This document shows, in pieces, positions 1 to 64,000 of a stretch of 64,000 bases of DNA (positions are counted from its first letter, which is position 1; every line of letters begins with the position of its first letter). Below the pieces are notes generated by a model, which saw only the letters and a program-made list of their open reading frames with translations, was not told the origin of the DNA and made no database searches. The position numbers and the translations under genes were made by a program. Origin of the DNA: Bryum argenteum (lineage: Eukaryota; Streptophyta; Bryopsida; Bryales; Bryaceae); contig CM073323.1 in the NCBI GenBank assembly GCA_037043015.1, positions 13,699,758 to 13,763,757 of the forward strand, written 5' to 3'.

Positions 1-80
1 AAATCCAACGTGGCACGCGGGAAAATCCGACGTGGCACGCGGGAAAAGTTGACGTGGACGCGGGAAAATGACGTAGCATG
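1..80. repeat. Short tandem repeat at window edge
   Basis: About three to four degenerate copies of a roughly 22-bp unit containing GACGTGG and GCGGGAAAA. The array continues off the left edge. It lies inside the CACTA element and has no coding content. Confidence 0.6.
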
Positions 81-3000
81 CCACGTCAGCATGTTTTGGA
101 GGTTTTATGCTTCTATCATGATAGTTTTAGACATCAGTTAAGACGACTTAAATGTTTTGCAAAACATTTTAAATGTCGTACAAGATGTCTTGCAAGACGT
201 ATGCAATGTCTTACAAGATATCTTAAAAGACATTCTGTATATCTTATAAGATGTCTCCGGTGCGTAGAATGATGTTTAGGTTGATGTCCTTCTTAAATAT
301 GTGATGTTTGCTCGGATGTTTGTAGCGACATCCCGTAGGACATCGATGTAAACGTTTTATGTTAAACATAATGTTTGCAACAATGTTACTATTGATGTTT
401 TCTGGGCATATTAAAGGACATCTATGATGACATTTTTAAATATTTATATTGTAATCAGATTCATAATCCACATACGTCTCACATAACATAAGCTGTAAAC
501 ACTGTCACGTCAAAAAGTTTGAGTCAATCATATATTGCTTAAGTCATTAAAACCTCAGATAACACAAAACTAGACTATTAACTAAAACGTCTGTCAACAA
601 CTACGATATACTACGCACCCACAATTTGAACTCCGGAAGCCCCTCCACTACCATCGCTTGTTGTCGATACCTGTATGGTCATGTGCATGTCGCGCCGCTA
701 CACATGTTCAATAAGCCAATATCAGCTGCATTCAAAGAAGGGTTTGTAAAGGTAAAAAAATTTTGATTTAATTCCATTTAATTGCACTACCTAGGTTGAG
801 ATGGTTTACTTCCTAACCTCAAGATATCGACACAGTTAGACATTCTTGCAAACATTCGCTTAGACATTTCTTCAGACATCCTTCTAGACATCATTAAAAA
901 CAACGTTACAGACATCTATGCATACATCTGTTTCACTCACCTACAAGCACGTATGTCGCTTCATTTTTTCTTCGCGGCCTCACATCGTATTTCGCTGCCC
1001 CACCCTCATGTCCCACCCTCCAAAACAGAAATTCCATCAACACAATTAGACATCTTCATAGACATGTTGTAAGACATCTTGCAGACATCATCATAGACAT
1101 TTTCTACAACAAATCAAATACTACAAGTACTAGGTTTTCTTCCACAACAAATCAAATACTACAAGTGCTAGGGTTTCTTGTACATGATGCTTTTAAAATC
1201 CAGTTCCTCTTAAGTAGCAAATCTTAGCCACATGAAGAAGGAAACCACTACTCTTGAGAGCTACTAGATTTCTACAACTACTATTCTCTTATTGTAGTTA
1301 ACAATCATTCTAAAATTGAATAGAAACAATTTTGAAATCCTCTATACTTTAAACACTAACTCTTTGGAAAAACTAAGGCAAAATTGAGCATTGTCATTTA
1401 AAGGTCTCATGACCTAACTATGGCGGCGGCAGCAAACCCTAACCACATGAAGAAGCAAACCTTAGCCTCTACACTCTACAGACTAACTCCTTAAAAAAAT
1501 GAAGGCACAAATGAGCTTTATGCGGCCTCTAATTCTACTTAAAGGTCTCATGACCTAACTATGGCGGCGGTAGCAAACCCTAGCCGCCTCTGTTCATCCA
1601 CTGAATTCGATGAAAATCATCCCTGCAGATGATTATGGATGATGTCGTAGATGTCATCTTCGACAACTTCATAGACATCATGTTAAACATTTTCATGAAC
1701 GTCATCTTAGACATCCCTGCAGATATTATCAAAGACATCTGATGACATCTTCAGAGTTTCAACCACAACACGTTAATCATAAAAGGTTTTTTGTTTTCTT
1801 CCACAACAAATCAAATACCAGATGCTTTAAAGTTCTTTCCACAACAAAGCACGTATTGTAAAACATAGAGTTTCTTCCAAAACAAATCAAATAATCTTTA
1901 TTGATAGAAAAGTGTGGAATCACAATTATGAGACTATTTATAGTCTCACATGGTGATAGGCTCTCCTTCCAACTCTTAACTACCTTTTATTTTTGCCCTA
2001 ACTTTCCTAATACTAATTCTATTCTAGAATTGACTCCTAAACTATATTAAATAGCTACTTTCATAAATTCATATCTCTTGTAAATTTGCTTCAATTTATA
2101 TAATATTGGCAGTTGATGATAGAGTAATGTATAAAGTTGCCATTGGACTATAATAATCTAATCTATAAGTAATCAATAATATTTAGTTCCTTCTTGAAGT
2201 AAGCCAAAAAATACTGTTTATTGTTTTTATTTTCTTTTTATATTTTTTTTAAGTATTCGAGGATTAAGGGTTATCAAAGAGAGAGCCTAATCACAGACCC
2301 GCGCCAATGGAGGACAAGCAGTAAGAGAAGAAGTTGACATTATTCTTAAGAGACCCTTAAGTACTGCTGCTTTTTGGTAAATGACGTCTAGGAGGATGTC
2401 GTGCAAAACATCTTCATAGACATCCCAATAGATGTCTACGCGGACATTCATGCCTGACCGTAGTTATGGTAAGTTGGACATCGTGTTAGACATCCGACTA
2501 GATGTTGCATGACTTGTCAAGTGGTCCGACGTGGAGATTTTGTTGCCATGTAGATAAAGCGTTGTAAATAACTTTTTTAATCTATGTCCACACTCTTTTT
2601 GAGGATTAAATATTCACGAAATTACTTTTACTTCAAAATTCTATTTTTCGGCACCATTGTTATTTTACAGATATAATATTTTTATATAATATTTTTTAAA
2701 TATTTAAATATTTTTAAATCATAAAAAAATTACAGAATTATAACATTTCAGTTTATTTGAATATAATAAAAATTTACAAAATATATTTTTTATTGGAATA
2801 TGATTTTTTTATTTTAATATTATTAAAAAATTAGACCAATGAAAAATAGTGAGAATAGCCTGAAATTAGTATTTTCAATATTGCCATGTCACATAATGAT
2901 TTAACATTAAAAAAAATAAAATAATAATAATAAAAAAAAAAAAAATAAATTTACAAAAGTGTGATGTTTTTTTTTCTACTTTTGAAAACCGCTGCCCATT

Positions 3001-3313
3001 CAGCTACTCTTTTAACATTAGAAATGCTTTTTACCCTGTCTAACGGTAAATTTTGGTCGTTTTTACCTTGCTGGTCCAAAATCCCTTGCCAACGTGGCAG
3101 TTTGATGTCTATCGGGATGTCTTCAAAGACATCCATGTCTTCACCAACATCTTTTTGTTTGGTGATGTCTTCATGTCCCTCCAATCCAAAATGTGTCCGT
3201 TAGACGTACAGACATCCTCCCGTCTTCGAAGACATCTTTTAAGACAATAAGACATCACAAAATACATTAGACATAACACAAGACATCACAAAAAACAAGG
3301 TTTTCTTATAGTG
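1..3313. mobile_element. CACTA (En/Spm) element, right-hand part, left end outside window
   Basis: The right boundary at 3313 reads, on the minus strand, CACTATAAGAAAACC, a typical CACTA terminal inverted repeat. From there inward the sequence is crowded with GACATC/GATGTC hexamers on both strands, dense at 3100-3300, 2390-2500, 1620-1750, 830-1110 and 100-450. Arrays like this act as subterminal transposase-binding sites in CACTA elements. I see no transposase reading frame here, so this is either a non-autonomous copy or the non-coding end of a larger one. The matching left terminus is not in the window. Positions 1-80 are a short tandem repeat with a unit close to GACGTGGCACGCGGGAAAA. Two near-identical blocks of about 50 bp, containing ATGGCGGCGG, sit near 1405 and 1543. 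2570-2950 is AT-rich without recognisable content. Confidence 0.65.
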
Positions 3314-3404
3314 CCATCACCCTGGCTTTGATTATTAGGCCTGCACTGATGTTTGTGCCAAAGAAAAAAATTAAAAAATAAAAATAAAAAAAAATAAAAA
3401 AATA

Positions 3405-4890
3405 GCGGATTCGATTGGAGCTGATTCCGTTGAATCCGAGGAGAAGGAGGAGCCGAAATCTAAGAAGAAGAAGAGACAGTCTGAGGCGGTCCCGGAAGGA
3501 CTAGGTGATGTGCACGAGTGGGAGGGGCCGAAGACTAGGACTTCGAAAGAGAGGTCTTTAAAGAAGGCGACAAGAACGGATGCTGAAACTGACTTGGAGG
3601 AGACCCAGCTGGTGAAACGTAAACAAGCGGGTGGTAGTGGGCGTCGTTTATTGAAGGATAAGCGTGTATCAACGCAAGACAACCCCGATTCCCTTCGTGG
3701 CACTCAATCCGTGCCCAAACATAGTAAGGAGGATCCTTCTCCTCCGCGTCCAAGTAAAAAGCCGAAGAGTAAACGCATTAAATCTGCGGTAGATGTTGTA
3801 TTCGTAGAAGACGACGTTGCACTTTCACAGAGCATACCGCCTATCGCTGGTAAATATAAAATCTTCTTTTGGTTTATGAATTGTCTGTCTATACCACCCT
3901 CTAAATATTTGTTCCCGCAGGTGCTGTCACACGCAGAGAGTCGTCGGTGAGACGTAGTGAACCACTCCCTCCTCCTCATCAGGAAACTCCAACGATGCCG
4001 AAATACCTTCTGCCACCTTCGTCACACAGAAGTTTGTCTCCTTTTGGCGATGACGCTCAATCCAGCAAAGGACTCCGCTCGGCAGGGCCCTCTCCGCACT
4101 CCCCTCCTGCCGCCCAGCACTCCCATCCACCCTCCCACCACTCTCCTCCACCCTCTCAATACTACCCTCCCTCTTTGCAGCACTCACTTCCATCTTTCTA
4201 TCATTCCCCTCCACCCGCGCAGCAGACACCCTCAATCGGCGTTCCAGATGACCTAGCCAAGACGCCAGAGGTGAACGAAAAGGCCCATGTTGATGAAGAA
4301 GAAGTCCCCTCACACTAGCCCCGAGGATTGTCACCGGAGAGAGTTCTCTCACCTGGAGGCACGCTCTTTGTCTACACACCTTGGCGTGTTAGTAGAAGAA
4401 ACGCGGTAAGTTACACTACTTATTCTGCTGCCTTTCATTGTCATATCATAGGATTAATAATCTCGTTCAGCTCTTTCTAACAACTTAAATTCAAGAAATC
4501 AAAAAATCGTGTGCTGGATTTCTAGGGATGCCCGCAGTCGTAGAAGCTCAAATCCAAGCCAGAAGAGAAGGGAAAAGATTGGCAGAGGAGATTGCAACAT
4601 CATTGGAAGGCAACACCAGCGGCACATGTTACGTCAGCCTTGTCGACCTAAGAAATGTCACCATCGCTACCCCAAGAGCATGCATCGTCAGTGACACAAG
4701 ACGATGAACTATCCGCCGTGTAAGAGGCACCACCGTTAACCTACGACATTTCAGCATCTCATGCACGAGAAAATTCAGTACATGAGAAGACACTTTTTAT
4801 GCCAGGAGGCACTGTTGGTGACGTGGTGGAGGATAATTCGCAATCTGTGGCACAAGCGAAGAGATAATGCGTACTATTGAAGAATGTTGT
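3405..4890 (+). pseudogene. Unrecognised decayed gene, 5' part, split by the LTR retrotransposon
   Basis: From about 3405 an open segment encodes a lysine-rich, disordered protein with a KKKKR basic cluster (possible nuclear signal). A 71-bp intron (3850-3920, GT...CAG) keeps the frame into a proline-, serine- and histidine-rich segment with repeated HSPPP-type motifs up to about 4318. Another exon-like block at 4526-4700 encodes a helical, charged stretch and is preceded by a good acceptor; a GTAAGT donor lies at 4409. The reading frame is interrupted several times. The gene appears to continue beyond the retrotransposon at 20587-20900. No domain is recognisable. It could be a transposon-associated accessory gene, since it abuts a CACTA terminus, or a host gene remnant. 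Confidence 0.35.
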
Positions 4891-4892
4891 GG

Positions 4893-4897
4893 GGCGT
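4893..4897. repeat. Target-site duplication (left), GGCGT
   Basis: GGCGT directly precedes the 5' LTR and is repeated directly after the 3' LTR at 20582-20586. This five-base duplication defines the boundaries of the inserted element. Confidence 0.9.
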
Positions 4898-5476
4898 TGT
4901 TAACCGGGGATTTACCTAGCCAGTAAAAGAGTAAATCTCCTAGTAGTCTATTAAGTCCTTGGATGAAATCCTGTGTTGGGATGAAATCCTGTCATGGGAT
5001 GAAATCCTGTGCTGGGATGAAATCCTGTTCAGGATGAAATCTGTTGCAGGATGAAATCACATTGCAGGATGAAATCCTGTGGATGGATGAAGGCGGCTAG
5101 GGTTAGAGATTAGGGTTTGGCGGCCAGGGTTTGGGGGAGTTTTGGAGCTCTCTCTCTCTTGCTGGAGCTAGGAGCGTGTGTGTGTGTGTAGGGTGTTGGA
5201 TAGTGACAGGAACTACTGCTTAGGTCAGTTCATGGTACCTGGAAGGACCAGGTAGCACTGCCAGGGCAGGAAATGCTTGTACCACTACTATTTTTTTTCA
5301 ATGACATTATGAAAGGATTTGTATGTAAAAGTGTTAAACTTAAGTGTTGAGATTTCCGTGGTAGTGTGGGGAGCAGTATTGGGAGCAGTATTGAGAGCAA
5401 TATTGGGAGCAGTATTGAGAGCAGTATTGGGAGCAGTATTGAGAGCAGTATTGGGAGCAGTATTGAGAGCAGTATT

Positions 5477-6716
5477 CACTACAAGGAAATGGGGCCCGAG
5501 ATGACAAATAGTTGACAAAAAAATGTCCGAAATGACGAAGTCAGCATCTCGCAGCCCAACTCTGTCACTTTGGACATTATTAATGTTTTTGTCAACTTCT
5601 TGTCAAATTCTAGTCAACTTCTTGTCAATTTATTTTATTTACGACAAGCATGGAATTGCTAAAACTTTTTGTAGACTTTAACCGTAGGATCTTGTAATTT
5701 ACTTGTTTTTGAGCTACCGCTGAAATTTTCAACCGTTGGATCTTCTCCATTTGTGAGATCATAACGTTCAAAGTTGATGCAAAATGTCAAAATACGACAT
5801 TTTGCATGAAGGGCAGAAACTTTGAAGAACTATAACTTCTTCATCCGGACTCCGTTTTGGACAAAATCACTTGGGTTGGTTTTCATATAGAAAAATACCT
5901 GCATGAAATATTGCAAAAAAAAAAATTTTTAAAAAAAGTTTTTTTACATCGTGAAAAATATTCAAAGTCTGCTCGGTAGTAAAAAAAGGCCCTAGCATAA
6001 AAACAAAATAATTTCAAAAAAAATTGAAATTTTTTATACATATAAAAAAATACCTGCATGGAATATTTCAAAAAAAAATTTTGAAAATTTTTTTTTTTTA
6101 CATCGTGAAAAATATTCAAAGTCTGCTGGGTAGTAAAAAATGGCCCCAGCCTCAAAAAAAAAATAAAAATAAAAATAAATTGAAATTTTTTATACATATA
6201 GAAAAAGACCTGCATGGAATAGTGCAAAAAAAAATTTTGAGAAAAAAAATTTTTTTACATCGTGAAAAATATTCAAAGTTTACTGTACTTGTACTTAAAG
6301 CATATATATATAAAAAAAAACGTATCTTCGGACATGAAATTGGATAGTAGGTGAGTTGGCTAGTCACTTAGACTATGCCCGTGAGGTCAAGGGATCGAAT
6401 TCCCTAGCATACCACTTGTGAGCCTCCACCGGTGGGGCCCGCATTGCCCGCGGTAGGGCCCTCGCTACCCCCTTGATGGGGCCCGCGCTATTTTTCGTTG
6501 TGCCAACGCTGCTGCCCGGTGTACCCGGGCAGAGAAATGTTTCCTCAAAATTTCCGAATTTTTAATTTTTTTGCATTGTGGAACTTCGTCCAAATTGACA
6601 AATGAATGATAGAATTCTGTCAATTGAGTGACCGAATCAGGGTCTCCTAATTGACGGAGCAATTGGCAGGTTTCTGTCAAAATTTCGTCAATTAGGATAC
6701 TATTCTCCTTGTAGTG
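5477..6716. mobile_element. Non-autonomous CACTA element nested in the 5' LTR
   Basis: The left end CACTACAAGGAAAT and right end CTCCTTGTAGTG form an inverted repeat of about 11-13 bp. The element is flanked by ATT on both sides (5474-5476 and 6717-6719), the three-base duplication expected of CACTA elements. The 1240-bp body has no transposase. It holds three direct copies of a roughly 150-bp unit, starting near 5881, 6030 and 6190, each with ATACCTGCATGGAATA-like and ACATCGTGAAAAATATTC blocks. A tRNA-like module lies at 6347-6414. It inserted after the retrotransposon, because it splits the LTR minisatellite. Confidence 0.85.
6347..6414 (+). other. tRNA-like (SINE-head-like) sequence
   Basis: The segment starts GTAGGTGAGTTGGCTAG and ends TCCCTAGCATACCA. 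An A-box-like TGGCTAGTCACTT lies at 6357 and a B-box-like GGATCGAATTCC at 6392, with about the spacing found in tRNA genes. A T-arm of five pairs (AGGGA/TCCCT) can be drawn. The acceptor and D stems are degenerate, so I do not think this is a functional tRNA. It resembles the tRNA-derived head of a plant SINE, or a captured tRNA relic. Confidence 0.45.
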
Positions 6717-6977
6717 ATTGGGAGCAGTATTGAGAGCAGTATTGGGAGCAGTATTGAGAGCAGTATTGGGAGCAGTATTGAGAGCAGTATTGGGAGCAGT
6801 ATTGGGAGCAGTATTGAGAGCAGTATTGGGAGCAGTATTGAGAGCAGTATTGAGAGCAGTATTGGGAGCAGTATTGGGAGCAGTATTGAGAGCAGTATTG
6901 GGAATTTTTAGGGTTTCAGAGAGTTACAACATCATAGGTAAGGTATTTGGAGGGGTATGAAGAATACCACTTTCACA

Positions 6978-7000
6978 TTGGCGACCATGCATACGTTCGA
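6978..7000 (+). other. Candidate primer-binding site
   Basis: TTGGCGACCATGC follows the 5' LTR directly, where LTR retrotransposons keep a site complementary to a tRNA 3' end; TGG is the expected start. I cannot say which tRNA. It is not the initiator-Met site common in plants. Confidence 0.4.
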
Positions 7001-7606
7001 ACCATGTTGCTCTTCTTTGCACCGTCAAGCGTACAAGCGAGTAGTATTGAGGCGGTGATAGGCACAGTGACCATCTAGGGAGGGGCGCAGACAACTGTTA
7101 AACCTAGAGTTAACCCAGCAGATACTGGACAGTGGAGGATCAGGGAGCCGTCACCAGGAGTTGAGGTCCTATCCCAAGAGCTGAGGGCAGCTCTACACTA
7201 CAAAGGGGAATGGATGCCGATATTCAAGTAAGTTCTCACTCACCACTGTTCTGATTAACTTGTTGGACAACAGTAGAAAATATTAGAAGCGATAATAGAA
7301 CAAAGGAGGAACATCAGAGTTGGAATGAGCAGGGTTGGGACCACCATAACTGTATCAACCAGAACTGATAATATAAAAACTAGAGAAGCATAGGAAATGC
7401 ACCTAGGAATAGACTTGTAGGACTGTATTGCACCATTATCTGGTAAAAATCCTAGACTAAGCAATACCTTGAAAACCTATAGGATAGTGGAAATCTAAGT
7501 AGGAGCAGTAACTACTGACGGATCCAATCAAGGACCAGACTGGGGTGGCAGAGGGATATACTGGCCAGGAACCAGAAGTACGAAGGACTAGCACCCAGGA
7601 GACCAG

Positions 7607-10388
7607 ATGAGGGTTGAGACAGAGATCCTCAACACCTACCCAAAAAATCACCTGGAGGAGCAGACTCGACTTACTGGAGAAGCAAGGCAGACCGAAGAAC
7701 ATCACCAGATAGTGCCAGGAGGGAGAAGCAGCAGCTGCACTATAATGGATCGAGACTACAAAGAAGGCATCAAGGAGGACATAGCCAGGAGACAAGCAGA
7801 AGAAAGGCTTGCCAGATTTGAGCTCAGGGAGCGGAGGGCAGCAGTCAATACAAGGAAGAACATGGGAGGGCAGATCAGCTCAGATGAGAGCGTTGCCAAA
7901 GGCAGCAACATAGACTTAATCGATATGGATGTGGTCGGAGAGAACTCCAGCCAGGAGACAATAATGGGAGTAAGCACAAAAACAAGAGGTACAAGAGCAG
8001 AACCTGGACCCAGTTTCAAGGACTGGCAGGAGGAGCAGGAAATTAGGAAGTATGAAGGCCGGGTACCATCACCAAGGACTAGCAGAACAAAATTTTCTGG
8101 ACCAGGAGATAGAGATGCACAACAATATTGGCGTCCTACAATAGCACGGGTCAGTTCTTTTGACCAACACCAAGAGGAGGACAGGAGAGGTGGTAGCAGA
8201 CCAAACACCCCAAGACCAGGAGGTCAGAATTCTGGTGAATTGGTGGAGATGATCGAAACTCTGAAGAAGAAGTTGGACGAGGTCAGGGCTGAGGAGAGGG
8301 CAACAAGAGTAGCATCCGTACCTCCAGAAATGCCCAAGACCAGCAAGAACGAGCAACCAACTCCACGGAAGCAGACAGTACACTTTTCACAAGACAAACT
8401 ACAAGAAGTAGTTTATGATGAAGAGGAGGAAGACAGATGGCGTTTTGAAGAATTCAAGGCCAGACAGCACGACGAAAGGGAAAAGAAAAACGAGCAGGCC
8501 AGAAAGGACCAGTATACCCGACAAATGGAGGAGTTGGAGCAAGCAACTCAATTCAAGTACTGGCAGGAGGCTCAACGAAGAGAAGAACAGAAGAAGGAAG
8601 CAGAAAGAGCCGAAGCCCTACAGCAGGAGACTCTTCGCCACGAAGCGCTGCGGTTGTGGCAGGAGGCCCAAAGACTAGAAGAGCAGAATAAGGAGGCTCA
8701 AAGGCAGGAAGAGCAACGTGAAGCTGCCATACTCCAGTGGCAGGAAGTGTTGAGAAAAGAAGAACAAGCACGGGAGGCTCAGCATAAGGCTACCCAATGG
8801 TTATGGCCAGGACCACCTAAGGTGCAGGAGGGGCGAATCATCCAAGGGGGTGGACGAGAAGTATTGGGGATTCCGATTTCTCCAGCAGCTGCCGCCAGCG
8901 GACCAGAGGGAACACAAACTGGCCCGTTGAGAGGAGGCACAATCCCACCGACCTATGTAGATCACCTAACTGGTGATGAATATCTACCAGAGGCGCCCAA
9001 GCCAGCATACTGGCCAGGTGAGGGAATTAGGGCTGAGGCAGGAGCTTCATCAGCAAGTCCTGGATTTCGTGGGTCGGGAGGGCCACCACTAACCAGTAGG
9101 GCGCCTGAAGTACGCCCTATGCCAACACTAGGGAAGGAAATACCCCCCATACCACGAGGAAGCGGTTATCCTAAACTGGGCATGCCCATGACTAGCAGGG
9201 TCCCACCAGCATCTGGACCAGGAGTACCACCAGTATACGGACCAGGACTACCACCCGTATACGGACTAGGGGTACCACCAGTACTTGGATCGGGTATACC
9301 ACCAGTATCGAGACCAGACCTACCACCAGTATCCGGACCAATCAGCGTGACACAGAGGAAGCCGTTGCCGTACACAAAGTACAAGGAGGGAACTAATCCA
9401 GATGCTCATATCCGACAGTTTGAACGAACGTTGTGGCACAACGGAGAGGGAGAAGAACAGGTGATTATCAACCTATTGGGTACCACTAAAGTTAGGGTAA
9501 AGTAGGTGCCTGGTATGAGAATTTCTTGGAGAGTCATCCCTACTGCTCTTGGGAGGAAGTGAAGGCTGCTTTTTGGAGACGATACCGAGACCAGACCACA
9601 GATGAGGCTGTGTACCGGGAGCTGAAGTCATTCAAGCAAGGAGACAAGGAGAAGGTGCATGATTATTATGATCGCTTTATGACATTGATCAAGTGTCTCC
9701 AGTCCGACCCTGGAGAGAGATTCCGGATCACTAACTTTCGAGCTGGTTTACTGGAGTACATCAAGATTACGACCAGTGTAGCTCCGGTACACAGTCTGAC
9801 GGAATTGGTTGACGCTGCTCTAAGGTGTGAAGAGAACTGCACTGATTCCAGTGGCAAGCCGACCAAGTTTGAGGTCAGGAAGGTGGAGACCCCAGGAAAA
9901 ACAGCGAATGTGGCCAAGAAGGAGCCTGAACCAGAAGCAGCCAGAGTACAGTGTGGACTATGTAAGAAGTTTGGTCATATTGACAAAAACTGCTGGTTCA
10001 ACCCGGCAAACCAAAGGCAACCGGGCGTCACGAAGGAGGATGGGGACCAGTAGGAGTGAATGAAGTGTCGGTGCAGAAGTCATCAACGACTTACCAGAGG
10101 CCAGCAACTTCAAAAGCAGGTACCAGTCAGCAAGGAGGTTTTCATGATCGACCCGATATGTGCTACTTGTGTGGTCAACCAGGACACAGGAGTTGGAACT
10201 GCTCTCTAAAGGCCCAATGGGAACAGTTTTTAGCGGACAAGGACCAGAAAGCTAAACAACCGGCCCACCATGTAAGTAACGTGGAGATTGAGTTACTGGA
10301 AGAGGAGAAGAATCCGGTCGACGTGACCAGTATGACCCGGGCCCAACGCCAAAAGGCTGGATTACCTCCAATCCAAGAGGAACCTTAG
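7607..10388 (+). other. gag region of the Tat/Athila-like element
   Basis: The first part is long and disordered, with a coiled-coil block of about 120 residues (near 8410-8800) built from repeats such as WQEAQRREEQ, then a proline-rich tract with repeated PPVYGPG-type motifs (near 9200-9340). A retrotransposon gag domain follows (near 9520-9850; WEEVKAAFWRRYRD, LKSFKQGDKEKVHDYY). Two zinc knuckles are visible: CGLCKKFGHIDKNC near 9954-9995 and CYLCGQPGHRSWNC near 10162-10203. The N-terminal extension is unusually long for gypsy gag. This is a fossil gene with breaks. Confidence 0.75.
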
Positions 10389-10454
10389 GCACCAGAACCC
10401 CGGAATGCTAGAACCAAGGAAGATTGGAAGGAGGAGGAGCGGATTAGAAACCTC

Positions 10455-13400
10455 ATGTTTGACACCTTGAAGGAAATCGAGCTTAAGGAGGAGGAAGAGA
10501 GAAGAGTAGCAGATAAGGCTCGAGATGCTGTTCTGTCTGAGAATACAAACGGGGGTCCAACAGAGTTGCTGGACAATGAGTGGGCAGGATTTCCTGACTC
10601 TGACACTCTACACTATACAACGAAGTTGGCTGAACCGGTTCCAAGAACACCCCATGACACCAATACCAGACAAGACCAGGACGAGCATTTTGCAATAGAA
10701 GTGGGTAGGCAAATCCTGGCCAGCCCAATAACATTAACGGTGGGCCAATTGTTGCAGATGGCCCCAAATATAACCGAGTTCGCCAAGGCCCATGTATTTA
10801 CTGAGTTGGGACATCACCAGGTTTCTGGTATAGCCCAAACTCCAGTAGCGAAGCCAATGACCGGACAAAGAGGTAAGAACGATGTGATAGCGAGTTTAGC
10901 TATAGATGTGGACAGGGAATTACCGGTGTTAGCCGTGCGGATTGGCAACGGGGTTCTCGAAAATGTACTGTTGGACGGTGGATCCGGTGTTAATCTAATC
11001 ACTGATGAAGAGCGGAAGCGCCTAGGATTGAAGGACCCACAACCAGCCCCATTCAGACTCAGAATGGCAGACCAGACAGTCGTCGACTCGGAGGGATTGA
11101 TACGCAATGTCCGGATTCACATTCATGGTATCCCTTACCTTATCACTCTAACCGTAATTAAAAATAAGGAAGTTAATGAAGCATATAGCATGCTGTTAGG
11201 ACGTCCTTGGTTAATTGATGCTAAGGTTAATCATGAGTGGGGTAATAATACAGTCACAATTCGAGGCAACGGAACAGTCAGGACAGTATCGGTAAGTAAA
11301 AGGAAGGGACCCAGACCTAAATTACCAGAGGTCCTGGTCTGCTATAATTTTGCTGAGGGACTAACGGATGAGGAAGAGGCACGTTGACTGGCTACCGAGC
11401 AGGACGTACTTGTCGTTGGAACAGTCACATTACCTCGAATGGATCAGGACCCGGACCAGGCCAGGGACCATGACCAGTTGGGGGGACCAGAACGCGTGTA
11501 CCCTGAACATTTCTACACTTTCGAAGAAGGAGATATTGAGGTGGATGAAACTCCAGCCAGAGAGAAGGTGAAGAATTTGAAGATTGCTGCATGGAATCTA
11601 CCGGAATCGGAGCAGTTACGGAACGTGAACCTGGGTACAGAAGACGAACCTCAGTTGCTCCGGATAAATGCTGACATCAGTCCGGAGCAGGCCAATGAGG
11701 CAGAGATACTCTTCCGGGAGTACAAGGACGTGTTCGCCTGGACATACAAGGACTTGAAGGGTATTCCCCCTTCAATTGCGCAACACCGCATCGAGCTAGA
11801 GAAAGATATACCACCATCGCACCAGGCCAGATATCGGATGAATCCGAACTACGCCAGCATCGTGAAGCAGGACTTGGACAAGTTGCTCCAAGCAGGATTC
11901 ATTGCACCAGTAGAGGATGCCACCTGGCTGTCACCCATTGTTATTGTGCCAAAGAAAAATGGAAAATTAAGGATTTGTATTGATTTTAGGAAATTGAACG
12001 CTGCTACTAAAAAGGATCCGTACCCCTTACCATTTACTGAAGAGGTGTTAGATTCTGTGGCAGGACATGAAATGTATTCATTTCTGGACGGGTACTCAGG
12101 GTACCATCAAATCCAGATCGCACCAGAAGACCGGTTTAAGACTGCTTTTGTGACGGACTGGGGAGCCTTCGTTTGGGTGGTCATGCCATTCGGCTTGAAG
12201 AATGCACCACCAACTTACCAAAGGGCAGTAAACCGAGCCTTTCGTGATTATATTGGAGATTTTATGAAATTGTTCTTAGATGATTTCAGTGTATACAGTG
12301 ACGTCACTAGTCATCTAGCCAAGTTGAGACTATGTTTTGAGAAATGTCGGGAATATGGCATAAGCTTGAACCCAGAAAAATGTTTCTTACTGGTGTATTC
12401 AGGAATCATCCTGGGACATGTGGTGTCAAAGGAAGGTAAATTCCCGGACCCAAAGAAGCTTGAGGTGATAGCCAACATGCCAAGGCCAAAAAAACCAGTT
12501 GATGTGCAGGTTTTTAACGGTTTTGCCTAGTTTAACAGATGCTACATCAAGACGTATGCACACATCATGGAACCCATCACAAAACTGATGCGGAAATCTG
12601 AGGAGTTTACCTGGTCAGACGAGTGTGAGGAGGCGTGGAAGGCGTCGAGGACAAGTACCGAATGCGCCTATCCCGATTGCGCCACGATGGGACCTGAGTT
12701 TCATGTGCATACCGATCGTCGGCCATAGCAATTGGGGTATCTTGGCCCGAACCCAACAGGAAGTGTGACCAACCAAATTCTTACGCATCCAGACTTTTGA
12801 ATTCTGCTGAAAAGAACTATAGTACCACTGAAAGAGAAGCTCTTGCAATGGTTTATGCGTTGAACAAGTATAGGCATTATTTGCTAGGTAACAAGTTTGT
12901 ATTTTTCGTTGATCACATGGCCCTAGTGTACGTGGTGAACAAGCCACAGGTATCCGGCAGGATCGCTCGATGGTTGCTGCTGTTCCAAGAGTATGACTTC
13001 ACGGTGGTCTACAAACCAGGCAAAACTCATGGCGTAGCAGATGCGCTGTCAAGACTACCAAATGGAAAACCAGCTACTAGTGTGGCGGACCAGACGAAGG
13101 ATGCAAGTTTGTTCTATGTCAAGCCAGAATGGTTGGAGGATGTTACTGCTTATCTACAGACGGGAGTTGTTCGACAAACACTAACTAAGGAGGAGCAGAG
13201 GAGGTTGATCTTGAAATCGTTACCGTATACACTCAACGAGGGCGTCTTGTCTGAAGGGCCGAGGATCACGGTGCTACGAAGAAAGATCGGACCCACTGCC
13301 GGAGACAAGAATGAAGAAGAGATGCACTACGATGTAGGGGTGGTCACTTTTCACAAGAAATCACCACAAGGAAGATTTTGGATGCCGGGTACTGGTGGCC

Positions 13401-14180
13401 AGCCATCCACAAAAATGTGGCTGAATACTGTAAGGCCTGTGATAGGTGTCGAGAGGTGGGCGATATGGCAACACTGCCTGGCCCACCGGTGACCAAGATG
13501 CCACCAACCATTCATGAAATGGGGGTTGGATTACATCGGTCCAATCAAGCCAATGGCAGCAAAGACCGGTAACCGGTATATACTGGTGGCCACGGACTAT
13601 GCCACTAAGTGGGTGGAGGCCAGGGCTTTGAGGACCAATACAAAGAACGGTGACAATGTTTTTGTATGAAAGAAAGTCTTCACACGGACGCGGTGTCCAT
13701 TGACACTAATTAGTGACCAGGGCTCTCATTTCATAAATGAGGCCATTAAACACTTGGTGGAGCATTTCCTGCTCCAACATCGCACTTCTACGACATATTA
13801 CCCCCAAGGTAATGGCCAGGCGGAATCAACAAACAAGGTAATAGGCCGATCTTCGACAAGCTTGTAAATGACAAGCGAACCGACTGGGATCAACACTTGC
13901 CTACGGTGTTATTCTCATACAGGACTGCTTACAAAGTGATGACAGGATATACCCCGTTCCAGCTGGTATATGGGCTACATCGATTGATGCCCACGGAATT
14001 CTTAGTTCCGACCAAACGAACTCATTTGGACATAGAGTATACACCGACCCGGGTGTTAGCAGCCAGGATTGCTGACTTGGAGCAGCTAGATACTATACGG
14101 CAGGATGCACAGGCCGTAGCTGGGACCAGACAGTGGAACCGGTCATTATGGAGCCAACAGCACTATCGGTAGAAGGATTT
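10455..14180 (+). other. pol region: protease, RT, RNase H, integrase
   Basis: Protease: LLDGGSGVNLI near 10975. Reverse transcriptase: SPIVIVPKKNGKLRICIDFR near 11930-11990, PFGLKNAP and FLDDFSVYSD near 12190-12300; the usual YxDD is FLDD. RNase H: NYSTTEREALAMVYALNKYR near 12815 and the end motif THGVADALSRL near 13030. Integrase: zinc-binding and core parts between about 13370 and 14180. Order and motifs define a Ty3/gypsy element. It is a fossil with several breaks. Some 330 bp after the integrase part encode its C-terminal tail. Confidence 0.8.
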
Positions 14181-14559
14181 CCAACTTGGCGACTATGTCC
14201 TGTGGTATCCAAAAGGACACAAGGAGCATGTTGGCAAATACAAGAGCAGGTGGTTTGGGCCTTATAGGATCTAGTACCGGCTACCTAATAATACTGCCTT
14301 ATTGGTTACAGTAGAACACTTTGACCCCAATCCGGTAATTGTCAACATCAACAAATTGAAGCCATACCTTTTTTATGACAAAAACCAACTGGTGACAGTG
14401 ACTCCAACAATTCCGCCTGAGGACCGGGTCGACAAAGAAAAGGGGATAGTAGTTGCAAAGGCCAGAAAAACGCCACAGAAGTCCACAAAGAAGGACCAGA
14501 ATATCAGGAAATTAATCATGGAGTTGGAGTGAGGGACTTACAAGGCCAGGACAAGCAGA

Positions 14560-14800
14560 CGAAAGGTCAGGACGTGCAGTCAAGACCCCAGGAGATGCAG
14601 CTAAGACCCCAGGAGATGCAGCCAAGACCCTGGAGATGCAAATAAGACCCTGGAGATGCAGCCAAGACCCCAGAGATGCAAACAAGACCCTGGAGATGCA
14701 AACCAAGACCCTGGAGATGCAGCCAAGACCCCAGAGATGCAATCAAACGCCCGTGAGATGCAGCCAAGACCCTGAGAGATGCAAACAAGAGAGACTGAAC
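14560..14800. repeat. Minisatellite in the retrotransposon internal region
   Basis: About ten imperfect copies of an 18-20-bp unit close to GAGATGCAGCCAAGACCC lie just downstream of the integrase region. Related GGGAGGCCAG-type repeats follow to about 15000. They are purine-rich and probably non-coding or part of a disordered tail. Confidence 0.7.
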
Positions 14801-15075
14801 AGCGGCAAAATGCCAGATAGTCACCGAGAGACCAAGCGATCAATCGGGAGGCCAGGACAATCAGCCGGGAAGTCGGGAGCAGCAATCAAAAGGCCCGGAG
14901 AAGCAGTCGACATACCAGGACAAGTCCCTGGGAGGCCAGCTAAAACACTTGGGAGGCCAGAAGACATACCCGGGAGGCCATGACAAACACCAGGAGGCAA
15001 GGAAGAACATTTGGGAAGCCAGGAAAAGCACCCACAAGGCCACTAGATAAAGTTTTGGTGAAACAGATCGTAGAC

Positions 15076-15076
<1 letters not shown>

Positions 15077-15115
<39 letters not shown>
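15077..15115. repeat. Poly-A tract of about 39 bases
   Basis: An uninterrupted A run inside the internal region of the retrotransposon, between pol and the extra 3' coding region. It is followed by GATGAGAAAGTAGGTGAG-type repeats to about 15300. Confidence 0.9.
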
Positions 15116-15117
<2 letters not shown>

Positions 15118-15120
15118 TGA

Positions 15121-18100
15121 GAAAGTAGGTGAGAAAGTGGATGAAAAAAAGTAGATGAGAAAGGAGGTGAGAAAGTAGATGACAAAGTACACCAAAAAGT
15201 AGATGAAAAAGTAAAAGTAAAAGTGGATGAAAGTGGGGATGAAACTTTGGATGAAAGTTTTGACGAAAAATTGGATGAAACCCTAGGTGAAAAAAATAAG
15301 ATAAAAAAGCAAGAGAACTTGGGTGAAACTTTCTTCTTCAAAGTTACTGCGGTGGAAGAGAGTGACGCACCTGCAGCGGAGGTCGGTGCAGCATCTCTCG
15401 AAGTAGCATCTTGGGCAAAAGTCAGCGCTGTGAGGGCGGCGGAGGTTGCAGCGAAGGCGGCTGCAGCCAAAGCGGCAATTTTTGGCGAAGGTGAGGCTGA
15501 ACGAGAGGATTCGGAACCTAATTTCTTTGAGGATGGAACTTTGGTGGATCTGAATACGCAAGCATCGGACTCCGATTTATCGCCAGGGATGAGCATGTTG
15601 TAGAGAAAGCAGTTGAAGCTGAGGGCGCTGTGATTGAGAGATTGCTTGCAGCGACTGAGGACGTTAACCCTGAAGTTTAGGAAGAAGGATCAGTAGAGCC
15701 AAAAGTTGATAAAAAGGTAGCAGATCCTGATGATGAAATAGCAAGTCCGGAGCCTGAATCTGTAGAAAGGAAAAATGGATCCATCGAAGAAAAATCCGTT
15801 GTTGTCGAGGACAAGCCTGTTGACGTGGAAGATAAATGCATTGATGTCGTAGATAAAGCGATGAATGTTGCTGAGGATGTGGGGATTGTGAGCAAGGAAA
15901 TACCTGCGGAGGTTGCTTCTAGTCATGGAGTGAGCCCAGCTGAGACGGATGCCCCGGAGTTTCCTGTAGAAGAGAATCACGAGGTTTCGGAAGCACCAAC
16001 GGGGAGTGACAACGTCGGGTAACAGTGCAGGGAGAAGGACCAGCGGGAGACTGCTGCAGCGGTGGCGCCGAAAGTAGCGGTAAGGCCGGAAAAATAGGCG
16101 GGGGAACCTGCTGCGGCGGAGAATGCTGGTGGCACTGTTGCCGAGCTAGAGAAGGTAGCGGGAAGCTGCTCCGGTGGATCAGAAGCCAGCGGCAGCAGAG
16201 CCAAAAACAGCGGAAGGACCAGGTAGCACTGCCAGGGCAGGAGGTTGGGCTAGGCCAGGGCAGGAGGTTGGGGCCAGGCCAGGGCACGAGGTTGGGCCAG
16301 GCCAGGGCACGAGGTTGGGCCAGGCTAGGGCAGGAGGTTGGGGCCAGGCCAGGGGGTTAGGACAGGCCAGGGCAGGGCGGCAGGCCAGGCATGGAGTTTC
16401 TAAGCGACGTGGGGCAGAACACTCCTCAGGCTACAATAAAGATTGCACCAGCTGAAGTTGCAGGACCCAGTACCAGGAGAAAGTCTACTCAACAATTTGC
16501 AAGGTTGCCACAGAAGGTGGTGGTTCCCAGGAAGGTAAACAGGGCTATACAGCTCGACTTTCTTCCTATGCAACACTAGCAAACTTGGAAGGACCTGAAG
16601 GATGACTATTGGGCACAACATACGGGCCTGGGAAGCTTCTATGAATTCACCTGGCCTGTACCATGTACAGAGCTAGTGTTGAATTTTGTTGAAGGCTTCC
16701 ATTACTCGAAGGGGGAGAGAGCAGAGCCCAATACGCCAATTCGGGCTACAGTGAGAAGTAAACCAGTGGAGATCACGGTCTGGACTGTACAGCAAGCGCT
16801 GGGTATTGAGGGGACCACGGAGCCCAAGGCCAGGAAGCCCAGTAAGGAGTTTGATACCAGATATACAGCAAAATTTGGTTTAGAGAAGACTGATTTTAGC
16901 AGTGATGGTATCCGAATCAACGGCTTCACAGATAAGTACCAGGACAGGGTCAAGGCACTAATCGAAATTATGTGTTTGAAGAAGACATCACAGTATGCCA
17001 GCAAGGTGTTATTACACTACCTGTATCAGGCAGTGACGGATGGTAATCTCAACTGGGCACCACTTATACTGGCCAGTCTTAGGCGGTTGTTGGTTCAGAT
17101 ACATACCAGCCACATTAAGGACATCAAAGGGGCAGAACTAATTGATGTCTTACTGAGGTTATGGTTCCCGAACGACGAGGAGTCTGTGGGCCATACAACT
17201 GCACGGCAATCACGCTCAACGGAGATACATGACGGCAGTAGCAGAGAACCAAGTTTGTCACCAACACGACCAGAACCGAGACCACCACCGGATGTGGCTA
17301 GTGGAGAGGGCTTGAGGGGAGCTTACGGAGATGACCTGCCTACACAGGAGCCGGAACAACAAGCAGGGTCAAGGCATCAATCTTCATCACCAAAAGGGGG
17401 TTTGGTGTACAGAAGAAGAAGGGGGAAGCGAATGATGTCTTCCCCAACATCATCCACTGAAGAAGGACCCAGTAATAGGCGAACACGACGTCAGGTCAGG
17501 AGACCAGTATACCAGGACACCTCCACCATAGCATCATCAGACTCTGGGGATGATGAGTAGCCAGCCTCTCCACAGCGGGTAGTGAAAGGGAAAGGAAAAT
17601 TTAGGCATGCCCAAGATACTGTTTACTCCACCACCGGGGATACTTCAGAATCTGTAGATAATGAAGAGGTGTCGTCTGTACAACAGTTGGTGAAAAAGAC
17701 TAAAAAGGGCAATGAGACTATTGAGTCGACCACCGCTCCGATTTAATTATCACATGGAGAGCATTCCAGGCCAGCATCGTGAGTAATTTACAACCAAAGA
17801 CAAGCCCAAATAATGATACCGACTTATGAGAGAGGAGGCAGAGGAGGTACCAAAGATTGCCGTATATCGTGAGGTTCAAGGGGGCAGGACATGTTGTTGG
17901 AGGACCAAATAGAACCCATGCAGAGACTCAAAGCCTGAAGCAAGACCAACAACACCAAACTCATGAACAAGTCGAGGTGGTACCGCTCACCGGTATATAC
18001 GAGGAAGACAGAGCGAAGCGGTAAATCCAAGCATGGCGGCAACGATTGCAACCATCCTGCGAGAGTGAGCATTTGGAGCAGGACCATGTGCAACAAAAGA

Positions 18101-18910
18101 GGAGCAGGAGCCCAGGAGGTCACAGTGGCATAATGGAGGGACTTAATGACTTAGTCCAGCAGCTACAAACTGCACTCAACGATGCCGCAAGGGTACGACA
18201 ACTTCAAGAGCAGGTGGATACCACACAGGTCAACACCAACTTGGTCTTACAGCGGCGGCTAGAAGAAATGACTGCACAGTTAGAACACGGACAGCGGCAG
18301 TATGCTGCATTGGAAAGTACCTGGACAGAAACCATGCAGAGTTTGACAACTCTCCAAGAGAAATACAACACAGCAGTGCAGACAGAAGAGGCAAGACGAC
18401 GCCGCGTGGAGTTGGAGGATAGCGTGAGCGCCAGACTCAAAGACTATGACAGATTAGCTCTGGAGAACCGGCAACTGCAACTGCAAGTCCAATTGGCACA
18501 GGCCAAATCCATTCAAACCTTTCAACAGTTGACCCAGCATCTCCTAACTACATCCAGAAACCAGTCCTGGCGGAAATCAAGGCCTATTCCGAGGATCAAG
18601 AGAGGAGCAGCAGATACTTAATGAGGTTTGTGGAAAAATACCCTACTTTTGTGTGCTGACCGGGTCGATGGAGAGCAAGGGAAGAGGAGGAGGACCCGAT
18701 TACAACCACAATTCAGCGATGCAGCCAGAGGGCGGGAGCTTCTTGCAGCGCCCGGCACTACTTTCACACATTGGGACAGATATTTGGGAGGTCCCTACGA
18801 AAGAACACCAAATGATGGAGAAAGACACCGCAACCATCATCAAGATCATGTGCCAAAGAGGAGCGGACAAGCAAAGAACACCAAGAGATCGGCATCACCA
18901 AGAGAGTGAT
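15121..18910 (+). other. Extra coding region downstream of pol (accessory frames)
   Basis: This stretch lies between pol and the polypurine tract and carries same-strand coding segments. One at 15223-15603 is acidic and alanine-rich. 16210-16390 is a GGCCAGGGCAGGAGGTTGGG-type repeat. 16676-17560 encodes about 294 residues with LNFVEGFHYSKGERAEP and a helical region ending LIDVLLRLWFPN, reminiscent of the 'putative plant transposon protein' domain found in Athila/Tat accessory frames, followed by a charged disordered tail. 18046-18621 encodes a coiled coil of about 190 residues. In Tat/Athila/Ogre elements extra frames occur next to pol and are often expressed from spliced RNA. The family match is by eye. 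Fossil. Confidence 0.6.
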
Positions 18911-19082
18911 CTAAGCGTCACTGTAATGCGCTTGGTAGTATTCACTACATACTTGATAGGACAAAGATTCCAAGTGTGGATTTTCATTTGTGTGAGGCAT
19001 GTTTTTTTACATTTTATTTGATTTGTCGTTTAACTCGATTATTACATTTAAACCGTGCAGAACATCATCGAGGCGGATGTAA

Positions 19083-19096
19083 ACCAAAAGGGGATA
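19083..19096 (+). other. Polypurine tract
   Basis: CCAAAAGGGGATAA ends immediately before the TGTTAACC start of the 3' LTR, the expected place for the plus-strand primer. Confidence 0.75.
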
Positions 19097-20581
19097 ATGT
19101 TAACCGGGATTTACCTAGCCAAGAAAAAAAAGAATCTCCTAGTAGTCTATTAAGTCCTGAATGAAATCCTGCCCGGATGAAATCCTGTCTTTGGGATGAA
19201 ATCTGTCGTAGGATGAAATCACATTGCAGGATGAAATCGCATTGCAGGATGAAATCCTGTTGCAGGATGAAATCTGTTGCAGGATGAAATCCTGTGGATG
19301 GATGAAGGCGGCTAGGGTTAGAGATTAGGGTTTGGCGGCCAGGGTTTGGGGGAGTTTTGGAGCTCTCTCTCTCTTGCTGGAGCTAGGAGCGTGTGTGTGT
19401 GTGTGTGTGTAGGGTGTTGGATAGTGACAGGAACTACTGCTTAGGTCGATTCATGGTACCGGAAGGACCAGTAGCACCGCTGCGGAAAATGCTTGTACCA
19501 CTACTATTTTTTTCAATGACATTATGAAAGGATTTGTATGTAAAAGTGTTAAACTTAAGTGTTGAGATTTCCGTGGTAGTGTGGGGAGCGATGTGGGAAG
19601 CGATATTGAAAGCGATATTGGGAAGCGATATTGAAGCGATATTAGGAAGCGATATGAGAAGCGATATTAGGAAGCGATATTGAGAAGCGATATTAGGAAG
19701 CGATATTGAGAAGCGATATTGAAGCGATATTGAGAGCGATATTGGGAAGCGTCGCGAGAAAGCGATATTAGGAAGCGATATTGAAGCGATATTGAGAGCG
19801 ATATTAGGAAGCGATATTGAAAGCGATATTAGGAAGCGATATTGAAGAAGCGATATTAGGGCTTGATATTAGGAAAGCGATATTGAAGCGATATTAGGAA
19901 GCGATATTGAAGCGATATTAGGAAGCGATATTGAGAGAAGCGATATTAGGAGCGATATTAGAGAAGCGATATTGAAGCGATATTGGAGAGCGATATTAGG
20001 AAGCGATATTAGAGAAGCGATATTAGGAAGCAATATTGAAGCGATATTAGGAAGCGATATTGAAAGCGATATTAGGGCTTGATATTAGGAAGCGTCTTGA
20101 AAGCGATATTAGGAAGCGATATTGAAGCGATATTAGGAAGCGATATTGAAAGCGATATTAGGAAGCGATATTGAAAGCGATATTAGGAAGCGATATTAGG
20201 AAGCGATATTGAAAGCGATATTAGGAAGCGATATTGAAGCGATATTAGGAAGCGATATTGAAGCGATATTAGGAAGCGATATTGAAAGCGATATTAGGGA
20301 AGCGATATTGAAAAAGCGATATTAGGAAGCGATATTGAAGCGATATTAGGAAGCGATATTGAGAAAGCGATATTAGGAAGCGATATTGAGAAGCGATATT
20401 AGGAGCAGCGATATTGAAAAGCGATATTAGAAACGATATTGAGAAAGCGATATTAAAGCGATATTGAGAAAGCGATATTGAAAGCGATATTGAGAAGCGA
20501 GATTAGGAATTTTAGGGTTTCAGAGAGTTACAACATCATAGGTAAGGTATTTGGAGGGGTATGAAGAATACCACTTTCACA
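19097..20581 (+). repeat. 3' LTR
   Basis: It begins TGTTAACCGGG and ends CTTTCACA like the 5' LTR. It shares the GGATGAAATCCTG repeats, the CT and GT microsatellites and the terminal GGGTTTCAGAGAG block. Its minisatellite (about 19588-20505) is three times longer than that of the 5' LTR and built from a GAAGCGATATT unit instead of GAGCAGTATT. The GGCGT duplication follows at 20582-20586. Confidence 0.9.
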
Positions 20582-20586
20582 GGCGT

Positions 20587-20900
20587 CTGTCGGGATGCCG
20601 TGACACCGCCATAAGAAGTCAATTATCCTGGTAAGGAGATTCATGGAAATACGCCTGTAGACGAGTCGTCGCCAGCGGCAATTTTTCCGAATCAAGTACT
20701 GGCATCGGCTTTAGCGGTTGATGAACGCGATGCTTGGGTCGCAAAGATGATGACCCACGACAAACCGCATGTAATAGGCACAACAAAAAAAAAGCGCAAA
20801 AGTGACCGTGTGGAGCATAGCGACGGCTTCCACCTCCGACATGGTGAAGTTCCGGATTACGGCAAGGGGTGAAGCTAGCCTCCCGTTTGATTTCAACCCA
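20587..20900 (+). pseudogene. 3' part of the gene split by the retrotransposon
   Basis: Directly after the target duplication a segment around 20650-20874 is open on the plus strand. It encodes SSPAAIFPNQVLASALAVDE and, further on, a KKKRK basic cluster typical of a nuclear signal before a stop at about 20874. With 3405-4890 it probably formed one gene before insertion. No domain is recognised. Confidence 0.3.
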
Positions 20901-23900
20901 CACTGCATTTAATACTGCGAGAAGAGGATTTGATATATCGTACATGCTAAAGAACAGTAGGTCGCTGCATGTAAGTGTAAGTTTGAGGCAAAATTAAATG
21001 AATTGTCTCTCCGTGTTCTGCCACCACAACCTCTCCTGCCAGACTTGAGACACTTGCGAAGTATCGTTGTCGGATATAAGAGAAGCATGCTTCAGAAACA
21101 CACTGGGTGTCTGGCTGCAACTAGGAATGACTCGGTGAGAGAATGTGAGATAAACAGTCTTCTATCTTCAGTCTTCGTTCTTCAATCTTCTGTTTTGAGT
21201 CTCGAATCTTCAAACACGGGTCCGTTGGCCTATCTTATGGCTGACTCTACAAGGTAAAGGTTTCGGTCGGGTAGGTAATAAGAAACCATATGTCCTCGGA
21301 CGGGTAGAACAGGACAGCAGACATGAGCTGCCGTCCGTAAGATGGACTCTAAACTTCAAACCCAAGGTGACCAGGGAGCGCTCTGACCAGCGAGAACAAC
21401 ATATAAGATCAACCATGTGGGCCGTTAACCCCACTTCGTTGCCACAACACAAAATCAAGCTAAGTGTAAATGGGTAAAGCTCGCAACGGATTTACAATGC
21501 AAGAAAAGAAATGCAACTAGCCTCCATAGCCGACTGAGAATAACAAGAAGGAAATCGGATGACAAGCCACAACACAAAGGCTCTTCAGATCTTCAAGTCT
21601 TGGTGTGTTTCGCTTCTGTAGTACTTACTTTTTAGTAAAAAAGTTAAAACTTTAAAAAAGTTTTACTTTTTGGATAGATATTGCAGTATATATGCGAGAA
21701 AGTATGTAAAAGTTATAGAAAAAGTAACGAAAACAATAAAAATAGTAACCGCAGTAAGAAAATTGGCCGGATGAACGAAAAATCATTCGATTGAAAAATT
21801 AAGTGGATGAAATTTCGGGGATGAAATTTCCGCAGTTGCAAAAGACGCGTCGCTCGCGAGCGGGTGCGTAGCATGTATAAAACTGTAGAAATTTATAAAA
21901 AAAGCACGGCATTTTTATGAAAATTGCGCGTCGTGTTGCGCTCTTTGTCTTTTATTCTCTCGTGTGTGCTGTTGTATGTTTTAATCTTTGAGATTTGTGC
22001 GAAAGTTGTGTGTCGAGATTGTGAAATTGGAGGGATATTTGAGTACGAGGCTGCTGTGCCGTGCAGAATTCGAAGCGAGGAAGCGCGGTAATTGGAGCGA
22101 TTGGGATCAAGAGAATTTGGTATTCGGTGGAAGGTGATCGAGAAATTGAGCAACGAAATGGGAATTGTGTGAGGAACTTGGATTTCTGTTCGAAGGGTTT
22201 CTGCACGCTGCTGGAGATCAATCAAGAAACTGGAAAGAAAGCGAAAGTGTTGGATGACTTATGGATCTCGCAGCACGAGCTACGATTGACTGATCTCTTA
22301 TCACATCGAAAGGCTCGGTGATGTTGCCGGTAGGGCTGTTTGGAGGTTGAAGTGTGAAGACGAATTTGGAGATTACGGTGCGAATTGCTGCTTGTTGGGA
22401 ATTACGGTGAACGAGAAGCGACGTTGTTTCTGTGCTACGGAAGCCCGGCGGATTGAGCGGTTCCGGTGATTGTCGATTGGTGATAAGTTGTTGTCCACGG
22501 CTCGAGGAGCGAAGTACTTCCCCGCTGGATGCAAATTCGTGGCAACGACGTGCTGTTTACTGGTTCGGAGAGCTTCCTGCTGTTCGAAGCTACCGATTGA
22601 AGGTACTGATACACTCCCTAACCTGAGAAGGTTTGCAGGGTTTAATTCTGGAGGCACTGATTAGAGACATTAGCACTGGACCAAGTGTCGGAATTGAAGA
22701 TTGTAGGTTCCGAACTACACGTCGAAGGAAAGATCGGCGATGATGCAGGTTTGAAGTACAATCGTCGAAAGTGCAGGATTGATGCAAATCAGAGATCAAG
22801 TCGGATTGGGATCAGTAGAGTATCGGATGGAGATGTTGTGAGAAATTAAAACTTTGTTTGTAAAATTGTGAACTTAAGCTGTAAGCTATTTGCAAATTGC
22901 ATTGCATCATTATGTTTACATCATGGGATTTGGGTCATAAGAGTGATTCAAATTGAGAGAAAAGAGTAGAATTGGGTTGAAATTCTGAAGAAATTCAATC
23001 GCAGCAGTCGATGCAATTCTGCGGGAGAAATTAGGGATTCGGCAATCTGTCTGTGTATGTTGCACGGGTATAGGGGGCGGCGTTTGGCCATAGGGTTCTC
23101 TTCTTCCACGGCTATAGTTCCAATCGCGTGGTCATAGACTCCCCGTTTGAAATTCAATTTCATTTTTTTGCGTACTTTGATTGATTATAACTAAAGATCC
23201 GTACGGTCAACTTCCTTGCAATTTGGTAGTATTTTTGAACAAGATCCTACGGCTGGATTTTCAGAATTCAAACTTTGAAATTGAAAAATCAATTTCTAAA
23301 ATACCCCAATCAAACAAGTTTGTTCGAACTTCATTTGGAAACTAAGTGTTTGAGTTATGTTTTGAGGTTTCCTTTGGTTTTGGAGTAAGTAATAGGATTA
23401 TTTAAAGAATCTGAATTATAAGACCGAAATTTGAAATTGAGTGAGATCTATTGACATAAAGTTTAGGGTAAGTTCTTGGGTTTGGGTTTGACATTATTTT
23501 GGTATTCTTGGAATTTTTAACTATTGTTGAGTGATTCAACATGCGTTTGAGCTAAGACTCCTGAGAATGTGTTTGTGCAGGGCATAATTGCATACATACT
23601 GCATGTGTACAAGACATATTGACTTGAGAGACTTGGAGAGCTGCATAAAGGTAGGCAGCTTCTATATCATACCCTGCATCTGATTCTATTGACAAACTAA
23701 TCGCTAGGCATTGTGTAAATAGTATCGTATATAATACACTGGGACTGGACCTATTGACTAAATATTTATTTGTATTATTTCAAAGTATTATAGTGGCATT
23801 TTGCTTAGGTGATAGTCTGCATTTGGGTCTATTAACATAACCTGAACTATTGACTAGAACTATTGACTTCCCTTAGAATACTAGACAAGACTGAGACTGC

Positions 23901-24616
23901 ATGGAGTCTAGATCTAGTGCATTGGTAATGACAGTAACCCAAATTGAATGATCCATGGGTTTAATAGTGAATCGTCGCAAGACAAGCCCTCAGGTGCGTT
24001 TATACATAGTTATACTTATACCGCGAATACATGTTACCTTAGTCACAATACGACAGACTACTTTGTTTTTTCACCGTTGGTAAACAAAAAATTTCTAATG
24101 TACTAAATAGAAGTTAGAAATCACATGAAGAAATCTGAGAGGTATAAGGGCTATTGATTGCGGATCCCAGTCGCCAAGCCGTGGACACCTTTGGTGTACA
24201 GTAGGTTTTACTTTATTTACTAACACTTACGATAAAACCTACTGTACACTAAAGGTGTCCACGTTGGAAGCAATTCCAGCACGACATCGTATCAGACACA
24301 TGACTACCGTGAAAGTGAGAATACCTTATCGCCGAAGAATTTCGACGGACTTGGGAGGAGTCATGTCCTGCCTCTTACTGTGAACTTCCACTCTAACCTG
24401 GCTTGCCTCTCTCTGTAGTCTGCCTTCCAGTCATGACCTACCCATTTCCCTGGCCTGACATTTTTTCTTCTATAGATTGTATCTTCGTCGTAACCTGTCT
24501 AATTCCGTACAAATGGATATGAAGAAATTTGCTAGCTCAAAGTGATTCTGAACTGCTCATAAATAAGTTACCTGAAAGACTCAATATTTTTTCTTACTTT
24601 ATAATTACCCGCCTTT
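20900..24616. other. Unassigned 3.7 kb between the two retrotransposons
   Basis: I find no convincing gene. 22060-22320 is open on the plus strand but resembles nothing I know and lacks clear coding bias. 23640-23880 repeats CTATTGAC several times. Phrases around 23190-23270 (GATCCGTACGG..., TTGGTAGTATTTTTG) look like those in plant retroelement leaders, so this may be an old element. The one distinct structure is the hairpin at 24180-24263. Confidence 0.4.
24180..24263. repeat. 31-bp-stem hairpin
   Basis: The arm at 24180-24210 (starting CGTGGACACCTTTGG) is the reverse complement of 24233-24263 (ending AAAGGTGTCCACG) except for one G/A difference, which pairs as G:U in RNA. The loop is 22 bases. 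A further four pairs (CCAA/TTGG) extend the base after a two-base bulge. It could be a small foldback element or an RNA hairpin. No flanking duplication was recognised. Confidence 0.75.
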
Positions 24617-25099
24617 TGTCAGGGACACGGAAACAGATGATAAGAATATGTGGAAACTAACAAGAACTGACAGGAGCTTGAATTAACAAGAAGAGTACAC
24701 GAACAACAACAAGAGAGATGAGCTAGAGCTCCAAGAGATGCGTTGTCGAGGATCGAGGTTGCCTCGGCCTCGACTCCTATATATACTAGCTAAGAAGAAG
24801 GTTCTCCGTAACCTTCCTCAACCTAGGACCTTCTAAGACCTTCCAAGAACTTCCAAGACCTTCCGTAAGCTTCCAGGGCCTTCCGAAACTTCAAGGACCT
24901 TCCAAAACTTCCAGAGACTTCCAGGGAACTTCCGGAAGTTTCCGGAAGCTTCTAAACCTTCTAACCTTCCTAAGTTGTCTACCTAGTACGTGGCCGTGAC
25001 ACAGGGAATCTTCAAGGAATCTTCGAGGAATCTTTTAGGGAATCTTCAGAGAATAATTTAGAAGAACCTTCTAAAACTTCTTGTGTATGTCCCGTGACA
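24617..25099 (-). repeat. LTR (3' LTR of the minus-strand chromovirus)
   Basis: The plus-strand ends are TGTCAGGGACACGG and CCCGTGACA. A purine-rich tract, read on the minus strand as AGAAGGGAGGTGA, adjoins it at 25100-25112. It contains five perfectly spaced alternating TTC/GAA units at 24930-24952 and a TATATATA at 24779-24786. Confidence 0.9.
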
Positions 25100-28000
25100 T
25101 CACCTCCCTTCTAGCTTCGAGGTCTCCGAAGCAACGTTGTTGTTAGTCAATACCAACGCAGAAAATGACAATCACCGCATGACATCCGCAATAAACTCCA
25201 ATTCTTGTTCACGGCGCAAGTGGTTCATCGGTCCTTGAAGCCAACGATAGTGGCCGACGCCTTCCACTTCCCGGCGTGAACTTACGTATGCCTTCGTTAT
25301 GGAATTGTCCCGCAAACACACCTTCCTCGCGACTCATTGAAAGCGGGCTCGACCTCAAATACAATCACCAACGATCGATTGCTCGGAATCCTCCGTCGGC
25401 GTCGTGGCGTGGCGCGTTCTTCATCTCCGGGTCGCCTTCGAGAGTTGGTTGGTTGAGATGGCATAACCTGGGTATGCTATCTATCTCTTGACTATCCATG
25501 ACTAAAAACCAAACTATAACTATAGAGAAATTCTATCTAGAACAAAATATGTAAATCAAATGTGAATCAAGGTTGTGTTCACTCTCCCCTTTTATTTCCC
25601 GAGTGGGCAAGCGTCGAGAGACAAGTTATCGTCGGAAAGGCTTAGGTTTATGAGGATATCGTTGATGAAATTCCTGTACCTTTTCCGGCGCATTTACAAG
25701 ATTTTCGGCATGTTCCCACGTTCTTTCATTAATGTCGTATCCGCTCCAATGCACAAAATACTTCAAGTTTCCCCTTCACGCCGTGAATCCAAAAGACTTA
25801 TCCACCTCATATTCCTCGTGGTTCTCAATTTCGATCTTAGGTGGCGGCCCCGCACTCTTCCCGGAAAAGTCGACTCGATAAGGTTCCAATAAAGACACGC
25901 GGAAGACCGGATGTACCTTCATAGTAGCCGTAACTCCAACCGATCGCCACCTGGATTGATTTGTTTCTGGATGGCAAATGGTCCCAATCTTCGATAGTCC
26001 AACTTATCACACGGCCGCTTGGTCTTGATATTCCGTCGGAAGCGACCATACTTTATCTCCGATCTTGAAAGTAGGTGCCTCATTCCGAAATTTATCTGCG
26101 GACGGACGCTTGTACGACTCTTGGGCGCTTTGCATTGAAGTCTCGCCGTTCTTGAAGTTCCGATAGTTCTTCGCAAAATCTTCTTCTTTGGGTTGTTATT
26201 GGCCACTGAATTATAAATCAAGCTTCGGTGGTATCCGTAGTTGGCAAAGAATGGTGTTTGTTGGGTCGACGCATGAATAGTGTTGTTGTAGGCGAACTCT
26301 GGCAAGCGTTAGATACTCGATCCAATCGTCTTCATTGATAGTTGATGGTGCAACGTAGATCTTTTTCCAATACTGATTCACCCGTTCCGCCTGTCCGTCG
26401 GTTTGAGGATGAAATGCCAAGAAAGCGATATCCACCTTCAATATCTCAAATAGAGATTTTCGAAACTTGAGACGAACCGGGTTCCGCGATCCGACACAAT
26501 ATCATCCCAAGCAAGCCGTGATAACGATATACATTATCAAGAAAGAGTCTTGCTGTATCTTCGCTCGACGATGTCTTCTTGCAAGGAACAAAATGCGCCA
26601 TCTTCGTCAGCCGATCTACCACAACAAAGATGTTGTCAAACGAGTTTGAAGGCGGCAGGTCCGTAATGAAATCCATGGAAACTGAAGACCATGGTCGATG
26701 CGGGATAGGCAATGGCTGCAAAAAGTCCATAGGGGCGATCTGCCGGGTTCTTCGACCTTGAACAAATATCACAAGAGAGAACAAACTCCTTCACATCCTT
26801 CCACATTTGGGGCCACCAGAAGTCTCGCGAAATAAGCTCCAATGTCTTGTTGTATCCAAAATGTCCTGCAGCTGAAAAGTCATGGCGTGATTGGAGGACT
26901 CGAAGTCGTGTTCGTCCCTTAGGAATATACAATCGCTCTTCAAAGACAAAAAGATCTCCTCCACTCAACTTGTCATTATCAAGACGCTTCGATCTCGAGA
27001 GCTACGAAATCTTCAATTGTCGCAATACGTATCTGGTTAAGGAAGTCCGTATCAATTGGCATTTACAAAGAGCGCAAATTCTAAAACGCTCGGTTTCAAA
27101 GAATGTGGTGCATTGTTGATCAAACGCCGCTTCTCCAAATTTTTAGGGCGCCAGATACGATCTCCCGATAAGGCATCGGATAGTCCTTTGTTGCTTCCTG
27201 CGCCGATAGGTAATAACAAAGTCAAATCGCGACAACGACATATTCCACCGAGCAGCGTCAATTCAAGACTTCGAGCCGACATAAAGATCTCCAAATTCTT
27301 GTGATCCGTGTATACGGTCACCTGGATGTCTGTGCTTCGAGAAAGTGTCGCCACTCTTGGAAGGAATCTACTATGGCAAGAAGTTCCTTATCGTGGATTT
27401 CATAATTGATTTCAAAGAGCAAAAAACTTTCGAGAATAGAACGCCACCTGGATGAAGCTTCCCGTCCACGTCCATCTGTGAAAGTACGGCTCCCAAAGAA
27501 AAATCGAAGCATCGGTCTCCAAATAGAAGGCCTTTGTAAAGTCGGGATGTACCAAGATTGGAGCTGTGATAAATGTCATCTTGAGGTCTTGGAATGCCTT
27601 TTTCTGCTTGAGGTCCCCATTCGAGCTTGTCGCTTCAAGTCAACCGAGTGAGTGGAGCGGCGACTCGAGAATAATTAACTTGATGAAGATTCGATAGAAG
27701 TTAAGAAATCCAAGAAAACATTGTACGTCTCTAACCGTCTTGAACCTCCCACGATACAATTGCTTCCACCTTCTTAGGGTCCATCTTCAAGCCGTCTGTA
27801 GTTGCAATGAACCCTAAAAACTCCATCTCGGTTTGGTGGAATAGACACTTCTCCAACTTGGCGTGAGTCGCCGTTCGTAGTTTCGAGGACCAAACGAACG
27901 TCTTTCTCGTCTTCTTCTTCGTTTTTGGAAAATATCGGGATGTCATCCAGGATAGATGACAACAAAGTCGTCGAGTGCTCCCGAAAGATGTCATTCATCA

Positions 28001-30277
28001 CGTGTGTTGGAAAATAGCCGGAAAGATTTGGTAAGGCGCCAAAAGCGCATTTACATTATATTCAAAATGGCCATACCATGCGGGCAACGTCTTCTTTCTA
28101 CTCGTCTCCTTGCTTGATCCGTACGAGGTTGTAAGCTCCCCGATCAATTTTTGTAAAGATCTTTGCGCGCCAGAGCTCAAGAAGAGACAGAAAATCGAGG
28201 GTAACGGGTAACGATTTTTCTTAGTTACCTTGTTGAGGCCTCGATAGTCCACGCACATTCGTAGCGAGCCATCCTTCTTCTTTACAAACAAGATCGGTCT
28301 TGCCCCACCGCGACTTTGAATGACGAATGAAGTTCTTCGCTAGATTCTCGTCAATATCTTTCGCAGACTCCGCTTAACTCCGTTTGAGAGAGATTGTAGA
28401 TTGGGCCAAAAGGCGGTTGTCTTTCCTTCTTTCGCGTCTATAAAGCATACGTATGGCCGATCTTTCCGTAGTATGTCCGCGTTCTTCTTCAAAACACGTC
28501 CTCAAAATCCTCAGATTGCTTCTGGTATGCTTGCCGTCGAACTCTTCTCCGTCTTAGTTGAAATTTGCGCATAGATGACAAAGGTGTTCTTCTTTGGATG
28601 ATCGTCTGAACGCCCTTGCTCCAATAAACAATGGTTTCCCTATCTTGGGATGTCTACTAGGTTGGCTCTTGGAATGTTCTTTGGAAAAAGTCATTTTCCG
28701 CAACTTCCAATCTATGGTAGGGTTATGTTGTTCTAACCAAGAGAGACCTAGGATGACGGGGTTTGACGGGGTTCTAATGACATTAAAAACGACGTAACTA
28801 CTATGGTCCTTAAACGCCACCTCTATAGGTGCGATTCATGGGTGGCACTCCTGCAAATAAAGGTCGTCCATCTATCACCTCTACATTAACAAGTTTGGAC
28901 TTACATGACTTGAGACGAATCTTGTGGCGCGCTAAAGAAATTCTTCATCTAAAAAAACAAGTAGATGCTCCCGAATCTAATAGAGCTAAAGTTTTGTGTT
29001 TTGAGGACCAAGAGACAAGGAATTGTAAAACAACGGGCGGGTTGGATGAGAAAGAGGAACCCGATTGTTGTTGTGGCATTGAATCGTCCCAAACCGCATG
29101 GTTCCCATCAGAATGCAAGATCGCCGTTTTTCCCATCACCGCACTCCTAGTCTTAACAATGCGCGGTTCTCGCTTCTTGGGGCAATTTCAACCTTGTGGC
29201 CTTCTTCTCCGCAGCACAAACAGAGTCCTTCTTCCATACGCGTTTAACTTCTTCTTCTTCTAAGAAGAGCTCCGACACGCGTCAGCGTCGATTTGCGTAT
29301 GGCTTCCGCCCCGAATGAGAACTCAAATTGTTTGCCGACATACTCGTGGTGTAGCTCTGTTTGGTATTTTGGGCTACCGCCTTGACGACGCTGGAATAAA
29401 CGGTTGTCGACTTTATAGCTTGGCTAATGGCTTCGTTGAGCGTTTGCGGATCGGAAGAGATAAAAGTAGGTCCTTCACATCATCCTCAAACCCCAATAAA
29501 ACCGACTCACCAACGCTTCTTCGCCCCGATTGATGTCACTAGATTGTCTAAAATCCGATCGTGAAGCGACGCAGAGCGCATTCCTTGTCGTAGTGATCGG
29601 ATCTTTGTTGTAGCCCATCGGACCTTATCATGCTCGCCAAATCTTCGCAAATGCCTCCAAACGTCTCAAAGTTGCTCGAGAATTGGCGATCGTTTTACCG
29701 AACAAGGGGCAAAACCACGACAAAGCTTGCTCGTAGTTAGTTCTAACAAGTCCAACACGCGCCTCCTCCGTCGGATATCGTTCGGTACGAAAACGTTATC
29801 AACTTGATTTGGTTGACAAAACCTCGAAACTTGGAACGCGTTCCGTCGAACTTGTCGGGAAGACTAACTCTAGGCTCCTTCCGTTGTTGAATCATTGGGT
29901 TTTGTTGAACCAAAGGTGTAGTCGCCTCCTCCGGTGTAGTTGCTTGAGACTGGTGAATCCTGGATGATGTTATCCTGGATCTTTCCGTCATTGTGAAGTC
30001 TTCCGTGGCTCCTTCTATCTCCGCTTGTCTATGTGATAATGCAGCAAAGAAAGACTTCGATGGCGTCCAATTTGGATTCCAAATTTTCAGCCATACTAAC
30101 GTCTTGATCTTTGACTAAATCTACGAAAGAAAAGAAAAATTTGACAAGAGAACAATATTGGTTTAGAGGAGGGTAATCCGCAACCTCTAAAACACTAGCA
30201 CACCTTCGAGAAGAGGGTAATCCACTCTCTAACAAGAAGGACTAACTCGATATTTGTGAGAAGGTAGTCTCGACAAA

Positions 30278-30759
30278 CCGGTCGAGGAAACACGGAATGA
30301 TGATAAGAATATGTGGAAACTAACAAGAATCGACGAGAGCTTGCTTGAATTAAGAAGAAGAGTACACGAAACAACAAGAGAGATGAGCTAGAGCTCCAAG
30401 AGATGCGTTATCGAGACGAGGTTGCCCACCTCGACTCCTATATATACTAGCTAAGAAGAAGGTTCTCCGGAACCTTCCTCAACCTAGGACCTTCTAAGAC
30501 CTTCCAAGAACTTCCAAGACCTTCCGAAAGCTTCCGGGGCCTTCCGGAAACTTCAAGGACCTTCCAAAACTTCCAGAGACTTCCGGGAACTTCCAGAGTT
30601 TCGGAAGCTTCTAACCTTCTAGAACCTTCCTAAGTTGTCTACCTAGTACGTGGCCGTGACACAGGGAATCTTCAAGGAATCTTCAAGGAATCTTTTAGGG
30701 AATCTTCAGAGAATATTTTAGAAAAACCTTCTAGAAACTTCTTGTGTATGTCCGTGACA
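30278..30759 (-). repeat. LTR (5' LTR of the minus-strand chromovirus)
   Basis: Matches 24617-25099. In the element's own direction it starts TGTCACGGACATACACAAG. Upstream of the TATA box at 30446-30439 it has clustered TTCnnGAA motifs, including three-unit arrays at 30741-30729 and 30629-30617. The inner boundary is approximate. Confidence 0.85.
30609..30745 (-). promoter_or_regulatory. Heat-shock-element-like arrays in the U3 of the chromovirus LTR
   Basis: Heat-shock factors bind alternating GAA and TTC units separated by two bases; three units make a full site. Here TTC-n2-GAA-n2-TTC occurs at 30729-30741 and 30617-30629, with single GAAnnTTC pairs between (AATCTTC repeats). The other LTR has a five-unit perfect array at 24930-24952. 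The arrays lie 170-300 bp upstream of the TATATATA box (30439-30446) in the element's transcription direction, a promoter-like layout. Confidence 0.6.
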
Positions 30760-30764
30760 CCTTT

Positions 30765-33450
30765 TCATTTTCAACCTCTTTTTTTTTCGTAGTTTTCTTA
30801 CAAACAATAATAACAAACAAGTAAAACTAAAATATAATATTATTCATCTTCAAGATATAAGCAAAGAAGTTTCAATGAAACAATTTACACTCTATTATAC
30901 AAATTAAGGAAAAAAAAAAAAAAAAAAAAAACAACAACTTCACTAACCGTTTTTCAAATTGAAAATGTATTTAAGATAACTCAAACAAACTCACTTATTC
31001 TCTAATTCCCAAAATCTCATTGTATATGCCTTAAAAATCTTTTACAGTTACAAGTTTTATAATTTTAATATACTCTTACATTGCTCATAATGAATTCCTC
31101 ACACCTCGTCATTTCCTCTATTTAAAATTCATATTTTTTTAAGTTTAAATACTACTACATTGCAAGATCTTATATAAACATAAACGAGGTTAATTGTGAT
31201 GACAAAAGTCTCAATGTTGTCAATAATATTTTTTATTAATCTTTTGAATAATATTTTTTAATCGTATTCGTCAATGTTAAAAGCACTCGAAATGCTTCTT
31301 TTCATAAACACTTCAGATGAATATATATATATATAATTAACCTTCTTTTGTATACCAAACATTAACTGTTTTAAATTTATTTTCATATACGAATGAATAC
31401 AACTCCACGTACAAATGTTAGGTTGAATATTAAATTGTTGTCGATATACAACGGCGCGTAACAACTCGTTCAACGCCTTCTAATCTTTTACTTGTTGTTG
31501 CAATATCTCAACCATAAGTTGTGTATTGTTGAGTATAATCCGGTAATCCGGGTTTCGATTCCCACTCTCTTTTTTACGTTTGACAATTTTAGGGTTTTTT
31601 ATTCGATTATTTTTGATACGAATGACTGCATCAGTGACTTCGCTTTCATGTATGACTTCAACAATACCTGAAGCTATAGTAATATATTTCTTACAATTAT
31701 CACACAATAACGCACGATGTTACGCAGGATGTAATAATTCATTATACTAAAAAAATTATTTATTTTGATGCAACACTTATAGAGAGCGATAAAATATAAT
31801 TCACGATTACTTTAAAAACACAAGACTTTAAGTATTCATGTTACTAGACCTAATCTTAAATATCAAGTTATTTCAGCTAAAATTTTAAAAAAGTAGTTCA
31901 TATGAACCCCGCAGAGTTCCTCGCAGTTAGATGTTTTTGGAAAAAAAATTCTTTAAAAAAAACAACTAATAATTCAAACTATATGTGGTTCATCCTCCCA
32001 CTTGAACAGACACATTTCACATATTTCTTTCTAAAAGTATTTCTCTCACCACTTTGATTTTTTGCAAATGACACTAAATGTTGATTGGAAATATTCATAT
32101 ATTGCCATAAATATGATATATTTTCAAATACTTATCATCAATTCCTTAAAAATACATAAAAGAGATGCTTTTTACATGTACTTCTTCAAGTATTTGTAAA
32201 TGTGATTCATTGGAGAGAGTATTCGAAGTAATTATAATTGCAGTAAACATTTTTTTTTTTAATTCGATATTTTTTATAAATTTTTTGTATGCGGAATGTT
32301 TAAATTTAATCAAATTTGAGGAATGAACAATTTCTTAAAGCTTGTGGCACCCGAATTTGATGTTGGGTTTTCATATATTAAGCCACAAACAATTAAATTT
32401 AGCAACTTCTGCATAATTCATATATTATTCTAATTTATGAAACAAAAATTCGATAAAGCTTGTAGAAGGTTGAAACACCCACATTTGATGTTGAGTTTTG
32501 GGAGTCGAATATCATAATGTGCTAAATTTAGCAGCTATTACATAAATGTTCAAAATTTATATTTTTTTTAACGATTAGGAAATTTAAGATTCTTATATGC
32601 CTTTTAATTCTTAGGAGGTATCAAATTCAATGTTTGACTTTCGAAACAGTAGTCAGAAGCTACTTAATTAAGCAACTCTTTTGCCTAATGTTTATTGTAT
32701 TCAACAATTCAGAGTTGTATATTGAAGCATTCGTGAGAATAAACGCGAGAGAATTTGAGCGACGCTTCTGCACGACATTGTACGATGATATAGTGAGACT
32801 ACGAACCATCTGGGAGGCATGCGGTAGACCGGATTCTGAAATTCAATTGGATGATGCTCATAGGCTAATGGCATTTGCAGTGTCAGCGAGTGCGTTACAT
32901 TGCATTGTATCGTCCGGAGAAAGTCAGAATCGTTGAGAAGTATAGCAAAGCGAATGTTAAAAACTACACGACATGCTTGACACGAGCATGGTGAATGATA
33001 CGAGGCTATTCTCCTACTATGCAAGGATTATGAAGAGATAGTCATTTGGTATAGCGAGGAAGATGAAAAAAAGTGGAAAAAAAATATGCAAAAAAACATT
33101 CATTAGATCTCAATGTAGACATACAAAAGATCGTTAATTAATGAAAGAATTTTGGGTAACACCTATATCTAAGATTCTCAAATAGCAGTACTTGTGTCTT
33201 GCCCGGAGCATGGCAGCACGAGCAGTTATGAATGAAAAGTGACCGAAACAGAATTATTATTCTAGGAACGCTTCAAATGCAAAAGTCTCCAAAGCAGACT
33301 TCAGCTTGAGTATTGGATCGGATTCAAATGCAAGAAGCTGTCCAAAATGAAGTGCGGTAAATGTAGATGGAGTCTAGGAAGCAACGGTCAAAGTTCTTTA
33401 TCATTGCATAAAAATCAAATATTTCAAAGAAGCTAATTTCAATTTATGCA
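30765..33450. other. AT-rich intergenic stretch
   Basis: A poly-A tract lies near 30909-30930 and a TA microsatellite near 31321-31336. Minus-strand 31707-31480 is open (CDNCKKYITIASG..., lysine/asparagine-rich) but unrecognised. Plus-strand 32634-32936 is open for 100 codons (FERRFCTTLYDDIVRLRTIW) and also unrecognised. Neither has supporting context, and I annotate no gene. Confidence 0.4.
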
Positions 33451-33453
33451 CAC

Positions 33454-34508
33454 TCATTGCAAAATAAATATTCCAGCAATGATGTTATTGTCTACCAACA
33501 TCAACGAGTGATGCATCTCACTGGAATCTCGCACAACTTTATCTTTGTCATATGCCAGTTGCTCCACTTTCTTCAATAAGCATAATTTTTCAACCGTGAT
33601 AATTTTTCGCACACAAGTAAGAATTGAAATTTCTATAGCCTTAAAAGATGCAATAATATCAAATCCAACAGGTGACATCTCATAATGACCTGGTTTCAAG
33701 TTACAAAAATAATATACTAAAATAGTAGAAAATATTCAGATATCTTTATTAGTGTTTAATAATCTCATGTACATCTTTGAATACAATAATAATGTCAAAA
33801 ACATACCATAGTATTCTGAAGAGTAGAATGCAGTCATAATATACTCTTTATGGAACTCATAATCATCATGATTATCAGGCAAGTCAAATTCCAAAAGTTT
33901 CTTCTTATGCTTCACACTATGATTATGAACTTAAAAACTTCTAATGTCATTTGATGGTGAACAACATAATTTGCACCAAAGCCTAATGTCTTGCCAATAT
34001 TTGCACATAACTATCAAATGCACAATGATACAAAAAGTGCACTCAATTTCAACTTCGTATTATTGATAAGAAAAGTATTTGAAAAAATTATAACAATTTA
34101 AAACAATAAAATCTAAAACAAAATAAATGATTCAAAACAATACCTTGTACTTGAGACTTTGACTGTGATACATAATAGATGACAAATTCTTCTGCTTCAT
34201 TTGAAGAAAAAATATTATACTTTCGCAGTTTGTTTTCATATCTTTTGATGGTATTATGATCACTTTGAAATTGTTGTACATAAAAAGTCACAAATTCCAC
34301 ACCATAATTGCATTGTATTTGGATTTCTACAACATTAAATGAAAAAAATAACAAAATTCAATAAATAATACTATGATAGACATTCTACAATACAAAGTGT
34401 TTTGCAAGTAGTGATATACCAAAAATCTCACACTTCCAAAATTTACAAAAGATACCTTGTGGTTGTCTTAACATTACTTGTCATTGCTAATTTCTTCTCA
34501 CCAATCAT
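33454..34508 (-). pseudogene. Broken U1-type (matrin-like) zinc-finger gene
   Basis: Four exon-like blocks with canonical GT-AG junctions can be traced: 34508-34456 (ATG start, MIGEKKLAMTSNVK), 34326-34144, about 34000-33807 and 33699-33454. The second encodes LWCGICDFLCTTISK and, in another frame, DHNTIKRYENKLRK. The third encodes LWCKLCCSPSNDIRSF, then a TAA codon, then VHNHSVKHKKKL. Read across, the third block has C-x2-C-x12-H-x5-H, the spacing of U1-type fingers; the second looks like a diverged copy. The protein then continues with acidic and helical sequence (FHKEYIMTAFYSSEYYG, VGFDIIASFKAIEIS). One frameshift in exon 2 and the in-frame stop in exon 3 argue for a pseudogene. U1-type fingers usually bind RNA, but I cannot name the family. 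Assigned by eye. Confidence 0.4.
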
Positions 34509-37500
34509 CGATTTACTGCATCAAATAGAAAATAATTAATATTAGTTAAATTGTTTTAAACAAGCTATCAATGTACTGTAAGAAGATGCATATATGACAT
34601 TATAAAAAAAATCGACTGATCTGAAAATAATACAACATAAAAAAAAATTCATCCTATTTTTCAAAATTACATACATACATGTTTTAAATGATTCCATAAG
34701 TTCATCTCAAAAGACAACTACCCCTTTTATCATTTTTTTCACAAAATAAAGATTACTACACAGAGTGTAGATATACTTATTTACTCGGAAATAAATCCAT
34801 GGTGAATATTAAAGATACAAATTATACATCCACAATATTCTTAAATAACCCATAACTACTACAACATCATTTAAGATAAATCAGAAGTTATTATATAAAA
34901 CATTGTTGAGCAGTAGAGAAAAGCTTTTCAATTTCAATAAAAAGTTTAGATGGAAAAAATATGAGTTAAATATATTATGTGGTAATGCTTTTGATATAAA
35001 GAAGGGAATATTTTATTCAAACTTTAAGTGTCCTTGCAAACAAGCTCCAAGACATACCTCATCAACGACAGCATGTTTTAGGCCGTTGTTCAATTCATAA
35101 CTGTACACCTAAAACTCTCCATACTCACTTGAGAGCCTTACATGTGCCACATGTTTCACCAAAACCAATTTATTGATAGCTGTCTTGAATTTGTAAGATG
35201 CAAACTCTTCATCAACAATTGACAAAATAAATATATGCAATTTCAAGAATGCTTATATTCGAACTTTACAAAAATCAAAGGAATATCAATGACGTGGAAG
35301 TCTCAGGTAAAACCTTAAGTCAAATATGAAGTCAAAACTTCAAATGAATTATAATATTAACTGCCTCCAAACAAACATGATTTAAAGATCCCTAGACCTA
35401 CAAAAAAATGCTAATTGCATTACAACTTAGTAGAACGGATTCAAATCATTGATCAACTAAATCCTTAAACTTAAAAATTTGAAATGACAAATGCAGCGGT
35501 TAGCTGTGGAGGACAGCACCATACGTGACCCGTGCATCAATTGATACTAAAGATGTTATTTTGCAAATTTCTTCAAATAGAAAAATATTTAGTTGGAATT
35601 CATGTATTAGTCAAGCATAGAAAATGCAACATCTGATAATATAAAGATTTTGGTTAAGAAAATGCTAAGAGTAGTAAATAAGTATCGGATCCAGAAAATC
35701 CACTGCCTTAATCAGAGACATGAAAATGCGGGTATTGAAGCCAATCAAAGCAAATCTCGCTTCATGTAACTTGTTTTTGTCCTTCTTTTTCTTCCGTTCT
35801 CACCAAACCTTCCCTTTATTCAAACTTATAGTTAGGCATAAGAAACTGAAATTGCAAAATGATCGTAAACTATTAACAAGGTAGCTGGCAGGAAGCTTCA
35901 TTAACTATAACTTGACTCGTTTTCTATTGTAAAAATGAGTTTTAAATAATTCTCAGTTAACCTATTATCAGCCCAAAGATTCATGACCGCTCTTTCTTGA
36001 AAACATTCAGCGAGCTATCAATTAAGCTTAATTTGCGAAGAAAGATCAGTACAAGCTTCTCAACGTTGCAGTGCCGCTCCCTATCGTGCCGCAGCCCCTC
36101 AAAACTCACATCCTTTGTCATCAGACAGCAGCGCGCTCATTTTCACGGATCTAGAATTAACACACACGCTCCGCTCCTCCTTTGCTGCTCTCACAGAACC
36201 GTTCCAAACTCAAATCAGATCTCAACTCACACGTCCAGCTCATGCGCCAACTGAATTCTCAAAAAACCTCCCACCAAAAACCACAAGACCTTGATCTCAT
36301 ACGGGTCTTGTGCTCTCAGCCGTCCTGTCAATGTCTCCACCTTCCACGTCTTCACTTCTTTGACCTCCTGATCGTCGGAGTACCACCTACGTGTCCACAA
36401 ACATGACATTTTGCACATACCTTCCACTCTCCACGCCGAAACTATCCACATACTCAATCGTCATCCTCTATCTTTACGCACATCGACATCTCTCACACCA
36501 CCTCCTAGAGCGCTGCACACACAACCCACAGCATCACTGTTCGTGCTATCTGATCTGCTATATCCATATGTGCCATAGCCATTTCACACTAGAAGCAACC
36601 ATGTTGCTCCTTAGCTGCTTTCTCCACGTCAGCGTAAATCTCATTGACATCTCATCGTCGGCGATCTAATAATTGCATTGTAATTGTCTGAAGTTGCGAA
36701 CAGCCTTCGTAAAGCCTTTGCATGGCCTTCAATGTCTCAATACATTATAACATTTATTAATCAATAGTGCTCCACTCAACCACGAGATACTTTCAGAGAC
36801 AGTTTTAGCTTGTCACCCTGACGTGTTGTTTGTGCGCAGCCAACCTGTATAAATAGGACGGCCGCCCAAAGTATTGATGAAAAGGTGTCTGCGAACTTAA
36901 ATAGGACGGCCACCTCAAATATTGATTTGGGCTGCCACCCAAATGTGGAAGCATGCCAAAACTTCAAACTGGAATTGGGCGTGTCCGTTGCAATCTCTAG
37001 TATTTACAGTGTGGATAACCAGCTCACAGGGAAGGCTGAGCAGGAAAGAGTGGCAATGATTCGTGGCAGGAACAAAGGAGACACCCTAGAATCATTGGAG
37101 ACCTCCTTAGGCCATTTTTGATGATTTTGAATTCAAAAATGAGGTTTGCGGCCTCAAAGTACTCTAGGAGCATACTCATTCGCAATTTGAACGAATACAT
37201 TAAAAAATAGAGGGCTCCTTTATCCCTCTCCCATCCTCCTTGGTAGCTGCCACGAACGTTTGGACCCCTTACCCTAGCCCCCCTTACCCCAGCGTCCCAT
37301 AGTTTCAATAAGAAAATGACGGAAAGAAGGTAAATTTAATATCTGAAATAGCTAAATAGGACCATGCGATTGTTGGAGGATAATGTATCATTCTTTATAA
37401 ATTTTTTATTAGGTAATTCATGTCATATAAAAAATATGGTGAAAATCTTAGGATCACGAGGGTGAGGGAATTATTTTCTTCAATTACTTAAGATTAATTA

Positions 37501-38090
37501 GATTCAAGAAAGTAAAGGGTGTAAGCAAATGGATTAGAAATTAAAATGGTAGAGGTGGTTTTAAGGTTTATAGTAGCCAATTAGAACCCTATAATTTTTT
37601 AGGAATCATCAATAAAATTATTGGAAGATTGGAGCTGTTTTTCACGAATTACTTTAGAGTGGTTGAAGTCACCGGAACTTTAAATTATAGTAAAAATTTA
37701 GATCAGAAGAGAGTAAAAATATTTTTTATAAATCTTGGAATAACTAATAAATGTCTAATAAAAATGATGGAAGCATAAAGAAAATCACAAGAGTAACAAA
37801 AATATAAGGCAAATTTTACTTGCAAGTATTTCGAACCACTGGGACTTTGAAAATAAGAGAAGAATAGATCTAATTAGGAATGACATGATTTTAACACTTG
37901 CACGAGATAATAAGGACCCTGTAAAAATGATGGAGTCATAAAAAAAAATCATAGGAAATTTGCATCTATATGCCATGATTTACTCAAACTAGAAGAAAAG
38001 TGGGAGAGAGATTATTTTGAATTTTTATGGCTATGGTGGATAAGGATTAGGTATTATTTTGTTCAATCTAACATTGAGTTCTTTTTAGTC
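34509..38090. other. Intergenic stretch, no gene supported
   Basis: AT-rich to about 36000. 36000-36660 is pyrimidine-rich on the plus strand, with overlapping open frames in several phases and no recognisable protein. 36840-36930 has two copies of an AATAGGACGGCC block. 37200-37310 is a short C-rich run. I see no exon structure or domain. Confidence 0.4.
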
Positions 38091-38096
38091 ATTTTT

Positions 38097-38745
38097 GGTA
38101 AAATTTTAAAGTATAAATACTTCAAAATTGAATCCTTCTAAATCCGCCTGCTTGATCCGCAAAGTCATTGTTGCCCGCACCCCTACAAAAATACCTTCTT
38201 TCAACGACACAACATGCGCCTCAATCCACCGTCGATTCCCTATTTAATAATTTCACAAAACAAACTATCTACCTTATATAATGGAGAAACAAACCATTTC
38301 CTTTATATAATAGATGATTATGCCCCCGGAGTTGCCACACCCACATAGAAACATTGACTATGTGGGTCTGCGCTTTTTTGAAAGAAAATAAAAACCACAA
38401 TTTCACTCTTGTTGGCCCAAATGTCTATTTTTAGCAACATTAAAAAGACACCAAACGATGTGATTCCTAAGTTGTTCCGTTCCATATGTTTTTTCTACTT
38501 GATCTAAAATTAGGCAAGTTTTTGTAATGTCCGATAAATTTTAAAGTAATAAATACTTCAAAATTCAATATCTCAAGATCCAGAGGCCCGATCCCACATC
38601 GGATTGTTGGCAACATCTCAAGAAAAGTATCTACTTTTAACAACACCTCAAGCACCCCAATCTGACCGATGGTCTCCTAGATCACAATGTCACAAAATAA
38701 AGCAAATGAAACAAACTGCCTGCCTTATATAATAGATACCCACAT
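38097..38745. repeat. Diverged tandem duplication upstream of cytochrome c
   Basis: Two related blocks of roughly 240 bp start near 38097 and 38527. Each opens with AAATTTTAAAGTA(A)TAAATACTTCAAAATT, has a TTGTTGGC/CAACAT middle and ends with CCTTATATAAT followed by a CCACATAG motif. The second copy ends about 415 bp upstream of the cytochrome c start codon. Confidence 0.45.
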
Positions 38746-38867
38746 AGATTTCTATAGGAAAGGAATATTTTATAGAGTGACATTTAAGGAGAACACCGTT
38801 CCGACGAGGCGAGGACGAGCGTGTTCGATTGGCCAGGACCAGAGGTGTATGGTTGACACGGGAAAGA

Positions 38868-38940
38868 CCACGTGGCTACCAGCATGGACGGCTGGACTGG
38901 CTTCTCCCCGCCACGTCACCAAGGAGCCTCAACCAATCAC
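38868..38940 (+). promoter_or_regulatory. Candidate cytochrome c promoter elements
   Basis: A perfect G-box palindrome CCACGTGG lies at 38868-38875, about 290 bp upstream of the start codon, with CCACGTCACC at 38911 and CCAAT at 38933. The region switches from AT-rich to GC-rich here. G-box/ACGT cores are known in some plant cytochrome c promoters; the functional assignment is inferred. Confidence 0.4.
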
Positions 38941-39160
38941 AAAGCGTCCTAACACCTTCCCTCTCATTCTCAACTGTAAGCGCCCTGTCCATTATTCGTC
39001 GTTCCCCTGTCACCGCTCGTTCGAATCCACCTGCACCCCTCTCCCTTCCATTCCATTCCCTTTTGCTCATCAAAGGCACCCCCGCCCTGCTTAGCATTGT
39101 ATTTCGCCGTATTTCTTCCTTTTAGGGTTTGGTGTGGTCCTCCTTGCGCCTAAGGCGGCC

Positions 39161-40362
39161 ATGGCAACCTTCGGCGAGGCGCCTAAGGGCAACGAAAAGG
39201 CCGGTGAGAAGACCTTCAAGACCAAGTGCGCGCAATGTCACGCCGTCGACAAGGCCGCTGGCCACAAGCAAGGTACTCCACTCGTCTCTTTCCTGTGCCA
39301 TCTAGTGCCTCTACCTATGTTACCTCTTCGCTAGTTTTCTCATTCCTGATTCAGGTACAGCTGTTCAACACTAGCAGCTTGACTTAAGTCTACAGGTAAC
39401 CGGAGAGGAGTATGCAATACTGTCAACTTCTTGGAGGATGCGTTAGATTTAGCTAGATGTGTGTATCAGTTTCTTCTTTGTGTGAGTTTGACTAGTTTTT
39501 TTCATAGCTGTGGATTTAGTGTAAGTATCGGTCGTATTTTCTGGTAGTAGACGTCTTGGGCTCACAGAGGTTGGCAAGGTTTGAGTACGGGTTCTTCTGA
39601 TCAGATAGGATTAGGATTTGGCGCCTAGATTGTATCGAAGATGCTTTGAGTTTATTTATCTTGATCTAGTTATCAGGGCTTTGTGATCAAGGCGGATTAC
39701 TGGATCTGTATCTCAAATTTTTAGGTGGTTTTAGGGCTGCTTGAATTTGATAGTGGTGGGTCTAGCAACACGGATGTTTCCGGAAAAGTCAGCGATCAAG
39801 TGAGATCGTAGAATAAATTTCTCGAAAGTAGTTGTGCACTCATTCACATGGGTCATGAAAAACGTGTGACTTCACTGAAAGTACTCTCGGAAATTAGAAA
39901 TTCGCGGTTTTCGTACTTCAAGGCGGCGTGTCAAACTGATTGCGTCTTGACGGTTTTTTACAGGGCCAAACTTGCACGGGTTGTTCGGAAGGACATCGGG
40001 AACTACGGCTGGGTATACCTACTCCAAAGCCAACAAGGACAAGGCTGTGGACTGGAACGAGGAGCATCTTTATGAGTACTTATTGAACCCGAAAAAGGTA
40101 AGAATACATGCCACTCCTTTGGTTGTGATCTCTTCCTCTGATATCGTATAGAACGAAATTAAGAGGTTTGCTTCTAGGATTTGGATCGTTCACAAGCGAT
40201 TGGTCGATCTCTAGGGCATTGACTAAGTCTAACTGGTGCACTCTTGTTGTTCTGCAATGAATGCAGTTTATTCCTGGCACAAAGATGGTGTTTCCTGGTT
40301 TGAAAAAACCTCAAGATCGAGCGGATCTTATTGCGTACTTGAAGAAATCGACCTCAGAATAG
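39161..40362 (+). CDS. CYTC: Cytochrome c (mitochondrial intermembrane-space electron carrier)
   Basis: Three exons join in frame: 39161-39272, 39964-40097 and 40267-40362, with GT-AG introns of 691 and 169 bp. The product has 113 residues. It carries electrons from complex III to complex IV. Visible features: the plant-type N-terminal extension [11 protein letters not shown]; the covalent haem motif CAQCH at residues 23-27 (His27 is one axial ligand); the second ligand Met89 in [30 protein letters not shown]; and the conserved YLLNPKK. Length matches plant cytochrome c (about 111-113). The C-terminal KKSTSE and the acidic [13 protein letters not shown] stretch differ from the seed-plant sequence. 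The ATG lies in GGCCATGG, close to the plant consensus. A TTTAGGGTTT motif sits about 30 bp upstream. The gene appears intact and functional. Confidence 0.97.
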
Positions 40363-40369
40363 GCACAAC

Positions 40370-40777
40370 CGGCATGAGATTGTTTCAAGAGCTGTTTGGT
40401 CTTCGACAGGACTCACGAGGGATGTCGTCATCTGAACACATCTGATTCTTTAGAGTACTCGAATAATTTGGTGCCTTTTTTCCTTTTTCAATGTACTGGA
40501 TACGACCTCTCTCAAACTGGCACTTGTAGAACTCTTGATGATGGGCCTGTTGGCAACATCCCTTGAAATATATCATCGTTTAGTTTAAGTTCGCAAAGTC
40601 ATTCGTAAGTGTTAACCCCCTCTAAATGCTAACTTTCTCCTACTCCCCACATACGGCACACTAATAATGTTGAACGAAATGATACTCCCTTCTATGTAAT
40701 TGTGAAATTATAAATGTTATATGGATTATATTTATTACCGTACATCCACAGTATGAGTGAATAAAAGTTAACAACTA
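40370..40777. other. Cytochrome c 3' flank
   Basis: Presumably holds the 3' untranslated region and polyadenylation site. It turns AT-rich after about 40650. No other gene is seen. Confidence 0.4.
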
Positions 40778-40994
40778 CTCTAAATAGGTAGATTAGTGTT
40801 AGATTTTTATAAGATTTGAAAGTGCTATAAGTTTTTACTTTTGATCAAAATTAATTACCAAGGGTATTGATTCCAATACCAGGAAAGGATCCCCATCTTG
40901 ACCGACGTAGAGGGTAAATATATTGACCAACAGTAAAAACTTATAACATGTTTACATAAATTAGTGTATCTAACACTAATCTACCTATTTAGTG
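40778..40994. mobile_element. Stowaway-like (Tc1/mariner) MITE, copy 1
   Basis: A 217-bp element flanked by TA at 40776-40777 and 40995-40996. Its ends are CTCTAAATAGGTAGATTAG and CTAATCTACCTATTTAGTG, a long inverted repeat continuing through GTGTTAGAT. A second copy in opposite orientation lies at 55993-56208. It has no coding capacity. Confidence 0.85.
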
Positions 40995-41159
40995 TACACA
41001 ATGTTAGTACTCCACTTCATAATTTTGTATCCTACTTCATGACTTTGAGTCTGTTAAATATACACATGTTACGACATTATATTTCTTACAATTTTGTTTC
41101 TGGAAATTTTCATTATAAATTTGATTTTATTAAAAATGATTTTATGGAATTGTTAACTG

Positions 41160-41525
41160 TTAATGAGGGGCAAGCCAAACGGGTGGCAGCGGCAGAGAAT
41201 TGCCGTAGGCCATTGACCGAAATTTTGCTGGCTTGCCCCACGACCGGAGCTGCTGCAGCGGCAACTCCGTGGCGCGGTAGTTGCATCAGTCATCGCTTCC
41301 AGGTGCTCGACTATGGCAACCCGAATTTGCAGGCCTCCCGACCAATGACCATCCCTCCCGTGTGCGTGGAATCACAGTCCGTAGTCACTGTAGCTGGCGC
41401 CGCACCCTCGAAGTCATTGGCACTGCCGTTCATCGTCTGGCGCTGCGGGGGGCAGGCAAGTGAGCTGGCCGGCCTTGCCTACTTGCAGGCCTAGCCTGCT
41501 CTGCCTTTGCCGCTGCCGCTCGTGA
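41160..41525. other. GC-rich island in AT-rich surroundings
   Basis: About 365 bp of high GC with abrupt edges. GGGGCAAGCCA at the left reappears inverted as TGGCTTGCCCC near 41230, and GGCAGCGGCAGAG recurs inverted near 41505. A long open frame (40964-41494) crosses it but starts in AT-rich sequence and resembles nothing, so I do not call a gene. It may be a small foreign insertion. Confidence 0.35.
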
Positions 41526-41844
41526 GGATCCCCCTGACTGTATATGTCAAGAAATGCTGACTCTTGAAGGTCAACATTTACACAGGGTAGACTGTACAGT
41601 AGGATCCAACATTTATATTGAATGTGCGGTACTCTTAAAAGCAGGGTGGTAAGGTGGCCAAGAGCACTCCTTGGGAACTTGCTTGGAAATAGACCTTGTC
41701 TTTTGGCCAGTATGTTCTCTCGACAATTACTGAAGCAACTTCTCAGGGAACTTGAAAAGACACGAACTCCAATATTAAGAATTATGCACTTGAAAAGACA
41801 CGAACTCCAATATTAATTTTGTACATATATTAATTTGTTTTACC

Positions 41845-41847
41845 AAA

Positions 41848-41912
<65 letters not shown>
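41845..41912. repeat. (AT)n microsatellite
   Basis: About 30 uninterrupted AT dinucleotides in intergenic sequence. The stretch on either side (41530-42380) shows no gene. Confidence 0.95.
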
Positions 41913-42380
41913 TTATATACTTGTGAATGATTCTTACTCAAACATTATCATGCATCTTTCTAGAGACTGAGGGAGTAGACGATATAATGAATTATATACA
42001 ACATACATTAAAATTTGTATGTACATCATATAACGCGGACAATATATTGGATTCTATATACAACATGTACACCAAATCATACACTTAATCATTATGAAAA
42101 ATATTATATACCAAATTATAGAGAGTCGTATGGAACCATTCATACGGTCAACCAATCACATTGCTTGAAGGGTTGACCAATCACACCTTTTAATGTGAAG
42201 GTTTACAATAGTTTTTTTTGCTTTTGGCACAAAAGACAAAAACAGAACATGTCTTAATTTGCCATAAATGAAGCAAGAGCAAATAATTTCTAAAGTGCCT
42301 TAACTATTTGTTTTGAAGAGGTTTTTATTTTGTGGTTCTTATCAAATTCCTTTCTGTATTAAGTCTTACTTTATGCCTTA

Positions 42381-42779
42381 GAGCATTCCCACCCATCCTG
42401 AATAATGGATGAACTGTACTTATACTATGAGTGGTGGCCCTCAAAAGTGCCCCACCCATCCTGCAAAACGGATGAACTCAACTTGTTTTGGGGTTAGAAG
42501 TTGAGGTCGACCTGCAAATTGGGGTCATTTTGAGGGGCGGAGCTCCAACCCCAAAACAAAAAAGGAGCCCGCTAAAGGACAAAGGACAAACAAAGGACAA
42601 ACTCCATATTCTTCTCCAATTTCCAAAGTGCCAATGAGATTCATCTTGCTTTTGTTTTTTCCTTGTTTTATCACCATGTATACAAGTCATGGGTGGGGCA
42701 CCCTGCTTGCAAACCAACTCAACTCAAGTTATTGTGAGGATGATCCACCCTCCCTTTTCAGGGATGGGTAGTGATGCCC
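42381..42779. mobile_element. Tourist-like (PIF/Harbinger) MITE
   Basis: A 399-bp element flanked by TTA (42378-42380 and 42780-42782), the duplication typical of PIF/Harbinger. The ends are GAGCATTCCCACCCATCCTGAA and TTCAGGGATGGGTAGTGATGCCC, an imperfect inverted repeat of about 22 bp. An internal CCCACCCATCCTG block repeats the terminal motif. No coding capacity. It could have been mobilised by a Harbinger transposase such as the relic at 57.8-59.3 kb, but the termini of that element are unknown. Confidence 0.8.
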
Positions 42780-43306
42780 TTAGTGAAAGCTATAAGGGAC
42801 GTTTTAGATGGAGAGTCAAGCTTTGCATAGGGCCAATGGAGGGCAAAACTTCCCTTCATGTGATTTGTTCATTTTCTGAAATTCGAGAAATTTTTGCACT
42901 TCATCGTCTTCATACACGGCTTGACTCCCCATGTAGAGCGTCCCTAAGTTTTCTACGTGTTACATTCAATGTCTCTTCATTTTTAAATTAAAATGATTGT
43001 AGTGAATTGGACAAGATAATTTCTATGAAAGTTTTTTATATTATTTTTTATTTTTATTCTTAAATATTTTAAGGTATGTATGACTAAAATAGATATACTA
43101 TTGTTCTAAAATTTATGGTTGTTGTTACTCCTCCATGTTTAAAAAGACGACGATTTAGTTTCAATACCCGTCTCACAAAGAATCCAAGATTTGATATTAA
43201 TAAATAAGTCCTAATGAATTTTTTAAAAGTCGTCTTTTAAAAGCCTCACCACAAATTTGGCAAATGTGGTGTTTTTCACACACACGAAGGGAGTTAAATA
43301 AATGCA

Positions 43307-43460
43307 ATTTCTATTTTCTATTTTCTATTTTCTATTTTCTATTTTCTATTTTCTATTTTCTATTTTCTATTTCCTATTTCCTATTTCCTATTTTCTATTT
43401 TCTATTTTCTATTTTCTATTTTCTATTTTCTATTTTCTATTTTCTATTTTCTATTTTCTA
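43307..43460. repeat. 7-bp tandem array (TATTTTC)n
   Basis: About 22 copies of a 7-bp unit TATTTTC, with three central copies changed to TATTTCC. The periodic reading frame it creates (FLFSIFY repeats) is not a gene. Confidence 0.95.
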
Positions 43461-44175
43461 TAAAGAGTATTTGTTGTAATAAATCCTTTTACATAATGCT
43501 CATTTATTAGTTTCCTATTTAATATAGTATATATGATATAAGGTGGATAGTTTGTTATTTTTTGTTTTGTTTTGCAAGTGATATTAAAATCTCAAGAACT
43601 GCCAGTTAATTGTAAGAGGCACATAACCAAAGAAGTTGGACTAAATGAAACTCAACCAAGGTTGTTTGAATTCATACGTAACTAGTGCCTTTTGGATGGA
43701 GACTTGAGCAGTAGTACGTGAATGTTTTAGAGCCACACATTTGTCTTCGCAATTAGGGTTTACAAAGAGGAGCAAATGTGTATATATTCTCTCCATATGT
43801 TCTAGGATAGTGAATTGTTTGTTTGCATTGTGTACATGTGTTACAAGTTGTGATAGTAGGAGCGGAGGGCACACATCCCTTTAGTTTTCTTGTTTTTTCC
43901 CATTGAGTGCTCTCTTGAGTGTAAGGACCTTGAGAGATTCAACCCTTGCTTTTGTGTGTAGCGACTTGACTTCGGTGCAGATTCAAAGCCTTTCGGCTTT
44001 TGGATTTTAATTGAGTAGTTTCTCTACATGGAGTGTTCATCTTGGCAGACACTATTCAACCCTTTCTTAGTGATTTCCCCCAACCATTTTCATTTGCGTT
44101 TGTTTACGTGTTCTCCAACTAAACAAGGTTGTGTGGTGGCGGGTTGTGCAGTGGTGAAGAGTTAATCACCTAGAT
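43461..44175. other. Intergenic stretch before the B3 remnant
   Basis: No convincing coding sequence. It is T-rich on the plus strand and may hold leader sequence of the broken B3 gene that follows. Confidence 0.35.
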
Positions 44176-44179
44176 TAAC

Positions 44180-44550
44180 ATGGAGAAGGTTTCGCTTTCA
44201 TTTATAAAAAGATTGCATTCCGTGAAACAACTCCATACTTCACCGACCACGACCCAACTCACTCTTCCGAAGAAGTTTTGTGATGCTAATCTAAACCGTA
44301 GTATGATATTCAGAAAGTCTTTGCAGTGCTTGACAATGATCCGAACGAGGAGAGTTTTGAGATGACTCTTAGAAACCCTCATCGCGCAAACGGTAGTTGG
44401 ACTATTGTATCGGGGTGGAAAGATTTTTGTGCAGCGCATGAAATTCAGCTTCACGATCGCCTCACATTCACCCTTCTCTCTCCACCAGGTAGTGCTCCGG
44501 CGGAGTTTAAAGTCAACATTGTAAGCCCTACTCGGCGCGCTTCAACCTAG
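44180..44550 (+). pseudogene. B3 DNA-binding-domain gene remnant
   Basis: From ATG at 44180 the frame encodes TTTQLTLPKKFCDANLN, the start of a B3 domain. In a different frame from about 44290 the sequence continues YDIQKVFAVLDNDP, FEMTLRNPHRANGSWTIVSG, WKDFCAAHEIQLHDRLTFTL and PAEFKVNIV, the remaining strands and the end of a B3 fold. One frameshift near 44285-44300 separates them. B3 domains bind DNA in plant transcription factors (ABI3/VP1, ARF, RAV, REM). The short single-domain form resembles REM-type B3. The length of about 120 residues is one domain only. No intron with matching phase rescues the shift, so I call a pseudogene, though a sequencing indel is possible. Confidence 0.6.
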
Positions 44551-45870
44551 GGTTCAAGTAGTAAACATTCATAACCGTAGTCGACAGATATCATCACCTA
44601 GTAGTTCTGGTTTAAGTTGGTGAATTGGCACTCTCTTATACTAGTTGATGTATTTCATTTGAGTTATTTACAGGGCTCAATAAATGGAAATTTTATTTGA
44701 ATTGATTTTTTTACGCATTACAATTCTTCTATTACGATTCTTTTATATCTTGTTTTCTCATGGAGAATGAAATGATTACACTGTATCATTTGTTTTTGGA
44801 AAGAAGTGGTGAAAAGATCAGAGCTAACCTTTCAAAACTTCCTCATAAATAGCATAGTTAGTAGTTTATTCTGAATTAGCTATGGATTTGCATTCAATTC
44901 AATTAATTATGCTTTGTAATACTATCACATCCTATTCTTGTTTCTTCACATGTAAACTATTCACTGTTCTTGCACACCCTGCTCTTTAAATATATTGAAA
45001 ATATATCATAAATATTCATTGTCACATCTTCGTTACTTTTTAGTGCTTCACATGTATACTATCCACTGTTCTCGCATACCGTACCACCATAGCAGGTTCG
45101 GTCCTCAACGAATGATTTTTTTTTTTAAATTTAAAAACAAGGATTGTACGCCAGAAATAGATATTCTTGGAATTCCTCATTTTGGTTCTACGGTACCCTG
45201 TTCTTCAAATATGTTTGGAATATATCATAAATAAGGACATTCAAGTAAAGACATACAAATGAAGGTTAAAGATGTAACAATTAGATCTTGGTTCTAATCA
45301 GACTTCACACAAGCCTACAATGTCATTTTCTTGATATCATCATGACTGTAGAAAGTGAGAAAAGTCACGATACTTTTACTTACAAGAGCCACTCTGTAAG
45401 GACTAGTGTTTTGCTTCCCATAAAATTTCTCACAAACGTACAGTGATATGTTAAAGTGACCCTTCAGAAGATTGAAAGCATGTGAGTTCGACCATTCATA
45501 GTTTCACGCAAAAAAACAAGTTTCCATAGAAATGAATATGCCTACGTAATGATATGCACTGGTATACCAGCTCCCATTCTAATTAGGATCACTCATAAAC
45601 TCCATTCACAAAAATGAGTATCCTACCTTAGACTATGTCAGTAACCAATGTCTGAACACAGTTCAAATATAACAGAATGCACGCTGAAAAATCCAGAGTC
45701 ACAGAAATGATAACCCAATGTCAAGAGAATTACAGAGTGAATGGCGCAATGAAAAATAGTTGAGAGATATTTCGTTGATATACAGAGTGCATGCATGTCG
45801 TATGGGCAATGAACCGCCACATTCAAAACTGACCATGCACTAGGAATTTGAAATTTGCTAAGAAAGGTAC
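44551..45870. other. Intergenic between B3 remnant and NAP1 3' end
   Basis: A CACTGTTCTTGCACACC-like block followed by ATATATCATAAAT occurs near 44960-45010 and again, diverged and split, near 45060 and 45190-45235, so part of this stretch is a local duplication. No gene seen. The last few hundred bases should include the NAP1 3' untranslated region. Confidence 0.4.
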
Positions 45871-45875
45871 AAGTG

Positions 45876-48800
45876 TTACACATAGGAAAGCGGGCCAGAG
45901 CGGAACCTACCCAGGGGGCTCTTGTTGGTGGACGCAGCGGGGTCTTGAGGGCCACGGCCCTCAGCAAACGAGACTTTGCGGCTGTAATCCAGAGGCCCAG
46001 AGAATCGGTTGGCTTTCCTGCGCGGCTTGCCATCCGGTCCCAGCTCCCCTGAAGGCTCCACTTCAGGCCGCTTGTGCTGCCCTGCGAACTTGATGGGACC
46101 CGAAAAGATGGAGCCTCGTGATGTTTGCTGCGGCGGGTAGTGCGTGTCACTGGGGTCCTCGCCCTGGCCCTTCGTACCTCCGTTGCCCATCGCTGACCCT
46201 GGATACTGCCGTGTCGAAGGATGCACATGCACCAGACTTGGTACTGAACTCTCGTAGTACATCTGGTAGATCGAGCGCATGATTGTGTGCGGTACGTAGC
46301 TTTCCAGTGTGCTTCGTGGTAAGTAGGCTGTCAGCTCGCATAGCTGGTCTAGAAAAATCAGCTTTGCTACCAGTGGACTCCTGCAGAATTCAGCAATGGT
46401 AACATGTTTAAGGCTGTGATGGCATTAAATACGGAAAGAGAAAAGTGGAGGGTGCGGATTGTTACCTATGCGAGTCGTCCCAGGACTCCAGCACTATGGC
46501 AACAGCACACTGAAGGAAGGTCTTCATGGCGGCCTTGATATTGATGTCCACATCTGCTCGACTCTCTGCAGCTTGAACAGTTCCATCTTCTGCCATGTTT
46601 CTACTCCCAGCGTCTAGTGCCTGCCGCGTCTGCTCTCTTCGCTCTGCTCGCACCCACTCGTTCGCAATCATCACTGCATTTATGCATCTGTAGACAACGT
46701 GCAGGTTTTCACATAAGAGTCTCATTTAGCTGAGCATGATAGCGAAACATAGATATCTTAAAACGTAACCTTGAGTCCTTGACATTCAGAGAAATTGCTG
46801 CCATTCATGAAGTTGATCTAAAATGCCATTAATAACTTAGAGTTTCGTGATATGTGAAGCTATACGAGCCACAACAGATAGAGCTGCTCTACAGACAGGG
46901 AGATTGGGATTTATTACGAATAAGGTACCTGGACAAGCAATGGACGTTCGATGTAAAGCCGCCAGTGAGAATGCTGAAGGTGGTGGAGTTCCAAACGTTT
47001 GATGTCATGCAAGCAACGAAGAGAAACGGGAGGAGTCCCCACGTTGCATCACCGGCTCCGTCCATGAGGCTCAGGATGCCATGGATCATCACAGCATCGC
47101 CCTCTTCCAGATCGATGGCGCCCACACGGCTGGCGACGTTTTTCAGCCGCAACAGGTTGGGTTTCTCGGGAATACTTGCAGGAGCATGTTTGCAGAAGTC
47201 TGTCAAGAGGGAGAACAGGAGAGGGGTGTTGGTCCTCAACACTTGAGCCGTGGCTTCGGCGAGGAGAGACCGCATGCTCAGCTTGTGACCAACCCGCATC
47301 GCGTTGGACATGAGCGGTTCCAACTCCTGTAACTGGCTCAGCATGCTCTCCCGGTTCGATTTACTGTGCAAGTTTCCAGCTAAGGATTCCAGGAGCTCCT
47401 TATTTGAGCGCAGAAAGGTGTCAAGGGTGTCCAATAAAGCAGTCAGCTGTCCCAGCAAACTGTCACAGAGCTTATCGACACCATATGGACCGAAAATGCG
47501 CACAAAAGCCTTCAACTCTGCCAAATCTGCAACCGACTCTGCAGCGACCCGCCCGATTGGCCTCGTGCTCTTGAAGCATTTGTCCAGCGGAGAGAAGATT
47601 ACTCCCGAGGACTTTGCGTCCCGCAGTAGATTCTCGATATACCAATCTGTGATTGTACATGCTGCGTCGCCACCGACACCGACTTCACGATCATCAGGGT
47701 GCAGATCTTGCATGTGTCGTGCAAATGACTCGGTCAGAAGCACTTCCCGAATTCCTCGTGTCAGGTCAAGTTGCACATGCTGTTCAACAAGATGCACGAT
47801 GCTCATGTGTCGTTGCAGGCGGGCCTCCACCACCGACGGCCTTTGAAGCTCACCGTCCACCATGATTATACTCGTTAGCCGAGTTCGGAAGTTTCTCATC
47901 ACTCGGTCTCTCAAGTACTGCCACAACACCCCTCAACTGTCAGACAAGGGTCTCGAATATTTCAAGCAAAAAGCAGGTTGAACGATCCATACCTCTCGAG
48001 GTACAAACATGTGGTTCAGTACTCGTAAGGGCTCCATCTCATTGAGCACTGAACACAAGCTGGTGAGTCTTTGTACAGCTGCTTCCAACCTGGAGAATGA
48101 TCAGACAAGTTAATCATCGTTTACTCAACATGCTGCCGAACACCAGTGTTGGAAAATTTGTGCACTTACATCTTGATAGAGCCCCTATGTGCTGGTTCAC
48201 TCTCAAATCCAGGCAGAGGAAAGTCCAGCATCCCATTGGAATTCTTGACGCCGTTTATGCCCGCTCTGGATAATTGATTCAAACGCAAGGCAGCTTGCTC
48301 TAGAAGAAGCTGCAGACCAAGAGGTTTGGAGTCAGTAAATAACAGAAAGTCTCGCCGAAGCAGGTCTTTGCCAGAATCCTGATATCATGTGCCCCATTGA
48401 ATTTGTCGCGTGAACGAGTAACCAATAAAATTAGGTCCACAGACAGGAAGAGGCCAATCTAGAGGAGGCTGACCTTGTTATCAAGAGAACCATAACCTCC
48501 TTCTGAGTCTAAGATATTGATGAGGCCCTCCAATCCACCCATGACCGAGTCAAGGATAGATTCGGCATACGCGACAGCATCACGAGCAAACTTCGGCAAC
48601 TGGCACATGCAGCCATACCAAGATCGTTAGCATCATGTTTCATGATCAGTCGAATATTACTCAAATAAAAGAAGAGACTCTACCTCATCGGGAACATTTG
48701 GGTGCGCATTGTCAGGGAATGTGCATGCCAGACTAAGCCAAGCACAGCAATGCTGAGGTCGCCCTTCAGGTCCAAACATTGTATGTCGGAAAACCTGTCG

Positions 48801-51800
48801 TGTCCACCTTCATAATTAGCTCTGTTCTCAAATAACATAAAATGAAACAACTTGATAATCGCATGCTCACCGCTGTAACATCAGGCCGATAGAAGTACAA
48901 CACTTTCAAAGAAGTGTGTTGCAAGATCTGCTCCTCCATTTCGTCGACACTCCTGAAACAATCCAGTACTAAACAATGAAGCTTTCCATCATCGAGATGT
49001 TTGAAAGCCTCTGATACCAAGAAAGAGTAGCTAAGCAGAGATGCAAACTACTGCAGTTTACTCAGCTCGGAATTTCGAAAGAGACGCACCTTGACCACAT
49101 GTAAGCGAGGTTTCCTTCAGACACTATGCTATCATTTCCTGTCGACACAGTGGCCTTGTCCAGATGTCGAATATTTATTGGAGATCTTGAGGACGATACA
49201 AGCATGATGAGACGCAGCCAGTCTCTCCGAAATGCCTGCAAAACCAGAAGCACCTTAAGTTTAGATAATCGTGATAAGGTACAACTATCAACAACAGGAT
49301 TTAATTCCCGACTCAAAATACTGCTGTTCTTGAATAATTCTGCCATGGCATCATCTACGTAAAGGAAGGGTAGAAACTCACAGAAAGATCAAGCGAGCTC
49401 GGGACCATTTTGTCGTTCTGGATCTTAGGAAGTTGATCCAGACTCTCTAAAGCAGAGTTGAAAAGCTCTCGCAGCTCCGGGTCAATATCGAGAGCTACCA
49501 TTCCTGGCCCAACCAAGAGAACCTGCATTCTCTGAACCGCAGCTGACAAGTAACCCATTGCAAATGCTCTACAAGCTGCCAATAGCACACAACCGTAAAT
49601 AAATCAGCAAATTCAATCGAGCATTTCAATATATACACGTGGAAGATATCCTTGCAACATACTTTAGAAAAGATGTAATCGATTGTGAGGTAGACACTGG
49701 AAACTGAAGTACACGCATGATGCAGTACCTGGAGTGTACTTGCGAATAAGCCCGACAAGACGATCCATGCCGTCTAACAGAAATCCGATTGTGGGATCTT
49801 CCATATCCTGCACGAACAATTGGATATTTGGACCATTGCCGATGAGATTCAACTTTAGCCTAGCCAAAACATACAAAGAGATTACAGTGATAGGTCAAAG
49901 ATAATCACCATCTCAATGGGCATCACTCGAGCGCCCTTAGTTTTTCCCACTGTCACACCAACGTGGCTAAAAAACCATAGAATTTCTGCACGAATCATCA
50001 CCAGAGCGGCAAACACCATCTGCACACAAGAATGAAGGGTTACAAAAGTATCATCAGACAATAGGTATCAACTGATGCAGATGACGTTCGATCGGATCGC
50101 AAGACCTTCCAGACTGCAGAGCTGTAGAAGATTCCATCATTTTGAGCAACTAATGCAACAAGCATTCCGATCAAAGCAGTAGTATGAACAACATAGGAGG
50201 CCTGGGTGCTGGAGAGTATAATGAACCTGCAGATTTGGGGCAAGAAGAGTAGGTTGATCTGAGAAAAACAACAGCATCCGGCCAACCTCCTGCTTCAATA
50301 GCAGTCGGTGCTCCTTGTGAGCAGCATCTGCGTTGTTAATAGCAGTGTCTTGGGCATCACTGTAACAGGACCATAAATGTGACGAGAATATTGAGTCATT
50401 CTACCATTCGGAGCAGCCAACACTTGAATGTCAAGATTGGAATAGAAACAGCATAGTCATGAGTTAATAAGTCAATAGCAGAAATGCAATCTGCATACCC
50501 ACCAGATTTGCTTCTCGACCTGTTTGGCCAGATTGTATTCCACATCCGCATCACGACCCTTAGCACGCCCGGCCTTGGCAAGTTTTTTCGACTCAGCTAT
50601 CCTTGGCAGTACATACTGTTGATACTCTTCATGTAACAAAATATACTGCAATCATGCAAGACGCTTGACAGTTAATAATCTAAAATCCTACATGAATCTG
50701 AAAAGCATTCTGCAGAGGAGTACCTCATACTATTTAAAAGAAGCGCATTCCCAATCCACGGGTTCCTATATGATCGACAAAACGACGAAGGATATGATAC
50801 GTACCTCATCCCGAAAAAGGGGTAGAAGAAGAGATTCTTTGAGCAACACCTGAATTACAAGAAATATAACAATAACGTTAGATAAAGTACAAGATCGAGT
50901 ATGCTGCATTCACATGATATTCTACATTGCAGGCAACTAACCGAGGCAATGTCCACTGCTCCAGGTCGCAGAAGTTCTGTAGGGCACACCAGGTAGCCAA
51001 TAAGTGCCCATTCTCGATATGCTTCGATGTTCACCAGCTCTTGTGCTCTCTGAGAAGTCCACAGAATTGCATACATGAGTCCAATATCGCATCAACAGCT
51101 AAGCAACATCCAGACTTGCAAATCAACAAGCTTATAAAAACATAGCCATTCCTCCATAGCAAATTACGTACAGCTGGGTGTGCTGAGTTGGTAAGCTTCT
51201 CAGGATATCGAGGATGAAATGGACTGAGGTAGCCTTCGCTGCGAAGCTTTTGGAAGTCTGAACCAAGAAGCACTGTAGGGCCTACTGCTTCCAATATCTG
51301 GAGTCGACAAAAGCCTGGATCAGTTTCAACTGCATCTAAATCATAGCCATGCATTGTCACTCCATTACGCGTGCTTGCAACCATTACAGCGATATAGCCA
51401 AGTTCATCTTTAATTCGAGTATGAGTAAGTAAGATCAAGTACATACCTCACCTATGCGGGGGCTCACAAAGTTTAAGTCGTCGTGTAGCCCTTTAAGAGG
51501 AGGATCGTAGGCTTCTACAAACTGCACCATCCTGATCAAACATGCGTAACCTCTTAGAATCGCTACCATGCAAGCGTGCTGGTCATTACTTCTGTGAGAC
51601 AACCGTGACCTTGAAATTCCTCGCTAAAACTTAGAGCTGCTAATTTGAGGTAAACGATTTATGGCCAACTTCGTGAATTTTGTGCTCTTGTTAAATATAA
51701 GGTCCGAGTGAGTTGTCATCTTACCGATGATAAGCACCATAATCTCTTCCACTTTTCATCATTGTATGTACCAAATTGTACATCTGAAGAAGCATCTTTC

Positions 51801-53055
51801 TTGGTACCTATATGAAATCACAAATTTGGTTAAGCAGCTTTCGATACACAAACTTGAAGGCAGCTAACTCTACAATCGCCAAAACAAGTGCAAGCCGAAA
51901 GGAATACAGAGCAGAATTTGAATGTACCTTATCAGCTAGAAGATTGACCCGTACAAAACAGCAGAAGAGTTCCATGAAAACTCGCAAAAGTAGAGGGTTT
52001 TGATTCGGCTGCACGAAAATGTCAAAAACAATGAGAAACTATTTACACCGCCCTCTCAAGGCATACCGCTTTCAAAAGAATGGACAAACGAGGGGTGAAG
52101 CCTCCTCATTTGCACCACTGAAAAGCTTCGAGATGAGAAATCTCCAACTATCAACACGAGACAAGCTCAATACTGGCTCGTGAAACACATTGTAGAAGCA
52201 TGTGATCTTTGTAGTGATGAAGAAATTATCACAGTGAAAGGGGGCTCACCATCAAGGTGACGACTGTGCTACTCAAATCTAGTATTACACGGAGTGACTG
52301 TTCTCGGAACGTCATGAGATCTTCAAGCACCTGTAAACATCCAAAGGTGCAAGTATTCAAAACAAAGTCGCCCAATCAATTTCAAGGCTAAGAGTGCTTG
52401 TCTGCAAAGACAAATCAAAACCCTTCGGATGAAAGTGTACCATAATCCACGGCTCCAGCGTCGCTACATATCGCCCAGCATGCTCATGTAGCATATCAAC
52501 ACCAGCTTTATCAACCTGCAGCAACGAAAACAAAATGAGCTTCACCACTTAAAAAGCACTTTAGATGACCTAAAACTTCGAAGAATCAATTTTCAAAAGA
52601 ACAAAACGGTAGGAAAGACATTGTGGCACCTTGTCGAGCTGCATTTTGGCAGGATGTTCGGGAAACTTGCGAGCAACATGGAGGCAAAGCTTGGGCATGT
52701 CAGGAAAGATGCCGGTCTTCCAGAAGGCCTCAGGGTAATGCTGGGAGCCGAGCTCGGGAGGGCCGAGAATCTGGTGCAATTTGTGGAGCTTGGTCATGAG
52801 GCCATGAGCAACTCTTTGCAAGTGGATAACCCACTCGATCTGGCGAGTCTTCTGCAGGTTCTTGCCATTGGGTTGAGCGCGCTGCGTGGCCATCGAAACG
52901 CGCCTCCACACGGGCGAGTCCGTGCTGCGAGCTCCAGTGTCCTCGGCACTCCACGCCTCCTCCGCTGGACCTGATCTGATTGGTGAGGCGTCATTGTTGC
53001 GTTTCAACCGCAATTTAGCCAGAAACTGCTGGCTAGATTGCAAATCCAACTCCAT
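45876..53055 (-). CDS. NAP1: NAP1/GNARLED (NCKAP1/HEM family), SCAR/WAVE complex subunit
   Basis: Twenty-three exons on the minus strand join in frame to 1395 residues; Arabidopsis NAP1/GRL has about 1425. Exons: 53055-52630, 52515-52441, 52330-52250, 52008-51928, 51807-51725, 51531-51447, 51297-51172, 51049-50942, 50849-50805, 50645-50503, 50359-50227, 50019-49909, 49807-49729, 49575-49382, 49235-49090, 48952-48871, 48794-48684, 48599-48474, 48309-48170, 48089-47993, 47917-46929, 46687-46466, 46380-45876. Landmarks: DPTIGFLLDGMDRL, RSPINIRHLDKATVSTG, MGGLEGLINILDSEGG, ELQRPSV, GIREVLLTESF, FKSTRPIG, AFVRIFGPYGVDKL, and the C-terminal SGPLDYS and RFRSGPLSYV motifs shared with plant NAP1. With SRA1/PIR, ABI-like and BRK1 it controls SCAR, which activates ARP2/3 actin nucleation in cell shape and tip growth. 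An in-frame TAA directly precedes the ATG. Exon 13 has alternative upstream acceptors; the one chosen fits the family. Exon 11 ends at an unusual GTTCAT donor. The gene appears intact. Confidence 0.95.
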
Positions 53056-54600
53056 TTACGCAGTAAACTAGGTTTCATACACTGATATCAGACGCATAAG
53101 TGTGTTAGCATATGTGTATTCGCGACCACATGTTTGGCCTTTTTCCAGTGTCTCCGTAGGGGCGAACCAATGTCTTGGTCTCCTTCCTATCCGAAAATAC
53201 AACAAAAACAAAAACAAAAACCTCTACAAAAATCATAGCAAACCGCACAAAAGTAAAAAAATAACACTTCACTTCCACAATGCAAGTCAAACTCCATCAC
53301 ACAGCACACTATCTACAATCAGTACACGTCCGTCCAACACTCTTTAGAGCAGTAGAACAACCCCATGGCTTCGTCTCCTTCCTTCCAGACGAGCCATTTC
53401 ACAGTATTCACTAACTTGCAAAAAGCATAGAACTATAAAAATGTAAGAAAGGATCTACTTCTAGGTCGAAAAGCAGGGTATACCATTTCCCACTCAATTG
53501 ATAAGTCTTCCCTCTCGGTAGTTGCACATTCTCACTGTGAGAGTGGGTTCTAAGAGCGGTGCTGATAGGGAGATAGCACGGGATTCAAAATTGTTGGCAC
53601 TAAGATAGGTTTCACTGTTCCATAGAAAATGTGTCTTAACTCGATTCTCTAGCTTCAAAAAAAGATTGTCGAACTAGCCCTAGAGAAAAAAGCGGCATTA
53701 CTCTCCACTGCCCACGATCTATCGAGAGCACAAACTGGTCGTTTGCACATTTTGTGAACCAGAGCTGGATTAAAACATACCTCGAAATTGGAAGAGCTTG
53801 CCTCTAGCTACAAAGTGGTGGCGCTTCGATCCATTCGTGCACCCTTCCTCCCTTTTCCTTTCCTCTGTTGGCAACTGATCAAGCGGAGACTAAGTTACAT
53901 TGTAGGAGTTTCACTGTAAGCAAGTGCCAGGGATTGTGGGGTCCGAGCCAATGAATGGAAATGGCGGTGAGAAGGGGAAAAGGGGCGGTGAAAGGTGCGA
54001 GCTTGTGAGCGGAATCGGTCGTCGTCGGCTTCTGATCCGATCGTTCGCGAGGGTTTGGGGGCTCTGAAACCGGCTTGGCTGAAAGTCGCAGGACTGGAGT
54101 ACTGGAGTCATTGGAGACTGGACCCTGTTCACACTGACGAACAGCTGGGCCCAGCCTCTGCGGAATTGTCGGGTGCCGCCGGTGTGTGAATGGAGCAGGT
54201 GTTTGCGAGGAAGTTTCCTTCGCTTCTCTTTTTGCAAATTTAGAGTTATCCTTTATAACATGAAATGATGATACGTCTCATGATAAATTGAAACATCCCA
54301 TAATAGAACATCTTCCTACAACTATTTCGCTAGTGTGGTGTTCCCTAAATTTTATTCTATTCTATCATTGATTTGGGGTTATGACTTTTTATTGGGAAGC
54401 AAGGTTGTACATATTCTTCACCTAAAGCTTGTTGGTGTTTTCCGAGAGCTTGAAACCTCAAAACTACAATTTGCTACCTTACTGTGAGAGTGGGTCTCTC
54501 CTCCACATTTCTACATATGTTTTTATGCTACATCTAATTAAGCGTATCTACATTGACCTTATATGGCATTTCCGCTATCAACAAATGCCTAAGTGTTTAG
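53056..54600. other. NAP1 upstream region (promoter and leader)
   Basis: 53800-54240 is GC-richer, with C/T-rich minus-strand sequence as in a plant 5' leader. A leader intron is possible, since CTTGCTTACAG occurs on the minus strand near 53920. The overlapping open frames at 53911-54237 are probably not genes. Confidence 0.35.
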
Positions 54601-54607
54601 TTTGGTG

Positions 54608-55200
54608 CACTAGTAGAAAATTGCACAAAAAGTGATGTTCATAGTGACTTGTCCTTAGTGACTCAAAAGAGTGTGTTTAAGCCCTAAAGGTCCAAGAAAG
54701 CCGAATTGGCTCTTTGAGGTTCCTCCATAGACAATATTCAACCAACTCTTACTATTATAATTTCACAAATGAAAAAGAATCAATTGTTCAAATTTGGCAT
54801 GTGAGTGAAAGGTTAAGTTAAACTTGAGATCCAACGGTTGAATCTTTCAAATAATGCTTAGATTGAGTATTTTTAGGCCTAAAGTGGAGAAAGGTCTATT
54901 TTGACAATTTAAACAATTCTGCACCAATAACCTTTTATTAGGGGTTGATTGTGCTTTTAAAAATATCAAAATGAATGATTGAATTCGTCTTCTCCTTAGA
55001 ATTTTTATTATTTGATTTGAGCTTCTCTTTAGATTTTTTGGGTGTAAAAAGCTACATCACAATCTACTAAAATAGGGAAAATTGAAGAAAAAGTGACAAA
55101 TATAACATTCCATTTGATTTTGTTAAAAGCACAATTTAAATGAAAACTTTTTTGTCACTAGGACAAGTCAAACTTCACTTTTTTGCCATTCCTATCAATG
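54608..55200. mobile_element. CACTA-like non-autonomous element, degraded
   Basis: The left end CACTAGTAGAAAATTGCAC continues with AAAAAGTGATG and ATAGTGACTTGTCC. An inverted, diverged counterpart (GGACAAGTC, ACTTTTTTGCCATT) lies at 55170-55195. The right terminus is too diverged to fix and no target duplication is visible. It belongs to the same family as 55312-56213. Confidence 0.5.
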
Positions 55201-55311
55201 CTTCGAGACTTTTTAGAATCTTAAGAATCTTCAAACTCTCAAAAATCCGTAAATTCTATGTACCTCCTTGGTGAGGATTCCTCATATATTAATTTTCGCA
55301 ATGGCAACCAC

Positions 55312-56213
55312 CACTAGTAAAAAATGGCACTTTAGGTGACGTCTGTAGTGACTCGTTTCTATTGAGGCAAAAGATTTTCCTAGTCCTCGTTAGAAGCCTT
55401 TGTTGAGAGTCAACTAAGTGGTTGTAGGAGATGTATGCAACTTACGTGATCCACATTCCTTTTTTTCTCACTTCTTCCCAAATGAGGGTCACGCCACCAT
55501 GACTTACAAACACGACAATCTCGAGTAAGTTCTAGTAAATCTCCACTAAGTTGGAGGACTTTGGATTCTCAGCAACAATCGGAAGTAGAGCGCTTAAAAG
55601 AAAATGGGCGGTGGTAGAAAGTGGCACCAAAGGTGACACTTGTACTCACTTATTTGTAATAACACAAAGTGCTTGTTTAAATTGTGCTTCTAATGATATT
55701 AAAAATAAAAATAAAAAAAGACAAAATAAAATAAAATATGAATAAATAAATACATAAATAAATATTTCTTAATTTTGTCACTTTCCCTTAGATTCTTTGT
55801 GTTGTTGTAATAAGCATTCTATAGCATGCTAAATTAATATTAAATTTAAGGGAAAATGATTATAACAATTTAGAACTTTTTTTTTTGATGTAATTAGAAG
55901 CACAAATAAAACAAGCACTATGCGTCACTACTAGGAACGCATCACTACCAACAAGTCACTATGGACGTCATCTACACTACCATTTTCTACTACACTAAAT
56001 AGGTAGATTAGTGTTAGATACACTAATTTATATAAACATGTTATAAGTTTTTACTGTTAGTAAATATTTTTACCCTCTACAATGGTTAAGATGGGGATAC
56101 TTCCATAGTATTGGAATCAATACTCTTGGTAATTTTTTTTACCGAAAGTAAAAACTTGTAGCATTTTCAAATCTTATAAAAATCTAACACTAATCTACCT
56201 ATTTAGTGTAGTG
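55312..56213. mobile_element. CACTA-like non-autonomous element interrupted by a MITE
   Basis: The left end is CACTAGTAAAAAATGGCAC. Once the inserted MITE is set aside, the right end reads CCATTTTCTACTAGTG, its inverted repeat. CAC flanks both sides (55309-55311 and 56214-56216), the expected three-base duplication. Subterminal GTGAC/GTCAC motifs occur at both ends. The original length was about 684 bp with no coding capacity. The Stowaway-like copy 2 sits three bases from the right terminus. Confidence 0.8.
55993..56208. mobile_element. Stowaway-like (Tc1/mariner) MITE, copy 2
   Basis: A 216-bp copy of the family at 40778-40994, in reverse orientation, with ends CACTAAATAGGTAGATTAG and CTAATCTACCTATTTAGTG. 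TA flanks both sides (55991-55992 and 56209-56210). It inserted into the TA inside the terminal CTAGTG of the surrounding CACTA-like element. Confidence 0.9.
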
Positions 56214-56216
56214 CAC

Positions 56217-57830
56217 ATCTACATAATAACATTCATTAACACACAACTCATCGCATTTTGACCATTATGATCTCATAATCAAAGCAAAATCAATGACTTG
56301 AAAATTGAAACATGACCATTGAATCAAGTGAACTTTAAGATCTATTGTATCTATCATAATGTTATGTTACTTTCTTTGGGCTTTGTGTGATGGCTCACCC
56401 CATATTCTTTTTCATATTCAAAATAATTAACATGTTCAATTGCTAAAGATGTTTTGCTAAAACTATTGCCACTAATCATGCTAATCACCCTTTCTTGTCT
56501 TGTTGATCGTGCCATACAATTACTTCAAACAATTTAATGATTGCTCACATTATAAATGAGCACCCAAGTTTACTAAGTTCAAACTATTACAAATTCTACC
56601 AGGGCAAACTTCATAATCTACAGAAATGAGCTTCAAACTTTTCAATAGAAATTGACTTCTTATTTTCCCCAATTATTGGGGGGGGGGCGCACAGGGCCAT
56701 TTAGTTGAAAAATGGGCACTTTTTAGTTGAGATTTTTTTCAACTGGGGGCCGCACAGGGGGGCTCATTTCAACTGTGAGAAAATTTCTCAACTGTGGTCC
56801 CACAGAGGAGAAAATTTCTCAACCTTGTCCCCCACACCTAATAATAACATAGTTGAGATTTAACACTATGAATCTCAACGAAACTCAATGGTGCCCCGAC
56901 CCACCATTGAGTTTCATTTTTTAGAGGGCTTCCATGAATTGGATGTTAATTTGATCATCATCCATTTTTTTCCCTTTACTGTATTGCAATTACTGGAAAT
57001 TGGTGCTTAATAAACTAGGGGGCTTGAGGTACCAGAGTACCAATACTCTCACCCCGGTTATTATTCGGTCACCTCACCTCACCACTGATCATATTATTAA
57101 TAAAAATTAATAAATATTATTACATTATTATATTATAAAATATTATTATACCATTAAATATTATTATATTATTAAATTATTAATATAAAAATATTCTATT
57201 ACATATTATAAAATATGTATTCATTATATAAAATATTTGTATTAGTAAATTTTGTATTATTGATATATTAACAATACTAGTACAAGGGAATTATGGTCAT
57301 AAATGTGGTTTGAAATTTTTGAAACTAACTCATTTGTGATTGAAGTGTTATTAGTGAAAACAAAAGTAAGCTATTCAAATCTAAACTTTCCTTAAAAACC
57401 AAAACGGTCTTTTGTTGTTTGGTTAGCCTAGGTTTTAGGTTAAAATTCATATTTTTGACTAAGATTTTTGTTGAGTGCTCCCTATATTACAAGGTGTATG
57501 TGCAAAAATTGCAAAGTCAAAATCCAATTTTAGAGTTTTTAACGGTAATTTTTGAAAATGAACCTACGAAAATTTTAAGATAAAAAAATTCAACAACGAA
57601 GTCGTTGGAGATTATTATAAAATCATACTTATGCAAAAATATTAGAAAAATCTATAGTAGATTTCACATAGTTGGAGTGTTCCACTTTGTTCACATATAA
57701 ATGCGATTCTACAAGTAGTATGATAATGCAAGATTTAGGTAAAACTATCAATTTCTACCGTATATATAATGTAGTCCATAATGGCTTCCCTATTGAATCG
57801 GGCACTGAACCTATGTTCTTCATTTGGGTC
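56217..57830. other. Intergenic with inverted-repeat-rich patch
   Basis: 56680-56910 begins with a G run and GCGCACAGGGCCATT and ends near GGTGCCCCGACCC. It has several inverted AGTTGA/TCAACT motifs and looks like a degraded MITE or the left terminus of the Harbinger-like element to its right; no duplication could be fixed. 57080-57280 is nearly pure A/T. No gene seen. Confidence 0.35.
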
Positions 57831-57832
57831 GT

Positions 57833-59257
57833 TCACTTCATCTCCAAAAAGAACTCCTTCGCTTGAAAATCATTAGGAATTTGTAAATATTCCAAAATTT
57901 CTGATAATGTTTTATCTTTGCTTTGAATCAAATAGTTATGCAGTATCGCACAACACTTAATAACATCCGGTACAAAACCCACCCTCAATTTTGTTTTGTT
58001 ATCCATTTCCTTGAATCTTGCTTTGAAAATTCCAAAAGCGCGTTCTACAACGACCCTTGTTGAGCTATGATGTGTATTAAACATTTTGTAATTATCTGTT
58101 AATTCCATAGCGGGACTTGCTTTAAATGGTGTTATAAGCCATGGTGCTAAAGGATAAGCCTTATCTGCAATGATATAGGGTTTTATATCAACACTTGGAA
58201 TAAAATCAGTAGGCTTATTATTTAATCCACGAATTTTTCCATCTCTAGCCAATTTATAGAATTCGGTTTGTTGAAAATGTGATGAGTCATGATTGCATCC
58301 CGGGAGTCCAAATGTATATATAAGTGAAACAACACTCATTATCAACTATAGCTTGCATAATCAAACTACAAAACCCTTTTTGTTGATGTAATCTTCTCGA
58401 CGCAACGATCGGGAGGTGGATTAATATGTACATGTGTACCATCCAATGCCCCAAGGCGGTGAGCTAATCCTTTTTGCCTTGAAATTCAATTGCAATACGT
58501 TTTAATTTATCCAACTCGAGGCCACTCCAATTTGTATGATAGTCTCTTATTTACAATTTTCACAAAATCTTTTAATATTTCATAAAACCGTTGATCGTCC
58601 AATTCCAAAAAGATGAGAGACTAGATTTATGGAGGATCCACTTGTTAATTTAAACAATGCAACAGCAACCCTTTTTTCAACTGCAATTGGCGTTCTCCAA
58701 TTGGTGGTTTGTTTTTTCAAACCATCTCTGAGCTCATCACATAATTTCAGAAATGTTTTCTTTCTGCAATGTAGAATATCAAACCATAAATGGGAAGGGT
58801 ATTCTTCCATCAAAAAAGTAGAAAACCACGTCATACATCGGGGCATGACATACCACCGATTTGTCAAATCAAGCATAAACCTTTTTAAAATACACAAAAC
58901 TTGAGTGTATTGCATAATAATATATGCTACATTATCTTCAAGATTGATATCAATAATAGGGTTGTATATATTCCGGGCATGATGGTAAAAGATGTTAATG
59001 ATATACAAAATGTTTGTCCTAGGTTCATAATGTTGTCCTCCAAGTTGTACTATTTCAACCAATAGCATTGTTAGTACAAATATCATTGATGACAACATTG
59101 CCTCCATATTTTGTTTTTTTTCAGAAGACAAAGGCATCAAATTTATTTCTTCTTCAATATCTATTTCGTTTTCCAACATGCTGTGAGCTCCATATCTCAT
59201 TACAGCTTCTTCAAGAATATTTTCTGGACGGTGTTCCATATTTCCCAAGGGCTCCAT
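57833..59257 (-). pseudogene. PIF/Harbinger DDE transposase (HARBI1/ALP1-like), frameshifted
   Basis: The N-terminal frame (59257-58580) has an acidic leader, a hydrophobic helix, then YPSHLWFDILHCRKKTF, PIAVEKRVAVALFKL and HLFGIGRSTV, the helix-turn-helix part of Harbinger transposases. The nuclease core follows: the first Asp in GALDGTHVHINPP (codon 58443-58441), the second in GLPGCNHDSSHF (58288-58286) and Glu in VVVERAFGIFKARF (58045-58043). The C-terminus ends FFLEMK at a stop at 57833. At least two or three frameshifts between 58580 and 58320 break the gene. The ATG chosen is the first in the N-terminal frame; upstream sequence also reads open to a possible splice acceptor at 59287. Such transposases work with the Myb-like partner protein to cut element ends. 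This copy is probably inactive. Confidence 0.85.
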
Positions 59258-59468
59258 TTCAACCTGATGGCCTGTACACCAGAGCAATAAAATTGAAGTA
59301 ATTATCTAATTGTATGTAATCCAAATAATTTTATAATTATAAATTTTTATACGTCCTTAATACATGGAACTAACATCACATATCAAATCCTCATTTTATA
59401 TCAAACTTTAAATAATAAAAGAAACTAAACATTCATAAACAACCATTATTTATAAATAAAGAACATAC

Positions 59469-60994
59469 CTTCACCAACAACGTATTCTTGATTTCTCCAT
59501 GATTGCTTAGCGCAAATATAATATCTCGTATTTTATTTCGCTTATTTTGAACATCGATACTAGAAACCGCTTTTTGGTAAGTCAGTAAATTTTTAACAAA
59601 ATACTTATGCATTAGTATAAAACGTAGAATAAAAATAATAATCAAAGTTGTTTTGCACTAATCACTTGCTCTTAGTTACAAGACATACAATTATTTTAAA
59701 GTAATACAAAATGATATAAGTTGTGTTTAGTGTATGCTTACAAAATTTTCATATCCACAAGAATCGTTCAACTTGAACTTCGAAGGTGCCGATTGAAGAA
59801 ATAATTCAACATAATGGAGAAGAAATAATCCACAATCATAACCGTTTGTCTGCTGAGGCACCTAATATCATTACAGTTCAATGTATAAGCAGGTGTACAA
59901 ATAATTACTCACAAGTATATACCATGTATTTTTATTTGAGTAATGTACAGTGTGCAACGTACCTCAATATTTTCGTATTTTATGTTTGCAATTGCCTCCT
60001 GTAACAAATCACTTTCCAATGATTGTTGGCTTTGTAAGTAGTGAAAAATGAATCTGCAGTGTAATGTTCCATGCATTGGTTAGTTAAGAAGGAGTTTCAA
60101 ACAAGTCAAAGACAATGTAGTATCTATGGCTTTAATATAAATAACCAATATCCAAATTAAATGATATTCAATATACATACTTCCGAATTGGATCTTCTAT
60201 GTCCAAGTGTGTGAATTTACTAAGAATTCAAATGCAAGATGCATGTTTCACCAACATCGTTGTTTCCTGCACAATTAGAGCACAATTTGAGAAAATGTAT
60301 GAATTTAATCACTTCTATATATTTACATCATTCAAACTACTTTGATTTGAAGCACATTTGGATTTGAATCGTAATTGAAACTTACCTCTACCGTTTCCAA
60401 TGAGGCCAAGATGACTAATGATGATAAGACTCCAATGTTCACTACAAGAATAAATTACAAAATTAGTTACAATAAAATTAAAAGATGTGAACATCAATTT
60501 CTTAAAGTAAGATAAGAATGTAAATTAAAAAGGTAAATTCTACAAAAAGTAAAAGGTTTTCAGAAATATGTACCTTTTATTAATTGGTATAAAAATATAC
60601 TCTTTTTCGAGTAAATTTACTCCACGAGTCCATCTAGACAGAGATTCAAAAGTGGAATATCCTTGTACGACTTGCATGAGTTTGGTGAAGAAAAAGCAAG
60701 TGAAACAAAAAAGTTTGTTCGGTGATGGAATCCTCACATGCAAATATCTACAAAAAATCGACAAAATTGTTAGTTTAACATCTGGTATGACTGTACGTGT
60801 CATTTCAATTACCATTAAATAAAAATTACTGAAAAAAGAAAAAAAAAAACTTACCTAATATAGAAATCAATTAGAATATCGTTTAGGTATACGCAGGGTT
60901 GCAACCTGTCAATATCTGCACCCCTAATGTCCATGCCATCACTATACATATAATTGTAATATGATACAATAACAAGATCAGATGTTGAAGCCAT
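59469..60994 (-). pseudogene. Ulp1/SENP-type SUMO protease (peptidase C48) gene
   Basis: Exons with canonical junctions: 60994-60855, 60747-60574, 60441-60386, 60266-60181, 60053-59963, 59861-59742 and about 59640-59469. Family landmarks in order: DIDRLQPCVYLNDILIDFYI; KLFCFTCFFFTKLMQV; RWTRGVNLLEKEYIFIPIN; SEHWSLIIISHLG with the catalytic His; CILHLNS, where the family has HLDS; SKFTHLDIEDPIRK; and VPQQTNGYDCGLFLLHYVEL with the Gln and the catalytic Cys. In the fourth exon a two-base deletion after CILHLNS shifts the frame, and the catalytic Asp appears as Asn, so the copy is likely inactive. The phases of the first six exons agree once that deletion is allowed for. Ulp1 proteases mature SUMO and remove it from proteins. 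The N-terminal regulatory region of host ULP2/SENP6-type enzymes is missing: the domain begins within about 20 residues of the ATG. The last exon's acceptor and the C-terminus are uncertain. Confidence 0.8.
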
Positions 60995-60999
60995 GGAGA

Positions 61000-62490
61000 A
61001 AAGAAGTGTTATATTAGAAGAAAATATTTGCAAATCTTTAAAATATGGAAGACGATAATATCAAAACTCTCATAAATGGGGTACCTCAAAATCACCATTT
61101 ACTTAATTGAATTCGAAAGTGCAAAATTCCCTATTAAAAATATGAAATGTACAAGTCTTGTAAGGAAAATAATGAAAGAAACTAGTCAATTTTACAATAT
61201 CCTTGGCTATATTTATATCAACTATGTAATAATATAATATATATCTATAATAAAATATAAAGTGGTAAACTTAAGTGAGTGTTATCATATGTAAAGTTGA
61301 GATTTTTAAATTCAAAGTAGATCAATTCATTATAGTTCAGTGAGTGTTATCATTGTTCAAGTAGCGCTTTTTTAAACCAAAATAAATATATTCACTAAAG
61401 TCAAGTGAGTGTTATCATTGTGAAAGTTAAGCTCTTTACATCCAAAGAGGAATACCGTATAGGAAAACATATCTTAACCCTTAACCCTTAACCCCTCGTA
61501 TGCGGTAGTTTCAAAAAACGACATTTTGGATGAAAAACAAAAACATTGAAGACCCATATTTTCATCATCAAATCTAATTTGTGTATTCAAGATCGCAGAC
61601 CTATAAAAGGAAGTATGACTTAATGGCAAGCATTGTAGTGAAGGCAACTTTTCCTTTTGGGATTCCAAACACAAGGCATATTTAACCATTCCAACCTAAT
61701 TATACGAAATCAATTTTTTTTAATATAAATTTTTTACAAGAGTAAGATCATTAGATGCATCATAACTACTTTCTAGTTATAAGTTTTTTTTTATTAAATT
61801 AACTTTAATATTTGATTTGCAATGAGGTTTGTACAATGAAAAAATGGAAAAAATGTATGATTTCTGAGGATGTAGATCTCCCATACAAACCGTTAGATTT
61901 TTACTTTATTTTTTGGGATGGATTCCATTAGTAGTCTAGTTTTAGTGGTAGAATCCTTAACCTAATCAAAGACGTGTTGAACGTAGGTTATAAATTACAA
62001 GTAATTATTAAATAGTGAACTATGGCATATTTTCTTTACTGTTAGCTTAATCTATATTAATTTTATCACATATTTGGAACTACCAAAATTTATTGTAAGC
62101 ATTTATTTATATGTGTTTTTTTTACTTATTTCATGTTATTGGAAGTACCTTGTCCAGTGTAAGTAATGAAAATATGTAAGTTTTGGTATAAATATCAAAT
62201 GTGAAAAAGGTACATTAATTTTAGGAACGGTTGTAACACGATAAAAGCAAGAAGGGTCAAAATATATAAATGTGATTTTATTATTAATTAGAGTAATAGT
62301 TTATTTTCAATGAAATTTAAAGATACAATAAATGTGTATAAGTAAAAGTCGGTTCCAAAATGATTTATATATACAAGTATATTGATGTTTAAACTAATAT
62401 GATTTTTTATTGAATCCTCATAAGTGAGAGTTACTATAGATCATTTTAATCTGTGTCTGAATATACTTTTGTTGGATTCTTTCCATTATT
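61000..62490. other. Divergent intergenic region between Ulp1 and Myb-like genes
   Basis: AT-rich, presumably with the promoters of both genes. 61275-61450 holds three direct copies, spaced 64-65 bp, of a unit starting AGTGAGTGTTATCAT. A TTAACCC triplet run lies at 61475-61492. No coding sequence seen. Confidence 0.4.
61275..61450. repeat. Three direct repeats of about 64 bp
   Basis: Copies begin at about 61275, 61339 and 61404, each with AGTGAGTGTTATCAT, then a GTAAAGTTGAG-like block and a CCAAA-TA-ATTCA block. They lie in the divergent promoter region inside the Harbinger-like interval and could be protein-binding repeats or subterminal repeats. Confidence 0.6.
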
Positions 62491-63454
62491 ATGGATTACT
62501 TAGATACCATGAGTCTTGAGGGGGAGAGAGATATTAAATTAGAAGATGAAGCAGAGGAGTCTCAAGAAGAGGGAGGGAATACTCAAATTGAACCAGACGT
62601 CAAAGGGAAAAAGAAAATATTTATATGGAGTAAAGCCCAAGCACTCGCATTGATTGAGTTGAAAGAAGAGGAGTTCAAAGAAGAAAGTAAAGGTAAAAAG
62701 ACATCTTTTAAGTCTAGAGAGTCCAAGTGGAAAAAAATTTTAAAATATCTGCAAGAAAAACCTTTATTTGGAAGTGCGGAACTTGATATGGATAAATTAT
62801 GTCATAAATGGGATAATTTGATTAAGGATTTTAGAGCATACAAGAATTATATTGAGAAGACATCAGGAGGTGGTAATCCATGGGTGTTGAATAGAGAAGA
62901 TCGGAAGAAAGCAAAACTACCCGCAACGATGGATCAAACAATGTACGACAATATGAATAGTTGGTTCGGAAAATCTGGAAAATTTATTGGTAATATACCA
63001 ACGATTGATTCATTGATCAAAAAGATGAAGATGCAACACGTGGTGGGATGGACGTAGAAGGCGCGCGTGAGGAAATTGAAGTAGAAGAAACTTCAAAAGA
63101 TAGAGAGACGACTAGAAAAAGAAAAGCCCACAATGAAGGTTCCAAATGAGCGTCTCAAAAAGGTAGATCGAGAAGTAGAAGACACTTTATACCGTTAAAG
63201 GTAAGAGACCAACTCTTGAACGATAATCTTGCAAAGACAATCGATTTTCGGCGATAATGCTTACAACCAAGAAAAAAAGATATCGGGAGGAGTCACAAGC
63301 CCGTCAAAGCATGTTGGATCCGGAACGCAGACGTCTCACTCTTGATCAAGAAAGAAACAATCGACACGGAGCGCACTAGATGATATCTTGATTTTTGTCA
63401 ATAGTTTAGCACAATCGGCGGCTACAATTGCAAATTCCGTGAAAGAGAAAACGT
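62491..63454 (+). pseudogene. Myb/SANT-like (trihelix) Harbinger accessory protein, 3' end frameshifted
   Basis: ATG at 62491 opens a frame of 188 codons to 63057. An acidic N-terminus of about 45 residues is followed by a Myb/SANT-like domain: KIFIWSKAQALALIELKEEE, SKWKKILKYLQEKP, DKLCHKWDNLIKDFRAYKNY, then GNPWVLNREDRKKAKLP and a helix to about residue 175. This matches the DNA-binding second protein of PIF/Harbinger elements, which helps the transposase into the nucleus and onto element ends. After IDSLIKK a frameshift is likely: the alternative frame continues with an acidic tail and an RKRK cluster, and family-like sequence (ILIFVNSLAQSAATIANSVKEKT) reappears at 63387-63454. The main domain is intact. 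It diverges from the protease and transposase genes. Confidence 0.75.
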
Positions 63455-64000
63455 AGTGATGATTAAAAAAAAATAGCATTTTAGATCTCATCTTAAGGAT
63501 TATGTACTTGTCATTTTCAATGATCTCTAAAGGTTCAAGGATTGTGTTCATTTTGTTTTTGAATAAAGGGTTGTGATTTATTTTTTCTTAATTAATTCCA
63601 AGTACTCGAATTTCATCTAGTATGAACTTGTATATATCTCAAGAGACATACATATGTCTTACTAACTCAATATAATCTAACCCCTAAACATTCCAAATGT
63701 TTTTTTGTACACTATGAATGAAGGGCCTTAACTTTGAAGAGCCATACAAGAACTCCGTCATTGATTTTGTTTTGAACCTTTTTGTACATTTTCAATTAAG
63801 GGCCTAAACTTTAAAAAATTCTTCAGCGCTAAATAATTAATTTTTTGAGGGCTAAATAATTTATTTATTGAGGCCTAAGTGACAAGTTTTTTTAGGGCTA
63901 AATGACATATTTTTTTGAGGAGTAAATAATAAGTTTTTGAGGGCTAATTATTAAATTTTTTGAGGGTTAAATAATAATAATTATTATTATTTTTTTATCT
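63455..64000. repeat. AT-rich tail with GAGGGCTAAATAA-type repeats
   Basis: From about 63820 to the end, at least five spaced copies of TTTTTGAGGGCTAAATAA with small changes, spaced roughly 25-35 bp. The array runs off the window. It could be the subterminal region of the Harbinger-like element. No gene seen. Confidence 0.5.

What the first reader, a model, noticed from the sequence alone, without database searches (positions are those of the whole stretch)
57833..63454. A PIF/Harbinger element that appears to carry a Ulp1-type SUMO protease
The Harbinger transposase and its Myb-like partner flank a C48 protease gene. The protease is on the transposase strand, ends 212 bp before the transposase start codon, and lacks the long N-terminal region of host ULP2/SENP enzymes. 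Ulp1-like cargo is known from Mutator-like (Kaonashi) and CACTA elements; I know of no described Harbinger family with one. SUMO-protease cargo could help an element escape host silencing or stabilise its transposase. The unproven part is that all three genes lie between one pair of termini.
Basis: partly seen in the sequence, partly recalled or inferred. Interest (0 to 1): 0.78.

Follow-up and report, generated by a model that had tools for sequence, protein, structure and literature searches.

The report
Dead Harbinger relic beside SUMO-protease pseudogene
A decayed jumping-gene remnant in a plant-like genome has a broken, intron-bearing SUMO-protease gene lying between its two protein genes; whether the element ever carried that gene as cargo cannot be decided from this window, and the protease copy looks non-functional.

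Summary
The three genes are real. A Harbinger-type DDE transposase (minus strand, 59257-57836), a Myb/SANT gene (plus, 62491-63456) and, between them, a C48 (Ulp1/SENP) protease gene (minus, 60994-59469) are the only Pfam matches (E<=0.01) in a six-frame scan of 55-64 kb. All three are broken. The protease has seven exons with six GT-AG introns, keeps the His and Cys, but reads Asn at the catalytic Asp column and changes frame just after it. No TIR/TSD pair beyond chance joins the three genes or delimits two separate elements; the right end may lie outside the window, no source genome is held and no relatives were found. Best reading: one old Harbinger relic with a host-derived protease segment inside, comparable to grapevine Pifvine-3 (PMC2528002). 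Close rival: a host ULP pseudogene flanked by separate remnants. Boldest open reading: a spliced protease-transposase fusion, in frame through one of two acceptors.

The parts
59469..60994 (-). C48 (Ulp1/SENP-type, probably ULP2-like) SUMO-protease gene, pseudogene: 7 exons, E1 60994-60855, E2 60747-60574, E3 60441-60386, E4 60266-60181, E5 60053-59963, E6 59861-59742, E7 59603-59469
   Evidence: Pfam PF02902; exon model placed by hand, six GT..AG introns of 101-138 bp; PDB matches SENP2/SENP7/Ulp2
60181..60266 (-). Protease exon 4: catalytic Asp column reads Asn (LHLN), reading frame changes immediately after
   Evidence: SENP2 CLKYLDS aligned with CILHLN
60386..60441 (-). Protease exon 3 with the retained catalytic His (SEHWSL)
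59742..59861 (-). Protease exon 6 with the retained catalytic Cys (TNGYDCGLF)
59264..59468 (-). Intron-like stretch between protease exon 7 (donor GTATGT) and the transposase reading frame; possible exon starts at 59271 and 59263; the second gives an in-frame protease-transposase join
   Evidence: GC 0.15 in 59360-59301 and 0.43 in 59300-59241
58583..59257 (-). Harbinger-type transposase, N-terminal open block (ATG 59257; the open frame runs from 59305)
   Evidence: position relative to the DDE block; no Pfam match of its own
58340..58600 (-). Transposase middle part with ALDGTH, at least five frame changes by eye
   Evidence: role of the motif recalled
57836..58345 (-). Transposase DDE C-terminal open block
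   Evidence: Pfam PF13359 E 3e-20, PF04827 E 1e-09
62491..63056 (+). Myb/SANT-like gene, first open block (Harbinger ORF1-type partner, tentative)
   Evidence: Pfam PF12776 4.8e-05, PF13837 2.6e-05; ATG position
63057..63456 (+). Broken 3' part of the Myb-like gene, at least four frame changes by eye, ends with TAG 63454-63456 after SVKEKT
56677..56935 (.). Possible left terminal region: G-run and GTTGAG/TCAACT-rich stretch; no partner found at the right
   Evidence: 11 of the window's 101 such hexamer hits lie in bin 56501-57000, next highest bins 4; hexamers chosen after seeing the stretch; interpretation is inference

Best explanation
This is the remains of one old plant PIF/Harbinger-type element whose transposase gene and Myb-like partner gene are separated by a segment carrying an intron-bearing, ULP2-type SUMO-protease gene copied at the DNA level from a host gene (a FUG1-like class IV gene, or the catalytic exons of an SPF-type gene). 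Shown: the three genes, their strands and order, a protease exon model with introns, and that all three reading frames are broken. Inferred: that the Myb gene is the transposase's partner, that one pair of ends once enclosed all three, and that the segment came in by transduplication. As a mechanism, a working ancestor would have moved by the usual two-protein route (Myb protein binds the ends and brings in the DDE transposase; described for Harbinger in PMC9179366, passages), with the protease segment as a passenger. Nothing here shows that the protease ever served the element.
For: Six-frame Pfam scan of 55-64 kb (E<=0.01) gives transposase, C48 and Myb and no MULE, CACTA or other transposase domain. 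Two complementary Harbinger-type genes lie 3.2 kb apart (ATG to ATG) on either side of the protease, which two chance insertions would rarely give. The protease keeps six GT-AG introns, so it is a DNA copy and not a retrocopy. Protease exon 7 ends only 212 bp from the transposase ATG. Precedent: Pifvine-3 elements very frequently carry a long 5' region (up to 3.5 kb), in most cases captured grapevine sequence with exons and introns, and ULP segments occur in MULE and CACTA elements of the same plant (PMC2528002, passages); Pack-PIF elements in maize and rice (PMC8903248, passages).
Against: No TIR pair with identical TWA flanks around all three genes beats chance. The published TIR core is at the shuffle level in 54-64 kb: 88 sites at up to 3 mismatches against shuffle means of 83 and 84, and 4 sites at one mismatch against 3.5 (mononucleotide shuffles). 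Transposase and Myb gene diverge, unlike PePIF1. The Myb match is weak and could be a host trihelix-type gene (GT-1 in the PDB, E 0.13). A 59-bp stretch between protease and Myb gene (61511-61569) is about 80% identical to 5787-5845, so other repeat debris lies between them. No second copy of the proteins exists in the window, and copies elsewhere could not be searched.
Confidence: 0.45

Rival explanations
1. A host ULP gene, most likely a short class IV FUG1-like gene or a duplicated, truncated SPF gene, decayed in place; the transposase and the Myb gene are two independent neighbours (two element remnants, or one remnant and a host trihelix-type gene).
For: A catalytic-domain-only host ULP class exists in at least flowering plants (PMC6117582 section 17; PMC6117577 passages; PMC11371177 passages). 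Introns are retained. A host-type gene (Nckap1/NAP1) lies on the same strand at 50.4-46.3 kb, so the region holds genes. The divergent order and missing shared termini fit.
Against: Each neighbour would have to lack exactly the part the other has. No TIR pair closes a transposase-only or a Myb-only element either (9 of 40, 8 of 25 and 33 of 40 shuffles reach the observed best). The protease copy is broken, so it would have to be a spare copy.
Confidence: 0.33
2. The protease and the transposase form one gene: protease exons 1-7 are spliced in frame to an eighth exon that encodes the transposase, giving a C48-DDE fusion protein in a Harbinger element.
For: Exon 7 has no stop before a consensus donor (GTATGT); an exon start at 59263 joins it in frame to the transposase block, 272 codons (45 of them exon 7) without a stop; GC content rises sharply there. 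Rice proteins with Tnp2 and ULP1 domains together are reported for CACTA (PMC2528002 passage).
Against: The first acceptor (exon start 59271) gives a stop after 68 codons, and I looked for the second after seeing that; with two acceptors an in-frame join by chance is about even. The ATG at 59257 has a good start context (recalled rule), so the transposase could start there after an untranslated exon. No transcript data.
Confidence: 0.08
3. The protease segment belongs to another, nested element such as a Kaonashi-type MULE or a CACTA element that inserted between the two Harbinger genes.
For: ULP segments occur in MULE and CACTA elements (PMC2528002, PMC13317346 passages). Some other repeat debris lies between protease and Myb gene (61511-61569).
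Against: No MULE or CACTA domain in 55-64 kb on either strand at E<=0.01. KIU domains are described as phylogenetically distant from canonical ULPs (PMC6117577, PMC6117582 passages), whereas this one matches animal and yeast SENP/Ulp enzymes directly; no KIU sequence was compared.
Confidence: 0.06

Closest known systems
Pifvine-3 PIF/Harbinger family of grapevine (Benjak et al. 2008, PMC2528002; passages read)
   Same: PIF element with transposase and ORF1 plus kilobases of captured host gene sequence including introns
   Different: In the passages seen, the captured genes are not said to be ULPs; termini and duplications are defined there, not here
Kaonashi (KI-MULE / KIU, Vandal) elements (PMC2528002, PMC13317346, PMC6117577; passages read)
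   Same: DNA transposons with a C48 (Ulp1) domain beside the transposase
   Different: Mutator superfamily; at least 97 copies with intact C48 domains in Arabidopsis; ULP domain distant from canonical ULPs; here Harbinger-type and a single broken copy
Cactavine CACTA families with ULP region (five families; PMC2528002; passages read)
   Same: Transposon with ULP region, same cargo type
   Different: CACTA superfamily; no CACTA domain here
CryptonF/CryptonS of oomycetes with C48 peptidase (PMC3212892; passages read)
   Same: Mobile element coding for a recombinase and a Ulp1-type peptidase
   Different: Tyrosine recombinase, oomycete hosts
Plant class IV ULP, FUG1 (At3g48480; PMC6117582 section 17)
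   Same: C48 protease restricted to the catalytic domain, ULP2-type, host gene
   Different: FUG1 keeps His-Asp-Cys; here the Asp column is Asn and the frame is broken; no FUG1 sequence was available to align

Membership tests
PIF/Harbinger element | Harbinger-type DDE transposase | tested here: met
   PF13359 E 3e-20, PF04827 E 1e-09; broken in at least five places by eye
PIF/Harbinger element | Second gene with Myb/SANT domain | tested here: met
   PF12776 24.7 bits, cut-off 23.6; weak, below cut-off in the six-frame scan, and host trihelix genes match related models
PIF/Harbinger element | TIRs with 3-bp TTA/TAA duplication enclosing the genes | tested here: inconclusive
   None above chance in the window; the right end may lie beyond 64000
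PIF/Harbinger element | Multiple copies in the genome | not testable with these tools
   No source genome held; no second copy in the window
Active C48 SUMO protease | C48 sequence signature | tested here: met
   PF02902 above cut-off on both blocks; 20 of 20 PDB sequences listed at E<=0.001 are SENP/Ulp
Active C48 SUMO protease | His-Asp-Cys triad in one reading frame | tested here: not met
   His and Cys kept, Asp column is Asn, frame changes within exon 4
Plant class IV ULP (FUG1) | Catalytic domain only, ULP2-type, own clade | tested here: inconclusive
   No further C48-gene domain found nearby; 13 more residues than SENP2 between HWSL and the Asp column suggests ULP2-type; no plant ULP sequence at hand for a tree
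Kaonashi/KI-MULE or CACTA with ULP | MULE or CACTA transposase next to the C48 segment | tested here: not met
   Six-frame Pfam scan of 55-64 kb, both strands, E<=0.01
Transduplicated host gene segment | High identity to a host parent gene elsewhere in the same genome | not testable with these tools
   No source genome held

The most novel reading that the evidence does not exclude
A lineage of plant Harbinger elements in which a ULP2-type SUMO protease is spliced in frame onto the transposase, so that the element makes a protease-transposase fusion next to its Myb partner; this window holds a dead member, and intact members would tie deSUMOylation directly to a Harbinger transposition complex.
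Probability: 0.07. Interest if true: 0.75.

Novelty: new variant of a known kind. Interest (0 to 1): 0.36.

Why it matters
If copies elsewhere share the three genes between one pair of ends, PIF/Harbinger would join MULE, CACTA and Crypton elements as a superfamily that has picked up a C48 SUMO protease, and the question why transposons keep this domain (silencing escape, transposase stability, or mere affinity for one host gene) could be tested by comparison across unrelated superfamilies. If not, the case is a useful caution: a short C48 gene is a normal feature of one host gene class.

Tried and rejected
Tried without result: source-genome search (none held). Relatives: transposase C-terminal block in viral contigs and genome contigs, protease exons 5-7 in viral contigs only, protease exons 1-3 in both, Myb protein in viral contigs only; none confirmed, and both collections are viral or prokaryotic. 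TIR/TSD searches for one element, a transposase-only element, a Myb-only element and (only) a nested segment. Published TIR core after TWA: no exact site in 54-64 kb, two elsewhere in the window (20972 plus, 13175 minus); level as by shuffling. By eye, TTA-GGGGTTGATTGTG at 54938 resembles the OsPIF2 end listed in PMC6327408, and GGGGTTAGATT on the minus strand at 63684 could face it, but the flanking triplets differ (TTA, TAA on the plus strand), so it is only a lead. NCBIfam (no family at E<=0.1 for 3 of 3 proteins); PDB for the Myb protein (best E 0.088, adiponectin). The tandem 23-bp array at 63828-63975 was considered as a subterminal repeat and not used. The bacterial promoter scan of 61000-62500 does not apply to a plant and is not used. 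Pfam six-frame scans covered 55-64 kb and 46-55 kb on both strands and 37-46 kb on the minus strand; the rest of the window was not scanned.

Considered and rejected: nested MULE or CACTA (no domain in 55-64 kb); retrocopy of a ULP (introns present); functional cargo in this copy (frame break and Asn at the Asp column). The clustered transposase frame changes, several at homopolymer runs, could be assembly errors; so 'dead transposase' is less sure than 'dead protease'.

Literature: 10 of 10 searches used. Fifteen papers opened: passages only for fourteen; of PMC6117582 passages and section 17 whole. Hoen 2006 and van Leeuwen 2007 were seen only as references. An earlier count said that published plant PIFs are head-to-tail citing PMC2213677; its table gives order, not direction, and the report does not use it so.
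Full report
What is there. No genome is held for this window. The PF04827 'Plant transposon protein' match, small introns and plant-type repeats make it plant-like; this is an inference. A six-frame Pfam scan of 55-64 kb at E<=0.01 finds three things and no more: Myb/SANT on the plus strand, DDE_Tnp_4/Plant_tran and Peptidase_C48 on the minus strand. Scans of the open blocks give C48 E 7.2e-10 and 3.4e-08, DDE_Tnp_4 3e-20, Myb_DNA-bind_3 4.8e-05. The Myb match is the weakest: just above one family's cut-off, below cut-off.

The protease. On the minus strand it has seven exons, 60994 to 59469, with six introns of 101-138 bp, all GT..AG (the exon edges were placed by hand); exon GC is 0.34 against 0.20-0.30 in the introns. 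Exons 1 to 4 and exons 4 to 7 are each open but in different frames; the change falls inside exon 4. Against solved structures the matches include SENP2 (E 3.7e-19), SENP7 (4.6e-17), Ulp2 (2.2e-14) and SENP1 (5.1e-14). In the SENP2 alignment His (HWSL) and Cys (DCG) are kept, while the Asp of SENP2's YLDS faces Asn in LHLN (that these are the catalytic residues is recalled; PMC6117582 states that the His-Asp-Cys triad is conserved in all Arabidopsis ULP members). So the copy is broken twice. It has 13 residues more than SENP2 between the His and the Asp column, which suggests the ULP2 rather than the ULP1 branch; this is an inference, and by score SENP2, a ULP1-branch enzyme, is the best match.

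Why the short form is no evidence for cargo. [quoted passage not shown] also passages of PMC6117577; PMC11371177; PMC6759571). A decayed duplicate of such a gene would look like this one. I had no plant ULP sequence to align, so neither FUG1 nor SPF parentage is tested.

The transposase and the Myb gene. The transposase has an open N-terminal block (ATG 59257, to 58583), a stretch of about 260 bp with at least five frame changes by eye, and an open C-terminal block (58345-57836). The Myb gene is open from 62491 to 63056 and then changes frame at least four times by eye before the stop at 63454-63456. Several of the transposase breaks sit at homopolymers, so assembly error is possible. The two genes diverge. 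In PePIF1, the published plant element for which I saw directions stated, ORF1 and transposase are head-to-tail (PMC6327408, passages); the Medicago table that I saw gives order only (PMC2213677, passages).

Termini. For one element around all three genes the best pair with identical TWA flanks scores 12.8 and is reached by 3 of 40 dinucleotide shuffles; it is AT-only sequence. For a transposase-only element ending just upstream of its ATG, 9 of 40 shuffles reach the best; ending anywhere to 62470, 8 of 25; for a Myb-only element, 33 of 40. The published TIR core occurs at the shuffle level in 54-64 kb: 88 sites at up to 3 mismatches against means of 83 and 84, and 4 at one mismatch against 3.5. 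Two leads remain. First, 56677-56935, where 11 of the window's 101 GTTGAG-type hexamer hits cluster (bin 56501-57000; next highest bins 4) next to a G-run; I chose the hexamers after seeing the stretch, and no matching right end is in the window, which stops 544 bp after the Myb gene. Second, GGGGTT ends facing each other at 54941 and 63684, but with unlike flanking triplets.

Between protease and Myb gene. The stretch 61511-61569 is about 80% identical to 5787-5845 at the other end of the window (59 bp, E 4e-08), so some dispersed repeat lies between them; a nested insertion there is possible and was not resolved.

Relatives. No confirmed relative in 4 scans of viral contigs and 2 of genome contigs, which are viral and prokaryotic collections, so this says little. 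Copy number in the source genome, the decisive point, could not be examined.

Interpretation. A transposase and a Myb-type partner on either side of one gene is most simply one element with a segment inside. The closest precedent is Pifvine-3 of grapevine, whose members very frequently carry a long 5' region (up to 3.5 kb), in most cases host sequence with exons and introns, while ULP segments in the same genome sit in MULE and CACTA elements (PMC2528002 passages). Pack-PIF elements are known from maize and rice (PMC8903248 passages). Both halves of the claim are thus known separately; the combination PIF/Harbinger plus C48 was not found in seven searches of the open-licence PMC library, three of which showed only the top of a longer list. 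I put one element with a passenger protease at 0.45 and a host ULP pseudogene between unrelated remnants at 0.33.

A bolder reading. Exon 7 of the protease has no stop before a consensus donor. The transposase frame begins with a sharp GC rise (0.15 to 0.43) near an acceptor. An exon start at 59263 joins the two in frame for 272 codons; a start at 59271 gives a stop after 68. A protease-transposase fusion is thus possible but close to what chance allows. Rice proteins with Tnp2 and ULP1 domains together are reported for CACTA (PMC2528002).

Verdict. Interest 0.36.

Noticed in passing
55989-56212 and 40774-40996: Two copies in opposite orientation, 90.6% identical, of a roughly 222-bp foldback element; the 56-kb copy has 31-nt perfect arms containing CACTAAATAGGTAGATTAGTG.
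   Followed up: partly
50358-46251, minus strand: Host-type Nckap1/NAP1 (PF09735) gene, profile positions 317-1118 matched in pieces in all three frames; its 5' part was not located.
   Followed up: partly
58340-58600: At least five frame changes by eye packed into about 260 bp of the transposase between long open blocks, several at homopolymers; possibly assembly error.
   Followed up: partly
61511-61569 and 5787-5845: 59-bp stretch about 80% identical between the protease-Myb interval and the left part of the window.
   Followed up: no
7592-13489, plus strand: Long open blocks in several frames that look like a Ty3/gypsy-type polyprotein (identity by eye, not scanned).
   Followed up: no
63828-63975: 23-bp tandem array (6.4 copies, unit GCTAAATAATTAATTTTTTGAGG) at the window's right edge.
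   Followed up: no
61266-61460: Three 65-bp tandem copies upstream of the protease gene.
   Followed up: no
43308-43461 and 19596-20509: Satellite-like arrays: 22 copies of TTTCTAT, and about 36 copies of a 25-bp unit.
   Followed up: no
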